Shown here one piece after another: positions 1-64,000 of a DNA stretch of 64,000 nt (position 1 is the first letter of the stretch; every line of letters begins with the position of its first letter). Source of the stretch: Sporosarcina sp. E16_8 (GTDB lineage: Bacteria > Bacillota > Bacilli > Bacillales_A > Planococcaceae). Made by a program: the position numbers and the translations under genes. The DNA lies in the NCBI RefSeq assembly GCF_017347095.1, contig NZ_JADPRZ010000004.1:1-64000 (forward strand), given 5' to 3'. Below the pieces are notes generated by a model. It did no database searches and had not been told where the DNA came from. It was given only the letters and a program-made list of their open reading frames with translations.

Positions 1-97
<97 letters not shown>

Positions 98-399
98 CAT
101 TGAAAGGTCATTACCTAATAGGTGGTGGCTTTTTTTGTGTTTATATTTAATGGGATATGTCAGGGGAAATTGCGAGGGTGCAAGGAAATAATTCTCTATT
201 AATAGAAATTTACATTCGAATTTAATCAAACCTATTATATGATTGGTCAGCGATGGGATATGCTTGTTCCTCGAAGTTATATGTTTGACCATTTAACCAA
301 CCAAGTAATACAATTCATTCCTCCACATTTCGATATTCCTTCATAGTCATCCTATTGCTTTCTTTAGAATAGGGTATATTGAAGTAGAGGGGGTTCCAA
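98..399. other. Intergenic region after rRNA operon, with weak terminator
   Basis: A short ACCT/AGGT hairpin at about 112-124 followed by a seven-T run at 130-136 could end the rRNA transcript. The remaining AT-rich stretch holds no convincing coding frame. The next gene has a GAGGGGG ribosome binding site just before its ATG at 400. Confidence 0.5.
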
Positions 400-1230
400 A
401 TGACAATTATTAAAAACGTAGTGGTTCGTTTTTTCAATGAACGCTTTTTTGATCAGGCAGCGCAGACGGCGTACTATCTTCTATTGTCGATGTTTCCATT
501 TTTCCTCTTTATCCTTTCCTTGCTTAGTTTGTTTCCGGTTAATGAAGAGATGCTACTAACATTTCTCAGACCTTTTACGCCTGAGGAAGCGTTCACTGTA
601 ATAGAAGAAAATGTTCAAGCGGTTCTTAATAAGGGTCATGGTAAGGTGTTATATGCAAGCCTAGTGACAGCGTTTTGGATTACTTCGATGGCAGTACAGT
701 CGCTTGCGCGTTCACTTGACCTGGCGAATGGTTATGTACGTCGTTATGCGTTTTGGAAAGTACTGATACGTGATCTTGGGGTGACGCTTCTTTTTATGTT
801 GGTCATTCCGTTATCATTGTTTCTTCCAATTATCGAAAAAGCTTTATATAGGGTTGTGACCTATTACGATACAATCGAGGAATGGCAGGGTTGGTTTTAT
901 ATTTGGCCGAACGTTAAATGGGGCTTGGGAACGTTGTTTCTGTTTTTATTTTTTCTATTGTTTTATAAAGTTGTGCCAACAGGTAAGATGAAGTTTAAAG
1001 AAGCACTTCCGGGAGCGATTTTTTCTGCTATTGGATGGCAGTTATTTTCACTTGTGTTCGGTAGCTATGTTTCGAATGTTGATTATACTCGTTTATATGG
1101 ACAATTGTCGGGTATTATTCTGCTGGTTATCTGGTTTTATTTGACTGCAGTCATTATTTTAATTTCAGGTTTGTTAAATTCGGAATGGCGGAAGTTATCC
1201 AGTCGAAAAAGGAGGAAAATAATAGGATGA
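400..1230 (+). CDS. YihY/BrkB family inner-membrane protein
   Basis: A 276-residue polytopic membrane protein with about six hydrophobic helices. The C-terminal segment RLYGQLSGIILLVIWFYLT is the typical signature of the YihY/virulence factor BrkB family, once mis-named RNase BN. The N-terminal stretch DQAAQTAYYLLLSMFPF also fits the family. The biochemical role of the family is unsettled. The ATG follows GAGGGGGTTCCAA. The 3' end overlaps the next start (ATGA, 1227-1230), so it is likely translationally coupled to the two-component system behind it. Confidence 0.88.
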   Translation: MTIIKNVVVRFFNERFFDQAAQTAYYLLLSMFPFFLFILSLLSLFPVNEEMLLTFLRPFTPEEAFTVIEENVQAVLNKGHGKVLYASLVTAFWITSMAVQSLARSLDLANGYVRRYAFWKVLIRDLGVTLLFMLVIPLSLFLPIIEKALYRVVTYYDTIEEWQGWFYIWPNVKWGLGTLFLFLFFLLFYKVVPTGKMKFKEALPGAIFSAIGWQLFSLVFGSYVSNVDYTRLYGQLSGIILLVIWFYLTAVIILISGLLNSEWRKLSSRKRRKIIG

Positions 1231-1901
1231 AAATACTTGTGGTAGATGATGACCCAAATATTTTAGAGCTGGTAAATATCCAATTGACTCAGGCGGGGTA
1301 TTCGGTTTTGAAAGCATCTGATGGATTTGAAGCGCTCAAGGTATTGGAAGAAGAATTACCAGATTTAGCAGTGGTTGATGTAATGATGCCTGGGATGGAT
1401 GGGTATACGTTAACTAAGAAGCTCAGGGCAGAGGCGGATATTCCAGTTTTATTGCTGACGGCTAAGGGGGAACTTGAAGATAAGGAAAAAGGGTTCCTTG
1501 CTGGTTCCGATGACTATGTTGTGAAACCCTTCGAGCCGAGAGAATTGTTATTTCGGATAAACGCGATTTTGCGTAGATACGACAAAGCTGTGGACGTGTT
1601 CATTCAAGCTGGCCCGATGAAAATAAATCGACAGAGTTATGAAGTCTCTGTTGGTAAAAAAGTACTGCTTCTTCCGCTAAAGGAGTTTGAATTACTTTCA
1701 GTTTTAGCATCACGGTCAAATCATGTATTTACAAGGGAGATATTAATCGAGAGGGTATGGGGTTATGACTATGAGGGCGATGAACAGACGTTGAATGTTC
1801 ATATCAAGCGGATTCGAGACAAGTTGGCGAAGCTGACGGGCGAGGTGTCCATTTTAACGGTGCGGGGTGTTGGTTATAAGCTTGAAGTGTCAGCGTCATG
1901 A
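1227..1901 (+). CDS. OmpR/PhoB-family response regulator
   Basis: 224 residues. The receiver domain (about 1-118) carries the acidic pocket DDD at 7-9, the phosphoacceptor Asp51 in VVDVMMPGMDG, Thr78 and Lys100 in VVKPFEP. A winged-helix DNA-binding domain follows (about 130-222), with HIKRIRDKL and TVRGVGYKLE. A longer frame opens at 1185, but the ATG at 1227 sits behind GGAGGAAAATAATAGG and gives the canonical MKILVVDDD start. It overlaps the gene before and the kinase gene after by 4 bp each. Paired with that kinase, it probably controls the gene at 3353, whose upstream region has an OmpR-type direct repeat. Confidence 0.95.
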   Translation: MKILVVDDDPNILELVNIQLTQAGYSVLKASDGFEALKVLEEELPDLAVVDVMMPGMDGYTLTKKLRAEADIPVLLLTAKGELEDKEKGFLAGSDDYVVKPFEPRELLFRINAILRRYDKAVDVFIQAGPMKINRQSYEVSVGKKVLLLPLKEFELLSVLASRSNHVFTREILIERVWGYDYEGDEQTLNVHIKRIRDKLAKLTGEVSILTVRGVGYKLEVSAS

Positions 1902-3277
1902 GATCGTTGTACGGGAAATTCATCGCGATGACGGCGGTTATCATGATAGCGAGTGCTCTTATTGCATTTCTCGCGGTCAATACATATTACCATCAACAGT
2001 TGAAAGGTCAAAATGACGAAAAAAATATGAGCATCGCAAAAAGCATTGCATCGTTCATTGAATCGGATAAGGAATTAGATCTGGTAAACTACTTTGAAGC
2101 GCAATCTGCCGTCGGGTATAAGCTCTACGTTGTCAATGAAAACCAAGTAGCGACGATGTATGGAGAAGTATTTCGGGTAGAAAATCTTTCAGACAGAGTT
2201 ATAGATCAAGTATTGAGTGGGGCCGTGTATCATGGGATGAGGGATCTCCCAAGCAAAACGTTCGTAACCGGTTTTTTCTCAAATGAATTAGCAAATACCG
2301 TGGGGGTACCCTTTGAATATGATGGAAAAACATATGCTCTATTTTTACGCCCAGATATTAAGATGCTCTTTACGGAAGTGCATTACATCCTTGGTGGGAT
2401 GGTGCTTGTCATGGCAGTTGTTAGTTTGCTAGCGATGTTAATAGTGGCTAAAATGTTAATTGATCCAATTACAGAGTTAACCGCTGCGACGAAAAAGGTT
2501 GGGGAAGAACAGTTCTCTGGGACGCTCGATATCAACCGAAGAGATGAAATCGGGCAGCTGGCGAAAAGCTTTCAGCTGATGACGACAAAACTTAGCGAAA
2601 ATGATCGGATACGCAAAGAATTTATAAGTGATGTGTCGCATGATTTCCAGTCACCATTGCTTAATATAAAAGGATATGCGGAGCTGTTGTTGGATGATAA
2701 GCTCACGGCAGATTCACGGAAAAGTTATGCTAACGTTATTCAATCGGAAACGGAACGATTGTCTTCATTGACCAAACAGTTGCTCCTTCTTACATCACTC
2801 GATCAGTTATCATCTCCTCTTGAAAAAAGGACTTTCGACTTGGACAAGCAGCTGAAGGAGACAGTCCGCAAGTATAGATGGTTGTTGGAAGAGAAGGAAA
2901 TGACGTTAGAAATGGATATCGAAGAGGTTCGTTTCACTGGCGATCCTGCATTTCTTGAGAAAGTGTGGGAGAACCTGTTATCGAATGCGCTAAAGTATAC
3001 AGAGATTGGCGGGGCGATTGAAGTTGTGTTGACGGAGCAATCGAATCAAGTTGAGGTCCTTATCAAAGATAACGGAATAGGCATTGATGAAGAAGTACTT
3101 GGGCGTGTTTTTGATCGTTTTTATCGAGCAGATGATTCGAGAACGCAGGAAACAGGTGGAACAGGACTTGGATTATCCATTGTCCAACAAGTCGTGAAAC
3201 TGCACGGTGGAACAATTGACGTTGCTAGTCATAAAGGGCAAGGCACGACTTTTACTGTTGTGTTTCCAAACTTGTAA
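1898..3277 (+). CDS. HAMP-domain sensor histidine kinase
   Basis: 459 residues. It has an N-terminal membrane helix (about 7-29), an extracytoplasmic sensor segment, a second helix (about 164-188), and a HAMP linker starting at LIDPITELTAATKK. The dimerisation domain carries phosphoacceptor His248 in DVSHDFQSP, a Firmicute variant of SHELRTP. The catalytic domain has the N box ENLLSNALKYT, G1 DNGIGID, the F box FDRFYRADDS and G2 GGTGLGLSIV. It overlaps the response regulator gene by ATGA. The signal sensed cannot be told from sequence. Confidence 0.95.
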   Translation: MRSLYGKFIAMTAVIMIASALIAFLAVNTYYHQQLKGQNDEKNMSIAKSIASFIESDKELDLVNYFEAQSAVGYKLYVVNENQVATMYGEVFRVENLSDRVIDQVLSGAVYHGMRDLPSKTFVTGFFSNELANTVGVPFEYDGKTYALFLRPDIKMLFTEVHYILGGMVLVMAVVSLLAMLIVAKMLIDPITELTAATKKVGEEQFSGTLDINRRDEIGQLAKSFQLMTTKLSENDRIRKEFISDVSHDFQSPLLNIKGYAELLLDDKLTADSRKSYANVIQSETERLSSLTKQLLLLTSLDQLSSPLEKRTFDLDKQLKETVRKYRWLLEEKEMTLEMDIEEVRFTGDPAFLEKVWENLLSNALKYTEIGGAIEVVLTEQSNQVEVLIKDNGIGIDEEVLGRVFDRFYRADDSRTQETGGTGLGLSIVQQVVKLHGGTIDVASHKGQGTTFTVVFPNL

Positions 3278-3283
3278 TGTCCT

Positions 3284-3300
3284 GTTCATCTTGCGTTCAT
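3284..3300 (+). promoter_or_regulatory. OmpR-type direct repeat operator
   Basis: Two exact GTTCAT hexamers at 3284-3289 and 3295-3300 lie 11 bp apart, one helical turn, as expected for tandem binding by an OmpR/PhoB regulator. They lie just after the kinase stop codon and about 50 bp before the start of the 3353 gene. That the adjacent regulator binds here is inference. Confidence 0.55.
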
Positions 3301-3352
3301 ATTGGATGTCTAAGATAAGGGTATACCATTAACATTACAGGAGGAATTTAAT

Positions 3353-3751
3353 ATGGAGAAAAAGTGGAGTTTACGCTTGATTCGTGTAGCGGCAATTTTT
3401 GGTTTAATCGGGACAGTATTAGGTTCACATATGGCGGGAGCCGGATCACCGGCATTTCGTCCAATTCATGCGCATATTCTATTAGTAGGTTGGTTGTCCC
3501 TATTTGCTTGGGGCGTCTTCTACCGGATTTACAAAGTTCGCGCGAATAAATTGGTTGCGATTCACGGCTGGACGGGAATTATTGGAGCAATCGGTCTGAC
3601 ATCTGGTATGTGGCTACAGTTCATGAAGCCGTTTGGAGTGAATGAAACAGTGTCACTCATTCTTTACATCGTCGGTGGAACAATCTTACTAATTAGCTTT
3701 GCATTGTTTGTCATCATTACGTTTTTAACTGAAAAAGAAAGTAAACGTTAA
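3353..3751 (+). CDS. Small four-helix membrane protein, heme-copper oxidase subunit I-like
   Basis: 132 residues with four hydrophobic helices (about 9-25, 39-58, 69-88, 98-123). Histidines sit at membrane-helix positions (SHMAGAG, PIHAHILLVGW, AIHGWTG), which recalls the HAH...GW motif of cytochrome oxidase subunit I. The protein is far too short to be a complete oxidase. It starts behind AGGAGGAATTTAAT. It directly follows the two-component genes and a GTTCAT direct repeat, so it is the probable output gene of that system. Function unknown. Confidence 0.75.
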   Translation: MEKKWSLRLIRVAAIFGLIGTVLGSHMAGAGSPAFRPIHAHILLVGWLSLFAWGVFYRIYKVRANKLVAIHGWTGIIGAIGLTSGMWLQFMKPFGVNETVSLILYIVGGTILLISFALFVIITFLTEKESKR

Positions 3752-3791
3752 TTGAAGCAGCTAGTTTCGGGTAGTTAAAATACTCCAGTAC

Positions 3792-3831
3792 AAAAAGTCA
3801 CTTCCTTGATCAAAAAAGGAGGTGACTTTTT
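3792..3831. terminator. Bidirectional terminator
   Basis: A stem of AAAAAGTCACTTCCT with its complement around a short loop, A-rich before and T-rich after, lies between convergent genes (3353 gene and topB) and ends both transcripts. Confidence 0.85.
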
Positions 3832-3834
3832 GCG

Positions 3835-5985
3835 TTAGGAATTAAACTCGATATTTATTTTTCCGTTTACGAGGGTTAAGCTCGCATCAAACTTCTTGTC
3901 GGAATTGGATACGAATCCTTTTATAACATTCGTTTTCCCCTTCGTACAAAGAAGCTTCACTTGAGCGGGCGTGAGCTTTTTCTTCAAAAAGACAGCGGGA
4001 AAAGTCTGCTTGCAGCCGCTTGCGTAGGAGCTGCAGCCATAAAACTCTTTTCTTGCAACGATTGTACCTTGTTTACAAGCAGGACATGCTACGATGCCAT
4101 TTTGAACGGGTGCGGATGAAGAAGAGGCAGTAGAAGTAGAAGTCAGTTTGATATCGATCTTCTGAGACTTCAGCTGACCGGGTACTTCTTCCAATAAGCT
4201 ATAGATGAACTTCGCAATGCTTCCGAGAAAACGTTCCCCAGTTCCTTCACCATTACCGATTTTTCGTAAATACGCTTCCCATTTAGCCGTCATGGATGGG
4301 CTTGCGAGGAGATTCCCTTCGATTGCCTGACAGAGGATGCGCCCCTTATCCGTAATAGAAACAATGTTCTTCGTCACATCGATGTAGTTATGCCGTTTTA
4401 TCGTTTCAATGATACCGCTTCGCGTCGCTTCAGTACCGAGTCCTTCGATTTCTTTCAAAATATCGGTTTCTTTTTTATCCTCAACAAGTTTCCCACATGT
4501 TTTCATCATTGCGATTAGCTGACCCTCCGTATACGGTTTCGGCGGCATCGTTTTGCCTTCTTTAATACCGATATCACTCTCAACGGGTTCGTGCATAACG
4601 AGTGGAGGTAGCGTTGGCTCGTCCTTATCTTTGTCATTTTCCTTAGCCGAACGGACGAACAATGCTTTCCACCCTTTATCGCGTTCCGTCTTGCCGATTG
4701 TGAAGAAGGGGAGGTTGTTGACGTCCGTCGTGACCTTCGTTTCAGTGTACAGGTAATCGGTATGGAACATAGCGAGAGTGGTCCGGACAACTTCTTCGTA
4801 TAAGTTGCGCTCGATAGTTGAGAGCCCAGCCAGTACCCCTTGTGACGGGATTTTCTTCGTTGGAATGATTGCGTAATGTTCTTGCACTTTTGAGCTGTCG
4901 ACATAGCGCTTTTTCGGAGCGAGCGATGCGACAGGGAAAGTATGACCGATAAGTTGCTGATACTCTGTTACTTGTCCAGCGAGATAGGTGAACTCACTCG
5001 GCGTGATATACCGCGAATCCGTCCTTGGATACGTCACGAGTTTCTTTTCATAGAGTCCTTGCATCGTCTTCAACACATTCGCGGGACTCGTTTTCCACAA
5101 GCGGTTTGCAGTTGCCTGTAGTGTAGACAGTGCATGTAGCTGCGGAGGCGGGGTCCGTTTATCGATTGTTTCCACGGAAGTAAGGACACCAGGTGATTTT
5201 GGGTGGATGTTATGTTTCGCGAGAAGGTCCCGGATAATTTCCCTTTTCGAATCCTTTGCTTTGGCCTTCCCTTTATACGTCCCATTTTTGGCAGTAAACG
5301 TCGCTTCTATTTCATAAAACGGCTCAGAAACAAATGCTTCAATTTCCTTTTGTCGCTGATAAATAAGGTAAACAGTCGGCGATTGAACCCGCCCGATTGA
5401 AAATACTTCTCGAATGCCGCGCGCTTGCAACAGGAGAGAGTAGAGACGAGAGCCATTCATCCCAACAAGCCAGTCACTAATTTGCCGGGCTTTCGCCTCC
5501 TCATACATCAGAAGATCTTTACGATTGTCTTGTAGATTGGAGAATCCTTTGCGAACTTCATCGACTTCGAGCGAATTAATCCAAAGCCGCTTTATCGTTT
5601 GGTTTTTTGCACCTGTTTGATAATAAATACTATAGAAGATATTCGATCCTTCACGGTCAACGTCACAGGCGTTAATGACAGTATCCGTAGCTTTAATCAG
5701 CTTTTTCACAATGGCGAACTGTTTGGTTTTCCCTTTTGCGACTTGAAACTCATAGCGGTCCGGCAAAATGGGTAAACTGGCAAGTGACCACTTGGCCCAT
5801 TTTGGATCGTACTCTTTCGGTTCTTTTAGTTCGACAAGATGGCCGATTCCCCACGTAATATATGCACCTTCTGAAAAAATAGGGGAAGGTAATAGCTCTA
5901 AATAACCTTCATGTCGTTTAACGGAAAAAGCATCTGCGTAAGCCTTCGCTTGTGATGGTTTTTCAGCTAGGATTACTGGCTTCAT
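3835..5985 (-). CDS. topB: DNA topoisomerase III
   Basis: 716 residues, close to the usual Bacillus length. This type IA topoisomerase relaxes and decatenates single-stranded DNA regions. It has an N-terminal TOPRIM domain (MKPVILAEKPSQAK, then DVDREGSNI), the core with active-site Tyr at about residue 319 in LVTYPRTDSRYI, and a C-terminal zinc-ribbon-like segment (CPACKQGT ... CSSYASGC). An upstream Met at 6036 is in frame, but the ATG at 5985 lies behind AGAGG and matches the family N-terminus. Monocistronic. Confidence 0.95.
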   Translation of the reverse strand: MKPVILAEKPSQAKAYADAFSVKRHEGYLELLPSPIFSEGAYITWGIGHLVELKEPKEYDPKWAKWSLASLPILPDRYEFQVAKGKTKQFAIVKKLIKATDTVINACDVDREGSNIFYSIYYQTGAKNQTIKRLWINSLEVDEVRKGFSNLQDNRKDLLMYEEAKARQISDWLVGMNGSRLYSLLLQARGIREVFSIGRVQSPTVYLIYQRQKEIEAFVSEPFYEIEATFTAKNGTYKGKAKAKDSKREIIRDLLAKHNIHPKSPGVLTSVETIDKRTPPPQLHALSTLQATANRLWKTSPANVLKTMQGLYEKKLVTYPRTDSRYITPSEFTYLAGQVTEYQQLIGHTFPVASLAPKKRYVDSSKVQEHYAIIPTKKIPSQGVLAGLSTIERNLYEEVVRTTLAMFHTDYLYTETKVTTDVNNLPFFTIGKTERDKGWKALFVRSAKENDKDKDEPTLPPLVMHEPVESDIGIKEGKTMPPKPYTEGQLIAMMKTCGKLVEDKKETDILKEIEGLGTEATRSGIIETIKRHNYIDVTKNIVSITDKGRILCQAIEGNLLASPSMTAKWEAYLRKIGNGEGTGERFLGSIAKFIYSLLEEVPGQLKSQKIDIKLTSTSTASSSSAPVQNGIVACPACKQGTIVARKEFYGCSSYASGCKQTFPAVFLKKKLTPAQVKLLCTKGKTNVIKGFVSNSDKKFDASLTLVNGKINIEFNS

Positions 5986-6273
5986 AAAAAAACCTCTTTT
6001 CTTTATACAATGAAACAGTAGTTCTACTAGTTGCATTATCTCATAATTGGGGGAGGTTTGCTTGAGTGAATGACTGATTGTCAGCCATTATTCACCGTCT
6101 TTGTGTAAGGTAATAAAGCTGGATTCATGTGTTCAACATACATAATTACTTTTTTTGAAAAATCCTTCAGTGAAAAACTCAAAGAACTTTAGAGGAAATT
6201 CACATTAAATGAAAAGTTAATGATAACATTGTTATGAATATTTAATTTATTATACAGAGAGAGAAGGAATTGG

Positions 6274-7046
6274 ATGATTTATGAGTTAAGTAACGATTTG
6301 AGAAAAAATCTTATCCCAATGTTTGATGGTATGGATAGCACTATTATTCTTTCTTGTCTTCAAGGGCATATGGGAACAGCATGGGTTGACGACCTTGAAA
6401 ATCCTACAGTTGCCCAAGTGGAAGTGGGAATTTTGTTTTTTTTGCTGGAAACCCTAATGCAAAAATAGCGGAAGAACTTCTAAACAATCTGTCGGATTAT
6501 AATCTCGTTATTGTTAATACTGATGCATGGAAAAAGCGTATCGAAACAGTACATAAAGGCTCAATAGAGAAGTTTCAACGGTATAAATTTAAAAAGAATC
6601 CAGAACATCTTGATAAGAGTTATATACAGAACTTATTATCTCCATTACCAGAAGGATATGAATTGAAAAAAATAGATGCGACAATAGCGAAAGAATCATC
6701 TTTTCATGAGTTATCAGAAGATTTTATAGCTCAGTTTAATTCTGTAGATGACTTTATAAATCGAGGAGTAGGTTTTACTATTTCGAATAAGGAACAAGTC
6801 GTATGTGGGGCAACATCATTTAGTATTTATGATGGTGGAATTGAGATTGAAATTGCTACAGATCCTCAACATAGGAAAAAGGGCTTGGCAACAATTACAG
6901 CTTCTGCGTTGATATTAGACTGTCTGGAGAGAGGGATATATCCAAGTTGGGATGGAGCTAATAACGAATCAGTTAAATTAGCTGAAAAACTCGGATACAT
7001 ATTTAAAGAATCATATGATACGTACTTTATCGAATATGTAAAATAA
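6274..7046 (+). pseudogene. GNAT-family acetyltransferase, frameshifted
   Basis: The ATG at 6274 follows GAGAGAAGGA. The first frame runs to 6468, and the same protein continues in another frame from about 6440 to 7046. One missing base in the T8 run near 6434-6441 explains the shift: adding a T gives a continuous reading frame of about 257 codons. The C-terminal half (from about 6663) has the acetyl-CoA-binding pattern IEIEIATDPQHRKKGLATITASAL and the late WDGANNESVKLAEKLGY motif. The affected site is a homopolymer, so a true mutation, slippage or a sequencing error are all possible. Confidence 0.75.
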
Positions 7047-7203
7047 TGCCGAGTAGTATTTTTCTGTGCTTCAAGTTCGGACTATTTAGAGGTCCAGGTT
7101 AATTCATACTTTAATACTTTAAATGCGACTATAATATAATGCGAAATAGTTAAGCCCACTCAGTGATTGAACTGACGAAGAGTCTAATGGGGGTACTCTT
7201 TGA

Positions 7204-7317
7204 TTTGACACCTTTTGGGAAAATATCACGGAAGGAACTATTCCTGGAATTAAAGATTCCTTCTTAGTAGCTACTGGAGTCGCAGTTGGTGCATTTGTTT
7301 TGTCAATATTTGTTTAA
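7204..7317 (+). pseudogene. Possible remnant of a small membrane protein
   Basis: An open frame of 37 codons without a start codon ends in a hydrophobic, holin-like stretch (LVATGVAVGAFVLSIFV) before TAA at 7315. An ATG at 7187 lies upstream in a different frame, so a frameshifted small gene is possible. It lies in the 478-bp gap between 7046 and 7525, where I otherwise see only the hairpin at 7396-7426. Confidence 0.3.
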
Positions 7318-7395
7318 AGAACGACATTTTCAAAACCGAGGCAAGCCGAAGAGACAAATGAAGTAAAATAATACTCAACTCTCAATAGAAGTGCT

Positions 7396-7426
7396 AAAGC
7401 CAGGGATCCATATGATCTCTGGCTTT
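7396..7426 (+). terminator. Hairpin, possible terminator
   Basis: AAAGCCAGGGAT at 7396-7407 pairs with ATCTCTGGCTTT at 7415-7426, with one G-T pair. Only three Ts are in the stem end and no clear T-tract follows, so termination strength is uncertain. Confidence 0.5.
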
Positions 7427-7524
7427 AAACTTGTCCACCTAAACTTCCGTGTCTAGCGAACAATCGATATGAAGATGGCATAGTCTATACAGATATAAGT
7501 TCGATTAGCAACGGAGGTAAAGGG

Positions 7525-8013
7525 ATGATAAACTTTCAAGCTTTTAATGGCACGGTAACGATGATTGATGATTTTTCGATAGGGCAAAATAATGAAGCTG
7601 GTTGCTATAAACTAATAGCCGTGGATAACGGGAATGGGACATTAGTCAATTTCGTTGTGGCACCTACGACTTACTTTGTAGATCATTTAAGGGTGGCAGT
7701 TGGGGATAGGGTAACAGGGTTTTATGATGCAAACGCGCCAGTTCCTTTCATATACCCGCCGCAATATCGAGCGCTCGTGATGGCCAAAGATACGCCCTAT
7801 CAACACGTGAAAGTAGCCTTTTTTAACAGCCGTTTGGAGAGTAGCGACGGCACATTAAAGTTAACCGTTTCTCCACATACTCAAGTATTATTGGAAAATG
7901 GGCAAACCTTTACGGGGAATATTACAAATCGAAATCTAATTGTTACTTATGGCGCTACTACTAGAAGTATCCCGGCTCAAACCACACCCCACCAAATCAT
8001 TGTCATTTGTTAG
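7525..8013 (+). CDS. Conserved hypothetical protein
   Basis: 162 residues, soluble, with no signal peptide or membrane helix. The composition is beta-rich (FNGTVTMIDDF, GTLVNFVVAPTTYFVD, VAVGDRVTGFYD), suggesting a barrel such as an OB-like fold, followed by a second beta segment (VKVAFFNSRLESSDGTLKL). A strong GGAGGTAAAGGG ribosome binding site precedes the ATG, and a terminator follows it, so it is a single-gene unit. I recall similar uncharacterised proteins in Firmicutes, but I cannot name a family or function. Confidence 0.75.
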   Translation: MINFQAFNGTVTMIDDFSIGQNNEAGCYKLIAVDNGNGTLVNFVVAPTTYFVDHLRVAVGDRVTGFYDANAPVPFIYPPQYRALVMAKDTPYQHVKVAFFNSRLESSDGTLKLTVSPHTQVLLENGQTFTGNITNRNLIVTYGATTRSIPAQTTPHQIIVIC

Positions 8014-8063
8014 CGGTTTGGACTGAATGATAGGTACCTATTCAAACAAACTACAATAGCATA

Positions 8064-8100
8064 AAAAAGCTCGGTCATATTCAATTTGACTGAGCTTTTT
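8064..8100 (+). terminator. Rho-independent terminator
   Basis: AAAAAGCTCGGTCA and TGACTGAGCTTTTT form a long stem, with one G-T pair, just after the hypothetical gene at 7525. Confidence 0.85.
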
Positions 8101-8261
8101 GTTGTATATGATTTTTTCGCAACAGCGGATAATGTAATTCGGTAGTGGATTACGATTACCAACTATAAAGCAAAAACACTTGAAACTGAATTTTCATATG
8201 TTTAGCCTTACCTGAAATAAGAAAATTTTCAATGATGGAAACAACTGAATACCTTCTTGAG

Positions 8262-8426
8262 TTAAATCTGTTTGATTTCAGTTGGAATATCTCGGAATTC
8301 TACTGATTCTAGAAATCCATTAGACTTCATCTTATCCAGAAACTCTATCAGTTCAATTTTCATTTGATATAATTGCATATCTCTAAAATTAACATCCAAT
8401 TGTTCGTTCGTCGTTTCTATAGGCAT
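8262..8426 (-). CDS. Small acidic protein (54 aa), second gene of a two-gene unit
   Basis: An ATG at 8426 with GAAGGGAGTG upstream opens a 54-codon frame beginning MPIETTNEQLDVNF and ending EIKQI. The protein is soluble and predicted helical in the middle (QLYQMKIELIEFLDKM). It starts only four bases after the stop of the 53-aa gene at 8431-8595, so the two are probably one operon. They are transcribed divergently from the XRE-TPR regulator at 8785, so they are candidate targets of it. No family recognised; the real-gene call rests on the RBS and tight spacing. Confidence 0.55.
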   Translation of the reverse strand: MPIETTNEQLDVNFRDMQLYQMKIELIEFLDKMKSNGFLESVEFRDIPTEIKQI

Positions 8427-8430
8427 AATA

Positions 8431-8595
8431 TCACTCCCTTCGAAAGAATGGTATGCAGGTTTGCATTAAATTTAATATATTGGAAATGACTCTAGAATCG
8501 CGTACTCGTACTTTAGTATCACTATGTTGACTAATACCTTTACCTGTCTTTCTTTCCTTAAAGGCTTCATCAAAATAAATGTCTTCAATTCGCAT
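8431..8595 (-). CDS. Small basic protein (54 codons), first gene of a divergent unit
   Basis: The frame could open further upstream at 8631, but the ATG at 8595 has a purine-rich GGGGGG segment about eight bases before it and gives a protein beginning MRIEDIYFDEAFKER. Its C-terminal half is rich in Arg and Lys (TKVRVRDSRVISN). It shares a 189-bp divergent intergenic region with the XRE-TPR regulator gene. Function unknown. Its proximity to a probable peptide-sensing regulator makes it a candidate regulated gene. Confidence 0.5.
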   Translation of the reverse strand: MRIEDIYFDEAFKERKTGKGISQHSDTKVRVRDSRVISNILNLMQTCIPFFRRE

Positions 8596-8784
8596 GAGTA
8601 CTACCCCCCATTTCTTTGCTGAATTAAACATAACACTAACAAGACTAAAGTAATATTCAATTAGGTTGGGACATTTTATTTGAAAACATGCTTTTTTTTG
8701 GCATTTCGTTAATTAATTTCTCACAATAAAGTGGTATGATAAATGTAACGTATGTACTATGCTATATAAGAGAGGGATTCGCTT

Positions 8785-10080
8785 ATGAAAGTTGGTCATT
8801 TGATAAGGGCAGAACGAATTAGACAAGAGATGAAACAATTAGTATTAGCAAAAGGAATCTGCACGCCTTCTTACTTATCTAAAATTGAACGGAATTTAAT
8901 TTTCCCAAGTGAAGACATAGTCCTGTTACTATTCAATCGATTAGGCATAGATCCGTCGAAGTTACAGAATAATGATAAGAAAACTGAAACTGATTTTGAG
9001 AAGATGCTGGAAGCTACTTACAAAGAAGTAATTACAAATCGAGATGAAAGTTTTACTAAACAAAAACTGGAGTATTTAGAACAACACAGTCCCTTATTTG
9101 AAAATCAAACGCTGTACTACACTTACCTTCTAATTGTATTAAGGTTCCGCATTATTTCAGGCAGTAATTTGAATGAAATAAAAAAGGGAATTGAAGATCT
9201 TGAAGAATTAAGCAAAGATTTCAACCCAAGGCAAGCCTATTTATATAAGTTAAATAAGGCAATTTACTATTATTCAACAGAAAACCGCAATAAATCGATC
9301 GAATATTTCGAGGATGCGTTATTATTAGGTGATAATAATTCTTTAGAGGTTTGGGAAAAAGCAGAATTGAATTATATGATAGGAGTAGTATACACAGCTG
9401 ATGGTCGTATATTTGCCTCCATTGAATATACAAGATACGCGCTCGACTATTTTAGAGAGAATTTTTTAATGAAGAGAGTGCTGGATTGTTATATACTTAT
9501 TGGAATTACTCGTAAGAAAAGCGAACAGTTTCAAGAAGCATTGGAATCCTATACGAAAGCAAAGCAAATTTGTGATGAATTTAATTTACACAATGAAAAA
9601 GGTATTGTTTACCACAACTTAGGTTCTTTATGTGGGACAATGGGCAATAGTGAAGATGCAATTCGTTACTATAAACAAAGTATTAAATTTAGAACAAAGA
9701 AAGACAGCCCTCTTATTTCTATACTTTGTTTAGTTATCGAGTATTCAAAAATGAATCATCAACAGTTTATTAATGAGTGGTGTGATAAAGGACTTTCTTT
9801 ACTTTCACAATTAAGGGATAATAACTTCACATCGTATTATCATCATTTCACCTTTTTTAAATCATTTCATAGTGAACAGGGTTTATCCGGAAAAGTTACC
9901 GAAGATGCGATTGATTATTTTAAAACAATTCAAGACTATCAATATGCACATAAATATTCAATTGCACTAGCAGAATGGTATTACAACAACAGGAAGTATA
10001 AGCTGTCATCTATTTGCTTTCAAGAAGCGAATAGATATGGTTACTTATATAGAAAAATTAATAGATGGGAGGACTTGTAA
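8785..10080 (+). CDS. XRE-TPR transcriptional regulator, RRNPP-like
   Basis: 431 residues. An N-terminal XRE helix-turn-helix (about 1-60; IRAERIRQEMKQLVLAKG, then SYLSKIERN) is followed by an all-helical region with TPR-like repeats (EVWEKAELNYMIGVVYTADG, QEALESYTKAKQICDEF, EDAIRYYKQSIKF). This architecture and size match the RRNPP group (PlcR, NprR, Rgg), which bind re-imported signalling peptides. The next gene overlaps it by one base (TAATG) and encodes a 44-aa exported peptide, the arrangement seen for nprR-nprX. A TATGAT -10-like box lies at about 8736. AT-rich relative to neighbours, suggesting horizontal transfer. Confidence 0.85.
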   Translation: MKVGHLIRAERIRQEMKQLVLAKGICTPSYLSKIERNLIFPSEDIVLLLFNRLGIDPSKLQNNDKKTETDFEKMLEATYKEVITNRDESFTKQKLEYLEQHSPLFENQTLYYTYLLIVLRFRIISGSNLNEIKKGIEDLEELSKDFNPRQAYLYKLNKAIYYYSTENRNKSIEYFEDALLLGDNNSLEVWEKAELNYMIGVVYTADGRIFASIEYTRYALDYFRENFLMKRVLDCYILIGITRKKSEQFQEALESYTKAKQICDEFNLHNEKGIVYHNLGSLCGTMGNSEDAIRYYKQSIKFRTKKDSPLISILCLVIEYSKMNHQQFINEWCDKGLSLLSQLRDNNFTSYYHHFTFFKSFHSEQGLSGKVTEDAIDYFKTIQDYQYAHKYSIALAEWYYNNRKYKLSSICFQEANRYGYLYRKINRWEDL

Positions 10081-10214
10081 TGAAGAAATTATTATCTATT
10101 GTTTTACTTGTAGTAGTTTTAAGTGGTGTTGCTGGTAATCAAGCATTTGCAACTAAAGATGAGGTACCTAAATTGTTCAGAACATCTAGTTTTACAATTG
10201 AACTCCTAAAATAA
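10080..10214 (+). CDS. Candidate signalling-peptide precursor (44 aa)
   Basis: The ATG overlaps the regulator stop codon (TAATG at 10078-10082) with GGGAGGAC just upstream. The 44-residue product has a classic signal peptide: MKK, a Leu/Val core, then NQAFA with a predicted cut after Ala24. This leaves a short tail of 20 residues (TKDEVPKL ... TIELLK). Size, export signal and coupling to a TPR regulator match Phr, PapR and NprX type pheromone precursors. The active peptide would most often be the C-terminal few residues, which is inference. A strong terminator follows immediately. Confidence 0.7.
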   Translation: MKKLLSIVLLVVVLSGVAGNQAFATKDEVPKLFRTSSFTIELLK

Positions 10215-10220
10215 GTACTG

Positions 10221-10256
10221 TAAAGGGAGCAACTCTTAACCGAGTTGCTCCCTTTA
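10221..10256 (+). terminator. Rho-independent terminator
   Basis: A perfect 15-bp stem (TAAAGGGAGCAACTC and complement) with a six-base loop lies directly after the peptide gene and closes the regulator-peptide operon. The T-tract is short. Confidence 0.8.
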
Positions 10257-10943
10257 CATTTGATGCTTAAAATGAAGACCAGTGTTTTGGACGAGAGTAA
10301 GTGCGGTAGTTTTTTCTTGAATCGCCCTTAGCTAAGCTGATTTCAACTTGAATGAGAATGAGAGCGACGTATTCATGAATTAATTGAACTGAGTAAGTTG
10401 GCAGATTAGGCGGACTAGATGTTTTCACAGTAGGGGGAGAGTCATCAAACGCATTTACAACACAAGCACATACAGTCATTATGGGCGCTATAGCACAAGC
10501 AACAAAAAATAGGAAAACGCAAGTTCTGTAACTGTGCTAAGTGTATCTGATCCTGTAAATGTCTTTGAAGGTTTTACCGCAACCACAAAGTGGTTTATCT
10601 GCCAAGTCGGCGTGCAGTGGGTGGACCACCTGTGAGTGCTATTCCAGCCATACTCAAAGATGTTTTTGATTTATTACCAGTCAATGCGTTCTGAGATAAA
10701 GTGGTAAGGGTGCTTGTAATAGCTAGTACAGCGAAGTATTATTTGATGGCGGACACTGTGCTTCTTGTCGATGCTTACGTAGGTATTTGTAAAGTGAAAG
10801 TCGAGGAATATGGTTTTGAACTAGTTAATGGTGGGATTAAAAATACAACCAATTATTGCTAGTAGGCCGTTTTTGTGCGATGGGAACTTAGAAAGAAACA
10901 ATGAAAGGCGGAATTACTTAAATTGAAAAACTAGGCATAATAA
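10257..10943. other. Long region without a convincing gene
   Basis: About 690 bp. An antisense frame at 10267-10479 (70 codons, starting MTVCACVVNAF) has no ribosome binding site. On the plus strand, interrupted stretches around 10520-10620 and 10745-10860 read like decayed coding DNA, for example ADTVLLVDAYVGICKVKVEEY, but they lack starts and I cannot assign them. It is probably eroded accessory DNA next to the peptide operon. Confidence 0.35.
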
Positions 10944-10992
10944 AAAATCCCAGCAATCTCGTTGAAGCTTACGATGAGATTGCTGGGATTTT
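10944..10992 (-). terminator. Strong terminator
   Basis: A perfect 17-bp stem (AAAATCCCAGCAATCTC and complement) lies just downstream of the 11008-11262 gene on the minus strand, with an A-run on the plus strand giving the T-tract. Confidence 0.85.
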
Positions 10993-11007
10993 AGTCACTA
11001 ATGACAG

Positions 11008-11262
11008 TCACTCAAGAAGAATGAGCTTTACCTTTTTTTCGTTTTCAAATAATAGATAATGGGCATTCCCCACTTTATCTTCTATATAGTCGAGTGAATA
11101 ATTACCGAATGGATCCGCTAAATCTCCAAGTGCCCGAGATAGATTATCAACCGCAAGATTTAGCGTTTGAAACTGTCTAGGTTCATTTTCTCTGTTCATC
11201 TCATCCATAATTTCATGAGCTAGGCGCTGAATCCGACGTAAGCGCACTTCTTTTGTTTGCAT
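11008..11262 (-). CDS. Hypothetical protein, 84 aa
   Basis: A soluble, charged and mostly helical protein (RLRRIQRLAHEIMDEMNRENEPRQ), without membrane segments or recognised motifs. The start at 11262 is supported by AGAGGAGGCTATC before the ATG, and a strong terminator follows the stop, so it is probably a genuine single-gene unit. I do not recognise the family. Confidence 0.65.
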   Translation of the reverse strand: MQTKEVRLRRIQRLAHEIMDEMNRENEPRQFQTLNLAVDNLSRALGDLADPFGNYSLDYIEDKVGNAHYLLFENEKKVKLILLE

Positions 11263-11389
11263 GATAGCCTCCTCTATATATCAACTTCTATAGCCTAACT
11301 ATATGGCTATTAACGGGAGTTCATGAGTAGATATATAAATTAATTCGGATAACCGCTCACAAGCGCTACTTAGTCTCCGGTTCGAAAAG

Positions 11390-11629
11390 TTATTTATTTA
11401 TTATCGTAACAAGCTTGCGAATATCCGTGCGTGGTTGAGTTTCGGGTAAAGGTTCACGATAGCAAATCATCAACGTCGCGATTACCTTCTCGCCAGTAAG
11501 GTCACCGATACCCTCCCTGAATACTGGGGCGTATACCCAATCATTAGTACGCCAAATCATATCAATTTCCCTTTCCCATGCCGCAAGCTGGAAGTTTTGA
11601 ATTAGTGAGGAAACTGCCCCAGCGTGCAA
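11390..11629 (-). pseudogene. Nitroreductase-family C-terminal fragment
   Basis: 79 codons from a TTG. The segment HAGAVSSLIQNFQLAAWERE ... REGIGDLTGEKVIATLMICY resembles the C-terminal third of FMN-dependent nitroreductases such as the YfhC group, including the FRxGIG...GEKxIxTLMIGY pattern. The family is usually around 190-200 residues, so the FMN-binding N-terminal part is missing. Upstream DNA to 11700 does not encode it. Likely a deletion remnant. Product activity is not expected. Confidence 0.65.
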
Positions 11630-11759
11630 TCTAAGTAGTATATATAGATTCCTCCATTAGTTTTCCGAATCGAGATTCATTCATTCAATTGAATTTACTT
11701 ATGAACTAAGGTTGAATATGCTAGTCATATAGGGGTCTTAACTGAAAGAAGGATGCTAT

Positions 11760-12494
11760 ATGGAATATATTTTGCTTTATTTCATCGGGTTTGCTGCAAC
11801 AACGCTTGGTACATTAGCTGGGGGCGGGGGACTCATCAGTTTACCGGCTATGCTACTAATGGGATTGCCGGTTCATTCAGCAATTGGGGCGAATAAAGTA
11901 TCAAACACAGTGAGCTCATTTTCGAGTTTTCTTGTGATTTACAAAAATAAGGAAGTAACAGTCAAAGAAGCGCTTAAGGTTGTTCCAATTAGTCTTGCCG
12001 GAGGGATTACAGGCGGGGTTATCGCCTCCTTTTTGAAAGAAGAATGGATGATTGTTATTGCGATAATCCTATTAACCTTCGCATTCATCTCATCCTTTTT
12101 TGGGAAAGCGGATTTTGATGGCGATGAATCATTTCGTGTAACTAAAAAGAGTGCTACTTCATTGTATGGAATCGGTATTTACGACGGCGTTTTTGGGCCA
12201 GGTAGCGGAACATTAGCCTTATACCTGTATGCTCGATTGAAAGTTTCTTATTTGAGAGCAGTCGGATTGTCTCGCATCATGATTTTTTCAAGCTGTTTCG
12301 GTGCCTCAATTAGTTATATTTCAACTGGAAAAATAATATGGCCGCTCACGATTGCATTAATGCTCGGTTCGATAACTGGTGCACAACTTGGTGTTCGCCT
12401 CGCACGTAAATTGAAAACAGAGCATGTTAAGCCGATACTTCGCATTGTAACTGTGCTTCTGATTATACAGATTGGTGTAAAGTATTTGGGGTAA
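11760..12494 (+). CDS. TauE/SafE family (UPF0721) membrane exporter
   Basis: 244 residues with about seven to eight membrane helices. The family duplicates a four-helix unit; the signatures are GTLAGGGGLISLPAMLLMGLP with HSAIGANKVSN near the N-terminus and GVFGPGSGTLALYLY at mid-protein. TauE/SafE proteins export sulfite, sulfoacetate or related organic anions; the substrate here is unknown. The ATG follows GAAAGAAGGATGCTAT. The gene stands alone, with a SDR gene about 110 bp downstream. Confidence 0.9.
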   Translation: MEYILLYFIGFAATTLGTLAGGGGLISLPAMLLMGLPVHSAIGANKVSNTVSSFSSFLVIYKNKEVTVKEALKVVPISLAGGITGGVIASFLKEEWMIVIAIILLTFAFISSFFGKADFDGDESFRVTKKSATSLYGIGIYDGVFGPGSGTLALYLYARLKVSYLRAVGLSRIMIFSSCFGASISYISTGKIIWPLTIALMLGSITGAQLGVRLARKLKTEHVKPILRIVTVLLIIQIGVKYLG

Positions 12495-12606
12495 AGTGTT
12501 TAAAGACCAAAGCAAAATCGGAACACTTTTCATAAGTAAGGCATTTAATTAGTATGATGGAACAATAACTAATTGAAGCTAGTTAATTTAAAAAGGGGGA
12601 TTACAT

Positions 12607-13206
12607 ATTAAAATACTCATCGTTGGTGCAAGTGGAACGATTGGCAATGCGGTTACTAAAGAATTGGAGAAAGATCATGAAGTGATCCGCGCGGGACGAA
12701 ATGGTACAGATGTATCCGTTGATATTACGTCAGTAGAGAGCATTAAGAAGATGTATGAACAGGTTGGCAAAGTTGATGCTGTAATTAATGCGGCAGGGCG
12801 TGCTCATTTCGACGCAGTTACGGATATGACACCCGCGTTGAATGACGTGGGGATTGATAGCAAACTAAAAGGGCAAGTCAATCTAGTACTTTTAGGTTTT
12901 GATAATATGAATGACGGTGGGAGTTTCACGTTAACGACGGGGGTTATGATGGATGATCCTATCGCGAAAGGATCTTCGGCGGCTCTAGCAAACGGCGGCG
13001 TTAGAGCATTTGTTAAAGCTGCAGCCATTGAAATGCCAAGAGGAATTCGTATTAATAGCGTAAGTCCAAATGTTTTACAAGAGTCGATTCACAAATTTGG
13101 CACCCTCTTTCAGGGATTTGATGCGGTTCCTGTAAGTCGTGTAGTTCTAGCTTTCGAAAAAAGCGTCTTTGGCTTACAAACAGGCCAAAACTTTGAAGTC
13201 TATTAG
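12607..13206 (+). CDS. Short-chain dehydrogenase/reductase, apparent ATT start
   Basis: The frame runs upstream of the first ATG (12664) and encodes the cofactor-binding motif LIVGASGTIGNAV, so the real start must lie earlier. An ATT at 12607, seven bases after AAAAAGGGGG, sits exactly where a start codon is expected and gives a 199-residue protein. Residues of the short SDR family follow: VDAVINAAGRAHF, then GGVRAFVKAAAIEMPRGIRINSVSP. The classical YxxxK motif is not obvious, as in other short family members. Either the start is a non-canonical ATT or the ATG has been lost. Oxidoreductase substrate unknown. Confidence 0.8.
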   Translation: MKILIVGASGTIGNAVTKELEKDHEVIRAGRNGTDVSVDITSVESIKKMYEQVGKVDAVINAAGRAHFDAVTDMTPALNDVGIDSKLKGQVNLVLLGFDNMNDGGSFTLTTGVMMDDPIAKGSSAALANGGVRAFVKAAAIEMPRGIRINSVSPNVLQESIHKFGTLFQGFDAVPVSRVVLAFEKSVFGLQTGQNFEVY

Positions 13207-13211
13207 TAAGC

Positions 13212-13256
13212 ATATGAAAAGCCTTCCGTGAGAGTTTCTCGGAAGGCTTTTCATAT
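13212..13256 (+). terminator. Strong terminator
   Basis: A 17-bp perfect stem (ATATGAAAAGCCTTCCG and complement) with an 11-base loop, directly after the SDR gene. Confidence 0.85.
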
Positions 13257-13257
13257 T

Positions 13258-13404
13258 TATCCCGCATTAACGGGCAGTAAGACCCCCACATCAAGTCTTT
13301 ATGGGCACAAGAAGAATCAGTGGGGGATCAACTGCCCGTAAAAGCCCGAATGGTTAAACTAACAATCAGTGGGGGAAAAAGCCCCCCTCTGATTGAAGAT
13401 TAAC
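13258..13404 (+). repeat. Structured dispersed repeat, copy 1
   Basis: About 147 bp, with a second copy at 40795-40944. Three helices can be drawn. CCCG/CGGG lies at 13261-13274. A long-range stem joins GGGCAGT (13272) and CCCCCAC (13283) to GTGGGGG (13320) and ACTGCCC (13331). A 3' hairpin CAATCAGtGGGGG pairs with CCCCCtCTGATTG (13363-13395). The 3' half is nearly identical in both copies. It lies between the convergent SDR and punA genes. It may be a MITE-like element, a structured RNA or a terminator-like cassette. Confidence 0.75.
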
Positions 13405-13417
13405 TATATTATTGTCT

Positions 13418-14236
13418 TTAAATCTCTTTCAAGACGTTTTTAATTAAATGTACAAATGCACTTCGAGATTGAGCAGCAACTTTAATTACATCCTCATGAC
13501 TTAGCGGTTCATCTAGAATTCCACATGCCATATTCGTTAAGCACGATATTCCTAATACCTTCAGGCCCGAATGAATCGCGACAACTGCTTCAGGCACTGT
13601 AGACATCCCAATTGCATCTGCACCTAAAATACGAATCATCCGGATTTCAGCAGGTGTTTCGTAAATAGGGCCACTCCACCATCCGTAGACGCCTTCTCTT
13701 AATATAATGTCATTGTCACGTGCTACTTGTAATGCCGTTTGTCTCATTTCTTTATTATAAACCTCAGAAACGTCAGGGAAACGCGTTCCTAAATCATCGT
13801 TATTTTTACCAATCAATGGATTAATGCCAACTAAATTAAGATGATCAGTAATTAGCATTAATTCGCCCGGATTAAAATCAGTATTTACCGCTCCGCATGC
13901 GTTCGTTATAATCAGTTTCTCTATACCTAATGCTTTCATCACTCTGACAGGGAAAGTAACTTCATCTAAGGAATACCCTTCGTAGAAGTGATAACGTCCT
14001 TTCATGGCCACGACTGTTTTTCCTTCTAAACGTCCGATAACTAATTCATTTGCGTGACCAACTGCAGCTGATTTTGAGAAATAAGGAATATCCTCATATG
14101 GAATGACAACTCCGTTTTCTATTTCATCAGCAAGGGTGCCGAGTCCAGAACCGAGGATAATTCCTATTACGGGAATTTCTTTGGTTTTACTAAGAATGTA
14201 ATTTTTAGCTTCTAAAATTTCTTCTGTTTTATGCAT
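13418..14236 (-). CDS. punA: Purine-nucleoside phosphorylase (type I, trimeric family)
   Basis: 272 residues, the normal length. It cleaves inosine and guanosine with phosphate to base and ribose-1-phosphate in purine salvage. Visible family motifs are IGIILGSGLGTLADEIEN (phosphate loop), MKGRYHFYEGYSLDEVTFPVRV, ITNACGAVN, GPIYETPAEIRM and GADAIGMSTVPEAVVA, which contain the base-contacting Glu and Asn positions. The segment before the Glu reads VYGWWSGP where I would expect a smaller-residue version, a mild oddity. The start is behind GGAGGCAACATTA. Monocistronic. Confidence 0.93.
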   Translation of the reverse strand: MHKTEEILEAKNYILSKTKEIPVIGIILGSGLGTLADEIENGVVIPYEDIPYFSKSAAVGHANELVIGRLEGKTVVAMKGRYHFYEGYSLDEVTFPVRVMKALGIEKLIITNACGAVNTDFNPGELMLITDHLNLVGINPLIGKNNDDLGTRFPDVSEVYNKEMRQTALQVARDNDIILREGVYGWWSGPIYETPAEIRMIRILGADAIGMSTVPEAVVAIHSGLKVLGISCLTNMACGILDEPLSHEDVIKVAAQSRSAFVHLIKNVLKEI

Positions 14237-14363
14237 TAATGTTGCCTCCTATTAGATCTGGGGAATTGTCTATTCATTAAGGTGCTTTCATAGTCTAGTG
14301 GCTGTATAAAAAAGAATCAAGGATGTTTTTTAAAAGTTGGTATCAATTCACGGAATGACTAGG

Positions 14364-15548
14364 TCATCGTGAGCCTTCCATGACAGTCAGCAATTGTTCT
14401 GCGGATATCAAGCGTTCAACGCCACCTTGGACAAACGATTCATTCCCTCCGCCTTTTCCGTTAATAAGAGGGAGTGCAGCAGAGGAAACTTGCTTCATAC
14501 TTGTTTCAACGGAAGCCCCGCGAGCCGCGACAAACTGTAGTCGATTATCATTTTCAGCAACGAGAAGTACAATTATTTCATCTGCTTCAGCTACAAGAAG
14601 TCTGGCAAGTTTCTGTAATTGTTGAACCGTTCTATCTGTAAAGAATGCTTTCACAATGCCTTGTTCCTGTTGGTCCAATAATGCTTTCGATTCAAATGCT
14701 AACAGTGCTTCTTGAGCATTTTCCAATGATTTCTCAAGTGAATGATTCATTTCCAATAACTTTTGTACCGCATCCGCAACACCATCGTCCGGCGCACTTA
14801 CTAATCTTGACGTTTCCGCCAACTCCTGGTTTTTTCGTTGCAATTGCTGTAACACGCGTCCACCGCAAACGAAATGCACGCGCACTTTACCTCTATGCTT
14901 CTCTGTCGATAAAATCTTCAGCGCACTTACTTGTCCCGTTGCACTTGGATGTGTACCCCCACAACCGTTGTAGTCAAAATTAGGGATAATAACAAGTCGG
15001 ATTTCGTCTGTTACTGCCAGTTGCTTGCGAAGTGGGTAGTGATGAAGTTCATCTTCAGTTACCCATTTTATTTCAATCAGTCTATTTTCTAAAATAATGT
15101 CATTCGCTAACTTTTCCACCGAGTTCAATTGTTCTGGTGATACATCCTCCACATCCAAATCAATCGATACAATTTCTTTTCCTAAATGGAAGCTTACCGT
15201 TGGAAACTCGAACAGTTCAACAAATGCTGCTGACAGAATATGCTGTCCTGCATGTTGTTGCATATGATCAGAGCGGCGTTCCCAGTCGATGACACCCTCC
15301 ACTTCAGTCGCAGAACCGAGACTATCAGCCAATGTATGGCGAATCTCATCTTCCACTTCTTCCACATTGAGCACCGCAATACCATTCAATGTCCCCAAAT
15401 CATGTGGCTGACCACCACCTGTCGGATAAAAAGCTGTATTGTCCAACACGACATAGTGATTTCCTTCTGCATCTTGCGCGGTTTTTATAATCTGCGCCGT
15501 AAACGAATTACGATATGGATCTGCATAATACAAACGATCTTTTAACAT
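14364..15548 (-). CDS. Alanyl-tRNA editing protein (AlaX-type, DHHA1-containing)
   Basis: 394 residues. The N-terminal AlaRS-like beta domain (TAFYPTGGGQPHDLG) is followed by the editing domain with its zinc ligands HAGQH and CGGTH. A coiled-coil and a C-terminal DHHA1 domain (KGGGNESFVQGG) complete it. Such stand-alone proteins hydrolyse Ser- or Gly-mischarged tRNA-Ala and protect translation in trans. Length and domain order fit the long AlaX form. The ATG at 15548 is preceded by GGGAGTCG. It stands alone, with no tRNA synthetase next to it. Confidence 0.92.
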   Translation of the reverse strand: MLKDRLYYADPYRNSFTAQIIKTAQDAEGNHYVVLDNTAFYPTGGGQPHDLGTLNGIAVLNVEEVEDEIRHTLADSLGSATEVEGVIDWERRSDHMQQHAGQHILSAAFVELFEFPTVSFHLGKEIVSIDLDVEDVSPEQLNSVEKLANDIILENRLIEIKWVTEDELHHYPLRKQLAVTDEIRLVIIPNFDYNGCGGTHPSATGQVSALKILSTEKHRGKVRVHFVCGGRVLQQLQRKNQELAETSRLVSAPDDGVADAVQKLLEMNHSLEKSLENAQEALLAFESKALLDQQEQGIVKAFFTDRTVQQLQKLARLLVAEADEIIVLLVAENDNRLQFVAARGASVETSMKQVSSAALPLINGKGGGNESFVQGGVERLISAEQLLTVMEGSR

Positions 15549-15594
15549 ATATAATCGACTCCCATGGCTTTTTTCTATTTTATCACGAACAGTG

Positions 15595-15632
15595 AAAAGA
15601 GTGCCCGATCTACTAAGGATTGGACACTCTTT
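15595..15632 (-). terminator. Terminator of the FAD oxidase gene
   Basis: AAGAGTGCCCGATC pairs with GATTGGACACTCTT (two mismatches) on the minus strand, downstream of the gene ending at 15639. Confidence 0.7.
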
Positions 15633-15638
15633 GTATAA

Positions 15639-17021
15639 TTAGTCGAATTTCACAATTTTATTTGGGTTCAATAAATTGTCTGGATCAAGTGCTCTTTTGA
15701 TTTTCTCCATGACGAGAAGTGCCGCGCCGTGTTCTCGTTCCTGATACTTCTGTTTACCAATCCCAACGCCGTGCTCTCCAGTGCATGTGCCGCCACGTTC
15801 TAGCGCATACATGACAATTCTTTCATTCAACTCATCGGATTTTGCAAGTTCCCCGGCATCGTTCATATCCATCATCAGTAGAACATGGAAGTTACCATCG
15901 CCTACGTGACCGACAATTCCGCCGGTGAGACCAAGTGATTCAACGGTTTCGCGGGCATGTTCGACCGCACCTGCTAACTCTGAAATAGGCAGACACACAT
16001 CTGTTACCATCATCTTTTTGCCAGGATAGCCGTGGATAAAGGCGTAGGCTAAATTATGCCGTGCCTCCCACAGTCGGTTTCGTCCGGCGTTGTCTGTTTC
16101 GAATTCGATGTCTTCACAATGATGGTCTTTCACAATTTCTTTTGTGAAATCAACGTCTTGTTTCAATCCGGCTTCATTGCCATGAAATTCTAGGAACAGC
16201 GTCGGTTTTTCTTTATAATTGGTTTCACTGTAAAGATTCGCCTGTTTTATAGAGGGTTCATCGACCAACTCAACCCGCGCAATCGGAATACCGGCTTGTA
16301 GAATGGACACGACAGCTTCCACTGCATCATTGACGGTAGGGAAGGAAGCCCGTGCAGCCGTGACGTGCTCCGGAATGCCGTATACACGAAGTGTTAATTC
16401 CGTAAAGCAGCCAAGCGTACCCTCAGAGCCTACGAATAGACCGTTCAGATGAAGACCAGATGCAGATTTTGCAGCCATATTCCCCGTATGAATAACGGTA
16501 CCATCAGCCATCACGACTTCTAAATCACGGACTTGATCACGCATCACGCCGTATTTGACAGTCGTTGTTCCACTTGCATTTGTTGCCGCCATTCCGCCGA
16601 GTGTGGCATCCGCTCCTGGATCGACCGAGAAAAAGAGTCCGTACTTTTTTAGTTCTTTATTTAACTGTGTACGGGTTACGCCAGGCTGTACTTTTACTAG
16701 GAAATCATTATCTCGTACCTCCAACACTTTATTCATCAATGAAAAGTCAATTGTGATTCCTCCCTTAGAAGGGATTACATGTCCTTCCAAGCTTGAACCT
16801 AGGCCGAATGGGATGACTGGAACCTGGTATTCTTTCGATACTTTCATTACTTTACTTACATCCTCAGTCGATTCTGGGAAAACAACAATGTCCGGAAGCC
16901 TTGCCGCGTGATAGGATTCATCCCTGCCATGAAGCTCCCTTACGGTTACGTTGATGGAGACTTGTTCATCCTTGAGCACACCTTTTAAGGCTTCAATTAT
17001 ATTTACTGTAGATATTGTCAT
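15639..17021 (-). CDS. FAD-linked oxidase, glycolate/D-lactate dehydrogenase family
   Basis: 460 residues. The PCMH-type FAD-binding domain occupies about 40-220 (PVIPFGLGSSLEGHVIP, PGADATLGGMAATNASGTTTVKYG). The C-terminal FAD-linked oxidase domain ends with GHVGDGNFHVLL, GTCTGEHGVGIGKQKY and DPDNLLNPNKIV. These match GlcD and D-lactate dehydrogenases that oxidise 2-hydroxy acids and pass electrons to quinones. No GlcE or GlcF partner genes adjoin it, which favours a single-subunit D-lactate/2-hydroxy acid dehydrogenase. The start follows AAGGAGTGAACAAAA. Confidence 0.92.
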   Translation of the reverse strand: MTISTVNIIEALKGVLKDEQVSINVTVRELHGRDESYHAARLPDIVVFPESTEDVSKVMKVSKEYQVPVIPFGLGSSLEGHVIPSKGGITIDFSLMNKVLEVRDNDFLVKVQPGVTRTQLNKELKKYGLFFSVDPGADATLGGMAATNASGTTTVKYGVMRDQVRDLEVVMADGTVIHTGNMAAKSASGLHLNGLFVGSEGTLGCFTELTLRVYGIPEHVTAARASFPTVNDAVEAVVSILQAGIPIARVELVDEPSIKQANLYSETNYKEKPTLFLEFHGNEAGLKQDVDFTKEIVKDHHCEDIEFETDNAGRNRLWEARHNLAYAFIHGYPGKKMMVTDVCLPISELAGAVEHARETVESLGLTGGIVGHVGDGNFHVLLMMDMNDAGELAKSDELNERIVMYALERGGTCTGEHGVGIGKQKYQEREHGAALLVMEKIKRALDPDNLLNPNKIVKFD

Positions 17022-17208
17022 TTTTGTTCACTCCTTATGTAAGATAAGTATTTATACGATTTTGGTCCAACCACTTTCTAGTATACGTGAAAATGTAAGT
17101 GATTACTTAGTCTAATTGATAATTCTAAATCCGACTGGTATCGTCAGAGGTAATTAGCTTTCTGGATTAATTTTCCGTATCCGATGTAAATTAAAGGAGG
17201 GGCTACGC

Positions 17209-17322
17209 GTGAAAGAAAAGCTAGCTATTATGCTTATAGGGTTTACTGTCCTCTTTTTGTATCTACCCGCGCCTGATGCTACCAAGGCAAGTTCAGAGAT
17301 TAGTGTCGAGACAACTATATAA
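17209..17322 (+). CDS. Small exported or membrane peptide (37 aa)
   Basis: A GTG at 17209 has an excellent AAAGGAGGGG ribosome binding site. The 37-residue product has a single hydrophobic core (AIMLIGFTVLFLYLPAPDA) after MKEK, then a short tail (TKASSEISVETTI). This could be a signal peptide with a small released tail or a single-pass membrane peptide. It stands alone, with an overlapping bidirectional hairpin just downstream. No family recognised; the gene call rests mainly on the ribosome binding site. Confidence 0.5.
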   Translation: MKEKLAIMLIGFTVLFLYLPAPDATKASSEISVETTI

Positions 17323-17332
17323 ACGCAAAAAA

Positions 17333-17359
17333 AGATATGGCTAATTAATAGCCATATCT
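17333..17359 (-). terminator. Hairpin terminator
   Basis: AGATATGGCTA and TAGCCATATCT form an 11-bp stem. A seven-A run on its plus-strand 5' side gives a T-tract for minus-strand transcription from the 17398 gene. It may also serve the small plus-strand gene. Confidence 0.7.
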
Positions 17360-17397
17360 CAGATTGCAGGCAATCGTACAATTCTTAATCCTTTACC

Positions 17398-17757
17398 TTA
17401 CTTGGATTTCAAGAAACGTATCTCTTTTAAACGAATGGAGAGTAACCAGGTTATCAATTTTTCATATTTCTCTTGCCATAGTTTTTTCATTATCAATGTC
17501 AAGAATAACAAGGATAACAAAAATAAAAAAGAGATGATGCTTGTTAACTGGAAAAAAAGAGTTTCTTGAAAACCGCCATAACCGATACAAATGACAACGC
17601 TACTCACAAAAATTATAGATAGAACAGGTAACAATTCAAAAAGTATGTCGTAGTTTCTTTTTTTGATAAAGCGCATTATAGTTGGGGAAATTAAAGAAAT
17701 AAGTAGGATATAGGAGATAACGACAAGTATGTCTACCACGACTATGAATAAGTCCAT
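17398..17757 (-). CDS. Hypothetical membrane protein, 119 aa
   Basis: Three hydrophobic helices (about 3-28, 41-60, 69-92) are followed by a basic cytoplasmic tail (KLWQEKYEKLITWLLSIRLKEIR). No motif that I recognise. AAGGAGG lies 12 bases upstream of the ATG at 17757, a long but usable spacing. Flanked by a terminator on its 3' side. Function unknown. Confidence 0.65.
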   Translation of the reverse strand: MDLFIVVVDILVVISYILLISLISPTIMRFIKKRNYDILFELLPVLSIIFVSSVVICIGYGGFQETLFFQLTSIISFLFLLSLLFLTLIMKKLWQEKYEKLITWLLSIRLKEIRFLKSK

Positions 17758-18080
17758 CTCTTTTCAAAGCCTCCTTATCAAATTCACCTACAGAATGACT
17801 CCCTTAGAAAAGGCTATATAGATAAACTATACCCTTTCGGCGGCTCAGTTATGCATCGAAACATAGTTTTTCCTTACAATGAATATACAGAACGAGGATG
17901 GTTGTATCGCTAACGGGTTCTCTTTTTAGGGATAAAACAACAAAATAGCAGGGGAAGGCAGGGACCTATTCGCATTAGCGGATAGGTCCCTTATTGTTGA
18001 ATAACAGGTAGCAATACTTGCATTAGAATGATGTTTTAGTAACAGGGCAAGAAATTGAAACCAATTTGGAAGTTCTACAT
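17758..18080. other. Intergenic region with one hairpin
   Basis: No convincing gene. A hairpin at 17960-17991 (AGGGACCTAT with its complement, 12-base loop) followed by TTATTGTT may be an old terminator. A 20-codon frame at about 17851-17913 (MHRNIVFPYNEY...) lacks a clear ribosome binding site and may be a remnant. Confidence 0.4.
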
Positions 18081-18118
18081 AAAACAAGCAAGCCACCTTT
18101 TGGTGGCTTGCTTGTTTT
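18081..18118 (-). terminator. Strong terminator
   Basis: A perfect 17-bp stem (AAAACAAGCAAGCCACC and complement, TTTT loop) touches the stop codon of the DUF2798 gene. Confidence 0.85.
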
Positions 18119-18600
18119 TACACGTTTACTTCTGGCTTTTGTGTCGATGGTTTAATATATTTAACTAATAGCCTACGTGAGATTGGTCCAACAATTAGTA
18201 ACTGCGATGGAAGTGCAACGATAAAGTTTAGACCAACTATCTTAAGGTAGGCTGTGAAAATTGAACCTTCAATTTCTGTCATTAACGCCGTTAAAATAAG
18301 GCCGTAAACTGACATGATAAGAACCATTATAGGGACCATACAAAAAGCAATCGCCACAATAAAGTTGATTTCTCTCGATTTATCATAAGGTAGTGATAAT
18401 GCCATTTTACGCGCTTTCGGTTCAATGAATGACTCTACGATAAAAGCGACGATAAATGTTATGACAAATTGAATCACTGCACTCCCTACTGTATACGATG
18501 AAAATCCGTGTAAAGCTGTGTTGTAAACTGACATAATAAGAACCATTCCAAAACACATAAATAGTCCGAAAATAATGCCTTCTTTTTTATTACTAGGCAA
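18118..18600 (-). CDS. DUF2798-family membrane protein
   Basis: 160 residues with four membrane helices arranged as two similar halves. The first half has GLFMCFGMVLIMSVYN and the second AFCMVPIMVLIMSVYG, pointing to an internal duplication typical of DUF2798. It starts with TTG behind AAAGGA (spacing nine). The function of the family is unknown. Monocistronic. Confidence 0.8.
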   Translation of the reverse strand: MPSNKKEGIIFGLFMCFGMVLIMSVYNTALHGFSSYTVGSAVIQFVITFIVAFIVESFIEPKARKMALSLPYDKSREINFIVAIAFCMVPIMVLIMSVYGLILTALMTEIEGSIFTAYLKIVGLNFIVALPSQLLIVGPISRRLLVKYIKPSTQKPEVNV

Positions 18601-18926
18601 ATAAAAACATCCTTTCGTATTGAGAATAAACGTAATTATATATGCTTAGAATTTTTCACATAAGTGACGTTTTTGTGAACCTTTTTAGACGACATTAAAT
18701 TACATTGTTATTTTCAATTGAAAAATAGAGATGTACATGATTTATTGGTATAGATAGTCGCATTAATTCTAGCAAAGCTTGTAAAATTAATAATTCAAAA
18801 AAGCAGCGGCGCTATAACCGATGCTTTTTGGGTCGTTGAAACAAGTGTTATTATTGATGTTTTTTTCTTTTTTGTCCCCCCTAAAAATTACCCGTTTTTG
18901 TATCGCAAATCCTCTTTCATATTTCT
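18601..18926. other. Intergenic region with minus-strand terminator
   Basis: It contains a hairpin at 18797-18829 (AGCATCGG...CCGCTGCT on the minus strand with a run of Ts after it) that probably ends the sigma/anti-sigma transcript about 100 bp past the stop. A plus-strand frame at 18821 overlaps the anti-sigma gene and has no ribosome binding site. Nothing else seen. Confidence 0.55.
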
Positions 18927-19679
18927 TTATTCTACTATCTCAAAGCTCTCCAACATATAGTGAAACCTTGCTCCGTGGCCTTCCGCAGCTTCAAGGAAAT
19001 AGTTTTCTGTAATGATGTAGCTACCCTCTTTGCCATTGCTGATGACATATGCTTGAACAACTTTAGCATCCCAATCGCTACCGTTCAATCCATATAATAA
19101 ATAGCCTTCGACTGGTTCTGTTACGGCTTCGACAGCTCTTAATTCCGGAAACTCTTCCTTTAACTCGACTTCAATTTGTTTAACAAGATCTACGGGTTTC
19201 TGATCTGTTACTTGTCTGATTTCCATAGTCACTTCTGGGTACTTTTCCGGAAGCGGCTCAATCGTTGTAATGACGTCTGCTTTATCGCTTTTGATCATTT
19301 TATAGCGTGTTTCATCGACATAAATGATGTACTGTGAATTTGTACCTTCATTTAAATTAACGTCGGTTTTTTCGTCCTGTCCTTCAATGCTTTGAGTAAT
19401 TTCCTTTTCCGGGACGAATATATCTTTAATACCTTTCATGAATGCCATTCCAGTATCCGTTTGTAAACTGAATGCGATGATAAGAGCAGCGGCAGTTGTA
19501 ATAAGAATAGGAATTAGACGATTTTTCTTTTTCATTGTCTGAACTTCACCCCTGTTAACTTTCTCTTCGCTGAATAATTCTTTTTCTAGGCCGTTCCATA
19601 TTTCATCTTGTAGACCAATTGTTTCTTGTTCTGTCCTTTTATGAAAAACCTCTTTTGCTCGTTCGTCGAAGTTACTCAT
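18927..19679 (-). CDS. Anti-sigma factor, single-pass membrane protein
   Basis: 250 residues: a cytoplasmic N-terminal segment (1-51), one membrane helix (about 54-70, LIPILITTAAALIIAF), and an extracytoplasmic domain with DUF4367-like features (YIIYVDETRYKMIKSD, EPVEGYLLYGLNGSDW). This is the layout of anti-sigma factors that hold ECF sigma factors at the membrane. Its start overlaps the sigma gene stop by 4 bp, so the two are made together. No classic zinc-binding HxxxCxxC motif is visible. Confidence 0.8.
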   Translation of the reverse strand: MSNFDERAKEVFHKRTEQETIGLQDEIWNGLEKELFSEEKVNRGEVQTMKKKNRLIPILITTAAALIIAFSLQTDTGMAFMKGIKDIFVPEKEITQSIEGQDEKTDVNLNEGTNSQYIIYVDETRYKMIKSDKADVITTIEPLPEKYPEVTMEIRQVTDQKPVDLVKQIEVELKEEFPELRAVEAVTEPVEGYLLYGLNGSDWDAKVVQAYVISNGKEGSYIITENYFLEAAEGHGARFHYMLESFEIVE

Positions 19680-20212
19680 TGTGGTCCCTCCTCTTTATCA
19701 ATCGGGTCTAATTGTTCTTTTAGCCGTTTCCTACCTTTAAACAACCTGGACTTTACTGTATTGTGATTTAGTCCTAGAATCTCCGCAATTTCTTTTTCGG
19801 TGAAGCCCCTCACATATTTTAATATGATTGGAATTCGGTGCATGTCATCAAGAGATTGAATCGTATCGTATAAATCAGATAGATGATCGAAAGATTCTTC
19901 AGCAAGGGATGGATCATTTTCCAGGTCGGGGTGTTCAAATTTTGAAAGAGCTGACTCTTTCTTTAGGTACCGAAGGCACTCATTCATCAAGATTCGGTAA
20001 AACCACGGTTCAAAGGGCAATTCAGGGTTATAGCTGCCGATTTGCCGGTATACGCGGATGAACGTTTCTTGTACCGCGTCTTTGGCCATTTCACGGTTGC
20101 GCGTAATAGCAGAAGCCGTTCGGATTGCGTAGTCTGCATATGCTTCGTAAAGTTCACGAAACGAGTTTTTGTCGCCGGCCTGTATGTTTCGTATCAATTC
20201 TTTCATCTCCAC
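19676..20212 (-). CDS. ECF-type RNA polymerase sigma factor
   Basis: 178 residues. Region 2 is at about 20-85 (FRELYEAYADYAIRTAS, AKDAVQETFIRVYRQIG, PFEPWFYRILMNECL) and region 4 at about 115-170 (YVRGFTEKEIAEILGLNHNTVKSRLFKGRKRLKE). Regions 1 and 3 are absent, as in all ECF factors. A GTG at 20212 has GGAAGGAG nine bases upstream; an ATG two codons later is an alternative. It is co-transcribed with its anti-sigma factor and seems to be preceded by its own type of promoter (20257-20290). Confidence 0.93.
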   Translation of the reverse strand: MEMKELIRNIQAGDKNSFRELYEAYADYAIRTASAITRNREMAKDAVQETFIRVYRQIGSYNPELPFEPWFYRILMNECLRYLKKESALSKFEHPDLENDPSLAEESFDHLSDLYDTIQSLDDMHRIPIILKYVRGFTEKEIAEILGLNHNTVKSRLFKGRKRLKEQLDPIDKEEGPQ

Positions 20213-20256
20213 TAGGTTTCACTCCTTCCAGAACAACGGTATTTTATTGCTCATAC

Positions 20257-20290
20257 TATACTTACCCTTAGAAACACTAAAAAGTTTTCA
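20257..20290 (-). promoter_or_regulatory. Candidate autoregulatory ECF promoter
   Basis: On the minus strand TGAAAACTTT is followed after 16 bases by TAAGTATA, close to the TGAAAC-N16-CGTATA layout of SigW-type ECF promoters, about 45 bp upstream of the sigma gene start. Confidence 0.5.
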
Positions 20291-20399
20291 GCATGGAATT
20301 TTTATTTACAAAGTCGAGTCGAATGATATATGTGAATGTAGGGTATCGTGTAGAGTACACGTTAAAGAATGAAATATGTAAAATAGAGGAGAGAACTTG

Positions 20400-20936
20400 A
20401 TGAAAGTCGTAGCGATTGTCGGGAGTTTACGAAAAGATTCATTCAATATGCAGTTAGTGAAAACGATTGAAAAGAGATATAGTCACCTTTTTGAAGTAGT
20501 AATTGCGGATATCGGAAGTTTGCCGTTCTACAATGAAGATGAGGAAAATTCACCTTCTGGGGAAGTACAGAACTACAAGGAAATGATTGCTGAAGCGGAT
20601 GCTGTCCTCATAAGCACACCTGAATTCAACTGGTCTATGTCGGGCGTTTTGAAAAATGCATTGGAATGGTTATCTAGAGTGGACAAACCGATAGCCGGTA
20701 AACCGGTTATGCCGATGGGCGTTTCTCAAGGGGCGCTTGGAACAGTAAGAGCGCAATTGCACTTACGACAAGTATTAGGGAGTATCCAAGCGGCTACACT
20801 GCCTCCTGCGGGGAATGAAATCTTCATTGGTTCGGCGGGACAGAAATTCCAGAATGGTCAACTGACAGATGAGGCTACACTTAAGTTTCTGGATAAGATC
20901 GTTGATAAGTTTGTTACTTTCGTCAAAGAGCAATAG
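20400..20936 (+). CDS. NADPH-dependent FMN reductase family protein
   Basis: 178 residues with a flavodoxin-like fold. Motifs are VAIVGSLRKDSFNMQLVK (FMN phosphate loop), ADAVLISTPEFNWSMSGVLKNALEWLSR and GKPVMPMGVSQGALGTVRAQLHLRQVL. These match the FMN_red family (YhdA, ChrR and azoreductase-like quinone or chromate reductases). ATG at 20400 behind AGAGGAGAG. It is divergent from the sigma operon. The physiological substrate cannot be told. Confidence 0.92.
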   Translation: MKVVAIVGSLRKDSFNMQLVKTIEKRYSHLFEVVIADIGSLPFYNEDEENSPSGEVQNYKEMIAEADAVLISTPEFNWSMSGVLKNALEWLSRVDKPIAGKPVMPMGVSQGALGTVRAQLHLRQVLGSIQAATLPPAGNEIFIGSAGQKFQNGQLTDEATLKFLDKIVDKFVTFVKEQ

Positions 20937-20957
20937 GCTAAATAAATAATGAAAGAA

Positions 20958-21002
20958 AATCGCCCTTTTGATTTCCATTGGAGAAATCGAAAGGGCGATT
21001 TA
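20958..21002. terminator. Bidirectional terminator
   Basis: AAATCGCCCTTTTGATTTC pairs with its near complement, between the convergent FMN reductase and GNAT genes. Confidence 0.8.
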
Positions 21003-21010
21003 TATTTAGG

Positions 21011-21574
21011 TTAAATGATTTTCACCATATGATGAAACGGTTCACCAATGATTGTCCATGGCGAGACAATCTCGTAGCCGATCCGTTTGTAGAGACGGAT
21101 GGCCGGTTCTTTTTCTGTTTCGACGTTTAAAGAAAGTTTTGCGCTGTTTTTTTGTCTAGCAACTTCTTCTGCGTACTCAAACAACTTCGTACCGATTCCT
21201 TTACCGCGAAATGCGGGATCAATACAAACTGTATCGATGTAAAGTTCGTCAGCTAATGATTCCGCGTCCACTTCGGAGTTAGTAGCACCTTTTTTAGAAA
21301 GCCACTCACTTAAGTTTTGGTCGAGTTTAGGGGCATCCGAGCCTGCATATAACACCATAATACCTGCTACTTTCCCATCCAGCTCTGCAATATAGGTATA
21401 GAGATGAGAGTGTCGGTTATCCTTACGCTTGAATAGAACGCATAGTTCCTGCTCTACCTTGTCCCATTCTGTTTCGCCTGTCATTCTTTTAGCGATATCA
21501 CCGATTGCGTCGATAATAAGCGGCGCAGCCTGTTCAGCATCAGCGGGTTGTGCTTGTCGAATTGTGATGTCCAT
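21011..21574 (-). CDS. GNAT-family N-acetyltransferase
   Basis: 187 residues. The acetyl-CoA site motif A is DTVCIDPAFRGKGIGTKLFEYAEEVA, followed by motif B around LNVETEKEPAIRLYKRIGYE. The N-terminal part (IRQAQPADAEQAAPLIIDAIGDIAKRMTG) is typical of single-domain GNAT enzymes. Substrate unknown. AGGAGG lies before the start. Monocistronic. Confidence 0.9.
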   Translation of the reverse strand: MDITIRQAQPADAEQAAPLIIDAIGDIAKRMTGETEWDKVEQELCVLFKRKDNRHSHLYTYIAELDGKVAGIMVLYAGSDAPKLDQNLSEWLSKKGATNSEVDAESLADELYIDTVCIDPAFRGKGIGTKLFEYAEEVARQKNSAKLSLNVETEKEPAIRLYKRIGYEIVSPWTIIGEPFHHMVKII

Positions 21575-21632
21575 TAGTAAAAAACCTCCTTCTACATCCT
21601 CTATTATATCAAATAATACTTGTTGTAAAGAA

Positions 21633-21663
21633 AACAGCCCGTCTGCAAGTGCAGCGGGCTGTT
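21633..21663 (-). terminator. Terminator of the EamA transporter gene
   Basis: AACAGCCCG/CGGGCTGTT plus inner TCTGCA/GCAG pairing, with Ts on the minus strand, overlapping the 3' end of the EamA gene region. Confidence 0.75.
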
Positions 21664-21667
21664 CAAC

Positions 21668-22555
21668 TCAGCTTCTATATTTCAATCTTCTCTGCGCAAT
21701 GGTCGGTAACGTCATACCGATTACGATAATAATAATACCAATTACCTGGAATGTCGTCAGTGCTTCGCTTAATAAAATAACGGACGCGGTGACCGCAACT
21801 GGAAGTTCTGCTGCGCTTAAGATCGATGTCATTGCAGTCCCAACTTTCGGTACTGCAATTGAGAAGAGATAAATCGGAATGACAATCCCGAACAATCCGA
21901 GAATCAAACCGTATACCCATAAACCGCCACTGAACAACGTACCGTTCCAGACAATTTCAGGCGTTTGGAAAAAGAAGATTGCAATGGCTGCGAAAAATGA
22001 TGTGAACAGCAAACGCGTTTCCGTATCCATTCCTTCAACTTGTCGTGAATTAATCATAACAAATGATGCAAAGCTGATAGCTGAAGCCATTCCCCATGCC
22101 CAACCTTGCCAAGGAATTCCGCTAAGATCTGCATCGATAATGCCGGCCGCAAGAATTGTACCGCCGAAAAGGAAAAGAAGTGAAATGACTTCAATTCGTT
22201 TTGGAAGGCGTCGTTTCGCGATACAGTCGAACAGCATTCCGACCCAAGTAAATTGGAATAACATAACAACTGCAAGAGAAGCGGGCATGTATTCAATGGC
22301 TTGGCCGTATACCGTACCTGTCGTTGCGGTGAATAACCCCGCAAGAAGGAGCGTCACGCCACCGCCGAATTTTGGAACTTTATGTCGTACAATGACAAAA
22401 ATAAGTAAAGCTATGAAAAACCCGACGAAGTATTGGCTCGTTACTGCTTCAGCAGCAGTGTAGCCATCTTGAATCGCCAGTTTAATAATTGTTGAAAGAA
22501 TACCGTAACAGCTTGCTGCAAAGACGATAAGTAGTGGGTAAATCCATTGTTTCAT
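21668..22555 (-). CDS. EamA/DMT-family transporter
   Basis: 295 residues with ten hydrophobic helices in two EamA repeats (about 5-135 and 150-285). Motifs include QYFVGFFIALLIFVI, PASLAVVMLFQFTWVGMLFD and LFSIAVPKVGTAMTSILSAAELPVAV with LSEALTTFQVIGIIIIVIG. Drug/metabolite superfamily exporters move amino acids, metabolites or drugs; the substrate is unknown. It starts behind AGGAGGATTTTTCTT. Confidence 0.9.
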   Translation of the reverse strand: MKQWIYPLLIVFAASCYGILSTIIKLAIQDGYTAAEAVTSQYFVGFFIALLIFVIVRHKVPKFGGGVTLLLAGLFTATTGTVYGQAIEYMPASLAVVMLFQFTWVGMLFDCIAKRRLPKRIEVISLLFLFGGTILAAGIIDADLSGIPWQGWAWGMASAISFASFVMINSRQVEGMDTETRLLFTSFFAAIAIFFFQTPEIVWNGTLFSGGLWVYGLILGLFGIVIPIYLFSIAVPKVGTAMTSILSAAELPVAVTASVILLSEALTTFQVIGIIIIVIGMTLPTIAQRRLKYRS

Positions 22556-22759
22556 AAGAAAAATCCTCCTGTTCCATCAAAACAGTATACCACGATTAGG
22601 GAAAGTATTACAGGTCGGAAGTCTGACGACTAGATGAATTTAAATCGTGTTGGTATAGATTCTACTATAAATTGAAACGAGCTATATATTTCGGTACTCT
22701 TCCTGTATATAGTGTTCCATGATACGATGAGGAAAAATAAAGTGATAGGGTGTACATTC

Positions 22760-23698
22760 ATGATTGATGCAACTAAAAAACACGTTTTAATTTATGGCGA
22801 TGCATTCGTCGATTATATAGCGGAAGACCAGTCCAATTCGACATTCGCGACGTTTCTTGGCGGGGCAACGGTCAACGTGGCAGCGGGAATTTCTAGGCTT
22901 GGCGCGTCTTCCGCGTTCATCACAGTGACGGGAGAAGACACGACTTCCGAATTTGTACGGGAGGAGTTAGAGAAAGAAGGTGTTGACTTATCGTTTGCGA
23001 AACGTAAGAATGACAAGCGAGTGAGTGGTGTGTACATACATCTGACGCGAGATAATGACCGTATTTTCCATACGTATATAGATGAGACACCTGACATCCA
23101 AGTGGAAACTACCGATTTGTCTACAAAGGCATTTCAAGACGCTTCGGTATTGCATATTTGTTCGGGTACGATGTTTCATTTAACGGCTCTACAAACGACG
23201 CGGGAAGCGGTACGCCTTGCTAAGAAGTTTGGAGTGCCTTTGTCATTGGACGCAAATATCCGCCCACTTAGGTGGGAGAGTGAAGCGTTTTGTCGTGAGA
23301 CAATCATGTCCTTTGTTGAGGACACCAATCTACTAAAATTGACGGAAGAGGAGCTTTTTTTTCTGACGGAGACAGATACGTTAGAAGATGGAATCGCTAA
23401 ACTGGCGCCCTATCAGATTCACGCCATACTTGTCACTGCAGGCGAGCTCGGTACATTTGCCATCATTGACGGCAGCCTGACATATGTAGGCGTTGAACCC
23501 GTCATAGCTGTCGATACGACGGGAGCAGGCGATGCATTCATTGCAGGAATTCTTCGCCAAATCCATATGAAAGGGAAACCGAAAACACGCGATGAATGGA
23601 TTGACTATATTTCCTTTGGCAATAAGCTTGGTGCACTCTGTGCGACAAAACCGGGGGCATTATCTGCAATGCCTCGGCTTGAAGAAATAGATGAATAA
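22760..23698 (+). CDS. PfkB-family carbohydrate kinase
   Basis: 312 residues. The N-terminal motif GGATVNVAAGISRLGA and the C-terminal motif DTTGAGDAFIAGILR (with the catalytic Asp) define the ribokinase/PfkB fold. SLDANIRPLRWES and KLTEEELFFLTET are also typical of fructokinases and 2-keto-3-deoxygluconate kinases. The frame opens at 22712, but the ATG at 22760 has AGGGTG seven bases upstream and gives the usual short N-terminus. Sugar specificity unknown. A single gene with its own terminator. Confidence 0.88.
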   Translation: MIDATKKHVLIYGDAFVDYIAEDQSNSTFATFLGGATVNVAAGISRLGASSAFITVTGEDTTSEFVREELEKEGVDLSFAKRKNDKRVSGVYIHLTRDNDRIFHTYIDETPDIQVETTDLSTKAFQDASVLHICSGTMFHLTALQTTREAVRLAKKFGVPLSLDANIRPLRWESEAFCRETIMSFVEDTNLLKLTEEELFFLTETDTLEDGIAKLAPYQIHAILVTAGELGTFAIIDGSLTYVGVEPVIAVDTTGAGDAFIAGILRQIHMKGKPKTRDEWIDYISFGNKLGALCATKPGALSAMPRLEEIDE

Positions 23699-23702
23699 TG
23701 AT

Positions 23703-23732
23703 ATCCTCCCTTTTTTGTGGGAGGATTTTTTA
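23703..23732 (+). terminator. Terminator
   Basis: ATCCTCCC/GGGAGGAT stem followed by a run of Ts, after the sugar kinase. Confidence 0.85.
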
Positions 23733-23811
23733 TTTATTGTTCCAATTAACTAAATAGTGGTGTATATTCAGAATTATCACTATTATCTACTATTAAAGGG
23801 GATGGGATTAA

Positions 23812-24966
23812 ATGAATAAGAGAATCAAACTGCTATTTTCAGTTTTGATGGTATTCTCACTAGTTGTATTGACAGCTTGCGGAAACAATACGAAGGATGC
23901 AGGCGACAAAGAAATAGGAGCAGATGGCGCAGTAAAAGCTAAAATAGGTGTCATTTCCTATTTAACTGGGCCAGGAGCTGGTTATGGAGAGGCAATTACG
24001 AATGGCTTGAAATTGGCCAATAAGGAGCTTAAAGAAGCAGGAGAAGTTGATTTGGAATTGAAGATTGAAGACTCAGCTGGTAAACAAGAAGAAGCATTAT
24101 CTGCTGCACAGAAATTGATGAACTCAGATAATGTTGATGCAATTATTGGGCCTACGCTTAGTACTGAAATGTTTGTAGTTGGACCTGAAGCTGAATTAAA
24201 TGGTGTTCCAATCATGGGGACTTCAAATACTGCAGAGGGGGTTCCGCAGCTTGGTGAATATGTGTTCAGAAACTCAATCCCTGAAACATTAGCGATTCCA
24301 GCATCTGTACAAAAAGCAATTGAAAAATATGATGTTAAAAAAGTAGCGATTTTATATGGAAATGATGATGTATTTACAAAAGCGGGTTACGATGTAATGA
24401 AAAAAGTAGCAGAAGACTTAAATCTAGAGGTCGTTACGACAGAAACATTCCAGTTAGGTCAATCAGATTATAAAGCACAATTGACGAAAATAAAAAACTT
24501 GAATCCAGACTTGATTCTTGCATCTGCTTTGTATAATGAAGGCGCAGTTATATTAGATCAGGCTAGAAAAATGGGGCTTGATGTTCCATTTGTAGGCGGG
24601 AATGGGTTCAATTCACCGGAAGTTATTAAGATTGCCGGGGAGGCTTCCAATGGTTTAATTGTTGCGACACCTTGGTTTGCACATAAGGATGATGAAAAAG
24701 TTAAAAGCTTTGTGAAGAACTATAAAGAAGCATATGGAGTTGAACCGGATCAGTTTGCAGCACAAGCTTATGATGGATTGTATCTAATGGCTGAAGCGGT
24801 TAAAAATGCAGGTGTAGCTGACCGTGATGAAATTCGTGATGCACTGGCAGCAATTAAAGATTTTAAAGGTGTATTAGGTACAATGTCGTTTGATGAAGAC
24901 GGTGATATTGTAATGGAACCTACTGTATTAATCATCGAAGGCAATGAGTATATAGTATTTGAATAA
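23812..24966 (+). CDS. livJ: Branched-chain amino acid type ABC transporter, substrate-binding lipoprotein
   Basis: 384 residues. The signal peptide ends in the lipobox LTAC with Cys23 as the lipid anchor. The periplasmic-binding type I (Leu/Ile/Val) fold is shown by KIGVISYLTGPGAGYGEAITNGLKLA, IIGPTLSTEMFVVGPEA, VAILYGNDDVFTKAGYDVM and FAAQAYDGLYLMAEAV. First gene of a five-gene operon with two permeases and two ATPases, in livJHMGF order. It could serve branched-chain amino acids or another amide or amino acid; exact substrate not visible. Confidence 0.9.
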   Translation: MNKRIKLLFSVLMVFSLVVLTACGNNTKDAGDKEIGADGAVKAKIGVISYLTGPGAGYGEAITNGLKLANKELKEAGEVDLELKIEDSAGKQEEALSAAQKLMNSDNVDAIIGPTLSTEMFVVGPEAELNGVPIMGTSNTAEGVPQLGEYVFRNSIPETLAIPASVQKAIEKYDVKKVAILYGNDDVFTKAGYDVMKKVAEDLNLEVVTTETFQLGQSDYKAQLTKIKNLNPDLILASALYNEGAVILDQARKMGLDVPFVGGNGFNSPEVIKIAGEASNGLIVATPWFAHKDDEKVKSFVKNYKEAYGVEPDQFAAQAYDGLYLMAEAVKNAGVADRDEIRDALAAIKDFKGVLGTMSFDEDGDIVMEPTVLIIEGNEYIVFE

Positions 24967-25058
24967 ATAATTGGCAATCAGGTTAAGATTGTTTGCAGCC
25001 TGATTGCATTTCTATTTAACTATTTTTAAAAGCTATGAATGGATAAGGAGGGTGCGCA

Positions 25059-25943
25059 TTGCTAATTGAACAATTAATAAATGGTCTTACATTGGGAAGT
25101 ATTTATGTTGTTGTTGCCCTCGGTTATACGCTGGTGTTTGGTGTCCTTAACATTGTCAATATGGGACATGGGGAAATTTTTATGTTTGGTGCATTTATGG
25201 GCGTTATTGTAACGAATAGTTTAGGTTTACCGTTATACGTGGCCTTTTTGGTTGCCATTATTGTTACAGGTATATTAGGTTATTTCCTTGAGCGTTTTGC
25301 ATTAAGGCCATTGAGAGGGAAAGAGGGCGTGTCCCATCTTGCTCCACTTATCAGTACGATTGGGGTATCTATTTTTCTTGAAAATGCTGCTCATCATTTT
25401 TTTGGAGCTGGAAATCAGCCCTTCCGAACAAGCTTTTCGGAGTTGAACATAACGATTGGTTCAACAACCGTCTATTATGTCCAAATTCTTATCTTTGTTA
25501 TTGCAATTCTATTAATGTTTGGACTCACATTTTGGTTGTCAAAGACGAAGGCGGGCAAGGCTTTACGTGCAAGTGCAGAAAACTTAGCAGTTGCAAGCCT
25601 ACTTGGCGTTAATACGAAAAGAGTGATTACACAAACGGTTATTATTGCATCTGCAATGGGTGGAATTGCGGGAATTCTAGTTGGGATTGCATTCAACTCG
25701 GTTAATCCGCAAATGGGTTTATCATTTGGATTAAAAGGTTTAGCCATTATCATTCTTGGTGGTTTAGGAAACGTTCGTGGTGCGATGGCGGGCGGTCTAA
25801 TATTGGGACTTTCTGAAACGTTTTTAGTGGCTTATGGAAATTCAGGTTATCGTGATGCCATCGCGTTTATCGCGATTATCGTTATTTTAATTGTTAGACC
25901 ACAAGGACTTTTCGGTACGTCAACATCGAAATCAAAGGGGTGA
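25059..25943 (+). CDS. livH: Branched-chain amino acid ABC transporter permease LivH
   Basis: 294 residues, about eight membrane helices. Family signatures are LINGLTLGSIYVVVALGYTLVFGVLNIVNMGHGEI at the N-terminus and FGLKGLAIIILGGLGNVRGAMAGGLILG near the C-terminus, which includes the EAA-like loop contacting the ATPases. It starts with TTG at 25059 behind AAGGAGGGTGCGCA. It pairs with the LivM-type permease that follows after four bases. Confidence 0.93.
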   Translation: MLIEQLINGLTLGSIYVVVALGYTLVFGVLNIVNMGHGEIFMFGAFMGVIVTNSLGLPLYVAFLVAIIVTGILGYFLERFALRPLRGKEGVSHLAPLISTIGVSIFLENAAHHFFGAGNQPFRTSFSELNITIGSTTVYYVQILIFVIAILLMFGLTFWLSKTKAGKALRASAENLAVASLLGVNTKRVITQTVIIASAMGGIAGILVGIAFNSVNPQMGLSFGLKGLAIIILGGLGNVRGAMAGGLILGLSETFLVAYGNSGYRDAIAFIAIIVILIVRPQGLFGTSTSKSKG

Positions 25944-25947
25944 TTAT

Positions 25948-26928
25948 ATGTTAAGCGAATTAATAAACCCATATTATTTGCAGGTTGCAACTTTTATTTT
26001 ATTGAATATTATCCTTGGAGTTAGTATTTACATAACGCTTGGAACGGGGCAATTATCACTGGGACATGCGGGATTCATGAGTATAGGTGCATACACATCG
26101 GCTATTTTAACGCTTAATTATAATGTACCTCTTGTAATCGGTATTATTATAGCGGCTGTGTTTACAGGTTTTATCGGTGTGTTAATTGGGTTCCCTGCAC
26201 TAAGATTACAAGGCGTATACCTAGCGATCGCAACGCTTGGGTTTGGGGAAGTCATTCGAGTGCTCTTCATCAACTGGGAGGGTTTAACAAACGGTGCTAT
26301 AGGGATTCGTGGTATCCCTCATCTTGGACGAGAAATTTTGAGTTTCAGTGAAAGCTTAGGTTTTAGTCCGGGAATGATTGGATTGAAAAATAATCAGTTT
26401 GTAAGTTTAGCGGTTTTTCTTGTGTTACTGATTATTAGTATAGGAGTTATTTGGTTCTTTATCAGACAGAGTAATTCTAGAATAGGGCGTGCATTTGCTT
26501 CTATAAAGATGGATGAAGAGGCGTCGGAAGCGATGGGCATTAACATTACATACTATAAGATTCTAGCATTCGGTCAAGGTGCGCTACTTGCCGGATTTGC
26601 AGGGGCGTTATATGCGCATTTAACGGCGTATATTAGTCCATCGGATTTTGGTTATCATCGTGCTGTTGAGATTCTGATATTTGCAATATTTGGGGGGAGT
26701 GAAGTTATTTGGGGACCGATATTTGGTGCTATTTTCCTTTCAACAATGCCGGAATTTCTACGTGTTATCAGCGAGTATCGCTTCATGATTTACGGTGCAC
26801 TCCTCGTACTTATGATGGCATTCCGACCACAGGGGCTTATTGATACGAATGTCGTCAATTGGATCAAACGTCCAAGATTAAAGAAAAAGGAGGGAAAACA
26901 TGGTACTGGAAATAAAAAAGATAAGTAA
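25948..26928 (+). CDS. livM: Branched-chain amino acid ABC transporter permease LivM
   Basis: 326 residues with multiple membrane helices. Signatures are GTGQLSLGHAGFMSIGAYTSAI, FPALRLQGVYLAIATLGFGEVIR and GRAFASIKMDEEASEAMGIN. A longer frame starts at 25891 inside livH, but the ATG at 25948 has AAAGGGGTGATTAT before it. The 3' end overlaps the LivG start by 29 bp. Confidence 0.93.
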   Translation: MLSELINPYYLQVATFILLNIILGVSIYITLGTGQLSLGHAGFMSIGAYTSAILTLNYNVPLVIGIIIAAVFTGFIGVLIGFPALRLQGVYLAIATLGFGEVIRVLFINWEGLTNGAIGIRGIPHLGREILSFSESLGFSPGMIGLKNNQFVSLAVFLVLLIISIGVIWFFIRQSNSRIGRAFASIKMDEEASEAMGINITYYKILAFGQGALLAGFAGALYAHLTAYISPSDFGYHRAVEILIFAIFGGSEVIWGPIFGAIFLSTMPEFLRVISEYRFMIYGALLVLMMAFRPQGLIDTNVVNWIKRPRLKKKEGKHGTGNKKDK

Positions 26929-27673
26929 AAACTTTGGTGGAATTCAAGCGTTGACCGATGTTTCATTTTCAATAGAACAAGGAGAAGTACTGGGCTTGAT
27001 TGGGCCAAACGGTGCTGGGAAAACAACAATGTTCAATATGATTACCGCCATGTTTCCCCCTAGTTCTGGTGAAATAGGATTCTTGGGCCAATCGCTTTCA
27101 GGTTTGAAACCGCATGAAATTACGAAACGAGGAATTTGCCGTACTTTCCAAAATATTCGGCTCTTTTCAGAGCTAACTGTTCGCGAAAATGTGATGGTGG
27201 GAAATCACTGCCGCCTCACTACGGGTGTTTTGCAAAGCGTATTTCGGACGAAATATCAAAAGCAAGAAGAGGAAAACGTATTAAGAAATTCGGATGAGAT
27301 TCTAGAAATTGTTGGGTTGTCAGAATTTGGCCAGACAATCGCGAAAAATCTATCTTACGGTCAGCAACGTAGATTGGAAATTGCAAGAGCTTTGGCAAGT
27401 CGACCACAATTATTGCTTCTTGACGAGCCGGCCGCAGGAATGAATGAAAAAGAAACAAATGATTTATTTGATTTGATCAAGAAAATTCAAGCGCTAAACA
27501 TAACTATTTTATTAATCGAACATGATATGCCACTCGTTATGCGAATTTGTAGCCGTATTGTTGTATTGAACTTTGGAAAGAAAATTGCAGAAGGCACGCC
27601 GAGCAGTATTCAAAACAATAAAGAAGTAATTGAAGCCTACCTCGGGGTTGAGGAGGAAGATGAGCTTGCTTAA
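26900..27673 (+). CDS. livG: Branched-chain amino acid ABC transporter ATPase LivG
   Basis: 257 residues. Walker A GPNGAGKTT, signature LSYGQQRRLEIARAL, Walker B LLLLDEPAAGMNE and the switch His in LIEHDM. The insert between Walker A and the signature with FQNIRLFSELTVRENVMVGNH is typical of LivG. It starts behind AAGGAGGGAAAAC and overlaps both neighbours, so translation is coupled. Confidence 0.95.
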   Translation: MVLEIKKISKNFGGIQALTDVSFSIEQGEVLGLIGPNGAGKTTMFNMITAMFPPSSGEIGFLGQSLSGLKPHEITKRGICRTFQNIRLFSELTVRENVMVGNHCRLTTGVLQSVFRTKYQKQEEENVLRNSDEILEIVGLSEFGQTIAKNLSYGQQRRLEIARALASRPQLLLLDEPAAGMNEKETNDLFDLIKKIQALNITILLIEHDMPLVMRICSRIVVLNFGKKIAEGTPSSIQNNKEVIEAYLGVEEEDELA

Positions 27674-28367
27674 ACTACAGAATGTCAGTACTTTCTATGA
27701 TAAGATCCAGGCATTGAGAAGCGTTGACGTAACGGTTAAAGAGGGTACGATTGTAACGATCCTTGGTGCAAATGGTGCTGGGAAAACAACAATGATGAAC
27801 ACGATTGCAGGTTTGTTAAAACCAAAAGAAGGTAGTATTCAATACTTGGGTAAGGATGTAACTGGACTACGACCTGACCAACTTTTGAGAAAAGGGTTGG
27901 CTTTAGTTCCAGAAGGACGAGGTATTTTAGCTTCCATGACTGTTTTAGAAAACTTGGAAATGGGTGCCTATCATCGAAATGACGCTGAAGTAAATGCTGA
28001 TCTCGAAAAGGCGATGGATCGGTTCCCGATATTAAGGGAAAGACAATCTCAGCTAGGTGGAACATTGTCTGGTGGACAACAGCAAATGCTGGCAATTGCG
28101 CGGGTAATTATGTCTAAACCCAAGTTGCTTTTACTCGATGAACCATCGATGGGACTGGCCCCGCTAATCGTAGCAGATATCTTTAAAATCATTAAAGAGA
28201 TTAATGAAGCGGGAACGACTGTTTTGTTGGTTGAACAAAATGCGCGTCAGGCTCTAAAAGTTGCGGATTATGGCTATGTGCTGGAGACAGGTAAAGTGGT
28301 CGCGAGCGGTAACGCGAAAGAGCTGTTGCAAGATGATACAATTAAAAAGGCTTATCTAGGGCATTAA
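27660..28367 (+). CDS. livF: Branched-chain amino acid ABC transporter ATPase LivF
   Basis: 235 residues. Walker A GANGAGKTT, signature LSGGQQQMLAIARVIMS, Walker B LLLLDEPSMGLAP and switch His replaced by Gln in LVEQN, as is usual for LivF. The ATG at 27660, behind GAGGAGGAAG, starts inside the last codons of livG (14-bp overlap). Last gene of the operon, closed by a terminator at 28386. Confidence 0.95.
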   Translation: MSLLKLQNVSTFYDKIQALRSVDVTVKEGTIVTILGANGAGKTTMMNTIAGLLKPKEGSIQYLGKDVTGLRPDQLLRKGLALVPEGRGILASMTVLENLEMGAYHRNDAEVNADLEKAMDRFPILRERQSQLGGTLSGGQQQMLAIARVIMSKPKLLLLDEPSMGLAPLIVADIFKIIKEINEAGTTVLLVEQNARQALKVADYGYVLETGKVVASGNAKELLQDDTIKKAYLGH

Positions 28368-28385
28368 TTAATAAATAAGTTTGAC

Positions 28386-28418
28386 AAAAAACGGTAGCGA
28401 TTTCAGCTACCGTTTTTT
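28386..28418 (+). terminator. Operon terminator
   Basis: AAAAAACGGTAGC/GCTACCGTTTTTT stem after livF. Confidence 0.9.
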
Positions 28419-28561
28419 GTGTGGTATACGAACATCGATTAGTTTTGAGAAAATCCTTCAAAAGTAGAGGCATCCTATTCAAATTTAAAGCTATAAATTT
28501 TTCCGAGTAAATTCGTCTATGTAGACCAAGCTATGTAAAATGGAAAGGACTGTGTAGGGGT

Positions 28562-29832
28562 TTGAAAAAAGTGAGTGTGTTTTTGGGTGTACTAGCAATT
28601 TCCATCGTATTGTTAGTGTGGTCACCTATGCAGATAACAAGTCAGCCACATTCTTTTGTTTCAAAAGATAACAGCAACATGGAAAATGTAAATGGAATTG
28701 TAGAAGAATCACTGCAAATTTATACCATTAAGATGGTTAAGAATGCAGAAATTCTAGGGGATATGACAGGTTTTTTTGAATATGTGGGTACCGCCGCAGT
28801 TGGACAGCATTTTAAAATTGTAGGGGAAAATGATCGTTATTTTTACGTGAATTTTGGGAGAGGTACCGGGTTTGTCAAAAAAGAAGATACTGTAAAAGTG
28901 AAAGCGGAAAAACTGGTCAAGTACCACAATCCGAACTAACGAATGAAAGCTTTATTACAAAAAATGACGTTGTAGTCTATGATTCAAATCAGGATTATAA
29001 CCTTGGTGTGATTAGAGCAAACATGCGGTTTCCGATTGTAAAGGAAACAGATGAATGGTATGTCGTCGACTTTATTGGGTAGCTTGGATACGTTGAGAAG
29101 GAAAAAGTGGTGAAGGATAAAGGTGTAGTGGCGATTATGTATCACCATTTTCTAAGAAAAGAAGAAAATAAAAAGTTTTCAGAAGCCAGTACTACAATTC
29201 AACCAGTGGAATTTGAGTTGCAAATGAAATACTTGCAAGAAGAAGGATACGTTACGATTGATATGAATACATTAGAGAAGTATTTATTAAATCGGATCAA
29301 TCTTCCAGGAAAAGTGGTTGTTATCACGATGGATGATGGTTTGAAGTCGAACGTGGTATACGCAGCACCTATTTTGCGGAAATATGGCTTTAAAGCAAAT
29401 ATTTTTCTAATTACGAGTCGTGTGAAAGAACATGACCAATCTTGGAATGCGGATACCATTGTTTCGGTAAGTACACATGAAATGGAGGCCAATAAAGATG
29501 TGTTTGCGTATCACGGGCATACGCATGACATGCATTATTTTAATGGTCGCCTAAGTGCAATGAACTTTCTACCTTATGATGAAGCTCTTGCAGATTTGAA
29601 GAGAAATAAGAATTTTTTAGCTAAAAACGGTTTTAACACAACCCATTTCGCTTATCCTATTGGATCGAACTTTCTTCAGTCGCAATCACTGCTAATAGAT
29701 TCTGGGTTCACCACAGCCTTTACGACAAGGAAGGGCTATAACAAGGTGGGAGATAACCCGTTATTATTTAAAAGGTGAAATATCGGGCCCGGTATGACGA
29801 TGGAAAAATTCGTCGGGATATTGAACAGATGA
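28562..29832 (+). pseudogene. SH3-domain/polysaccharide deacetylase-like protein, broken three times
   Basis: Starts with a TTG behind AGGGG and an N-terminal signal-anchor (MKKVSVFLGVLAISIVLLVW). Two SH3-like repeats follow. The frame breaks near 28905-28912, and the second repeat (VVVYDSNQDYNLG ... FPIVKETDEWYVVDFIG) continues in another frame. A TAG at 29080-29082 and a TGA at 29776-29778 interrupt it further. The catalytic part (29107-29778) has VVITMDDGLKSN and YHGHTHDMHYF, deacetylase (NodB-like) motifs. Restoring all three lesions gives one protein of about 420 residues. Its cell-wall deacetylase activity has presumably been lost. Confidence 0.75.
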
Positions 29833-29861
29833 ACTTATTCGGTGTTGTTAAGGAATATGGA

Positions 29862-29896
29862 ATCCTCCCGATTATTATATTCGAGAGGATTTTTTT
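29862..29896 (+). terminator. Terminator
   Basis: ATCCTCCCGA pairs with TCGAGAGGAT (one mismatch), followed by a T-run, downstream of the deacetylase pseudogene. Confidence 0.8.
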
Positions 29897-29954
29897 GTTG
29901 CGAGAATTGGACATAATGCTTACAACTCCCTATGACCCATAAATGTCTAGGTAT

Positions 29955-30245
29955 TTTGTCGTATCACACACGTTAGTTACTCACAATATAGAACAGTTTT
30001 GGAGAACTATATTTACCTTTAACAAATAGAAAGGTAGTGAAGTTCATGTTTGAACTCTAAAGTATTCCATGGAATCTCATCATGCCATTGAATGTACTTC
30101 AATTCATTTCGATGATTATTGCACCCTTTGATGTCATCTGCCATTCGCGGACGAACGGTCCATTTATCATGTGGATATGGGGCTTTTTCCGGAGGGGGTA
30201 AAACAACGTATAGGTCTTACGCAGGCGATTGTCCATAAACCCAAA
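29955..30245 (+). pseudogene. Degenerate copy of the PLDc_N-ABC ATPase module
   Basis: Sequence from about 29966 to 30170 is clearly related to 33613-33825: ACACACGTT, a shared leader, and a run encoding RRTNGPFIMWI, all in the same order. From about 30195 it jumps to a sequence matching the ATPase signature region of the 33895 gene (KQRxGLxQAIxHKPK). The intervening roughly 500 bp are deleted. Frame is lost by stops such as TAA near 30058. This is a decayed duplicate of the intact operon 3.7 kb downstream. Confidence 0.75.
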
Positions 30246-30248
30246 AAA

Positions 30249-30290
30249 CTGTGCACCATTCACATTATAAGAATGGTGCACAGCTTTTTT
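30249..30290. terminator. Bidirectional terminator
   Basis: A 13-bp perfect stem (CTGTGCACCATTC and complement) with A-run before and T-run after. Confidence 0.85.
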
Positions 30291-30291
30291 A

Positions 30292-30537
30292 CTATTTTTT
30301 AAGTCCAGGGCCGAGAAATTTCTCTTCGCTGGATGAATTACTTTTGGAATCGTGATGATGTTTCTCTTCCCGTTCTTCCAATTTTAAATCTTCCAGAGGA
30401 ATAGAGTCGACAGTTTTCATATCTTCATGCATATCGTAAATGCTTTCCTTATCAGTTCGGAGGTTTTCAGGATTATCCATGTATGGCCCTTCAGCATCCT
30501 TTCGGTCACGTTCAGTAAATACATTTTTGTTAGTCAT
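30292..30537 (-). CDS. Small acidic hydrophilic protein (paralogue of 36384 gene)
   Basis: 81 residues, highly charged, probably unstructured (RDRKDAEGPYMDNPENL, then a His/Ser/Glu-rich tail). It shares the pattern ENL..(D)..DMK.VD.IPLE(D/E)LK with the 61-aa protein at 36384-36569. AAAGGAG lies ten bases before the ATG; a TTG one codon upstream is an alternative start. It ends at a shared terminator. Function unknown; context with YflT and CsbD genes hints at stress-related expression. Confidence 0.65.
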   Translation of the reverse strand: MTNKNVFTERDRKDAEGPYMDNPENLRTDKESIYDMHEDMKTVDSIPLEDLKLEEREEKHHHDSKSNSSSEEKFLGPGLKK

Positions 30538-30642
30538 CAAAATCAGACTCCTTTCATCTTCGAGTTTGCCGTGGAATATTCTCCTGTTCTTATATATTCA
30601 CTCTTTTACGGAAACTAAACATCCAATTTGATGGAGCAGTGC

Positions 30643-30667
30643 GTTTCTTAATGGTTTTGATGGGTAC
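30643..30667 (+). promoter_or_regulatory. Candidate SigB promoter
   Basis: GTTTCT, 13 bases, then GGGTAC, close to the general-stress consensus GTTTAA-N13-GGGTAT, about 45 bp before the YflT-type gene start. Confidence 0.55.
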
Positions 30668-30713
30668 AATAAGAAATAAAGGCAATATCATCGAAAAGGA
30701 GGGGGTATGTAAA

Positions 30714-31169
30714 ATGGAAAACAAGAAGTACTTAGTTACATTCCATTCCATAGATACAGTTTTATATAAAATTACAGAACTGAAAGCGCAAGGCTATGAT
30801 GAAAGTGATATGTATGCCGTTACAAATGAAGAAGATAATATTTCAATGCTCCGGGGACAGACCGATGCTGAACTCCTCGGTAGAGTAGATGAAAATTGGT
30901 TAGGTTGTTTTCAACTATTCTTGAGCGGTGAAGAACCAATTCTGAATGCTTTTTCACGCATGGGGTTTTCAGAACAGCAAATTAGGGGCTATTTCAAAGA
31001 AGTTAAAAGTGGTGGCGTTGCTCTAGTCGTTAAAAGTAAGGCACTGGATGAGATGGATAGTAGTACAGAACGTGGCCTGAGTGGAGAACCATTGGATGCT
31101 CAAGATGGAAACCAACAAATGATTGATAATGACGGGACGGTCCCACGCCTCAATACAAGAAACTTATGA
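30714..31169 (+). CDS. General stress protein 17M-like (YflT family)
   Basis: 151 residues. The N-terminal domain (NKKYLVTFHSIDTVLYKITELKAQGYDESDMYAVTNEEDNIS) matches the YflT/heat-induced stress protein family. The C-terminal tail is hydrophilic with Glu/Asp/Asn. A longer frame opens at 30639, but the ATG at 30714 has AAAGGAGGGGG upstream. A SigB-like promoter precedes it, in line with family expression during general stress. Molecular function unknown. Confidence 0.85.
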   Translation: MENKKYLVTFHSIDTVLYKITELKAQGYDESDMYAVTNEEDNISMLRGQTDAELLGRVDENWLGCFQLFLSGEEPILNAFSRMGFSEQQIRGYFKEVKSGGVALVVKSKALDEMDSSTERGLSGEPLDAQDGNQQMIDNDGTVPRLNTRNL

Positions 31170-31178
31170 TGGGTAGAA

Positions 31179-31218
31179 AGACGACTGTTTACTAATTGGA
31201 AACAGCCGTCTAATTTTT
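31179..31218 (+). terminator. Terminator
   Basis: AGACGACTGTTT pairs with AAACAGCCGTCT (one mismatch), then AATTTTT, after the YflT gene. Confidence 0.75.
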
Positions 31219-31542
31219 AAAAGATAAGAAATTATAATTTTTTCATCTGGAGCGTTGTCTAGTCTCTCGAGTTGCTTGTGCTGATATTATTTAGTTGTCT
31301 ATTATGGTCTTGGGGCTGCCATTACAGTTTGGTGTGTTGCCCTACCAGTTTCACGAAATTTACATCAGCCCCTTAAGTGGTTTCACACTCCCACAATAAA
31401 TTAAAACCCCCCTTCGTCTAAAAAGGGAGGCATACAGTCAGATAATCAAAATAGGGATGCATAGTGACACGCTTATTTCTATTTCTTATCAGATATGGAC
31501 TTATAACTATCACTGTTTAACAGAAGACTTTCTATTTTAAAA
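31219..31542. other. Intergenic region with minus-strand terminator
   Basis: No gene seen. CCCCCCTT at 31407 pairs with AAGGGAGG at 31423, and on the minus strand a run of Ts follows, suiting a terminator for the CsbD gene about 110 bp away. Confidence 0.5.
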
Positions 31543-31737
31543 TTATCTATTGTTATTATCGGAAATTTTATCTTTTAGTTCTCCGATTTTCTTTTGCGCT
31601 TCGCCTTTCAACTTATCAAACTTACCTTCAGCTTGTAGTGATGGGTTATTTGTGGCATTACCAATTTGATCCTTTGCTTCACCTTTCACTTTATTTACTG
31701 TGCTTTTGACTTTGTCTGAGAAACTATCGCTTGTCAT
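31543..31737 (-). CDS. CsbD-family general stress protein
   Basis: 64 residues. The CsbD pattern KVKSTVNKVKGEAKDQIGNATNNPSLQAEGKFDKLKGEAQKKIGELKDK is complete, alternating Lys/Glu/Asp with Gly. CsbD-like proteins are small, hydrophilic, abundant under stress, and of unknown mechanism. ATG behind GGAGGCTTTACA. A perfect SigB-type promoter lies upstream (31773-31797). A longer, repeat-expanded relative is at 37287. Confidence 0.88.
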   Translation of the reverse strand: MTSDSFSDKVKSTVNKVKGEAKDQIGNATNNPSLQAEGKFDKLKGEAQKKIGELKDKISDNNNR

Positions 31738-31772
31738 TGTAAAGCCTCCTTTTTATTCTTGTTAGGTAACAG

Positions 31773-31797
31773 ATACCCCTTTGGAAAAACATTAAAC
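31773..31797 (-). promoter_or_regulatory. SigB promoter of the CsbD gene
   Basis: On the minus strand GTTTAA, 13 bases, GGGTAT: an exact match to the Bacillus SigB consensus, 36 bp before the start codon. Confidence 0.8.
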
Positions 31798-31812
31798 ATG
31801 GAAGAAAAACAT

Positions 31813-31857
31813 AAAAAGGCAATTGTGCATGTCGAAAAGACAACACAATTGCCTTTT
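31813..31857 (-). terminator. Terminator of the flagellin gene
   Basis: AAAAGGCAATTGTG/CACAATTGCCTTTT, a long stem that touches the flagellin stop codon. Confidence 0.85.
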
Positions 31858-32671
31858 ATTGTTTTAACAGCTGTAGCACAGATTGGGCTTGTTGCATGTG
31901 CATAGCGAGGATATATTGGCCAGCCTGAAGTAGAATGTTTGCTTTCGTGAGTGCCATCATTTCCTTTGCGATGTCGACATCACGTATGCGGGAATCGGCG
32001 GCAATTAAGTTTTCTTCCATGACGAGTGTATTGTTGTACGCATGTTCAAGCCGGTTTGTATAGGCACCTATTCTAGATCGTTCCGAGGATACGTTTTTAA
32101 TTGCATTGTCGAGTAATCCAATTGCATCATTGGCCTGGGATTGGGTTGAAATCGATGCGTCAGACAAACCGAGTGTCTTGGCACTCATATCGCCTATGGA
32201 AAATTCAATTGATTGGCCGGCATTCGCCCCAGCTTGAATTTTCAAGGAGGAGCGTGAACCGTCTAACAGTGGCAATGTGTTGAATTCTGTGTCTTTTGAA
32301 GTACGAGTGATTTCCTTTTTTAGTTCTACAAATTCGAGAGAGAGGGCTTTACGGTCGGAATCTGTCAAGGTTCCATTGGCAGCCTGGACGCTCAGTTCAC
32401 GCATCCGTTGCAGTATGGCGTGTGTTTCATTTAAAGCACCTTCAGCTGTTTGGAATAGGGAAATACCGTCTTGGATGTTGCGTCCCGCCATCGATAGACC
32501 TCGGATTTGCGCACGCATTTTCTCGGAAATCGCAAGGCCTGCTGGATTGCCTGCAGCTCTGTTTATGCGCATGCCTGAAGACAATCGCTCCATCGACCGC
32601 ATTACTTGATTGTTTTGCATAGTCATATTGCGAATGATATTCATTCCTGTCGCCTGCCACATGCCAAGCAT
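31856..32671 (-). CDS. Flagellin (short, orphan)
   Basis: 271 residues, the length of a compact flagellin with both conserved coiled-coil ends and almost no surface domain. The N-terminal D0/D1 region has NQVMRSMERLSSGMRINRAAGNPAGLAISEKMRAQIRGL and GALNETHAILQRMRELSVQAANGT. The C-terminal D1/D0 region has RIRDVDIAKEMMALTKANILLQAGQYILA and ends LQLLKQ. No other flagellar genes lie nearby. It starts behind AGAGGGGG and has a SigD-like promoter. The N-terminus begins MLGMWQATGMNIIRN, somewhat unusual compared with MRINHNIAALN. Confidence 0.9.
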   Translation of the reverse strand: MLGMWQATGMNIIRNMTMQNNQVMRSMERLSSGMRINRAAGNPAGLAISEKMRAQIRGLSMAGRNIQDGISLFQTAEGALNETHAILQRMRELSVQAANGTLTDSDRKALSLEFVELKKEITRTSKDTEFNTLPLLDGSRSSLKIQAGANAGQSIEFSIGDMSAKTLGLSDASISTQSQANDAIGLLDNAIKNVSSERSRIGAYTNRLEHAYNNTLVMEENLIAADSRIRDVDIAKEMMALTKANILLQAGQYILAMHMQQAQSVLQLLKQ

Positions 32672-32695
32672 GGCACAACCCCCTCTTTATACACT

Positions 32696-32721
32696 GTATC
32701 GGTAATAACTGAAGGTTATTA
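32696..32721 (-). promoter_or_regulatory. Candidate SigD (flagellar) promoter
   Basis: On the minus strand TAAT, about 14-15 bases, then ACCGATAC, close to the SigD consensus TAAA-N15-GCCGATAT, just upstream of the flagellin gene. Confidence 0.55.
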
Positions 32722-32840
32722 ATATATGATCTTAATCATGATTGAAATATGAAAAAAAGGAGTATGCAATAGAAAATGGGTATTTGATCAGAATAAGTAA
32801 CTAAAATGATTGAACAACTTAATTATAGGGGGCGAAATGA

Positions 32841-33241
32841 GTGCTTGCATTTAAAAATGTGTTAAAGATTTATGCTGGTGGTAAAAAAGCTGTAGATAAT
32901 TTAGATTTACATATAAATGCAGGTGAATTTATCGTCTTTATTGGTCCGAGTGGTTGTGGAAAGACGACGACTATGAAGATGATCAATGGAGAAAACATTA
33001 TGGAAAAGAATATTGTACAATTGCGGCGGGAGCATTCATAGGTGGTGGAGGACTAGGCTCTATTATTATTCGCGGGACGAATGTAACAGATGGAGCATCT
33101 ATTATTTTGGCCGGAGCAATTCCAACAGCATTAATGGCGGTCATCGCAGACCTCTTTATGGGATGGCTCGAACGTGTTTTATATCCAGCATACAGGAAGG
33201 CTGGAGCAAAACAATCATCATCACCGAATACAGTGGCATGA
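32841..33241 (+). pseudogene. Collapsed opuC-type osmoprotectant transporter remnant
   Basis: The first 50 codons from GTG 32841 encode the start of a glycine betaine/choline ABC ATPase ([26 protein letters not shown], Walker [10 protein letters not shown]). The sequence then jumps, near 32985-33015, into the C-terminal end of an OpuC-type permease in another frame ([18 protein letters not shown] ... DLFMGWLERVLYPAYRK, ending 33241). Everything between, including most of the ATPase, binding protein and permease, has been deleted. No functional product is expected. Confidence 0.8.
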
Positions 33242-33337
33242 AATACCCCCCTTTCTTTGAGGGAATAAAAGGCTTAAAATTCCTGGGATAGGAATGAAGA
33301 AGCAATTTCATATGAGCGAAATGGAGGGGATGAAGAG

Positions 33338-33559
33338 ATGATCGGCAACTTTAATGTGCGGAAAGAAATAGTAGAAGATACGCCAAATGAAACGTTACAC
33401 TTTGAGTTGACGTTGGACGGCAAGGAATATCAAGGACATTATAAAGAGGATGAAGTGAGCTGGTTTCAAATACAGCCGGATCAAGAAAATCATGAAATGT
33501 AGCTTGTAGATTTGGAAGCTGAAGTAAGAAAGCGTATTAAAGAGTGGAAAGAAGATTGA
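33338..33559 (+). pseudogene. Broken paralogue of the 37891 gene
   Basis: Starts ATG behind GGAGGGGATGAAGAG and encodes MIGNFNVRKEIVED ... LTLDGKEYQGHYKEDEVSWFQ, matching the protein at 37891-38112 over its full length, but an in-frame TAG at 33500-33502 truncates it before the C-terminal KRIKEWKED. About 55 of 73 codons would still be read. Confidence 0.75.
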
Positions 33560-33580
33560 ATTAAATCGACATGTGATTGA

Positions 33581-33611
33581 AGACTACCTAGTAATTATGT
33601 AGTCTTTTTTT
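33581..33611 (+). terminator. Terminator
   Basis: AGACTAC/GTAGTCT stem with a T-run, after the broken paralogue. Confidence 0.8.
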
Positions 33612-33697
33612 CATATTACACACGTTTGTTATATACAATGTAGAACAGTCTTGGTAAACTGGATTTACCATTAACTATTAGAAAGGTTGTGAGATTT

Positions 33698-33898
33698 ATG
33701 GCTGAGCTTGCGAATATTCCTTGGAATCTTATTATGCCTTTGATTGTACTTCAATTCATTTTGATGATTGTTGCACTCGTAGATGTCATTCGTCATAGGC
33801 GGACGAACGGTCCATTTATCATGTGGATTTTCATCATCGTTCTGGGCAATTTAATTGGATCAATTCTATACTTCATCTTTGGGAGGCGGCAAGTATGA
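33698..33898 (+). CDS. PLDc_N-domain small membrane protein
   Basis: 66 residues with two membrane helices (about 9-31, 42-62). The segment PLIVLQFILMIVALVDVIRHRRTNGP and WIFIIVLGNLIGSILYFIFGRR matches the phospholipase D-nuclease N-terminal (PLDc_N) membrane module. A start at 33689 is too close to AAAGG; the ATG at 33698 is preferred. It overlaps the ABC ATPase start (ATGA), as in Bacillus operons pairing this module with an ABC exporter. Role unknown. Confidence 0.88.
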   Translation: MAELANIPWNLIMPLIVLQFILMIVALVDVIRHRRTNGPFIMWIFIIVLGNLIGSILYFIFGRRQV

Positions 33899-34794
33899 CC
33901 CCACTGCTTCAAGTGGATAATTTGACCAAGAAATATGGTTCTATACATGCATTAGATACTGTGTCGTTCGAGCTTGAAGAACATACAGCAACCGCTTTAA
34001 TAGGACCGAATGGGGCTGGAAAAACTACGGCGTTGTCTATGCTTTCGGGGTTAGTTTCACCAACAGGTGGATCAATTCAGTTTCAAGGCGGTGTAAAACA
34101 GGATATCCGGTCAATTATTGGTTTTCTACCACAATATCCGAAGTTCTTTCCATGGCTATCTGCGCTTGAATTTACTGAAATGGCTGCGCGATTAAGCGGG
34201 GTGGAAACGAGGCAAACGACAATCGAGGCGAAAAAGACCTTGGAATTTGTTGGTCTCGGGGAAGTAATGAACAAAAAGACGGGTACTTTCTCCGGGGGCA
34301 TGAAACAGCGTTTGGGGCTTGCACAAGCGATTATCCATAAACCGAAACTCCTTCTACTCGACGAGCCGGTATCTGCACTAGACCCAGTTGGGCGTCGACA
34401 AGTGATGGAATTGTTAAAAGAGTTACAACGAAAAACGACGATTTTATATTCGACTCATATTTTGAATGATGCGGAAGAAATGACAGACCAGTTGCTTTTT
34501 TTACGGCAAGGAAAGCTTGTCGAACACGGTTCACTTGATGAAGTACGTGCACGCTATGCGGAGCCGCGAATAGTCATAGAATTCGAAGGGATACAAGAAT
34601 TGCAGCGATTTACGGAAGTGACTAAATGGCAAGTGACATCAAAAGGGCTGATTGTTTCGATTGACGTCCGGTTAGAAAAGGCTGAAATGTCATCTGTCCT
34701 ATCCGTGTTAACCGCAGGCAAGTTTTTAGTGCGAAGAGTTGAATGGCAGACGGCGAGCCTTGAAGATATCTTCATGAAAGTAGCGGTGATCTGA
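33895..34794 (+). CDS. ABC transporter ATP-binding protein (ABC-2 exporter type)
   Basis: 299 residues. Walker A GPNGAGKTT, Q-loop LPQYPKFFPWL, signature FSGGMKQRLGLAQAI, Walker B LLLLDEPVSALDP, switch His in YSTHIL. The C-terminal extension (IVIEFEGIQELQRF) is usual for exporters of the NatA/CcmA group. The frame opens earlier at 33823, but ATG 33895 behind GGGAGGCGGCAAGT is right. Overlaps neighbours by 4 bp and 1 bp, so it forms a unit with the PLDc_N protein and the permease. The substrate is unknown. Confidence 0.93.
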   Translation: MTPLLQVDNLTKKYGSIHALDTVSFELEEHTATALIGPNGAGKTTALSMLSGLVSPTGGSIQFQGGVKQDIRSIIGFLPQYPKFFPWLSALEFTEMAARLSGVETRQTTIEAKKTLEFVGLGEVMNKKTGTFSGGMKQRLGLAQAIIHKPKLLLLDEPVSALDPVGRRQVMELLKELQRKTTILYSTHILNDAEEMTDQLLFLRQGKLVEHGSLDEVRARYAEPRIVIEFEGIQELQRFTEVTKWQVTSKGLIVSIDVRLEKAEMSSVLSVLTAGKFLVRRVEWQTASLEDIFMKVAVI

Positions 34795-35576
34795 TGAATG
34801 GATTTAGCGTACTATTGCAGAAAGAATGGCGTGAGCATACACGGAATTTCAAAATGTTATGGATGCCGCTCGTTTTTATTATATTTGGTATATTGGAACC
34901 TGTAACGAATCACTTTTTGCCCGAAATCATGAAAAGTATCGGTAATATGCCGGAAGAAGCCGAATTCTTATGGCCGGAATTCACAGGGGAAGAAATCTTT
35001 ATGTCATTGCTCGGGCAATACCAATCTATTGGTATTCTCGTTATTATTCTCGCTTTCATGGGGACGATTTCAGGAGAACGGAAAAATGGTACAGCAACAT
35101 TACTCTACGTCCGCCCGATGTCATTCCTAAGCTACTTTTTGGGTAAATGGATTGTCGTAAACGGGATTGTACTTGGAAGCGTTTGGCTCGGCTTTATGGC
35201 GGCCTGGTACTATATTGAAATCCTCTTTAACCGTGTAGATGCAGGAGCAATATTCGCTTTTGTTGCGACGTATAGTGTATGGCTAGTCTTTGTTGTTACA
35301 GTTGTTCTAGCGCTAAGCGCGTGGCTTCCGACTGGAGGGGCGGCGGGTCTTGCGATTCTAATTACACTTGTCTATCAGTTTATCGATTCGCTTATTGGTA
35401 CCTATTGGACAGTGTCGCCGTGGAAATTGTCGATGTATGCATCCTATTGGTTCGAGCCGGATTCCGAACTGTCGAATTTATGGATGAGTTTGGGTTTGAC
35501 AGTGATCCTAATCGTCATCCTAATCGTTTTCGGAGTATTTTTGTCGAAATGGAATGCGTCAAAAACGACAGTGTGA
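34794..35576 (+). CDS. ABC-2 type transporter permease
   Basis: 260 residues with six membrane helices (about 18-38, 78-102, 113-140, 152-178, 183-200, 236-253). The segment MGTISGERKNGTATLLYVRPMSFLSYFLGKW is the ABC-2 permease signature following the first cytoplasmic loop. Starts by TGATG overlap with the ATPase. Together they probably export a peptide, lipid or drug. Confidence 0.9.
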   Translation: MNGFSVLLQKEWREHTRNFKMLWMPLVFIIFGILEPVTNHFLPEIMKSIGNMPEEAEFLWPEFTGEEIFMSLLGQYQSIGILVIILAFMGTISGERKNGTATLLYVRPMSFLSYFLGKWIVVNGIVLGSVWLGFMAAWYYIEILFNRVDAGAIFAFVATYSVWLVFVVTVVLALSAWLPTGGAAGLAILITLVYQFIDSLIGTYWTVSPWKLSMYASYWFEPDSELSNLWMSLGLTVILIVILIVFGVFLSKWNASKTTV

Positions 35577-35636
35577 ATAGCCCTTTGTGGTATAATCCCC
35601 ATAAAGGCTAATTATTCAGACTGGGAGGGTTTCTAG

Positions 35637-36341
35637 ATGACTACGCGCAACTCAGATCGCTTCATTTTCGCATTTAACCGTATCGAAAAATCAATGGAAA
35701 AAATAAGTGGCTTAAGCAGCTATATGTCTTTCTCGCGTTTGATTGATAAATCCAAGCATTTAAATGCGGTTATCCGGAAATTTGAGCAGGATTTGCGGGA
35801 ATGTGGTGATTTACGCAATGCAATCGTCCACAATCGAACCGGTATGGAGTATGCAATCGCCGAACCACATGATGAAATAGTAGAACTGATTGAATACATC
35901 GACCAAGAACTTTCGAAACCTGTAACAGTCGGTGATATGTTTTTACGAAAAGTCCATATATTACAAGCTACTGATACACTTGCCCACGGGTTGAGACTAA
36001 TACGGGAAAAAAAGTTCAATCAGATACCGATTTATCAAAGCAATAAGTTCATTGGGCTTGTTACAGCGACAGGCATTACGTATTGGCTTGCAGATAATAT
36101 GACAGATGAAATGATTTCCCGGGAAATGCCGACTCTCCTCGACATTTATTCCCATGAAAAACAAAAAAACACGTATCGATTTATAAGAATGGATCTTTCC
36201 GTGTATGAAGCGGAGGAATACTTTAAAAAGTCTGTCGCAGAAGGAAAACGTCTTGAGGCACTTCTTATTACGGAAAATGGAAGGCTGGAAGGGAAACTTC
36301 TTGGAATCATTACACCGCTAGACCTAATGAAAATAGATTAA
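35637..36341 (+). CDS. CBS-domain protein
   Basis: 234 residues. The N-terminal about 90 residues are helical and contain DLRNAIVHNRTG, resembling short helical accessory domains. The rest carries a CBS-like pair (FLRKVHILQATDTLAHGLRLIREKKFNQIPIYQSNKFIGLVTATGITYW). CBS pairs bind adenine nucleotides and act as energy or metabolite sensors. A GGGAGGGTTTCTAG precedes the ATG. No partner enzyme is fused to it. Confidence 0.85.
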   Translation: MTTRNSDRFIFAFNRIEKSMEKISGLSSYMSFSRLIDKSKHLNAVIRKFEQDLRECGDLRNAIVHNRTGMEYAIAEPHDEIVELIEYIDQELSKPVTVGDMFLRKVHILQATDTLAHGLRLIREKKFNQIPIYQSNKFIGLVTATGITYWLADNMTDEMISREMPTLLDIYSHEKQKNTYRFIRMDLSVYEAEEYFKKSVAEGKRLEALLITENGRLEGKLLGIITPLDLMKID

Positions 36342-36385
36342 AAAGCAATGTCCATTCACAATAAGTGAATGGACATTGCTTTTTT
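36340..36385. terminator. Bidirectional terminator
   Basis: A perfect 20-bp stem (AAAAAGCAATGTCCATTCAC and complement, AATAA loop) between the convergent CBS gene and the small acidic protein gene. Confidence 0.9.
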
Positions 36386-36569
36386 AGGAATCCGGGAAAT
36401 TTTCTTTGCCCGATATAGCGTTTTCTGTAATAGGCCGCTGTTTCTCTGTTGATGTTTTCATTTTTAATTCTTCGAGTGGAATAACATCGACAAATTTCAT
36501 GTCATCTCTAATTACCTCGTCTATCGGAAGGTTTTCGGTGCTATTCATGAATGGCTTCTTTTTAGTCAA
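36384..36569 (-). CDS. Small acidic hydrophilic protein (paralogue of 30292 gene)
   Basis: 61 residues from a TTG at 36569 with AAAGGAGG nine bases upstream. It begins MTKKKPFMNSTENL and shares with the 30292-30537 protein the core DDMKFVDVIPLEELK. Hydrophilic, without signal peptide or membrane segment. Function unknown. Confidence 0.6.
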   Translation of the reverse strand: MTKKKPFMNSTENLPIDEVIRDDMKFVDVIPLEELKMKTSTEKQRPITENAISGKENFPDS

Positions 36570-36767
36570 TTGAACCAACCTCCTTTTTCTGTACTACTGC
36601 CTATGCTTGTCATAATTCATAAGATTATACCTGAACCGGGATCTACTTATTATTTTTCAACTGTAATTTCATCTGAATTTTTTGTGGAAATATGACGAAA
36701 GATGTATACGAAATTTTCAATGAGTTATGTATAATGGTTATATAATATGAATAGTGGGGGAGATGAA

Positions 36768-37175
36768 GTGATAAGAAAAGGGCGTTTTGCTTTATGGGGA
36801 AGCAAAGAGTTTGAACTAGTTTCCTATCAACGACAATACTACTTACAATCGGAAGATCCTTTAGACTTGGAGAACGGCTTCGTCGGAAAAAATGGGGATA
36901 AACAGGTTTTCATTAAATCAGTCTCCGTCAGAGAACTGGAGGATGCGTATGAAATCGTTCCGTATGCGATGATTGCGGGCTATCGATTCGCTGTGGAAGG
37001 ATACAATGAAAAGACTGGAAAAGTTGCACTTGTGACAAATAATCCTTTTGTTAAAGAGAAGATTGAAGTGAGCGCTTACGGGAAGTTTGAATATATAATC
37101 AAAATTTCGTTAGATGAGATTCGATTAGAGGAAGATCGGGTTCCGATACTTGGCTTTGAAGGCCTGTACACATAA
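36768..37175 (+). CDS. Hypothetical protein, 135 aa
   Basis: The frame opens at an ATG at 36747, but the GTG at 36768 lies six bases after GGGGGAGATG and is the likelier start. Soluble, beta-rich (RKGRFALWGSKEFELVSYQRQYYLQSED, YRFAVEGYNEKTGKVALVTNN, YIIKISLDEIRLEEDRVPI). No family recognised. Ends at a terminator at 37175-37222. Confidence 0.7.
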   Translation: MIRKGRFALWGSKEFELVSYQRQYYLQSEDPLDLENGFVGKNGDKQVFIKSVSVRELEDAYEIVPYAMIAGYRFAVEGYNEKTGKVALVTNNPFVKEKIEVSAYGKFEYIIKISLDEIRLEEDRVPILGFEGLYT

Positions 37176-37222
37176 AAAGGTAATTGTGTACGCCGAAATG
37201 ACGGTGCACACGATTACCTTTT
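37175..37222 (+). terminator. Terminator
   Basis: AAAAGGTAATTGTG pairs with CACACGATTACCTTTT after the 36768 gene. Confidence 0.8.
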
Positions 37223-37286
37223 ACTGCTGAAGGATGAACTAGTTTCTGTCGCTAGATGACTTACGTTTGGTGTGAACTTTTGAATG

Positions 37287-37616
37287 TCACTTTTTGTTAG
37301 TAAACTTGTCTTTCAGTTCACCAAATTTATCCTGCGCTTGCCCTTTAAACTTGTCGACCTTGTCGTTGTCCAGTGCGGTACCGATCTTGTTTTTTACTTC
37401 ACCAAATTTATCCTGCGCTTGCCCTTTAAACTTGTCGACCTTGTCGTTGTCCATTGCGGTACCAATCTTGTTTTTTACTTCACCAAATTTATCCTGAGCT
37501 TGCCCTTTAAACTTGTCGACCTTGTCGTTATCCATTGCAGTGTCAAATTTGTCTTTTACTTCACCTTTTACTTTGTTTACAGCGCCTTTGAATTTGTCAG
37601 AAAAACTATTACTCAC
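37287..37616 (-). CDS. CsbD-like protein with three tandem repeats
   Basis: 109 residues. After MSNSFSDKFKGAVNKVKGEVKDK, the core DNDKVDKFKGQAQDKFGE(V/L)K occurs three times with a 27-residue period. The ancestral 60-residue CsbD has thus been lengthened by internal duplication. Highly hydrophilic, Lys/Asp-rich. GTG start behind ACGGGGGGTTTTATT. An SigB-type promoter lies upstream (37652-37676). Related to the ordinary CsbD at 31543. Confidence 0.85.
   Translation of the reverse strand: MSNSFSDKFKGAVNKVKGEVKDKFDTAMDNDKVDKFKGQAQDKFGEVKNKIGTAMDNDKVDKFKGQAQDKFGEVKNKIGTALDNDKVDKFKGQAQDKFGELKDKFTNKK
37324..37566 (-). repeat. Three 81-bp tandem coding repeats
   Basis: Three near-identical 81-bp units (27 codons), each carrying TTTAAACTTGTCGACCTTGTCG on the plus strand reading, make up most of the CsbD-like gene. 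The first two copies are almost identical, implying recent expansion. Confidence 0.9.
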
Positions 37617-37651
37617 AATAAAACCCCCCGTCTGGTTAATAATACAACTAT

Positions 37652-37676
37652 ATACCCGACATCGAATATAGTAAAC
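37652..37676 (-). promoter_or_regulatory. SigB promoter of the repeat CsbD gene
   Basis: GTTTAC, 13 bases, GGGTAT on the minus strand: one mismatch to the SigB consensus, 36 bp before the GTG. Confidence 0.75.
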
Positions 37677-37890
37677 GTTATTGGAAGTTTAGTAAGAATC
37701 GTCATTTTTTTTAGCTATCGATTTTTCGTCTGCAGGATTTGAAGGCGGTCAAATAATCTTCCGTGACAATCGCAAAGCCGACAATTGCCATGGTGTGAAA
37801 TGAATTTCATTATTCAAGTAAGAAAGCGTCGATAAGTGTGCATAATAAGGAAGGGAAACTGTGGAAGATCGACTAAACGGAGGCGACGTA

Positions 37891-38112
37891 ATGATTGGGA
37901 ACTTTAATATACGGAGAGAAATATTTGAAGATACACAATACGAAACATTACATTTTGAGTTGACGTTGGATGGGAAAGAGTACCAAGGGCATTATAAAGA
38001 CGATGAAGTGAACTGGTTTCAAATGCAGCCCGATCAGGAAAATCATGCAATGGAGCTTGAAGATCTGAATGCTGAAGTGAAGAAACGTATTAGAGAATGG
38101 GAAGAGAAATGA
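37891..38112 (+). CDS. Hypothetical small protein, 73 aa
   Basis: A frame opens at GTG 37861, but the ATG at 37891 behind GGAGGCGACGTA is the start matched by its broken paralogue at 33338. It begins MIGNFNIRREIFEDTQYETLHFELTLDG and ends KRIREWEEK. Soluble and acidic, with the compact central segment KEYQGHYKDDEVNWFQ. Conserved in this genome twice, but only this copy is intact. Function unknown. Confidence 0.75.
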   Translation: MIGNFNIRREIFEDTQYETLHFELTLDGKEYQGHYKDDEVNWFQMQPDQENHAMELEDLNAEVKKRIREWEEK

Positions 38113-38214
38113 ATTGGAAGTTATTTGGAGGCCGCCTATCACTAGGTGGTTTTCTTATTTTGCAAGACCTTGTAGTATTGGAGTCATATGAAAGCATTCT
38201 GGGGGGCAGGAAAA

Positions 38215-39246
38215 ATGACAGCGAAGCGTAGAGTTGGGATGTATGGCGGGAAGTTTTTACCGGTACATTTAGGGCATGTAAATGCGATGGTGATGGCTTC
38301 AACAATTGTCGATGAATTACATGTCGTTGTATCATATGATGAAGAATATGAGAAAGGAGTCTTCGATGGGACAGGAATGAAACCGATTTCGGCGGTTCAA
38401 CGACTTCGCTGGTGGAGCGAAATTACGGCTGATTTGGATCATGTATTTGTACATAGTGTAGAAGAAAAGCAAACAGGGAAATTTGAAGACTGGATGGCGG
38501 GTGCAAAAGCGATTAAAGCGTCTGTAGGGAAAGAAATTGATGCAGTCTTCAGTTCTGAAAGTAGTTATAACGAATACTTTAATGAATTGTACCCAAACGC
38601 TACGCATATCGTGCTTGATAATGATCGGGAGCTATTTGATATTTCGGCGACAAAAATCAGGGATGAAGGACCTTATGTTCATTGGCATATGATTCCCCAA
38701 GAAGTTCGTCCCTATTTTGTGAAAAAGATTGCAGTCATTGGGACGGAGAGTAGTGGGAAGTCGACGCTCGTACGAAATCTAGCGCGTGTGTATAATACCT
38801 CGTATGTTGAGGAATACGGTCGTACATATTACGACAAATTCAAAGATTCGATGTCGATTACGCTAGAAAGCGATTATCATGAAATTGCGTTTGAGCATAA
38901 ATACCATGAACGTATGCAAACACGAACGGCAAATAAAGTGCTTTTTATAGACACGGAAGCAATTGTTACGCAGTATTATTCGGAGCTGTATGTCGGGAAA
39001 AGATTGGATATTTTAACTGAAGTGGCAAAGTTACAGGAGTACGATTTACATATTTATTTGGAGCCTGATGTGGCATGGGTGAACGATGGTATGCGTGTTC
39101 ATGGGGGACAGTCGATTCGAGAAGGAAATAACCGTAACTTGAAACAGATGTTTGATGATGCGGGTGTTGACTATGTCACTGTAACAGGGAATTATGAAGA
39201 ACGATTTGAAAGATGTAAGGAATTGGTAAAAGTGATTATGAAGTGA
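38215..39246 (+). CDS. nadR: NadR-like bifunctional NMN adenylyltransferase / nicotinamide riboside kinase
   Basis: 343 residues. The N-terminal nucleotidyltransferase domain carries GGKFLPVHLGHV (the GxFxPxHxGH site) and ISATKIRDEG. The C-terminal P-loop kinase domain has IGTESSGKSTLVRNLARVYN and EEYGRTYYDKF, giving the NadR architecture without the N-terminal DNA-binding domain. It makes NAD from NMN after phosphorylating nicotinamide riboside. ATG at 38215, behind GGGGGGCAGGAAAA; an in-frame ATG at 38188 has no ribosome binding site. No PnuC transporter gene adjoins it. Confidence 0.88.
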   Translation: MTAKRRVGMYGGKFLPVHLGHVNAMVMASTIVDELHVVVSYDEEYEKGVFDGTGMKPISAVQRLRWWSEITADLDHVFVHSVEEKQTGKFEDWMAGAKAIKASVGKEIDAVFSSESSYNEYFNELYPNATHIVLDNDRELFDISATKIRDEGPYVHWHMIPQEVRPYFVKKIAVIGTESSGKSTLVRNLARVYNTSYVEEYGRTYYDKFKDSMSITLESDYHEIAFEHKYHERMQTRTANKVLFIDTEAIVTQYYSELYVGKRLDILTEVAKLQEYDLHIYLEPDVAWVNDGMRVHGGQSIREGNNRNLKQMFDDAGVDYVTVTGNYEERFERCKELVKVIMK

Positions 39247-39255
39247 ATAGGGAGG

Positions 39256-39283
39256 GGCTACCTGTGTTTGGTAGCCTTTTTTG
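39256..39283 (+). terminator. Terminator of nadR
   Basis: GGCTACC/GGTAGCC stem and T-run after the stop codon. Confidence 0.85.
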
Positions 39284-39504
39284 TTATGTGGAAATTAAGT
39301 TAATCAAAAAAATGCCTTGTATTGTATGAAGGTTAGATAGAACTGCCATACTTTATGCTAGGACTTGATTATATAGACGGCAGTCATACAGAGGAGGATA
39401 AAGGATGGAAGAAAATATAAATGACTTATCGAGCTACGGAAAAAATTGTTGATTACAGTAAAACTGGTGGTTCACTTGTGTGAAAACGAAGGGAGTCTTA
39501 TGCA

Positions 39505-39705
39505 ATGAGTTTAGCGAGTATTGGCGTACCTGGCCTGATTATCATCCTTGTTATTGTTTTAATTTTGTTCGGACCGAAAAAGTTACCTGAAGTGGGAGCT
39601 GCGGTAGGGAAGACACTTGCTGAATTTAAAAAGTCAGCGAAAGACATTATGGAAGATGAAGAACCAGTAGCCCCAAAGGAAATAAAGAAATCGGACCAAC
39701 TATAA
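39505..39705 (+). CDS. tatA: Twin-arginine translocase subunit TatA
   Basis: 66 residues: one N-terminal membrane helix (about 6-22), the hinge [24 protein letters not shown] forming the amphipathic helix, and a charged C-terminal tail. It forms the pore of the Tat folded-protein export pathway with TatC, encoded 12 bp downstream. GAAGGGAG precedes the ATG. Confidence 0.95.
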
Positions 39706-39717
39706 GCAGGTGAAAGT

Positions 39718-40569
39718 ATGGATCCATATGAAGATCACAATCGTAAAAATGTAAGTCCACTTGATAAAGTTCAAGTCGAAAAGGCGAAGGAGCAGGGTGT
39801 TGTACCAGTTGCACAGAAAATAGAAACGAAAACAACAGAAGAAGAGAAGGTCTTGGAACACAGTCTTGAAACGGATCCGTCCCTTGTCGATCATCTCACA
39901 GACTTGAGAAAACAGCTCGTTAAAAGCGCAGCTGTTTTCCTTTTCTTCCTAATCGCAGTGTTTTCGAGTATCAATCTATGGTTTCCGTATATTACTCGCG
40001 AGCATGAGCTAATCGTTCTTGGACCACTCGAAGTCGTGAAGTTTTATATGTCGATTTCAACGGCGCTGGCATTCGGTTTGTCGATTCCTTTTCTCTGCCA
40101 TTTTCTCTGGCAGTTCGTAAAACCAGGACTGAATGAACGGGAAAGCCGTTTTTTGAGCCTATACTCGCCCGTGATGTTACTGCTTTTTCTTATAGGCGTG
40201 TCGTTTGGTTACTTTATCGTCAATCCCCTTAGTTATACGTTTCTTGTGTCATTAGGAGCTGTAAATTTTAACGTCATGGTGTCGGCGCAAGAATACATCA
40301 GTTTCTTGCTCATGACGACTCTACCGATTGGGCTGTTATTTGAGTTGCCTATAGTTGCGTTGTTTTTGTCTGCAATCGGGATACTTACTTCGTATTCAAT
40401 GAAAAAAGTGCGGAAATGGTCGTATCTTGCCATCGCAGTTGTTTCGGCTTTGATTACACCACCGGATTTTGTTAGCCAACTCATTGTATTGATTCCAATG
40501 GCGTTACTTTACGAAGTGAGTATCCATATCGTCTTGTATACGGAGCGTCGAAATGCTGTCGCAAACTAA
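39718..40569 (+). CDS. tatC: Twin-arginine translocase subunit TatC, with N-terminal extension
   Basis: 283 residues with six membrane helices. Signature segments are VDHLTDLRKQLVKSA and FGLSIPFLCHFLWQFVKPGLNERESRF with the conserved GLN/E. Bacillus TatC proteins usually start directly at the helix 1 region, while this one carries about 55 extra residues, charged and Lys/Glu-rich (KNVSPLDKVQVEKAKEQ ... KTTEEEKVLEHSLETD). ATG behind AGGTGAAAGT; internal start codons do not have better ribosome binding sites. TatC recognises the twin-arginine signal. Confidence 0.93.
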   Translation: MDPYEDHNRKNVSPLDKVQVEKAKEQGVVPVAQKIETKTTEEEKVLEHSLETDPSLVDHLTDLRKQLVKSAAVFLFFLIAVFSSINLWFPYITREHELIVLGPLEVVKFYMSISTALAFGLSIPFLCHFLWQFVKPGLNERESRFLSLYSPVMLLLFLIGVSFGYFIVNPLSYTFLVSLGAVNFNVMVSAQEYISFLLMTTLPIGLLFELPIVALFLSAIGILTSYSMKKVRKWSYLAIAVVSALITPPDFVSQLIVLIPMALLYEVSIHIVLYTERRNAVAN

Positions 40570-40733
40570 TACTATAATCCATATCTGTTGATTTACGATT
40601 ATCTTACATGAAGTACCTGTAGGAAAAGCATACAAGTCAATATTTGCACTTGTACATTTTCGCCTCGCTTTGGACGAAAAGCTGGTTTGTTTGGTTAGTT
40701 AACACATGTGACAATAATCGACATTTTCACAAC

Positions 40734-40768
40734 AAAAACGGCAGCCTATATAAAGGTTGCCGTTTTTG
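40734..40768 (+). terminator. Terminator of the tat genes
   Basis: AAAAACGGCAGCCT pairs with AGGTTGCCGTTTTT, about 165 bp after tatC. Confidence 0.75.
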
Positions 40769-40794
40769 TGTAAAAGTCTTTTCGGTTAATCGTT

Positions 40795-40944
40795 TATCCT
40801 GTATTAACAGGCAGTAAGATCCCCACTTTGAGTCATCTAGGACACGAGAAGACTAAGTGGAGAGTTCAATTGCCCGCAAAAGCCCGAATGGTTAAACTAA
40901 CAATCAGTGGGGGATGAAAAAACCCCCTCTGATTGAAGATTAAC
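40795..40944 (+). repeat. Structured dispersed repeat, copy 2
   Basis: Same element as 13258-13404. The first small stem is CCTG/CAGG here against CCCG/CGGG in copy 1, a compensatory change. The long-range stem uses GGCAGT/ATTGCC and CCCCACTT/AAGTGGAG. The 3' hairpin CAATCAGtGGGGG/CCCCCtCTGATTG is unchanged. It lies between convergent tatC and the small gene at 40959, as copy 1 lies between convergent genes. Confidence 0.75.
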
Positions 40945-40958
40945 TTAATAAAACGATT

Positions 40959-41105
40959 TTACGAATTGCTTTGTGATTCGCTTTTTTTGGAAAGTGTACC
41001 TGTAAACGATTCAACCTGTTTCATCAGTTTGTCCCTAGCGTCTTTATTTCTCATTAAATATGCTGCGCCGAGTCCAAGTGCTGTCATGGCCATTTTGTTC
41101 ATCAT
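40959..41105 (-). CDS. Small membrane-anchored protein, 48 aa (DUF3918-like)
   Basis: Starts at the first of two adjacent ATG codons (41105) with AAGGAGG eight bases upstream. The product begins MMNKMAMTALGLGAAYLMRNKDARDKLMKQVESFTG. A short hydrophobic helix (about 5-18) precedes a charged tail. The pattern resembles small DUF3918/YrzQ-like proteins of Bacillales. Function unknown. Confidence 0.6.
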   Translation of the reverse strand: MMNKMAMTALGLGAAYLMRNKDARDKLMKQVESFTGTLSKKSESQSNS

Positions 41106-41269
41106 TCAATCATCCTCCTTATTTTTTTGTTCATGATAATATGCCCGAGTTGTAGGATATTAATCGGTAAATCTGCAAGAAGATTGTTCCAAACTGCGTA
41201 AGGTTAGACTTTGAACATCCAGCTCTTTATAATTAGGTAGTAGGAATTACAAATTTTTGGGAGGCAATT

Positions 41270-42844
41270 ATGTTTAGAAACAGAACGAACTTATTAGTTA
41301 TATTCATTGCCGCTTTACTCATTATCGCGGGTTGTGGAAACAAGGAGAAAGAAACTTCAAAAACAAAAGAAAACCGACTAGTCTATGCGTCGGAAGCTGA
41401 ATTTGAAGGACTTAATCCGTTACTGGAAGAAACGAACTTGGATGCGCTATTATTCCGTGGCTTGATGCGGTTCGATGAAAATAATGAACCTGTTACGGAT
41501 ATTGCGGAATCGTATGAAGTATCAACGGATCAGTTAACGTATACGTTTGTTTTAAAAGATACGATTAAGTTTCATGATGGTGAACCACTTACTGCTGACG
41601 ATGTTGTTTTTACTATTGAAAGCATTCTCGACGATAACAATGCGTCATTCTTAAAAGAAGATTTCACTGAAGTTGATTCGATTAAGAAAGTAGACGACTA
41701 TAAGCTTGAATTGAAGCTAAAACGTCCATTTACACCAATGCTTGATAAACTGACAGCTCCAATTCTTCCAAAGCATGCATTTGAGGGTGTTGATATGCGG
41801 ACAGCTGAATTCAACAGTCATCCAATTGGTGCGGGCCCGTACATGTTTGACAAATGGGATCGTGGCAACAGTTTAACATTAAAAGCATTTAACGATTTCC
41901 ATGGAAAGAAACCTTCTATTGAAAAAGTTATTTTTAAATTCATTCCGGATAGCAATGTGCGTGCATTGCAACTTAAATCTGGGGAAGTTGATATTGCACT
42001 ACTCGATCCTGTACAAGTTGAAGAGTTAGAAAAAGAAAAGAATATTAAGATTTACGATATTGAATCTGCGGATTACCGCGGCATTCTTTATAACATGACT
42101 AAAGATTTATGGAAAGATGTTGATGTGAGACGTGCATTTAGCTATGCGACGGACCGCGCTCAGATTGTCAAAGGTATTTTGAAGGGATACGGAACAGAAG
42201 CGTATTCACCCCTTCAAAAACATGCGTTCAACAATGAAAATGTAGAGAAGTATGCATACGACGTTGAAAAAGCGAAAGAGCTTCTAGACGACGCAGGCTG
42301 GAAAGAAGAAAAAGACGGTTTCCGTTATAAAAATGATGAAAAATTGGCGTTTACGATTACCGCACCTGTTTCAGATACAGTTCGGGTAAATATGGCGAAC
42401 TATGTTGCCGAAGGATTCAAGAAAATCGGTGCGGATGTCAAGGTAGATGCGCTTGACTGGAGTGCAATTACGATTGAAGATACAGAAGCATTCATGATTG
42501 GATGGGGTAGCCCTTACGATGCCGATCATCATACGCATATCCTGTTCCATACAGATCAGTCGAGTTTAACAAGCTCCGGTTATAACTTTGGGAGCTATTC
42601 AAATGCCAAAGTGGATGAGCTACTCGAAAAAGGGCGTCTCACGACGGATCCTGAAGAGCGAAAGGCGATATATATGGAGTTCCAAGCTGAGCTGGCGAAG
42701 GACCCTGCATTTGACTTTATCGCGTACGAAGATGCTGTTTACGGCATTAATAAAAATCTAAGCGGCGTGAAAGAACGGATACTTGGCCATCACGGATCTG
42801 GTTTCCTCTGGAATGTTGAGGAGTGGACGTGGAATGACCGTTAA
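41270..42844 (+). CDS. Nickel/peptide ABC transporter, substrate-binding lipoprotein
   Basis: 524 residues. The signal peptide ends in the lipobox IAGC with Cys22. Family 5 (OppA/NikA-type) features are ASEAEFEGLNPLLEETNLDALLFRGLMRFDENN, TFVLKDTIKFHDGEPLTADDVVFTIES, PIGAGPYMFDKWDRGNSLTL and RRAFSYATDRAQIVKGILKGYG. First gene of a five-gene operon in NikABCDE order, with two permeases and two ATPases. It could import nickel, oligopeptides or metallophores; a nik assignment is not certain from sequence. Confidence 0.9.
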   Translation: MFRNRTNLLVIFIAALLIIAGCGNKEKETSKTKENRLVYASEAEFEGLNPLLEETNLDALLFRGLMRFDENNEPVTDIAESYEVSTDQLTYTFVLKDTIKFHDGEPLTADDVVFTIESILDDNNASFLKEDFTEVDSIKKVDDYKLELKLKRPFTPMLDKLTAPILPKHAFEGVDMRTAEFNSHPIGAGPYMFDKWDRGNSLTLKAFNDFHGKKPSIEKVIFKFIPDSNVRALQLKSGEVDIALLDPVQVEELEKEKNIKIYDIESADYRGILYNMTKDLWKDVDVRRAFSYATDRAQIVKGILKGYGTEAYSPLQKHAFNNENVEKYAYDVEKAKELLDDAGWKEEKDGFRYKNDEKLAFTITAPVSDTVRVNMANYVAEGFKKIGADVKVDALDWSAITIEDTEAFMIGWGSPYDADHHTHILFHTDQSSLTSSGYNFGSYSNAKVDELLEKGRLTTDPEERKAIYMEFQAELAKDPAFDFIAYEDAVYGINKNLSGVKERILGHHGSGFLWNVEEWTWNDR

Positions 42845-43802
42845 ATGGATTGGGAAGCGAATGATGATGGGGATAATTGTCCTCTTCATCGTAAGCTTCC
42901 TCTCTTTTTTCATCATGCATGCAGCTCCCGGTGATCCGGCGGCGGCTTTTTACGGAGGGAATGCGCAAACATTGAACGCGGCTGAAAAAGAACGAATCAG
43001 CCGTGTTTTTTCGCTTGACCGACCTGTCATTGCGCAGTATGGTACGTGGTTAGCGGAAACGATGAAAGGGAATTTAGGCGTTTCGTATAAAGAAGGGCGG
43101 CCCGTATCGACCATTCTTATGGAGCGGCTACCAAATACATTACTTCTTTTCGGCGTGACGCTATTTTTCATTATAATTGGTTCAATCTGGCTTGGAACGA
43201 CGGCGGGCATGAAAGCAGGGTCTCTGTGGGATAAAGGATTATCGACAGCCAGCATTGTTACGTCTTCAATTCCGGCATTTTGGCTCGGGATTTTATTTAT
43301 TTCATTTTTCGCAGTGAAACTGGGCTTCCTTCCGTCATCTGGAACGGGAGATATCGGCGGTGAAGGTGGATTTACGGATAAATTACGTTATCTACTCATG
43401 CCAGCAACGGTTATCGTCTTGACTCACGTTGGGATTTACGCACGCTTTCTCCAAGAGAGCATTAAAGCCGAAAGCCGCAACTACTATGTAACGGTTGCGC
43501 GTGCCAATGGTGTAGCGGAGCAAGTCATTCGAAAAGGGATTTTACGCAACGCATCGATTCCTTATTTGAATTATATCGGTATGACCATACCTTCATTTGT
43601 TGGCGGGTCGATTATCGTGGAATCGCTCTTTTCATGGTCAGGACTTGGACAACTAACCGTAAAAGCAGTGGTTACGAAGGACTTTCCACTATTGATGGGT
43701 GGTATTTTACTAACGGGTTTGATTGTTGTCTTGAGCCTTTTCGTTATTGACCTCATTACGTATTCATTGAATCCGAGGCTGCGGAAAGGGGATGTGCGAT
43801 AA
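42834..43802 (+). CDS. Nickel/peptide ABC transporter permease 1 (NikB-like)
   Basis: 322 residues with about six membrane helices and the binding-protein-dependent permease loop (VTVARANGVAEQVIRKGILRNASIPYLNYIGMTIPSFVGGSIIVESLFSWSGLGQL). The N-terminal region has FIMHAAPGDPAAAFYG. The frame opens earlier at 42783 inside the upstream gene; the ATG at 42834 has GAGGAGTGG upstream and overlaps the binding-protein stop by 11 bp. Confidence 0.9.
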   Translation: MTVKWIGKRMMMGIIVLFIVSFLSFFIMHAAPGDPAAAFYGGNAQTLNAAEKERISRVFSLDRPVIAQYGTWLAETMKGNLGVSYKEGRPVSTILMERLPNTLLLFGVTLFFIIIGSIWLGTTAGMKAGSLWDKGLSTASIVTSSIPAFWLGILFISFFAVKLGFLPSSGTGDIGGEGGFTDKLRYLLMPATVIVLTHVGIYARFLQESIKAESRNYYVTVARANGVAEQVIRKGILRNASIPYLNYIGMTIPSFVGGSIIVESLFSWSGLGQLTVKAVVTKDFPLLMGGILLTGLIVVLSLFVIDLITYSLNPRLRKGDVR

Positions 43803-44615
43803 ATGAAATCACGAAAAGCACTGACTTTTTGGTGCACTATCCTCGGCATTATTGTAGTCATGACTATTTTTGCAGGTTTCCTTTCGTCGTATGAACCAAA
43901 TGACATGAATCTCGATGAAGTATATACCTCTCCTGGTGAAAGCCATCTGTTAGGAACGGATCATCTTGGGCGCGATGTCTTTTCACGTCTTTTGGAGGGC
44001 GGTAAAGTAACGCTGACTGTAGCGAGTATCTCTGTGCTAGTATCGCTTGTTATTGGCGTACTATACGGCGGAATTAGTGGCTATGTCGGAGGAATCGTTG
44101 ATACTGTTATGATGCGATTTTTAGAAGCGCTCATTACGATCCCTTCACTTATTATCATCTTAGCGTTTCAAGCATTCATGCAAGGCGGGATGTGGAGTAT
44201 GGCGCTCATTATTGGTGTTACGGGTTGGCTGGTTACCGCACGTATCGTCCGCTCTGAATTTATCCGATTGAAGGATGCGGAATTTGTAAAAATGGCGATT
44301 ATGTTCGGGACACCGATGTGGAGAATTATTTTTGGTCATATGCTTCGCAATAGTATTCCCGCTATTTTCGTTGTTACATTGTTCAATTTTGCAGGAGCCA
44401 TATTCATCGAAGTGTCGCTTAGTTTTCTAGGGATTGGCGTACCACCAGCGATTCCATCATGGGGCAATATGCTGTACTACGCGCAAAATGATATCCTAAT
44501 TGGCGCTTGGTGGATTGGGGTGTTCCCGGGAATAATGATTTTCATTACAATTCTTGCGATTAACTTTATCGGGGAAGCGTTGAAAGATCCGGAACGGAGG
44601 CGTTTAGATGCTTAG
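43803..44615 (+). CDS. Nickel/peptide ABC transporter permease 2 (NikC-like)
   Basis: 270 residues. The N-terminal segment HLLGTDHLGRDVFSRLLEGGKVTL and the EAA loop region EFIRLKDAEFVKMAIMFGTPMWRIIFGHMLRNSIPAI identify the second permease. About six membrane helices. Its ATG directly follows the stop codon of the first permease. Confidence 0.92.
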   Translation: MKSRKALTFWCTILGIIVVMTIFAGFLSSYEPNDMNLDEVYTSPGESHLLGTDHLGRDVFSRLLEGGKVTLTVASISVLVSLVIGVLYGGISGYVGGIVDTVMMRFLEALITIPSLIIILAFQAFMQGGMWSMALIIGVTGWLVTARIVRSEFIRLKDAEFVKMAIMFGTPMWRIIFGHMLRNSIPAIFVVTLFNFAGAIFIEVSLSFLGIGVPPAIPSWGNMLYYAQNDILIGAWWIGVFPGIMIFITILAINFIGEALKDPERRRLDA

Positions 44616-45357
44616 TGTACGTCAATTGTCGATTGACATCGAAGGGAAACCGATTGTGCGTAATAGTTCGTTTTCTGTTCCACTCGGAAAAATAACTTCA
44701 ATTATTGGCGAAAGCGGCAGTGGGAAAAGTATGACGGTTTCCGCGCTGCTGGGGATATTGCCACCAGGTGCGAAAGCGACTGGACAGGCTCTATTTTATG
44801 ACAAAAACTTACTTACCGTTTCGGATAAAGAAATGATGGAAATACGGAGAACACACTTATTTACAATCTTTCAAGATGCAGCGAACAGCTTTAACCCCTC
44901 CGTGAAGATGAGGCACCAACTTTTTGAGTTTTCAGGAAGAAAATCGGGCGATACAAATGAAGAGTTCCGATTGAAGATGGAGGGCATCTTGGATGATCTT
45001 GGCCTTGCACCAGAAATCATGGAACAGTATCCATTCGAATTATCGGGTGGTATGTTGCAACGATGCATGATTGCATGTGCTTTGTATATGAAACCGGGTC
45101 TTTTAATTGCAGATGAACCCACATCCGCACTCGATATGGTGCTACAAAAGGAATTCATTGGGCTACTGAAGCGATTGAATGAGCAGCATGGGACTACAAT
45201 ACTTCTTATTACGCACGACTTGGATATTGTCGCAGAAGTGGCACATGATATGGTTGTTATGCGTCATGGCGAAGTTATTGAGACTGGCAGTGTTACAGAG
45301 GTATTTGATTGTCCTAAGCATCCTTACACAAAGCTTTTATTGGATAGTCGGTTTTAA
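44608..45357 (+). CDS. Nickel/peptide ABC transporter ATPase 1 (NikD-like)
   Basis: 249 residues. Walker A GESGSGKSM, signature LSGGMLQRCMIACALY, Walker B LLIADEPTSALDM and switch His in LLITHDLDIV. Overlaps the permease stop by 8 bp and has GGAGGCG before the ATG. Shorter than full-length OppD, matching the NikD-like class without the C-terminal iron-sulfur loop. Confidence 0.92.
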   Translation: MLSVRQLSIDIEGKPIVRNSSFSVPLGKITSIIGESGSGKSMTVSALLGILPPGAKATGQALFYDKNLLTVSDKEMMEIRRTHLFTIFQDAANSFNPSVKMRHQLFEFSGRKSGDTNEEFRLKMEGILDDLGLAPEIMEQYPFELSGGMLQRCMIACALYMKPGLLIADEPTSALDMVLQKEFIGLLKRLNEQHGTTILLITHDLDIVAEVAHDMVVMRHGEVIETGSVTEVFDCPKHPYTKLLLDSRF

Positions 45358-45369
45358 AGGAGCGGAGGT

Positions 45370-46113
45370 GTGACGGTGTTAGCGGTAGAAAATATAACGA
45401 AAAATTATAGTAGTGGAAGTAAAGCGAAAGCAGTCCTTCGTGCAATCAGCCTAACAGTTGGAGAAGGTGAAATCGTTGGGCTCGTCGGGGAAAGTGGAAG
45501 TGGAAAAAGTACGCTAACACGTGTTATTATGCAGCTTGAAGCTCCTGATAACGGTACGATATTATTCAATGGTTCGCCCGTCACGAGGCAGTCGAGAAAA
45601 GCATTTTACAAAGAGTGCCAACTCATCTTTCAAAACGCATCGGCTGCCCTCAATCCATTATGGACCGTCCGTGAGATCTTGATGGAACCGCTTCGTAATA
45701 AGAAAGGGGACCGAGATGCTCATATTCGACGTATGCTCGGCAAGGTAAAGTTAACGGAGGCCCATTTACAGAGACGTCCTTCCGAACTGAGTGGTGGAGA
45801 AAGACAACGTGTTAACTTGCTCAGATCAATTCTCGTTGAACCAAAACTACTCGTATGTGACGAAATCATTTCTAGTCTGGATCGATTGATTCAAAGAGAA
45901 ATTATTGATTTACTGATAGAACTTAACCGTGAAACCGGCATGGCCTTACTCTTTATTGCGCATGATTTGCAAGCCGTTAAGTATATGTGTGACCGGCTAT
46001 ATGTGTTGAATGATGGGGAGATTGTTGACGAGAGTGTGAAAGTGGAAGGTAAATTCAACTTTACACACCCTTATTCGGCAAGGCTTTTTGGGGCAGAATA
46101 TAGAAGAGGATAA
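45370..46113 (+). CDS. Nickel/peptide ABC transporter ATPase 2 (NikE-like)
   Basis: 247 residues. Walker A GESGSGKST, signature LSGGERQRVNLLRSI, Walker B LLVCDEIISSLDR (Pro replaced by Ile) and switch His in LFIAHDLQAVKY. Starts with GTG at 45370 or 45376; both have usable GGAG signals. Last gene of the operon. Confidence 0.92.
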   Translation: MTVLAVENITKNYSSGSKAKAVLRAISLTVGEGEIVGLVGESGSGKSTLTRVIMQLEAPDNGTILFNGSPVTRQSRKAFYKECQLIFQNASAALNPLWTVREILMEPLRNKKGDRDAHIRRMLGKVKLTEAHLQRRPSELSGGERQRVNLLRSILVEPKLLVCDEIISSLDRLIQREIIDLLIELNRETGMALLFIAHDLQAVKYMCDRLYVLNDGEIVDESVKVEGKFNFTHPYSARLFGAEYRRG

Positions 46114-46199
46114 GGGTAGTTGGTTAATGGAGTAATTTTATTTTATTAATATAGAGTTCGGGAATAAATTACTCGGGCTTTTTTTTGTATGAAGAAATA

Positions 46200-46231
46200 A
46201 ACCCGTTGCTTCATTAGCAAGCAACGGGTTC
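46200..46231 (-). terminator. Terminator of alkaline phosphatase
   Basis: AACCCGTTGCTT/AAGCAACGGGTT stem just downstream of the minus-strand phosphatase gene. Confidence 0.75.
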
Positions 46232-46240
46232 TAACTATGA

Positions 46241-47623
46241 TTACTTATCTTTGTCCGCATCTAAAATGTTAAATATAATTTGTGCATGGTCTGTATTATC
46301 GAGTAACCCGGCAAAACGATCTTTGGATGGACCGAAAGCATACACAGGTACGTCTTCACCGGTATGTCCACCAGTTGTCCAACCTGTATAAGAACGCTTG
46401 TCGAAAATTGTTTTGATTACGTTATTAATAGCACTCGCTTTTTCACCAGCAGCTTTAACAGATTCAATCTCAACTTCTGTCAGTGGTAATAACTCTTGAT
46501 CAATATAGTTTTTTAAGGTTTCTTCGACATCTGCACCATTGGCAATTTCATCTGCCATATAGGAAGGCGTCCGTTTTGCGGCTTTGATTGTATCACTATG
46601 CCAGTTATAATTGCCATCTGCGCCTATAGAAAATCCGCCTGTAGAATGGTCAGCGGTTGCTACGACTAGCGTATGCTTATCTTTTTTCGCAAATTCAATA
46701 GCTGCTATAAATGCTTTTTCAAAGTCTTCCATTTCACTCATTGCACCAACAATGTCATTATCGTGGCCAGCCCAGTCGATTTGGCTTCCTTCAACCATAA
46801 GGAAGAAACCATTGTCATTTTTACTTAAGCGATCGATTGCTGCAGTAGTCATCTCTTCAAGTGATGGAATAGCATCTGAACGATCTATCATTTTGGGAAT
46901 GCCGCCAGTAGCAAACAATCCTAGAATCTGGTCGTTAGTATCCTTTAAAAGATCTTCTTTAGTGGTAACATAGCTAAATCCATCTTTTTTAAAGGATTCC
47001 GTGAGGTTGATATCTGAGCGTTCAAAGTTTGATTTTCCTCCGCCAAGAAGGACGTCGATTTTATGTTCACCATTGATCAACTCATTGTAGTAATCATCTG
47101 CAATTTCATCCATATTCTTACGACTTTCATTGTGGGCACCAAATGCAGCAGGCGTTGCATGGGTGATTTCTGAGGTAGCAACTAGCCCAGTCGATTTTCC
47201 AGTTTCTTTTGCAGCCTCTAAAACAGTTTTCACGTTAGATTTGTTTTTATCTACAGCAATTGCTGCATTATAAGTTTTTACGCCGGCAGACATTGCAGTT
47301 GCTGCTGAAGCTGAATCTGTTATTGTTTGTTCTGGATCGTCGGGATAAGTCATTTGTTGACCGACAAGGTACTTGTCAAACGCTGTTTTATCAACAAAGG
47401 GCGTAGTAGGATCATCTTTCAAGTAACGATAAGCTGAGGTGTAGGAAACGCCCATTCCATCACCAACGAGGAAAATGACATTTTTAATTTTAGCATTGTT
47501 GTTGGTTCTAGCTTCATTCGCCTGAACGCTTGGATTAGCGTTTATACTAACCAAACTTGTAACTAGAACCGTGGAGAGAACTGCAATCGGAATAACCTTT
47601 TTAAAAAACTTCTTTTTCAACAA
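46241..47623 (-). CDS. Alkaline phosphatase (PhoA/PhoB family), secreted
   Basis: 460 residues. A Sec signal peptide (KKKFFKKVIPIAVLSTVLVTSLVSINA) with probable cut near QANEA. Catalytic motifs: LVGDGMGVSYTSAYR, TDSASAATAMSAGVKT with the nucleophilic Ser, SQIDWAGHDND, TADHSTGGF and GGHTGEDVPVYAFGP. These match the metal-dependent dimeric family that releases phosphate from monoesters outside the cell. AGGAGG lies before the start. A Pho-box array upstream suggests control by PhoP under phosphate starvation. Confidence 0.95.
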   Translation of the reverse strand: MLKKKFFKKVIPIAVLSTVLVTSLVSINANPSVQANEARTNNNAKIKNVIFLVGDGMGVSYTSAYRYLKDDPTTPFVDKTAFDKYLVGQQMTYPDDPEQTITDSASAATAMSAGVKTYNAAIAVDKNKSNVKTVLEAAKETGKSTGLVATSEITHATPAAFGAHNESRKNMDEIADDYYNELINGEHKIDVLLGGGKSNFERSDINLTESFKKDGFSYVTTKEDLLKDTNDQILGLFATGGIPKMIDRSDAIPSLEEMTTAAIDRLSKNDNGFFLMVEGSQIDWAGHDNDIVGAMSEMEDFEKAFIAAIEFAKKDKHTLVVATADHSTGGFSIGADGNYNWHSDTIKAAKRTPSYMADEIANGADVEETLKNYIDQELLPLTEVEIESVKAAGEKASAINNVIKTIFDKRSYTGWTTGGHTGEDVPVYAFGPSKDRFAGLLDNTDHAQIIFNILDADKDK

Positions 47624-47674
47624 TGTAAAACCTCCTATTTATTTCTACTAACAAAGGTAACTATAAGCGAGAAT

Positions 47675-47723
47675 TGTTAATCTAGCATGAATGGCATGTA
47701 AATTTGTGTTAATAGTATGTGAA
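47675..47723 (-). promoter_or_regulatory. PhoP-box array
   Basis: Reading the minus strand, TTCACA, TTAACA, TTTACA, TTCATG and TTAACA follow one another every 10-11 bp, the spacing of Bacillus PhoP boxes (TT(A/C/T)A(C/T)A repeats). The last lies about 12 bp upstream of a TATAGT -10-like element and about 50 bp before the phosphatase start. Confidence 0.75.
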
Positions 47724-47817
47724 GAATTGAAAAGGTTATTCGGCAATCGATCTTGCGCGAGAGGATGGAAATAGCTAGCGGTTTTGTGCATAAGCGATAT
47801 TAATCCCAAGATTATGT

Positions 47818-48038
47818 TCAATCTACGGTTGCAGTCGAATAAATTTTTTCCTTTGAAGGGTGGATGTTGAAAATAAATAGTGTCACGGATATCACCAACA
47901 TCACGAATGTCCCTGCAATGACAACGTACTGAATAAAAATAAGTTGAGCTGCCAATTCCAACTAACTACATCAAAGGATGCTTCCAAGATACGACCACGT
48001 TCCCAGGCCTCATCTGATATTCCTAATTTATCAATCAT
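47818..48038 (-). pseudogene. Broken gene downstream of the T-box leader
   Basis: The first ATG after the T-box terminator (48038) opens MIDKLGISDEAWERGRILEASFD but shifts frame near 47945-47935. Another frame then encodes a hydrophobic helix (FIQYVVIAGTFVMLVISVTLFIFNI) ending at TGA 47818. No good ribosome binding site is visible. It looks like a residue of a membrane protein, plausibly the transporter once regulated by the T-box, but I cannot identify the family. Confidence 0.5.
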
Positions 48039-48048
48039 TTTTAACAAT

Positions 48049-48333
48049 AAAAAATCCCACCCCAAAGACCTTAAGTCTTGAGGATGAGATTGTATGAATC
48101 GTGGTGCCATCTCAGTTTATTACGATGTTTCCATCGTAACCTTATCAGGTACGGAAAATAGATGCGTATTTCTAGGCTCTATAACAGGAGCTCCTGTCAC
48201 TCCATCCCCATTGTTGGTTCCAAAGTGATGCTCAGAGACTTGTTTCGATAACACATTCTTACTCCTTTTCAGCAACCGGAGCTTTCTGCAAAGAATGAAC
48301 GTTAGCTACTCTTCTCTTCAACGCGTTTGATTT
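48049..48333 (-). promoter_or_regulatory. T-box riboswitch leader with terminator, probable Ile specifier
   Basis: On the minus strand: GAAGAGTAG and the AG-bulge AGAAAGC with the distal loop CGGTTGCTG, stem I CATTCTT/AAGAATG and CTCC/GGAG. Then GCATCACTTTGG, where ATC (isoleucine) sits in the specifier position, and the T-box GATGGCACCACG (48101-48112). A perfect terminator (AATCTCATCCTCAAGAC and partner, 48049-48091) ends in a T-run. Uncharged tRNA-Ile would favour antitermination. The specifier call is inference from the usual NNN-AC context. Confidence 0.85.
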
Positions 48334-48339
48334 TTAAAG

Positions 48340-48368
48340 ATAATAGCATTTGTGGTGTGAATTGTAAA
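48340..48368 (-). promoter_or_regulatory. SigA promoter of the T-box transcript
   Basis: TTTACA, 17 bases, TATTAT on the minus strand, a near-consensus SigA promoter about 10 bp upstream of the T-box 5' end. Confidence 0.7.
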
Positions 48369-48504
48369 TAGAAAATTCAATTTGATGGACAGTAATGATA
48401 TATGAGCAAGATTTGGAATCTGGAATTAAGTCATTCTAAGCCCTCCTAGTTGGAGCATACCCTCATACAATAAGTTAACTATATTTTTGTATGGAGGCGA
48501 TCTT

Positions 48505-48840
48505 ATCAATCTATGGATCGATATATCCACACGGAAACACCAATTAAAACTTTATGATGATTATCACTTACTTAAAATTTATCCAATTGCAGTAGGGAGA
48601 ATGGTTACATCAACACCGATGGGGACATATAGAATCATTAATAAACAAAGCAATCCTGGTGGGCCATTTGGGGCATTTTGGATGGGATTATCAAAACGCC
48701 ATTATGGGATACACGGAACAAATAACCCTTCCTCTATCGGTAAAAATGTGTCACATGGATGTATTCGAATGCATAATGAAGATGTTTTAGAATTAGCTTC
48801 GATGATCCCGATTGGAACCACTGTTTATATTCATAGATAA
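48505..48840 (+). CDS. L,D-transpeptidase (YkuD family), apparent non-ATG start
   Basis: About 111 residues. The catalytic domain shows [29 protein letters not shown] and the active-site SHGCIRMHN with catalytic Cys. These enzymes cross-link peptidoglycan through 3-3 bonds and may act in spores. The frame has no ATG: a TTG lies at 48487, but GGAGG at 48493 fits an ATC at 48505, where a start is expected. No signal peptide is visible. It stands alone between the T-box and the MFS gene. Confidence 0.8.
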
Positions 48841-48998
48841 AACGCTGACTACCTTGTGTTAATTGAGCTTCATTTGCTTGATGGGAAAGTGATTCGTGGG
48901 CACGACTCGAATTTATTATCTTATGAGGTGGTTGACCACAGTCGCCAAAACAATACTGAAAAAAACGAGACAATCACAATTGTTTCAACAATTATTAA

Positions 48999-49035
48999 AA
49001 ACAGCCTAAAATCGGTTATCGATTTTAGGCTGTTT
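48999..49035. terminator. Bidirectional terminator
   Basis: A perfect 16-bp stem (AAACAGCCTAAAATCG and complement) between convergent genes L,D-transpeptidase and MFS. Confidence 0.85.
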
Positions 49036-49074
49036 GTGTTTAGTTTGATTTGAGAGAGTGAAAAAAGATTCCCA

Positions 49075-50517
49075 TTACATTCTTCTGCTATTATTAACAG
49101 GACTTGTAAATCTTTTTTCACTTTGACTGACTGCGTGTTTGACTGCCCCTTGCTTCGTTTTAGGAACTAAGAACATGATCGCCACTAACGCTAATACTGC
49201 GAAAATGACGTTAGTAATAATGCCTGCAGAAGCTGCCTTTTCAATATTGCCCGACATAGTCATAGTGCCGTACACAGTGGCAGATATGGCAACCCCAAAG
49301 GAACTGCCAAGAGAGCTCGCCATTTTGTAAATACCAGACGCTGAACCGACTTTATCTTCAGGTGCACTAGATACGGCGGTGTCCGTGGATGGCGTTGCAT
49401 AGACCCCAAGTCCAACACCGAACAGGATGAATCCGATAAAGACAACGATGATATAAGCTGTGTCCGGTAAAAACGTCAAAGCCATTAACCCGATGCCGAT
49501 TGCCGCCAAGATAGAGCCAACTATCATTGGCAATCTAGCGCCGGTTCGTTGCAGTACTTTTTCACCGACACGGATCATGACAAGGACTGCCACTAAATAG
49601 CCAATCGATAGCATACCTGATTGAAACGCCGTGAAGCCTCTTCCGACTTGCACATATGTATTCGCTACAACGAGCGTACCAGCTACCGCGTTCAATAAGA
49701 AGTTGGAGATGGTTGCACCTGTATAGGGTTTATTTTTAAATAAATTAAAATCAATCAAAGCATGTAATTTACCTGTTTCTATTTTGATGAAGAACAGCAT
49801 GCCGGCTAGCGTAGCGGCAATTAAACTTAATGTGAGTGGACTTGTCCAACCAAAAACTGCACCGCGCGTGATGACAATGTTTAATGCAATCATTGTTAAA
49901 ACAAATATGATTAATCCGGTAAAATCGAAACGGGAAGAACTTTGCTGTTTCACTTTACTTTCAGGTGTATCTTTAAGCAAGATCATCGCAAGGACTGCAA
50001 ACACAATTGAAAAAACAAAAATCCATCTCCAGCCCATAGAAGTTGCGATAGCCCCTCCTGCAAATGAACAAACACCTGAACCACCCCAAGAACCGATAGA
50101 CCAATAGCTAAGTGCACGCTGTCTTTCAGCCCCTTTGTAGTAGGTTCTCATCAAGGCAATCGTTGCTGGCATAATACAAGCAGCCGATAACCCTTGGATG
50201 ATCCGTCCGATAATTAACAAGGCGGCACCATTCGTAAATACGAGGCAAAGTGAGCCAATGATACTTAGTAGGAGCCCGAAATAGGTCATTTTCTTACGCC
50301 CGATTTTATCAGCTAGCCCGCCTGCTGCCACGACGAAAATACCCGAGAATAAAGCGGTCAAACTGATTGCGATATTAAGTACGCCCAGTGAAATTCCTAA
50401 ATCAGATTGAATTGCTGGAACGACATTGACCATGGATTGCGCAAAAAGCCAAAATGTTATGACACCAAATACAATTCCTGTAATCATCTTATTCGTACCT
50501 TGATAGCTTGTGGTCAT
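49075..50517 (-). CDS. MFS transporter, DHA2-type (14 helices)
   Basis: 480 residues with fourteen hydrophobic segments. Signatures are GGLADKIGRKKMTYFG (motif A) and GRIIQGLSAACIMPATIALMRTYYKG with GSWGGSGVCSFAGGAIATSMGWRWIF (motif C). This is the 14-helix drug/proton antiporter type; substrate unknown. A Met at 50532 precedes, but the ATG at 50517 has GAGGAGGAAGATC. A 285-bp divergent space separates it from the Nudix gene. Confidence 0.9.
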   Translation of the reverse strand: MTTSYQGTNKMITGIVFGVITFWLFAQSMVNVVPAIQSDLGISLGVLNIAISLTALFSGIFVVAAGGLADKIGRKKMTYFGLLLSIIGSLCLVFTNGAALLIIGRIIQGLSAACIMPATIALMRTYYKGAERQRALSYWSIGSWGGSGVCSFAGGAIATSMGWRWIFVFSIVFAVLAMILLKDTPESKVKQQSSSRFDFTGLIIFVLTMIALNIVITRGAVFGWTSPLTLSLIAATLAGMLFFIKIETGKLHALIDFNLFKNKPYTGATISNFLLNAVAGTLVVANTYVQVGRGFTAFQSGMLSIGYLVAVLVMIRVGEKVLQRTGARLPMIVGSILAAIGIGLMALTFLPDTAYIIVVFIGFILFGVGLGVYATPSTDTAVSSAPEDKVGSASGIYKMASSLGSSFGVAISATVYGTMTMSGNIEKAASAGIITNVIFAVLALVAIMFLVPKTKQGAVKHAVSQSEKRFTSPVNNSRRM

Positions 50518-50730
50518 GATCTTCCTCCTCAAAATAGAAAGCAGTTTCCGTGAAAGTTATCATTTATCCATTGTTTATATATTTCACTACTCTACCATAA
50601 TGAAGCGAAGGGTTGAAGGTGAAAAAATTAATTGTTTTGGTTTATAATTGTTTATAATAGTGTGAATTAAAAGATATAAATAACATGGATAACTACATCA
50701 AAGTAATTATGATATTCACGGTAATAACTG

Positions 50731-50775
50731 AAATTTAGAGGGTTCGGGAGTACCTATCACGAACCCTTTAAATTT
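50731..50775 (+). other. Long hairpin upstream of the Nudix gene
   Basis: AAATTTAGAGGGTTCG pairs with CGAACCCTTTAAATTT (one G-T), with a 13-base loop and no T-tract, directly before the ribosome binding site of the Nudix gene. A cis-regulatory role is possible, but function is unknown. Confidence 0.5.
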
Positions 50776-50802
50776 GGAAGAAAAATGAATGGGGGTGATT
50801 GT

Positions 50803-51261
50803 ATGAACTATGTAAAGGAATTAAGAGAACTTGTCGGCAATCGGCCCCTCATATTACCGGGGGCTGTCGTAATAATCCTGAATGATCAAAACGAAGTGCT
50901 ACTGCAACATAGATCGGACGGCGGATGGGGGTTGCCGGGTGGTTTGATGGAACTTGGAGAAAGTTTAGAGGAAACCGCGAGGCGAGAAGTGAGGGAAGAG
51001 ACAGGGCTAACCGTGAGTGAATTGGTATTGATGGGTGTTTTCTCTGGGAAGGACTACTTCTTGAAGGTGGCAAATGGGGATGAATTGTATTCAGTAACTG
51101 CTGTTTATACAACGCGGTATGTACAAGGAGATATTGAAATTGACGGCATTGAATCATTGGATGTACAATACTTCCCGCTTGAAAAATTGCCAAATGGATT
51201 GACGCCGGGGTATCGAAGTTATATTGAGCCGTACATGTCGAGGTTAGGTATTGGGAAATGA
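50803..51261 (+). CDS. Nudix hydrolase
   Basis: 152 residues. The Nudix box GGLMELGESLEETARREVREETGL is complete, with the metal-binding REVREE. Such enzymes hydrolyse nucleoside diphosphate derivatives such as ADP-ribose or oxidised nucleotides; the actual substrate is unknown. The frame opens at 50785, but the ATG at 50803 has GGGGGTGATTGT before it. Confidence 0.92.
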   Translation: MNYVKELRELVGNRPLILPGAVVIILNDQNEVLLQHRSDGGWGLPGGLMELGESLEETARREVREETGLTVSELVLMGVFSGKDYFLKVANGDELYSVTAVYTTRYVQGDIEIDGIESLDVQYFPLEKLPNGLTPGYRSYIEPYMSRLGIGK

Positions 51262-51309
51262 ATTTAGAAATTAAAAATATGGATAAAGAATTTGAGAAGC
51301 AAATTCTAA

Positions 51310-51477
51310 AATGAAGAGATTCCTTATTTAAATCCAGTTGTTGTCTGGCTGTACAAAGCGAAAAATACACGTGAGAAAGATCATGCCGACTTTTTCGCGG
51401 TTAAAAACTTTCTGAAGATAGAGGACAAAAACTGGTTACGTGAGGCACTTCAAGTTCATGTGCCTGGACATGTATGA
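51310..51477 (+). pseudogene. C-terminal fragment of a nucleotidyltransferase-like protein
   Basis: An open frame without a start encodes YLNPVVVWLYKAKNTREKDHADFFAV...LREALQ..PGH, resembling the end of uncharacterised nucleotidyltransferase-like/aminoglycoside-type proteins of Bacilli. The N-terminal part is missing, so this is a truncated remnant. It lies between the Nudix and P-loop kinase genes. Confidence 0.5.
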
Positions 51478-51508
51478 ACTCGCGAATTATGAGGAAGGGG
51501 GCAGGGAA

Positions 51509-52042
51509 ATGAACAAGATTATGGTTATCGGGGTGTCAGCTGGTGCTGGAAAGTCAACGTTTGCACGTCGATTGGGGGAATTGACTGGAATCGAAGTAAC
51601 GCATTTAGATTGTTTGTATTGGAAACCGAATTGGGTGGAAGCCCCACCTGAAGAGTTTTCAGCATCCCAGCAACAAGTTGTTCAAAATGATCAGTGGATT
51701 ATTGAGGGGAATTATACGGGGACATTCACTATTCGAGAGTCATATGCGGACACTGTTATCTATTTGGAGCTCCCACTCCGTGTCTGTTTGTATCGAGTGT
51801 TGAAGCGAAGAGTGCAGTTCCACGGGAAAACGAGGAATGATATTGCTGAAGGATGTAAAGAGAAGATAGATAAGGCATTTCTGAAATTCATCCTTACAAC
51901 ATATGGGCCACGAAAAAAGACAATGATAGAGCGAATGCAGCGGTATATAGGGGAAGAAAAGACTGTTCATTATTTGAAAAGTAGTAAACAGATTGAGCTT
52001 TTTTTAAAAACGTACAAAAAAAGTAAAGCCAATTGCGTATAG
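51509..52042 (+). CDS. P-loop kinase, FlaR/adenylate-kinase-like
   Basis: 177 residues. P-loop GVSAGAGKSTFARRLGE, then THLDCLYWKPNWVEAPP and GNYTGTFTIRESYADTVIYLELP, typical of the DNA topology modulation protein FlaR and related small kinases of Bacilli. A nucleotide kinase activity is likely; the substrate is unknown. The frame opens at 51440; the ATG at 51509 has GGAAGGGGGCAGGGAA before it. Its 3' end meets a terminator shared with the HxlR gene. Confidence 0.85.
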   Translation: MNKIMVIGVSAGAGKSTFARRLGELTGIEVTHLDCLYWKPNWVEAPPEEFSASQQQVVQNDQWIIEGNYTGTFTIRESYADTVIYLELPLRVCLYRVLKRRVQFHGKTRNDIAEGCKEKIDKAFLKFILTTYGPRKKTMIERMQRYIGEEKTVHYLKSSKQIELFLKTYKKSKANCV

Positions 52043-52062
52043 TGCGATCGGCTTTACTTTTT
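52017..52062. terminator. Bidirectional terminator overlapping both stops
   Basis: AAAAAAGTAAAGCC/GGCTTTACTTTTT with inner pairing; spans the stop codons of the convergent genes on each side. Confidence 0.8.
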
Positions 52063-52383
52063 ATCGGTGAACTCTTGCTCAATCCATGTTTTCGACCAAT
52101 TCTCGATTTCTTTCATGATCGGCGTAAGGGACATTCCTTTGTCTGTTAATGAATATTCGATTCGTACGGGTGTTTCCGGGTAAACATGGCGAATGACAAA
52201 GCCTTGCTGATCAAGATCTTTTAATCGCTCTGATAGTATTTTTCCGCTGACGCCGAGTTTGTCGGTCATTGTGCAAAAGCGCTGAGGTCCTGCCATTAAT
52301 TGATATAAGATAAGCGCGGTCCAACGTTGGCTTAGGATAGATATGGCTTTTTCGAAACGTGGGCAAAGCTCAAATTCATTCAT
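52054..52383 (-). CDS. HxlR-family transcriptional regulator
   Basis: 109 residues, a winged-helix regulator. ELCPRFEKAISILSQRWTALILYQLMAGPQRFCTMTDKLGVSGKILSERLKDLDQQGFV shows the family pattern, including the conserved Cys in the N-terminus used by YodB/CatR-type thiol sensing. An upstream Met (52425) is in frame, but ATG 52383 follows AAAGGAG with 11-base spacing. It is divergent from the VOC dioxygenase gene, a typical regulator-target arrangement. Confidence 0.9.
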   Translation of the reverse strand: MNEFELCPRFEKAISILSQRWTALILYQLMAGPQRFCTMTDKLGVSGKILSERLKDLDQQGFVIRHVYPETPVRIEYSLTDKGMSLTPIMKEIENWSKTWIEQEFTDKK

Positions 52384-52458
52384 ATTGTAGTGGCTCCTTT
52401 CGTAAAAACATTCATGTGTTGACAATATTCATTGTAACATATAAAGTTAGTTACATAA

Positions 52459-52473
52459 AGTAAGTAACTTACT
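52459..52473. promoter_or_regulatory. Candidate HxlR operator
   Basis: AGTAAGT-A-ACTTACT is a perfect 15-bp inverted repeat in the divergent region between hxlR and the VOC gene, similar in style to known YodB-type operators. Another partial GTTAGTTAC/GTAAGTAAC repeat overlaps it. Confidence 0.6.
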
Positions 52474-52497
52474 AATTAACTAGGAGGAGGAGTATAA

Positions 52498-53343
52498 ATG
52501 AATTTTCATACAGCACCGCATACGTATACAGGGGAAGTACATCTTAACGTTCAGGACTTGAATAGAGCTGTTCAATTTTATAAAGAGGTGATTGGATTTA
52601 AAGTACTCGTAGAAGCTGCGGATAAAGTTGTCCTAACAGCGGATGGCAAGACGCCATTGCTGATTATTGAGCAACCGGAAAATGTTACGCCCAAAGAGGC
52701 GCATAAATCTGGGCTGTACCATTTCGCATTATTGTTGCCGAAAAGAGCTGATTTAGGGGCAATTATTAAACATTTCATCCAACAGAATGTACGAATCGGG
52801 GCTTCGGATCATCTTGTAAGCGAAGCGCTCTATTTGTCAGATCCGGATGGCAATGGCATTGAGATTTATATAGATCGTGATCCTGACGTTTGGAGTTGGG
52901 ATAATGGAAAAGTTGCGATGAGTACGGATCCGCTTGACGGAGAAAGTATTATTGCAGAAAGTGCGGATCAGACATGGGATGGACTTCCTGTCGGGACTGT
53001 TATGGGGCATGTACATTTACATGTAGCCAATTTGCCTGAAACGGAAATATTCTACAATGCACTCGGCTTCGAGGTTGTCACGAACTATCCGCAAGCACTG
53101 TTCATGTCTAATGGGAAATACCATCACCATATTGGCTTGAATACGTGGAATGGCGAAGGCGTGTCACGTCCTACTGCTGGCAGTGTCGGACTCCAATCGT
53201 ATACGCTTATATATCCAAATGAAGCTGCAGTGAAAGAAGCGATTACAAAAGTGGAAGAATTAGATGCAAAAGTGGAATTGAACGGTAGTGAATTTATGAC
53301 GGAGGATCCGTCCGGTAACCGTATTAATCTTCGGGTTGGGTGA
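52498..53343 (+). CDS. VOC-family ring-cleaving dioxygenase (CatE-like)
   Basis: 281 residues with four VOC modules in two halves. HLNVQDLNRAVQFYKEVIGFKV, GLYHFALLLPKRADL, YLSDPDGNGIEIYIDR, and VMGHVHLHVANLPETEIFYNALGFEV with MTEDPSGNRINL carry the His/Glu metal ligands. It resembles catechol-2,3-dioxygenase/glyoxalase relatives (CatE, MhqA types) that act on aromatic or quinone compounds. Control by the divergent HxlR regulator in response to electrophiles is likely by analogy. Confidence 0.88.
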   Translation: MNFHTAPHTYTGEVHLNVQDLNRAVQFYKEVIGFKVLVEAADKVVLTADGKTPLLIIEQPENVTPKEAHKSGLYHFALLLPKRADLGAIIKHFIQQNVRIGASDHLVSEALYLSDPDGNGIEIYIDRDPDVWSWDNGKVAMSTDPLDGESIIAESADQTWDGLPVGTVMGHVHLHVANLPETEIFYNALGFEVVTNYPQALFMSNGKYHHHIGLNTWNGEGVSRPTAGSVGLQSYTLIYPNEAAVKEAITKVEELDAKVELNGSEFMTEDPSGNRINLRVG

Positions 53344-53663
53344 TTTATTTCATCAGTTGAATGTGAAATGGGCTGTCTAAATTGGGCAGTCTTTTTGAAT
53401 TGTATTCAATTTTAGTGTTTTGTGTAGTATGGTGAGTAGTATATGTGGTAATTAATGGTTTAATTGCGGAATTGCAATTAGAATCTAAAAGTTGAAATTA
53501 AAGGCTTGAAGTTGCAATTAAAACGTGACACTTATGCTGTGGGGATATATAACTTTCCCTACTTCAACTAAAAATTATAAAACTTCCTTCGACGCCATCC
53601 GAATAACAACGTATACTTAAAATAATAATACATATATTACCGAATTGAAAAGGAGTGAACTAT
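53344..53663. other. Intergenic region, weak hairpin and A/T-rich repeats
   Basis: A small hairpin CTGTC/GGCAG followed by TTTTT at 53374-53396 may end the VOC transcript. The rest contains short imperfect repeats (GTTGAAATTAAA, GTTGCAATTAAAA at 53489-53526) but no gene. Confidence 0.45.
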
Positions 53664-54743
53664 GTGACGAAAAAGTTATGGTTTCAAGTAGGTGTTGGAA
53701 TACTGCTTGCTATGCTCATTATTAAATACTTTATGGAGATTCAAGGGATTTTTTCGCCTTTAGTTATCATTGCAAAGGCAATATTCATACCATTATTACT
53801 TGGTGGCGTTCTCTATTATATTACGGAGCCGATTCAAGGTTTTTTGGAAAAACGTAAAGTACCAAGGTGGGGGAGCATTCTTGCGGTTATAGCGATTCTC
53901 TTAGCGGTCGTTTGGATATTCGTAGCAATTATTGCGCCTCCAGTGACGAAACAAATTAATAAATTAGTCGACAATACACCAGCTATCGCCCAAGAAATAA
54001 ACGACTTGACATACTCTTTGTTTCAACAAAAAAGTGAATTACCACCAAAACTTGAAAACTCGATTGATACTGCGGTTGAATCACTTCAATCGATAGCGGT
54101 TAACTTTGGGAAATGGGTTGTTCAATTTTTACAAGCCCTCTTTCAAGCGATGTTCCTGCTTGTATTAGTCCCGTTTTTCTTCGTTTTTATCCTGAAAGAT
54201 CACGAAAAATTTGCACCGTTCATATACAATTTCTTTTCGGGAAAACGTCGGGAATGGGTCAAAAAGACCTTACGTGACATCGACACGGTACTCCGTTCAT
54301 ATATCCAAGGGCAGTTGTTAATCAGTTTTCTTTTAGCCATTCTGTTGTACGCGGGTTATATGATTATTGGATTGGAGTATGCGCTACTATTAGCTATTTT
54401 TGGGTTGTTCATGAATCTCATTCCTTTCATCGGTCCATGGATTTCAGCTGTTCCTGCAATTATCATCGGTTTCATACAGGATCCGAAGATTGGTATTTTT
54501 GCTGCAGTCGTAATGGTTATCGCCCAGCAAGTTGAAAGTAATCTTATAACTCCAAATGTCATGGGGAAATCGCTGGACATTCATCCACTGACAGTCATTA
54601 CTGTTATATTGGCAGCAGGTAATATTGGAGGTTTTCTCGGCATCATCGTTGCTGTTCCGGCGTATGCAGTTGGTAAAGCAATTGTGAAAAATATCTATGC
54701 AACGCGGCGAGATATTAAAAATGCTGCAACGAAAACGGTTTGA
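53664..54743 (+). CDS. AI-2E family transporter (UPF0118)
   Basis: 359 residues with about eight membrane helices. Motifs LVLVPFFFVFILKDHEKF, GQLLISFLLAILLYAGYMIIGLEYALLLAIFGLFMNLIPFIGPWIS and VMGKSLDIHPLTVI identify the AI-2E/PerM family. Substrate varies in this family; Na+/H+ exchange is reported for some. A GTG at 53655 overlaps the ribosome binding site, so the GTG at 53664 behind AAAGGAGTG is preferred. Confidence 0.9.
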   Translation: MTKKLWFQVGVGILLAMLIIKYFMEIQGIFSPLVIIAKAIFIPLLLGGVLYYITEPIQGFLEKRKVPRWGSILAVIAILLAVVWIFVAIIAPPVTKQINKLVDNTPAIAQEINDLTYSLFQQKSELPPKLENSIDTAVESLQSIAVNFGKWVVQFLQALFQAMFLLVLVPFFFVFILKDHEKFAPFIYNFFSGKRREWVKKTLRDIDTVLRSYIQGQLLISFLLAILLYAGYMIIGLEYALLLAIFGLFMNLIPFIGPWISAVPAIIIGFIQDPKIGIFAAVVMVIAQQVESNLITPNVMGKSLDIHPLTVITVILAAGNIGGFLGIIVAVPAYAVGKAIVKNIYATRRDIKNAATKTV

Positions 54744-54757
54744 AAAAGAAATAGTAG

Positions 54758-54790
54758 ACTGAAAAGCGCTAGGTGAAATCTAGCGTTTTT
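54758..54790 (+). terminator. Terminator
   Basis: CGCTAG/CTAGCG with T-run after the AI-2E family gene. Confidence 0.8.
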
Positions 54791-54866
54791 TCATACCATT
54801 CAATTGGGAAATGTAACCTTTTAAGGGTTGGACCGTCTCATTTATTAAATAGATAGGGGGGATTCG

Positions 54867-55748
54867 ATGAAGAGAAAGGCGGTTTGGACACTACTAGTAG
54901 GAGGTTTGCTGGTACTATTGGCGTCTTGTAGTTCAGGTGACTCATCAAAGGCTGATAGTCAGATGGAGAGCTCATCAACTTCGCATGACATGGCAGCAAC
55001 CGAGCAAGAGAATAAAGCTAAAACAGAAGTGTTAGCCGATGAACAATCTGAAGTGATCCCAACGAATAGAAAAATCATCCACAGAGCGGAATTGCAGCTC
55101 AATGTGAAAAACCTTGAAAATACGCAGCTTACGATAGAGAAAAAGGTGAGTGAATATGGAGGCTATATCGTTGAATCGAATGTGCATCGTGAAAGCGAAG
55201 AAAGTATGAGTGCTTTGATCACAGTTAGAATCCCAGAGCAACATTTTCAAAAGTTCTTAACAGATGTTGAAGGGGAAGCGGCTGAAGTTTTGAATCGCAA
55301 TGTGACTGGGGAGGACGTAACCGAACAATATATAGATCTAGAGTCCAGGGTTAAATCAAAAAGAACGGTAGAGGAAAGGTTACTTGTGTTTATGGGCAAG
55401 GCGGAAAAAACAGAGGATTTATTGAAAATATCGTCTGATTTATCGAAGGTTCAAGAAGAAATTGAATTAATTGTAGGAAAGATGAAGTATCTAGAAAACC
55501 AAACGTCTTTTTCTACTATTGAAATAGCGATGCATGAAAATCGTGTTATTGTTCCAGGATTAGACGGTGAAAGTTTAGATACATGGGAAAAAACTAAAAA
55601 GCAACTTGCAACAAGTACAAACTTCATTTTTGCGGCGGGTTCGGGATTGGTAGTCTTTTTCATCGGGAATTTGCCGATACTCATTTTGCTACTACTTGTT
55701 GGTGTAGGGGTTTACTTTATTGTTAAAAGAATGAAGACACCTAAATAA
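54867..55748 (+). CDS. DUF4349-domain lipoprotein
   Basis: 293 residues. Lipobox LASC with Cys21, a Ser/Lys/Glu-rich linker, then the DUF4349 domain (IIHRAELQLNVKNLENTQLTIEKKVSEYGGYIVESN, VTVRIPEQHFQKFLTDVE). A coiled-coil (TEDLLKISSDLSKVQEEIELIVGKMKYLEN) and a C-terminal membrane helix (about 254-287) follow. It is thus anchored at both ends. Function unknown. Confidence 0.85.
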   Translation: MKRKAVWTLLVGGLLVLLASCSSGDSSKADSQMESSSTSHDMAATEQENKAKTEVLADEQSEVIPTNRKIIHRAELQLNVKNLENTQLTIEKKVSEYGGYIVESNVHRESEESMSALITVRIPEQHFQKFLTDVEGEAAEVLNRNVTGEDVTEQYIDLESRVKSKRTVEERLLVFMGKAEKTEDLLKISSDLSKVQEEIELIVGKMKYLENQTSFSTIEIAMHENRVIVPGLDGESLDTWEKTKKQLATSTNFIFAAGSGLVVFFIGNLPILILLLLVGVGVYFIVKRMKTPK

Positions 55749-56136
55749 ATTAGTGAATGTAACTAAAAACAGCGTGATATAAATATCGGGTTCGGTACAT
55801 GGGGAGAAAACGTAAAAAGTATGGCATATGGGGATGTAATTCGCACATGATTTGGTGTCCCCGTTTTTGTTGTTGTATCAATGTTTAATGCGATTATCGA
55901 TAGTAAATCGCATTACAATTGGTGGACAAATTAACAGCAGCACATAAATTTATGTGCTGCTGTTAATTACGTTGTTAATATGCTTGTTAATAAGTGAATG
56001 GGGTTTTTTCCATGAAACAATTGGAAACGTCGAAGGGAACAAGGTATTTTGTGCTGAAATAGATTATAAGAGGACGGCTTATTAGACAAACAGGGCCTTT
56101 AATTAATTGATGGTAGATGGATAAAGGGGGGATAAT
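55749..56136. other. Intergenic region with a 40-bp perfect palindrome and hairpins
   Basis: No convincing gene. Hairpins at about 55831-55867 (GGGGA...TCCCC and Ts, a possible terminator) and 55887-55916 (TAATGCGATT/AATCGCATTA) precede a perfect 40-bp palindrome at 55929-55968. A 16-codon frame at 56012 (MKQLETSKGTRY...) is too short to support. Confidence 0.6.
55929..55968. repeat. 40-bp perfect palindrome
   Basis: Two 20-bp arms (AATTAACAGCAGCACATAAA and its exact reverse complement) meet with no spacer. Not followed by a T-tract. Could be a protein-binding site, a cruciform or a remnant of a hairpin-type mobile element. Confidence 0.9.
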
Positions 56137-56733
56137 ATGAAAAGGTTAATTACACTAGTAGCACTGTTGGTATTTGTTTTAAGTGCCTGTGCTAATAGTA
56201 ATCCAAAATCAAATACGATTTCTGCTGTTGAATTAACAGAGAGAGAGCATGCAATACTTACGACTACTTCAGACAAATCATTTGTTTTTGACTTCAATAC
56301 TGACAGTGATTATAAAGAAGTATCAGTATGGGTTGAAAAATACGAATCAGGTAAATTGGTTAATGATGCAATAAGCTCATTACTAACAGAAGTAGAGGAA
56401 AAAGGGTCTATTATCTTTGCGACTTCTAATCCAGATGACAGTGGAAAGAAGCAGACATTCAATATTGGAATTAGAGGTAATGGTGGTATAAGTTCTGTAA
56501 GTAACTTCGAGACAACTTCAGATGATTTAGATGCTATGGCAAGCGTTTGGAACAACCTCGAAGGCAAGAGTAATTCAATTGAAGGTGAGCTCTTGCTAGC
56601 CATTATCGGTTATTCAAGTAATGAAACTATGAGTAGTCTTTCTACTGGTTTTTATGAAGATTTTGAAGGTAATAGGAAAGAGTTAGAAAAATATGACGTT
56701 GTTTACCTTCTAAAAGCTGAATTTAATAAGTGA
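56137..56733 (+). CDS. Hypothetical lipoprotein, 198 aa
   Basis: Signal peptide with lipobox LSAC (Cys18). Mature part is hydrophilic and probably beta-rich (HAILTTTSDKSFVFDF, YKEVSVWVEKYESGKLVND, KQTFNIGIRGNGGI). It may be a cell-surface protein of unknown function. AAAGGGGGGATAAT precedes the ATG. I do not recognise the family. Confidence 0.75.
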   Translation: MKRLITLVALLVFVLSACANSNPKSNTISAVELTEREHAILTTTSDKSFVFDFNTDSDYKEVSVWVEKYESGKLVNDAISSLLTEVEEKGSIIFATSNPDDSGKKQTFNIGIRGNGGISSVSNFETTSDDLDAMASVWNNLEGKSNSIEGELLLAIIGYSSNETMSSLSTGFYEDFEGNRKELEKYDVVYLLKAEFNK

Positions 56734-56815
56734 AGACTTGTATAGATAATATTTAATAAATAGGTGCGATTGTGGAACAAGTGATATAAAATTATATTAG
56801 GAAATACGGTGAGTA

Positions 56816-56855
56816 AAAAAACCGCACAGGCGTAATAATCTGCGCGGCTTTTCTT
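56816..56855 (+). terminator. Terminator
   Basis: AAACCGCACAG/CTGCGCGGCTTTT stem with Ts, about 80 bp after the lipoprotein gene. Confidence 0.7.
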
Positions 56856-56991
56856 GCATTTTCTATTGTTAATTCATATTAATTCATATATAAAACATAT
56901 GCTAAATCGATTGTCATTTGACTTATTATTGTCGTTTTTCTCCCCGTCAACCGAACCCGTTATGATATAATAATTACTGCTTTTTCCTGTT

Positions 56992-57321
56992 TTATGTTTG
57001 GAAATACAAATGTTTATGCAAACTACATCCCGTATTAAATTGTGCTGAACACTTAGGGCACTTCGATCGACACGTCAAATACTCCGTAATAGTTAACTCA
57101 TATCCACAAGCCCCGCAAAGAACTACTTCTTCATCAAACTTCTCAATGGGCCAAACAGTAGGATTCCCGCAACCATCTTCTTCATGGCATTTGTAGCACG
57201 GATAGTAGGTGTCACAACAATAGAATTTTATTGCAATCCGGTCGATTTCGGCATGATAATGTACACAGCGCGTTTCTTCATCAAGAACTTTTCCTTGAAC
57301 TGTATGGCCTTTTATTTGCAT
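56992..57321 (-). CDS. CHY zinc finger protein
   Basis: 109 residues. Cys/His clusters CVHYH, FYCCDTYYPCYKCHEEDGC, LCGACGYELT and CRSKCPKC form the CHY-type zinc finger. Function in Bacillales is not known; in eukaryotes such modules occur in ubiquitin ligases. A TTG in frame lies at 57327; the ATG at 57321 follows AAGGTGGGAATTGAAC. Divergent from the small membrane protein at 57402. Confidence 0.88.
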   Translation of the reverse strand: MQIKGHTVQGKVLDEETRCVHYHAEIDRIAIKFYCCDTYYPCYKCHEEDGCGNPTVWPIEKFDEEVVLCGACGYELTITEYLTCRSKCPKCSAQFNTGCSLHKHLYFQT

Positions 57322-57401
57322 GTTCAATTCCCACCTTCATTTTTTAGCATGTATAGAATCACTTGGAAAATGGATAAGCTATTGAAAAAAGGATTGATAT
57401 A

Positions 57402-57680
57402 ATGCGGAATGAGTTCCCTTTAATCCATACAAATATTTGGGATGCTTTTTGGGCAATACCCGCTATTCTTCTAGGAATATTCCTGTTGAAAGTTTTATTC
57501 AAACTCCCTGAAAGTTGGTTTTCAACCGCTGCAACAATCCTTGGACTTATTTTGTCTATTTTCATCAGCCATCCAGGTAACTTGCCAGCCGGTATTTTTA
57601 TGGGATTTTTCTACGGCGGCGCAGCTAGTGGGACAATTTATTCGATGAAGGTCTGGTACAATGGCTATCGAAAAAAATAA
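57402..57680 (+). CDS. Hypothetical membrane protein, 92 aa
   Basis: Three hydrophobic stretches (about 13-31, 41-55, 64-80) and a short cytoplasmic tail (YNGYRKK). Contains AGIFMGFFYGGAASGTIYSMK, with small residues in a helix. No domain recognised. AAAGGA lies upstream of the ATG. Confidence 0.65.
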   Translation: MRNEFPLIHTNIWDAFWAIPAILLGIFLLKVLFKLPESWFSTAATILGLILSIFISHPGNLPAGIFMGFFYGGAASGTIYSMKVWYNGYRKK

Positions 57681-57691
57681 TATCCATCTTT

Positions 57692-58402
57692 TCATTTCAA
57701 CGGGCAAAATCCACACTGCATGAGACCGGGTACATCCTTTGAGAAACAGCATGTTGTCCGGACTTCGGTGTTTAAAAGCATGGACGGTTCGCATCCTTTT
57801 AAATAGGCAGCAAATAAGGAACGAGGTGCGATCCCTTCCCAAGTTGTGTCGTCTTTCAATATGTTGAGGTCTGCGCGTGCTTCTACGGAGGTGCCTGGGT
57901 TCGCCAAAAGGACATGGTACTGCCAAAGGAGAAAACCGAAAATGTTTTCCCATAACGTCAATGGAGAAATGGATGAGACCGTACGGATTTGTCGGATGAC
58001 AGCGCCACATTCATCCTGTAGAATCCGCTTGATGACGTCGCGCCGTTCCGCGTCTTCTACATATCGCCAATCCTTCGCAGATGCAAACGTGCTAACTGCC
58101 AATTTTCCGTATTCCTCTTTTGCACCAAAATGGAGCTGTTCATTGTTTCCGTCCCATACTTCATCGTACTTCGCCAGGTTATAAAATTGCATCGCGGTAA
58201 ACATCCCAAAACGGCGCATGAAATACGATGCTGCTACAGTGCGGTTGGGGCTTCCACTTACTGCTTGGACGACATTTAGCATATCTTCTGTTTTTTGGCT
58301 GTCGAGTAACATTTTCAATGTGAATAAATTCTGTTCGGGAGAATCTACATAAATGCTGTACATATTCAGTTGTCTGAGCTGATCCGTGGTTAAGTTTGTC
58401 AT
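57692..58402 (-). CDS. FhuF-like iron-sulfur (ferric reductase) protein
   Basis: 236 residues. The extreme C-terminus has TTCCFSKDVPGLMQCGFCPLK, i.e. CC-x10-C-x2-C, the same spacing as the FhuF [2Fe-2S] site used to release iron from ferric siderophores. The mid-part ENIFGFLLWQYHVLL agrees with the IucA/IucC-C-terminal/FhuF group. The rest is helical. Stands alone; no siderophore genes lie nearby. It faces the 58508 gene divergently, so they share a regulatory region. Confidence 0.75.
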   Translation of the reverse strand: MTNLTTDQLRQLNMYSIYVDSPEQNLFTLKMLLDSQKTEDMLNVVQAVSGSPNRTVAASYFMRRFGMFTAMQFYNLAKYDEVWDGNNEQLHFGAKEEYGKLAVSTFASAKDWRYVEDAERRDVIKRILQDECGAVIRQIRTVSSISPLTLWENIFGFLLWQYHVLLANPGTSVEARADLNILKDDTTWEGIAPRSLFAAYLKGCEPSMLLNTEVRTTCCFSKDVPGLMQCGFCPLK

Positions 58403-58444
58403 AAATTGATTATAGCGTTCTTACTAGTCAATCATCAAGTTGAG

Positions 58445-58454
58445 TGAGCGCTCA
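58445..58454. promoter_or_regulatory. Palindromic operator-like site
   Basis: TGAGCGCTCA, a perfect 10-bp palindrome embedded in GAGTGAGCGCTCAGTC, lies in the 105-bp divergent space between the FhuF-like gene and the acetyl-CoA hydrolase gene. It is similar in style to TetR-family operators. No regulator gene is adjacent. Confidence 0.45.
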
Positions 58455-58507
58455 GTCTGTTGTATACTAATTGAATAGACGGACTTTTATAGGAGTGAAA
58501 AACCAAC

Positions 58508-59779
58508 GTGGAAAAACGATTGAGTGCAGAACAATTTATTGATTTGATTGATAAAGAGGCAGATATTATTATCCCGATTGCCAATGGGGAACCTCATCGT
58601 TTACTTGATATATTGGAAGAGAACTATTTGAAATTACAGAACGTTAGGATTCATCAAATGCTGGCTCTTCGAGAGCGAGATTATATAATTGGTAAAATGA
58701 AAGGTCATCTTTCACATGTCTCATACTTTTTGAGTGGTGCAACACGAAAGGCTTATCAGGAAGGAAAAATAGCATTAGTCCCGAACGTTTTCCATGAAGT
58801 TCCGCGCATGCTAAAGAAAATTACGAACATGTCGCTGATTATGACAGTTTCTTCACCAATGGATGAACACGGATACTTTTCATTGGGCACACAGGCAGAT
58901 TATATTTCCGAGTTCATCGGTCATGTTCCATTTATCTTGGAGGTGAATGAGCATATGCCGCGCACATACGGTGAAAATCAAATCCATATTAGCCAAGTTG
59001 CGGGCTACATAGAAAATAATGCGCCTTTATCAGAAGAAAAACCTCCTTTAATCGGTGAGAAAGATCTTAAAATTGCGGAATTTGTAACAAATATTATTGA
59101 AAATGGGGATTCACTTCAAGTTGGTATAGGTGCGATCCCGAATGCGGTTATGAGCATGTTGAAAGATCACCGTCATCTAGGTATCCACACTGAAATGCTG
59201 ACAGACGGAATCGTTGATCTCGTACAAGCGGGAGCTGTTGATGGGACACAGAAGTTCACACATAAAGGGAAGATTGTTGCGACATTTGCATTCGGATCAA
59301 AGCGTTTGTATGATTTCATCCATGAAAATCCTGCTGTTGAATTTTTACCGGTAAGCACGGTGAATGATCCGCGAGAAATTGCGAAGGAAGAAAGAATTGT
59401 GTCCATCAATGCAACAACAGAGGTTGACCTTTATGGACAATGTGCTTCCGAAACAATTGGAGGACGCTATTATTCGTCAACTGGTGGACAAGCAGACTTT
59501 GCACGCGGGGCACGTTTTGCAAAGCATGGTAAAGGTTTTATATGCATGTATTCGACTGTGAAAAACGACACCATTTCACGCATTAAACTGCAATTGTCGC
59601 CAGGTTCTGTCGTAACGACGTCGAAAAATGACGTCGACAATATCGTCACTGAATATGGCATCGCTAGTCTGTATGGCAAGTCGTTATCTGAACGTGCAAA
59701 AGCGCTCATAGATATTGCCCATCCGGCATTCCGGGAAGAGTTAGTGTTTGATGCGAAGAAGAATGGCATACTTTATTGA
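58508..59779 (+). CDS. Acetyl-CoA hydrolase/transferase family protein
   Basis: 423 residues. The two-domain CoA-transferase fold of the 4-hydroxybutyrate/acetyl-CoA hydrolase group: VQVGIGAIPNAVMSMLKDHRHLGIHTEMLTDG, GKIVATFAFGSKRLYDFIHEN, and IGGRYYSSTGGQADFARGA ... TEYGIASLYGKSLSERAKALIDIAHP. The catalytic Glu is probably in VSINATTEVDLYGQ. The reaction moves CoA between acyl groups or hydrolyses acetyl-CoA. A GTG start follows AGGAGTG with 11-base spacing. A putative operator lies upstream. Confidence 0.9.
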   Translation: MEKRLSAEQFIDLIDKEADIIIPIANGEPHRLLDILEENYLKLQNVRIHQMLALRERDYIIGKMKGHLSHVSYFLSGATRKAYQEGKIALVPNVFHEVPRMLKKITNMSLIMTVSSPMDEHGYFSLGTQADYISEFIGHVPFILEVNEHMPRTYGENQIHISQVAGYIENNAPLSEEKPPLIGEKDLKIAEFVTNIIENGDSLQVGIGAIPNAVMSMLKDHRHLGIHTEMLTDGIVDLVQAGAVDGTQKFTHKGKIVATFAFGSKRLYDFIHENPAVEFLPVSTVNDPREIAKEERIVSINATTEVDLYGQCASETIGGRYYSSTGGQADFARGARFAKHGKGFICMYSTVKNDTISRIKLQLSPGSVVTTSKNDVDNIVTEYGIASLYGKSLSERAKALIDIAHPAFREELVFDAKKNGILY

Positions 59780-59787
59780 CATCGAAA

Positions 59788-59817
59788 CAGCGTCCTTGCA
59801 AAGGGGCGCTGTTTTTA
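59788..59817 (+). terminator. Terminator
   Basis: ACAGCGTCC/GGGGCGCTGT stem with Ts, after the CoA transferase gene. Confidence 0.75.
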
Positions 59818-59900
59818 TGCACAAAACAAATTTATTGCAAAAATATACCCCGCGTGGTATATTTTTAGTGAGATTAAAGGGATATTAGGAGGGTAATTAT

Positions 59901-60254
59901 ATGACGTGGGTATTTATTTTACTAATCGTTGGATTTTTTGTATGGCGCATGATGCCGGCTAAAGGTGTTCGTTCTGTTTCGACAGAGGACTTGAAAGGAA
60001 TGTTGAAAAATAAATCAGTACAGTTCATCGACGTTCGGACGCCTGGCGAATATAAAGGACGACATATTAAAGAGTTTAAAAATGTTCCGTTGAACACATT
60101 GAAATCACAGTTGGCTAGCCTGGACAAATCGCAAGAAACCGTTGTTATTTGTCAAAGCGGCATGCGAAGCGGACAAGCAGCGAAGATATTGAAGAAAGAA
60201 AAGTTTACGAACGTTTTAAACGTTACAGGCGGCATGAGTGCTTGGCGCGGATAA
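59901..60254 (+). CDS. Membrane-anchored rhodanese-like protein
   Basis: 117 residues. A single N-terminal membrane helix (about 2-14) precedes a rhodanese domain. The active-site loop is VICQSGMRSGQAAKIL with the catalytic Cys. VQFIDVRTPGEYKGRHIKEFKNVPL is the domain entry signature. Rhodaneses transfer sulfane sulfur. It precedes a sulfonate-type ABC operon, which may be coincidence or a sulfur link. AGGAGGGTAATTAT precedes the ATG. Confidence 0.9.
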   Translation: MTWVFILLIVGFFVWRMMPAKGVRSVSTEDLKGMLKNKSVQFIDVRTPGEYKGRHIKEFKNVPLNTLKSQLASLDKSQETVVICQSGMRSGQAAKILKKEKFTNVLNVTGGMSAWRG

Positions 60255-60266
60255 TGAAAATCGGGA

Positions 60267-60303
60267 AAATCCATGGGGAATGTTGTACTCATGGATTTTT
60301 TTG
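60267..60303 (+). terminator. Terminator
   Basis: AAATCCATG/CATGGATTT stem with a T-run directly after the rhodanese gene. Confidence 0.8.
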
Positions 60304-60395
60304 TAGAAAAGAATAGATTATGCCCGTTTATCAGCATATGCCCAACACACTTTTTTAGGCTGATACATACTATTTGAATGAAGAGGTGGTGGACG

Positions 60396-61217
60396 TTGAA
60401 GAGAGATGATAAGGCTGTCCGATACGATCCGTTTGAAATCGAACAGCGCGAATGGAAACAAAGGCAAACGAAAGAGCGGCTAAAGCAGATGTTGACGATT
60501 GCCTCGCCGTTGTTCCTGCTTCTTATGTGGGAACTGTTGTCGAGGACTGGAATGATTGATATCCGCTTCTTCCCACCTCCATCCGCAATTGTGAGCACGT
60601 TTTTTGGGATGATTTCAAGTGGTGAAATGGCTGGTCATATCGGTGTTTCATTATACAGAATCCTCGTCGGATTTTTGCTAGGTGTCATACCTGGTGTCGT
60701 CATTGGTCTGCTAATGGGCCTTTATACGCCAATTCGGCATTTTGTTTCGCCAATTGTGATGGCGCTCATGCCGATACCTACACTTGCCTTGCTTCCAATC
60801 ATTATTATTCTTTTTGGAATCGGGGATTTATCGAAAGTCATAACAATAGCTGGGAGTGTTTTTTTTCCGGTTGTTATCAATACGGCGGCTGGAGTCATTA
60901 ATATCGATTCAATCTATTTGGATGTGGCAAAAAATTATGGAGCCAGCAAACTAGATTTTTTTACGAAAATTGCTTTTCCTGGTGCAATGCCGGTTATGTT
61001 GGAAGGGATTCAGATGGGGCAGGCGATAGCGCTTCTGACAATTGTCGCAGCGGAAATGATGGGTGCTACATCAGGGATTGGCTATCTAATCTGGGTTTCG
61101 TACAAAGCATTCTTACTGCAAGAAATGTACGTTGGGCTCATCCTCATTTCGTTTTTCGGTTATCTGTTCTCGCTGTTGTTACGAGGAATTCAGAAAAAGA
61201 TGTTACCGTGGAGGTGA
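60396..61217 (+). CDS. ABC transporter permease (SsuC/TauC/ThiX type)
   Basis: 273 residues with about six membrane helices after a charged N-terminal tail (KRDDKAVRYDPFEIEQREWKQRQ). Permease loop KNYGASKLDFFTKIAFPGAMPVMLEGIQMGQAIALLTIVAAEMMG identifies the nitrate/sulfonate/taurine/pyrimidine-precursor importers. An ATG at 60378 is in frame but has no ribosome binding site; a TTG at 60396 has AGAGGTGG upstream. Confidence 0.88.
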   Translation: MKRDDKAVRYDPFEIEQREWKQRQTKERLKQMLTIASPLFLLLMWELLSRTGMIDIRFFPPPSAIVSTFFGMISSGEMAGHIGVSLYRILVGFLLGVIPGVVIGLLMGLYTPIRHFVSPIVMALMPIPTLALLPIIIILFGIGDLSKVITIAGSVFFPVVINTAAGVINIDSIYLDVAKNYGASKLDFFTKIAFPGAMPVMLEGIQMGQAIALLTIVAAEMMGATSGIGYLIWVSYKAFLLQEMYVGLILISFFGYLFSLLLRGIQKKMLPWR

Positions 61218-61221
61218 GTAG

Positions 61222-62016
61222 ATGAGCAGGAAAGCAAAGATCATCATTCGTAATTTAACCAAGGCATTTTATAAAAAACAAGGCAGTGTCACGGCGCTTG
61301 ACGATATTAATGTAACAATCAATGATGGGGAATTCGTTTGTATAGTTGGACCAAGTGGCTGCGGTAAATCGACGTTACTTCGAATCTTGGCAGGGCTTGA
61401 AACTCCTAGTATTGGTGAATTTACAATTGCTATAGCGACGGATGGAGAGAATCGACCGTTGCAATCGATGGTGTTCCAGGAAAGGGGTATCATTCCGTGG
61501 CTCACTGTCGAAAAAAATGTGGCATTCGGGCTTAAAATGCGCCATTTGCCGAAAAAGTTCATAAAAGAGCGTACGGCATATTATTTAAAAAAGACTGGAT
61601 TAGAAAAGTTTTCATCCCTTTATCCGAAAGAGCTATCTGGGGGAATGAAACAACGGGTGAGTATTGCGCGTGCATTTGCTAATGATCCGGAGATCCTGTT
61701 GATGGATGAACCTTTTGCTGCGCTGGATGAACAAAATAAATTCATCTTGCAGGAAGAGTTACTGTCGATTTGGTCGGAAACCGGGAAGACGATTCTATTC
61801 ATTACCCATAGTATCGATGAAGCGTTATTGCTAAGTGATCGTATCTTACTAATGAGTTCACAGCCGGGTAAAATTATTCGAGAAATTATTGTCGAAATGC
61901 CACGGCCGCGAAAAATCGAGGACATACGAGAAAATCCTGCTATGGCAGGGCAATTTGTGGAAATATGGAAGCACTTGCAGGAAGAGGTGCAGCGTTCAAG
62001 ACGAGAAGATGAATAG
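61222..62016 (+). CDS. ABC transporter ATPase (SsuB/TauB type)
   Basis: 264 residues. Walker A GPSGCGKST, signature LSGGMKQRVSIARAF, Walker B LLMDEPFAALDE and switch His in FITHSIDEAL. Follows the permease by four bases, with GGAGGTGAG before the ATG. Confidence 0.93.
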   Translation: MSRKAKIIIRNLTKAFYKKQGSVTALDDINVTINDGEFVCIVGPSGCGKSTLLRILAGLETPSIGEFTIAIATDGENRPLQSMVFQERGIIPWLTVEKNVAFGLKMRHLPKKFIKERTAYYLKKTGLEKFSSLYPKELSGGMKQRVSIARAFANDPEILLMDEPFAALDEQNKFILQEELLSIWSETGKTILFITHSIDEALLLSDRILLMSSQPGKIIREIIVEMPRPRKIEDIRENPAMAGQFVEIWKHLQEEVQRSRREDE

Positions 62017-62031
62017 AAGGGGAGAGGTTCG

Positions 62032-63138
62032 ATGGCAAAGTGGATGAAAAACGGATGGTTGCTATCGTTATTTGCGATAGCGCTAATCGTTGGTGCTTGT
62101 TCTCCTAAAGAGACGGCGAAACCGGTAGTAGATGATAAAAAGCCTGAAGAAGTAGCTGCAGTTAATCCTTCGGGTGATTTGGCACCCCTTGAAAAACGTG
62201 CAAAAGTTGTCATTGCGGAAGACGGCGCTGCGTCTGGTGCGGGATTCTATATTGCAAAAGAGAGAGGATACTTTGAAGACTATAATATTGAAGTAGAGTT
62301 TGCTCAGTTTGCAAACAGCGATGACATGCTTCCAGCGTTAGCAGCTGGGGAAGTGGATATTGCAGGTGGTGTTTCCACTGCATCGTTCTTTAATGCGATT
62401 GGTCAAGGTATTGATGTGAAAATTATTGCGGATAAAGGACATAACGTGCCAGGCAAGTCGTATTTCACACTTGTTATAGGTAATCATATGGTTGACGTAA
62501 TAAAAGAGTATAAAGATCTTAAAGGGAAGAAAGTTGGCGTATCATCACACAACTCGATTGATGAATATATTTTTGAGGAAATGATTAAATACGCCGGATT
62601 GACAAAGGATGACGTCGAATTTGTCCTTATGAGCGATTTTGGTAGTATGCTCGGTGCAATCAGTAACGGAACAATTGACGCAGCTGTTAATATTGAACCG
62701 CTCATCGCAACTGGCGTAGAAAAAGGATTCCATGTTCGATTTGGAGACACGACTGATTTTGCGCCGGAGTCCCAAATTGCAATGGTGTTAGGCTCGCCTC
62801 AATTCATGGCCGAAGAGCAAGATATATCGTTGCGATTCATGGCCGCTTATTTGAAAGGTGTGCGTGATTACAACGATGGATTTATCAAAGGCGAAGGAAA
62901 AGATAAGATAATCGACATAATGACGAAGCATACAGCGTTGAAAGACCCGGCGCTTTGGGAGAAAGTGAACGTCACCGGTCTCGATCCAGATGGGAAGATG
63001 TTCATCGACGATATTAAAAAGCAATATGACGCGTACAAAGCAAATGGTGCTATCCGTGGTGAGATTGATTTTGATAAAGCGATAGATACCTCGATAACGG
63101 AAAAAGCGGTCGAGGCGATTGGTGAATATAAGCGGTGA
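62032..63138 (+). CDS. ABC transporter substrate-binding lipoprotein (SsuA/NMT1 type)
   Basis: 368 residues. Lipobox VGAC with Cys23. The NMT1/THI5-like core shows GFYIAKERGYFEDYNIEVEFAQF, LAAGEVDIAGGVSTASFFNAIGQGIDVKIIADKG and LKGKKVGVSSHNSIDEYIF. This binding-protein class delivers sulfonates, taurine, nitrate or thiamin pyrimidine precursor; no sulfonatase, nitrate or thi genes adjoin it to decide. Last gene of the operon. Confidence 0.9.
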   Translation: MAKWMKNGWLLSLFAIALIVGACSPKETAKPVVDDKKPEEVAAVNPSGDLAPLEKRAKVVIAEDGAASGAGFYIAKERGYFEDYNIEVEFAQFANSDDMLPALAAGEVDIAGGVSTASFFNAIGQGIDVKIIADKGHNVPGKSYFTLVIGNHMVDVIKEYKDLKGKKVGVSSHNSIDEYIFEEMIKYAGLTKDDVEFVLMSDFGSMLGAISNGTIDAAVNIEPLIATGVEKGFHVRFGDTTDFAPESQIAMVLGSPQFMAEEQDISLRFMAAYLKGVRDYNDGFIKGEGKDKIIDIMTKHTALKDPALWEKVNVTGLDPDGKMFIDDIKKQYDAYKANGAIRGEIDFDKAIDTSITEKAVEAIGEYKR

Positions 63139-63191
63139 TCACCGTAATTAATATGATGTAAGAGTTGACAGCTCTAAATAAAAACCCTTTC

Positions 63192-63219
63192 AGAGCTAGT
63201 GATTTTAGCTCTTTTTTTG
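63192..63219 (+). terminator. Operon terminator
   Basis: AGAGCTA/TAGCTCT stem with a T-run after the substrate-binding protein. Confidence 0.8.
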
Positions 63220-63511
63220 TATCTTCCTATCAGGGTTGCACTTATTTATGGATCCAACCCTAGAAGGAACATCATCGCATTTCGACATTCTAAATGCTAA
63301 ACTAAAAGTAGCTATAAATGTTGAAATATTGAATATGGCGTATAAATTAAGCGTAGGCGCCTTGCAAGGGGTAGCCGGAGCCATAAGACTGGCAGCGCAG
63401 CAGTCATGCTTATGGCGGGAGGTATCCGCAAAGTGCCAAAGCATTATTCAATGGAATCATTAACTCAACCTATATAGAACATTCTCGTACCTAAACAAAG
63501 GAGATAGAAGG
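63220..63511. other. Intergenic region with possible decayed small gene
   Basis: A frame at 63236-63463 (NVEILNMAYKLSVGALQG ...) and another on the same strand near 63381-63474 (AAVMLMAGGIRKVPKHY...) may be parts of a shifted small gene, but neither has a good ribosome binding site. I cannot identify a product. Confidence 0.3.
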
Positions 63512-64000
63512 TTGAAACTACTCATAAAAGTGCTAGTGTTTTTAGTCTTAGCCATTATATTAACGAAGTTACCAATCGCCGGTAAATACTTCGCTGTTGC
63601 AAATACACTAATTCATGAGGTAGGCCATCAACTGGCCAGTATACTAACTTTTGGTAAGGCGCATGAAATCCATTTATTTTCAAATACAGAGGGAGTGGCT
63701 TATTCGAGTCATCAATTTTGGATAGGTAAGTTCATCACAGGGTTAGCGGGATATGTTTTTTCTTCATTTATGGCATGTACTTTCTTCTTCCTTATTTACA
63801 AAGGACGTTATTCGATGGTGATTTACATTTTATTAGCCATCTTGGGAATCAGTTTACTATTTTGGGTTAGAAACGTATACGGTTTTTTCTGGATCATTAC
63901 CTTTACCGCGGCATTCGTATGGTTACTTTGGAAAGCTGAAGGCCTGATTATTGAATACGTTGTTCTATTTCTGGTTTCCGTTATTTTTATAGAATCCATT
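63512..64000 (+). CDS. M50-type membrane metalloprotease-like protein (partial, 3' end outside window)
   Basis: Starts with TTG at 63512 behind AAAGGAGATAGAAGG. At least 163 codons. After a first helix, ANTLIHEVGHQLASILTFGKAHEIHLFSNTEG contains the HEVGH zinc motif of M50B-like proteins. Several more membrane helices follow (GYVFSSFMACTFFFLIY, YILLAILGISLLFW). It continues past the end of the window. Function unknown. Confidence 0.8.
   Translation, partial: MKLLIKVLVFLVLAIILTKLPIAGKYFAVANTLIHEVGHQLASILTFGKAHEIHLFSNTEGVAYSSHQFWIGKFITGLAGYVFSSFMACTFFFLIYKGRYSMVIYILLAILGISLLFWVRNVYGFFWIITFTAAFVWLLWKAEGLIIEYVVLFLVSVIFIESI

What the first reader, a model, noticed from the sequence alone, without database searches (positions are those of the whole stretch)
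8785..10214. Undescribed regulator-peptide pair resembling NprR-NprX quorum sensing
A 431-aa XRE-TPR regulator is followed, with a one-base stop/start overlap, by a 44-aa gene with a signal peptide and a 20-residue tail. RRNPP systems have exactly this layout. The peptide gene is below usual length cut-offs and would be missed by standard annotation. The region is AT-rich and surrounded by decayed genes, suggesting a mobile accessory module.
Basis: partly seen in the sequence, partly recalled or inferred. Interest (0 to 1): 0.78.

Follow-up and report, generated by a model that had tools for sequence, protein, structure and literature searches.

The report
Sporosarcina peptide-signalling switch with dedicated target
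Bacteria of the genus Sporosarcina carry a small peptide-sensing regulator, the gene for its likely signal peptide, and a matching neighbouring gene that it probably switches on: a compact cell-to-cell communication unit that seems not to have been described.

Summary
The window comes from a Sporosarcina genome. Receptor (8785-10080; HTH + TPR, Rap/NprR-like fold) and 44-aa exported propeptide (10080-10214) form an RRNPP-type pair: 27 of 27 orthologues found in 68 Sporosarcina genomes keep the propeptide, with invariant MKK, A, D and P. Its Shine-Dalgarno lies in the receptor's C-terminal WEDL codons; most receptors without a peptide have GAA instead of GAG there.

Upstream of all 27 receptors lies a small divergent gene, orfB (window 8262-8426, minus), absent from 40 of the 41 other Sporosarcina genomes. 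Between them are an invariant TTGGGACATT arm, a degenerate second arm 39 bp on over the receptor promoter, and an extended -10 facing orfB, 30 bp from the first arm. This composite occurs exactly once in 26 genomes (1-nt shift in the 27th), with no other exact copy in the 68. The same spacing recurs in other genera with different divergent genes.

Best reading: a self-contained quorum-sensing switch whose receptor controls orfB and itself. It is an NprR-like RRNPP subfamily, not NprR: contact residues for Spo0F and NprX are mostly replaced. DNA binding, pheromone sequence and orfB function are inferred.

The parts
8785..10080 (+). receptor: XRE-type HTH (about residues 1-60) plus TPR superhelix, 431 aa; C-terminal codons TGG GAG GAC TTG carry the Shine-Dalgarno of the peptide gene
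10080..10214 (+). propeptide, 44 aa, MKKLLSIVLLVVVLSGVAGNQAFA / TKDEVPKLFRTSSFTIELLK; likely pheromone lies around DEVPKLF(RT)
   Evidence: cleavage and pheromone borders inferred
10219..10258 (.). inverted repeat of 17 pairs just after the peptide gene, likely end of the two-gene transcript
   Evidence: terminator-like on the minus strand only; plus-strand role inferred
8735..8740 (+). putative -10 (TATGAT) of the receptor-peptide promoter
   Evidence: pattern; not listed by the consensus scan
8715..8725 (+). right arm AATTTCTCACA of the long-spaced inverted repeat; TTTC invariant in 27 of 27, full TCCCAA only in G004, G023, G038, G043
8666..8675 (+). left arm TTGGGACATT, invariant in 27 of 27 orthologous promoters
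8627..8635 (-). putative extended -10 of the divergent promoter (TGTTATGTT read on the minus strand), 30 bp from the left arm
8431..8595 (-). orfA, 54 aa (MRIEDIY...), first gene of the divergent transcript; similar ORF in 9 of 27 loci; no Pfam match above cut-off
   Evidence: start at the internal ATG inferred
8262..8426 (-). orfB, 54 aa small helical protein, no known family; present beside all 27 receptors

Best explanation
A self-contained peptide quorum-sensing switch. The receptor gene and the propeptide gene are co-transcribed and translationally coupled. The propeptide is exported by Sec, trimmed to a short peptide around its D-x-h-P-[KRE]-h core, and re-imported by an oligopeptide permease (inferred from RRNPP biology, not tested). 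Receptor dimers or tetramers bind a long-spaced inverted repeat (TTGGGACATT-N39-AATTTCyCA) between two divergent promoters. From the left arm the receptor activates the divergent promoter, which has a conserved extended -10 at a fixed distance and no conserved -35, and so makes the small helical protein OrfB (with OrfA in some species). From the right arm, which overlaps the -35 region of its own promoter, it controls its own operon. OrfB would be the output, perhaps a protein-protein regulator. Shown by sequence comparison: the pair, the coupling, the linkage of orfB, the fixed promoter geometry. Inferred: that the receptor is the factor that binds, the sign of regulation, the effect of the peptide, and what OrfB does.
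For: Pair: 27 of 27 orthologues have the propeptide; HTH+TPR; profile best PDB hit NprR 2.5e-22, RapF 5.8e-19; AF2 model pLDDT 86.3 with best Foldseek hits Rap and NprR. Coupling: Glu codon of the C-terminal WE[DE] is GAG in 60 of 60 receptors with a peptide, but GAA in 11 of 12 without one, background GAG 1105 of 3990. Target: orfB beside 27 of 27 receptors and in 1 of the other 41 Sporosarcina genomes (Fisher 4e-18). Operator: arm invariant 27 of 27 while the 30 nt next to it vary; TGnTATnnT at one offset in 26 and 1 nt off in G018; the exact composite found 26 times in 68 genomes, each at this site, 0 exact elsewhere. Other genera: TTGGGAAAC-N42-GTTTCCCAA without mismatch once per genome in 7 of 7 genomes of genus g12, each before the peptide-bearing receptor; a -10-like hexamer (>=5 of 6) at the same offset 39 in 12 of 23 non-orthologous sites, next best offset 5 of 23; about 6 of 12 lineages, P about 1e-6 against the mean of other offsets (approximate).
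Against: No binding, expression or peptide data. The HTH part of the model is of modest confidence (pLDDT 61-72 by block). Relatedness inflates every count. 56 of 79 non-orthologous receptors examined have no TTGGGA within 230 bp, and the upstream receptor of the g12 tandem has TTGGGA but neither hexamer nor second arm. The right arm is degenerate in most Sporosarcina. The consensus promoter scan found neither proposed promoter. Peptide tail and receptor distances correlate (r 0.61) but no better than signal peptide and receptor (0.75), so there is no specific sign of pheromone-receptor co-evolution. Loose searches (3 mismatches) give many sites in all or most genomes, with or without the receptor, partly above the reversed control, so weaker targets elsewhere are neither shown nor excluded.
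Confidence: 0.6

Rival explanations
1. The conserved arm and its two promoters are controlled by another transcription factor; the receptor is only one of the regulated genes and acts elsewhere.
For: Binding was not tested. The receptor would then be a passenger of a shared divergent promoter.
Against: The exact composite site occurs only at this locus and similar sites lie before related receptors in other genera with other divergent genes: the site travels with the receptor family. A factor with one site per genome that is always beside this receptor is most simply the receptor. The HTH is the best conserved part of it (mean pairwise difference 0.20 against 0.45 for the TPR part).
Confidence: 0.18
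2. It is a true NprR: bifunctional, holding back sporulation through Spo0F when peptide-free and activating degradative genes when peptide-bound.
For: NprR is the best solved relative, and the propeptides share a P-charged-hydrophobic core with NprX (SKPDIVG, PMC4970707); one relative has five repeats of QDKP[DE]ITS (L157).
Against: On the alignment, the NprR residues needed for Spo0F (D107, Y118, E188, Y223) read N 22/D 5, V/T/I/L/M, K 21 (E 1), F 15/L 11/I 1; the peptide-contact residues R126, W167, H201, R343 read mixed (R 2), mostly R (no W), A/V/S, mostly D (no R). Only the dimer residue Y410 is kept (Y 21/F 6). The alignment is distant, so single positions may be off.
Confidence: 0.1
3. 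The receptor only regulates its own operon and orfB is a conserved neighbour that sets receptor activity (an anti-regulator), not an output.
For: orfB is a short single helix, like many small proteins that bind regulators (recalled); it never occurs away from the receptor except in G058.
Against: In G058 orfB is kept without a clade-A receptor, and in other genera quite different genes sit divergently, which suits an exchangeable output better than a dedicated anti-regulator.
Confidence: 0.15
4. The 44-aa product is not a pheromone but a membrane microprotein or toxin.
For: Short hydrophobic N-terminus; weak hits to lipoprotein and phage membrane-protein profiles.
Against: The conserved part lies in the exported tail (D, P), not only in the hydrophobic stretch; weak best hits include PhrK-type pheromones, below the cut-off (0.02); a relative encodes five tandem repeats of the core, the known form of multi-copy pheromone precursors of NprR-type systems (PMC9765709, passages).
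Confidence: 0.05

Closest known systems
NprR-NprX (Bacillus cereus group)
   Same: HTH + TPR receptor of similar length; propeptide gene directly downstream; P-charged-hydrophobic core; best solved relative
   Different: 17-18% identity over the fold; residues for Spo0F and NprX contact mostly replaced; a divergent dedicated target and a private long-spaced operator, which I know of for no NprR (recalled; not searched for NprR as such)
Rap-Phr (Bacillus subtilis group)
   Same: TPR fold (RapI 3.5e-10), downstream exported propeptide
   Different: Rap proteins have no HTH; this one has
AimR-AimP (arbitrium phages)
   Same: receptor-peptide operon; palindromic operator with short arms far apart (ACT...AGT in 31 bp, PMC6536502 passages); one dedicated small target
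   Different: not on a phage; arms 10 bp, about 60 bp overall; target divergent instead of downstream of the peptide gene
'NprR-NprX' systems listed for a Priestia koreensis plasmid by RRNPP_detector (PMC10075063)
   Same: a plasmid receptor of that strain is 28% identical to ours, about as far from the NprR structure as ours (1.1e-12), and its 42-aa downstream product has the core EEFPEPT
   Different: I could not see the supplement, so whether this receptor is one of the two listed there, and whether that catalogue lists Sporosarcina, is unknown

Membership tests
RRNPP(A) receptors | tandem TPR superhelix of Rap/NprR type | tested here: met
RRNPP(A) receptors | N-terminal HTH (all but Rap) | tested here: met
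   HTH_3 3.6e-6 against a cut-off score it passes (27.3 vs 23 bits)
RRNPP(A) receptors | adjacent short exported propeptide, conserved with the receptor | tested here: met
   27 of 27 orthologues; 29 of 47 fetched family members by the script's filter, 30 with L157
RRNPP(A) receptors | receptor binds the imported mature peptide | not testable with these tools
   needs binding assay
RRNPP(A) receptors | regulation of a target gene by the receptor | tested here: inconclusive
   promoter geometry and linkage only
NprR | Spo0F-binding residues D107, Y118, E188, Y223 | tested here: not met
   on the distant alignment; residues from PMC4970707 passages
NprR | NprX-contact residues R126, Y165, W167, H201, R343 | tested here: not met
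   (R126 kept in 2 of 27, the others in none)
NprR | conserved glycine after the hydrophobic helix of the propeptide (PMC9765709) | tested here: inconclusive
   many but not all peptides have a glycine there; not scored
Rap | three-helix bundle in place of an HTH | tested here: not met
   HTH present
AimR | carried by a temperate phage or prophage | tested here: not met
   no relative in viral contigs or phage records; prophage genes around the locus were not systematically searched

The most novel reading that the evidence does not exclude
A family of interchangeable quorum-sensing modules in the Sporosarcina family: receptor + pheromone + a fixed long-spaced operator that fires one divergent output promoter, with the output gene swapped between genera (orfB, a DUF3006 protein, YvrJ, others). 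OrfB is a new family of small effector proteins that exists only as the private output of one pheromone receptor.
Probability: 0.45. Interest if true: 0.72.

Novelty: new variant of a known kind. Interest (0 to 1): 0.57.

Why it matters
RRNPP catalogues are built from receptor and peptide alone and leave the target open. Here the sequence itself points to a single target and a single operator per genome, so what a chromosomal RRNPP system does becomes directly testable: one promoter, one small protein. The geometry that recurs with different outputs would also give a ready, orthogonal signalling part and a way to predict targets of related receptors.

Tried and rejected
Regulon search: the arm (TTGGGACATTTT) occurs three times in the own genome, but the other two lie inside coding genes. 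TTGGGACATTTTNTT gave 23 sites in 23 of 68 genomes: 21 at the receptor, 2 inside other coding regions (G011:C6, G046:C89); it misses 6 of the 27 orthologous sites, which vary after the arm. With 3 mismatches nearly every genome has sites (68 of 68; 63 of 68; lists cut), so no wider regulon can be claimed. G008 has a second element copy in front of a secreted Peptidase_C92 gene (3.7e-8), but it does not pass the composite pattern (three of its six fixed -10 positions differ), so it is only a lead.

In genus g12, 13 further sites with 2-3 mismatches were found beside the 7 exact ones, against 8 for the reversed control: taken as chance.

Adjacent conserved target downstream: rejected; apart from the receptor no gene of 90 aa or more is near all 27 (next best 15). 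RNA element: no Rfam match. Phage or plasmid origin: not supported, although the receptor matches a PHROG of unknown function (phrog_5208, 2.6e-25). Co-evolution of tail and receptor: not specific. OrfB: no Pfam or PHROG family of note (best 0.003 and 0.015 in single or few members), no PDB fold match.

Rows dropped: in the GAG/GAA test, receptors without a W/L-E-[DE]-like end were set aside by the script (10 with, 21 without a peptide), then L045 and L056 (not the motif), and L157 was moved to 'with peptide' after its 96-aa propeptide was seen; one counted row (L167) is not a true WED end. G018 was left out of the column count because of its 1-nt shift.

Full report
What the locus is. The window is part of a 214-kb contig of a 4.38-Mb genome. 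Eight named relatives of the receptor found in genome contigs are all Sporosarcina, some on contigs of the same length as those of 'same genus' handles, so the genus is Sporosarcina. The receptor (8785-10080, 431 aa) has an HTH_3 and TPR repeats. The own genome has no other full relative at E<=1 (one 62-residue match at 0.34).

The pair is real. In 68 Sporosarcina genomes 34 have a match at E<=1e-10; 27, one per genome, are orthologues at 47% identity or more, the rest are paralogues. All 27 carry the propeptide: 26 with ATG overlapping the stop by one base, one (G043) with TTG. MKK, one alanine, D and P are invariant; the tail around them varies (mean pairwise difference 0.59). The core is D-x-[LVMFT]-P-[KRE]-hydrophobic. 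Of 56 peptides from orthologues and other genera, 55 fit a loose [DENQ]-x-(x)-P pattern, with K or R after P in 42 and I, L, V or P next in 50. One relative (L157) has a 96-residue propeptide with five repeats of QDKP[DE]ITS[IT]N, close to the NprX heptapeptide SKPDIVG as given in PMC4970707 (passages). This places the pheromone at the core and not at the C-terminus.

Coupling. The receptor ends in WEDL or similar because TGG-GAG-GA is also the Shine-Dalgarno of the peptide gene. GAG is used in 60 of 60 receptors with this ending and a peptide, and GAA in 11 of 12 without one, while GAA is the commoner Glu codon overall (2885 against 1105). Loss of the peptide is followed by a silent change in its ribosome site: a natural control that the ORF is translated.

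Fold and family. The AF2 model (27 sequences, pLDDT 86.3, pTM 0.75; HTH blocks 61-72) matches Rap and NprR in the PDB (RapI 3.5e-10; NprR 5dbk_B TM 0.82 by target). The profile finds NprR first (2.5e-22), then an engineered TPR protein and RapF. Residues that NprR uses for Spo0F and NprX are mostly replaced. So it works like an RRNPP receptor and is nearest NprR, but is not NprR. With the profile, 74 of 261 genomes of the family, in 11 of 19 genera, have relatives at E<=1e-40. Of 47 relatives from other genera that I fetched, 29 have an adjacent peptide by the script's filter, 30 with L157.

The missing half: orfB. In each of the 27 loci a small ORF on the other strand lies upstream (start 216-373 nt before the receptor start, by the script's choice of start). 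It is 49-61 aa with an M-[KR]-x-E-L-x-x-F-[VL]-x-x-M-x-[SA]-x-G-x-L-x-x-V core. A profile search of 261 family genomes finds it in those 27, in G058 (9.5e-9) and weakly in G115 (0.009). In G058 it stands without a clade-A receptor, before a patatin-like gene, a gene also found upstream of the receptor in G004, G012, G038 and G043: probably a locus that lost its receptor. OrfB has no Pfam or PHROG family and is modelled as one helix, residues 3-35 (pLDDT 75.6), with no PDB match. In 9 of 27 a further ORF (orfA) precedes it on the same strand; in the window orfA ends 4 bp before orfB.

The shared control region. TTGGGACATT is invariant in 27 of 27, 114-132 nt before the receptor start. A second, degenerate arm follows: TTTC is invariant at one spacing, and TCCCAA is complete in four genomes (G004, G023, G038, G043). 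Towards orfB, TGnTATnnT lies 30 bp from the first arm in 26 genomes and 29 bp in G018, while most positions between vary. The exact composite (16 fixed bases) occurs 26 times in 68 genomes, each at this site; allowing one mismatch adds 5 scattered sites, against 11 for the reversed control. The arm would lie about 46-55 bp upstream of the orfB start of transcription, where activators commonly sit (recalled), and no -35 is conserved. The second arm lies just upstream of the receptor's own -10.

Other genera. In genus g12 seven of seven genomes with a receptor tandem have an exact TTGGGAAAC-N42-GTTTCCCAA before the peptide-bearing receptor, once per genome. The divergent gene there is a DUF3006-like protein (2.1e-7, just under the cut-off). 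Among 79 non-orthologous receptors, 23 have a TTGGGA within 230 bp; in 12 of these a -10-like hexamer lies at offset 39, the Sporosarcina offset; no other offset exceeds 5. Seven of the 12 are near relatives; the others are L141 (g12), L149 (g14, divergent YvrJ 3.4e-18), L153 (g17), L160 (g15) and the Sporosarcina paralogue L047. The other 56 receptors and the upstream g12 receptors do not show it, so this is a recurrent, not universal, design.

Mechanism. I think the receptor, with or without peptide, activates orfB from the first arm and controls its own operon through the second, with the peptide as density signal. The sign of the peptide's effect cannot be read from sequence. OrfB is likely a protein-binding regulator, by size and shape only.

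Literature. No paper in the held library has both RRNPP and Sporosarcina, and the listed papers of three further searches do not describe this; the two with a Sporosarcina term show 0 occurrences in every listed paper. PMC10075063 (sections 6 and 7 and passages) reports 34 high-confidence receptor clusters and tens of thousands of looser pairs; its supplements could not be read, so the pair, though not the module, may be listed there. PMC9765709 was seen in passages.

Noticed in passing
L133-L139 (genus g12, seven genomes): Tandem receptors: the upstream one has no peptide in 7 of 7 and has its own divergent 69-80 aa membrane protein; a candidate listener to its neighbour's or another cell's pheromone.
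   Followed up: partly
L157 (G200:C1, second receptor): 96-aa propeptide with TTG start and five repeats of QDKP[DE]ITS[IT]N, likely five pheromone copies.
   Followed up: partly
L248 (G058:C54:86000-94000): orfB-like gene left alone before a patatin-like gene in a genome without the orthologous receptor.
   Followed up: partly
L227 (G008:C5:49819-49876): Second copy of the operator-like element before a secreted Peptidase_C92 (YiiX-like) gene; its -10 fits poorly.
   Followed up: partly
L040-L054 (Sporosarcina paralogues): Several other receptor-peptide pairs in Sporosarcina with their own peptide cores (e.g. DENPRPTEFP, REELPEVLGG, DDDLPEPLKG); up to five receptors in G012.
   Followed up: partly
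L056-L058, L060-L067, L069, L071: XRE-TPR proteins of Sporosarcina, 22-27% identical, with no adjacent exported peptide found by the script.
   Followed up: no
L172 (NZ_CP061869.1, Priestia koreensis plasmid): Related receptor at 28% identity with an annotated 42-aa 'hypothetical protein' next to it, core EEFPEPT.
   Followed up: partly
G021 and G022 genomes: Many near-identical TTGGGACATTCGTTGATCACA... sites, probably a dispersed repeat.
   Followed up: no
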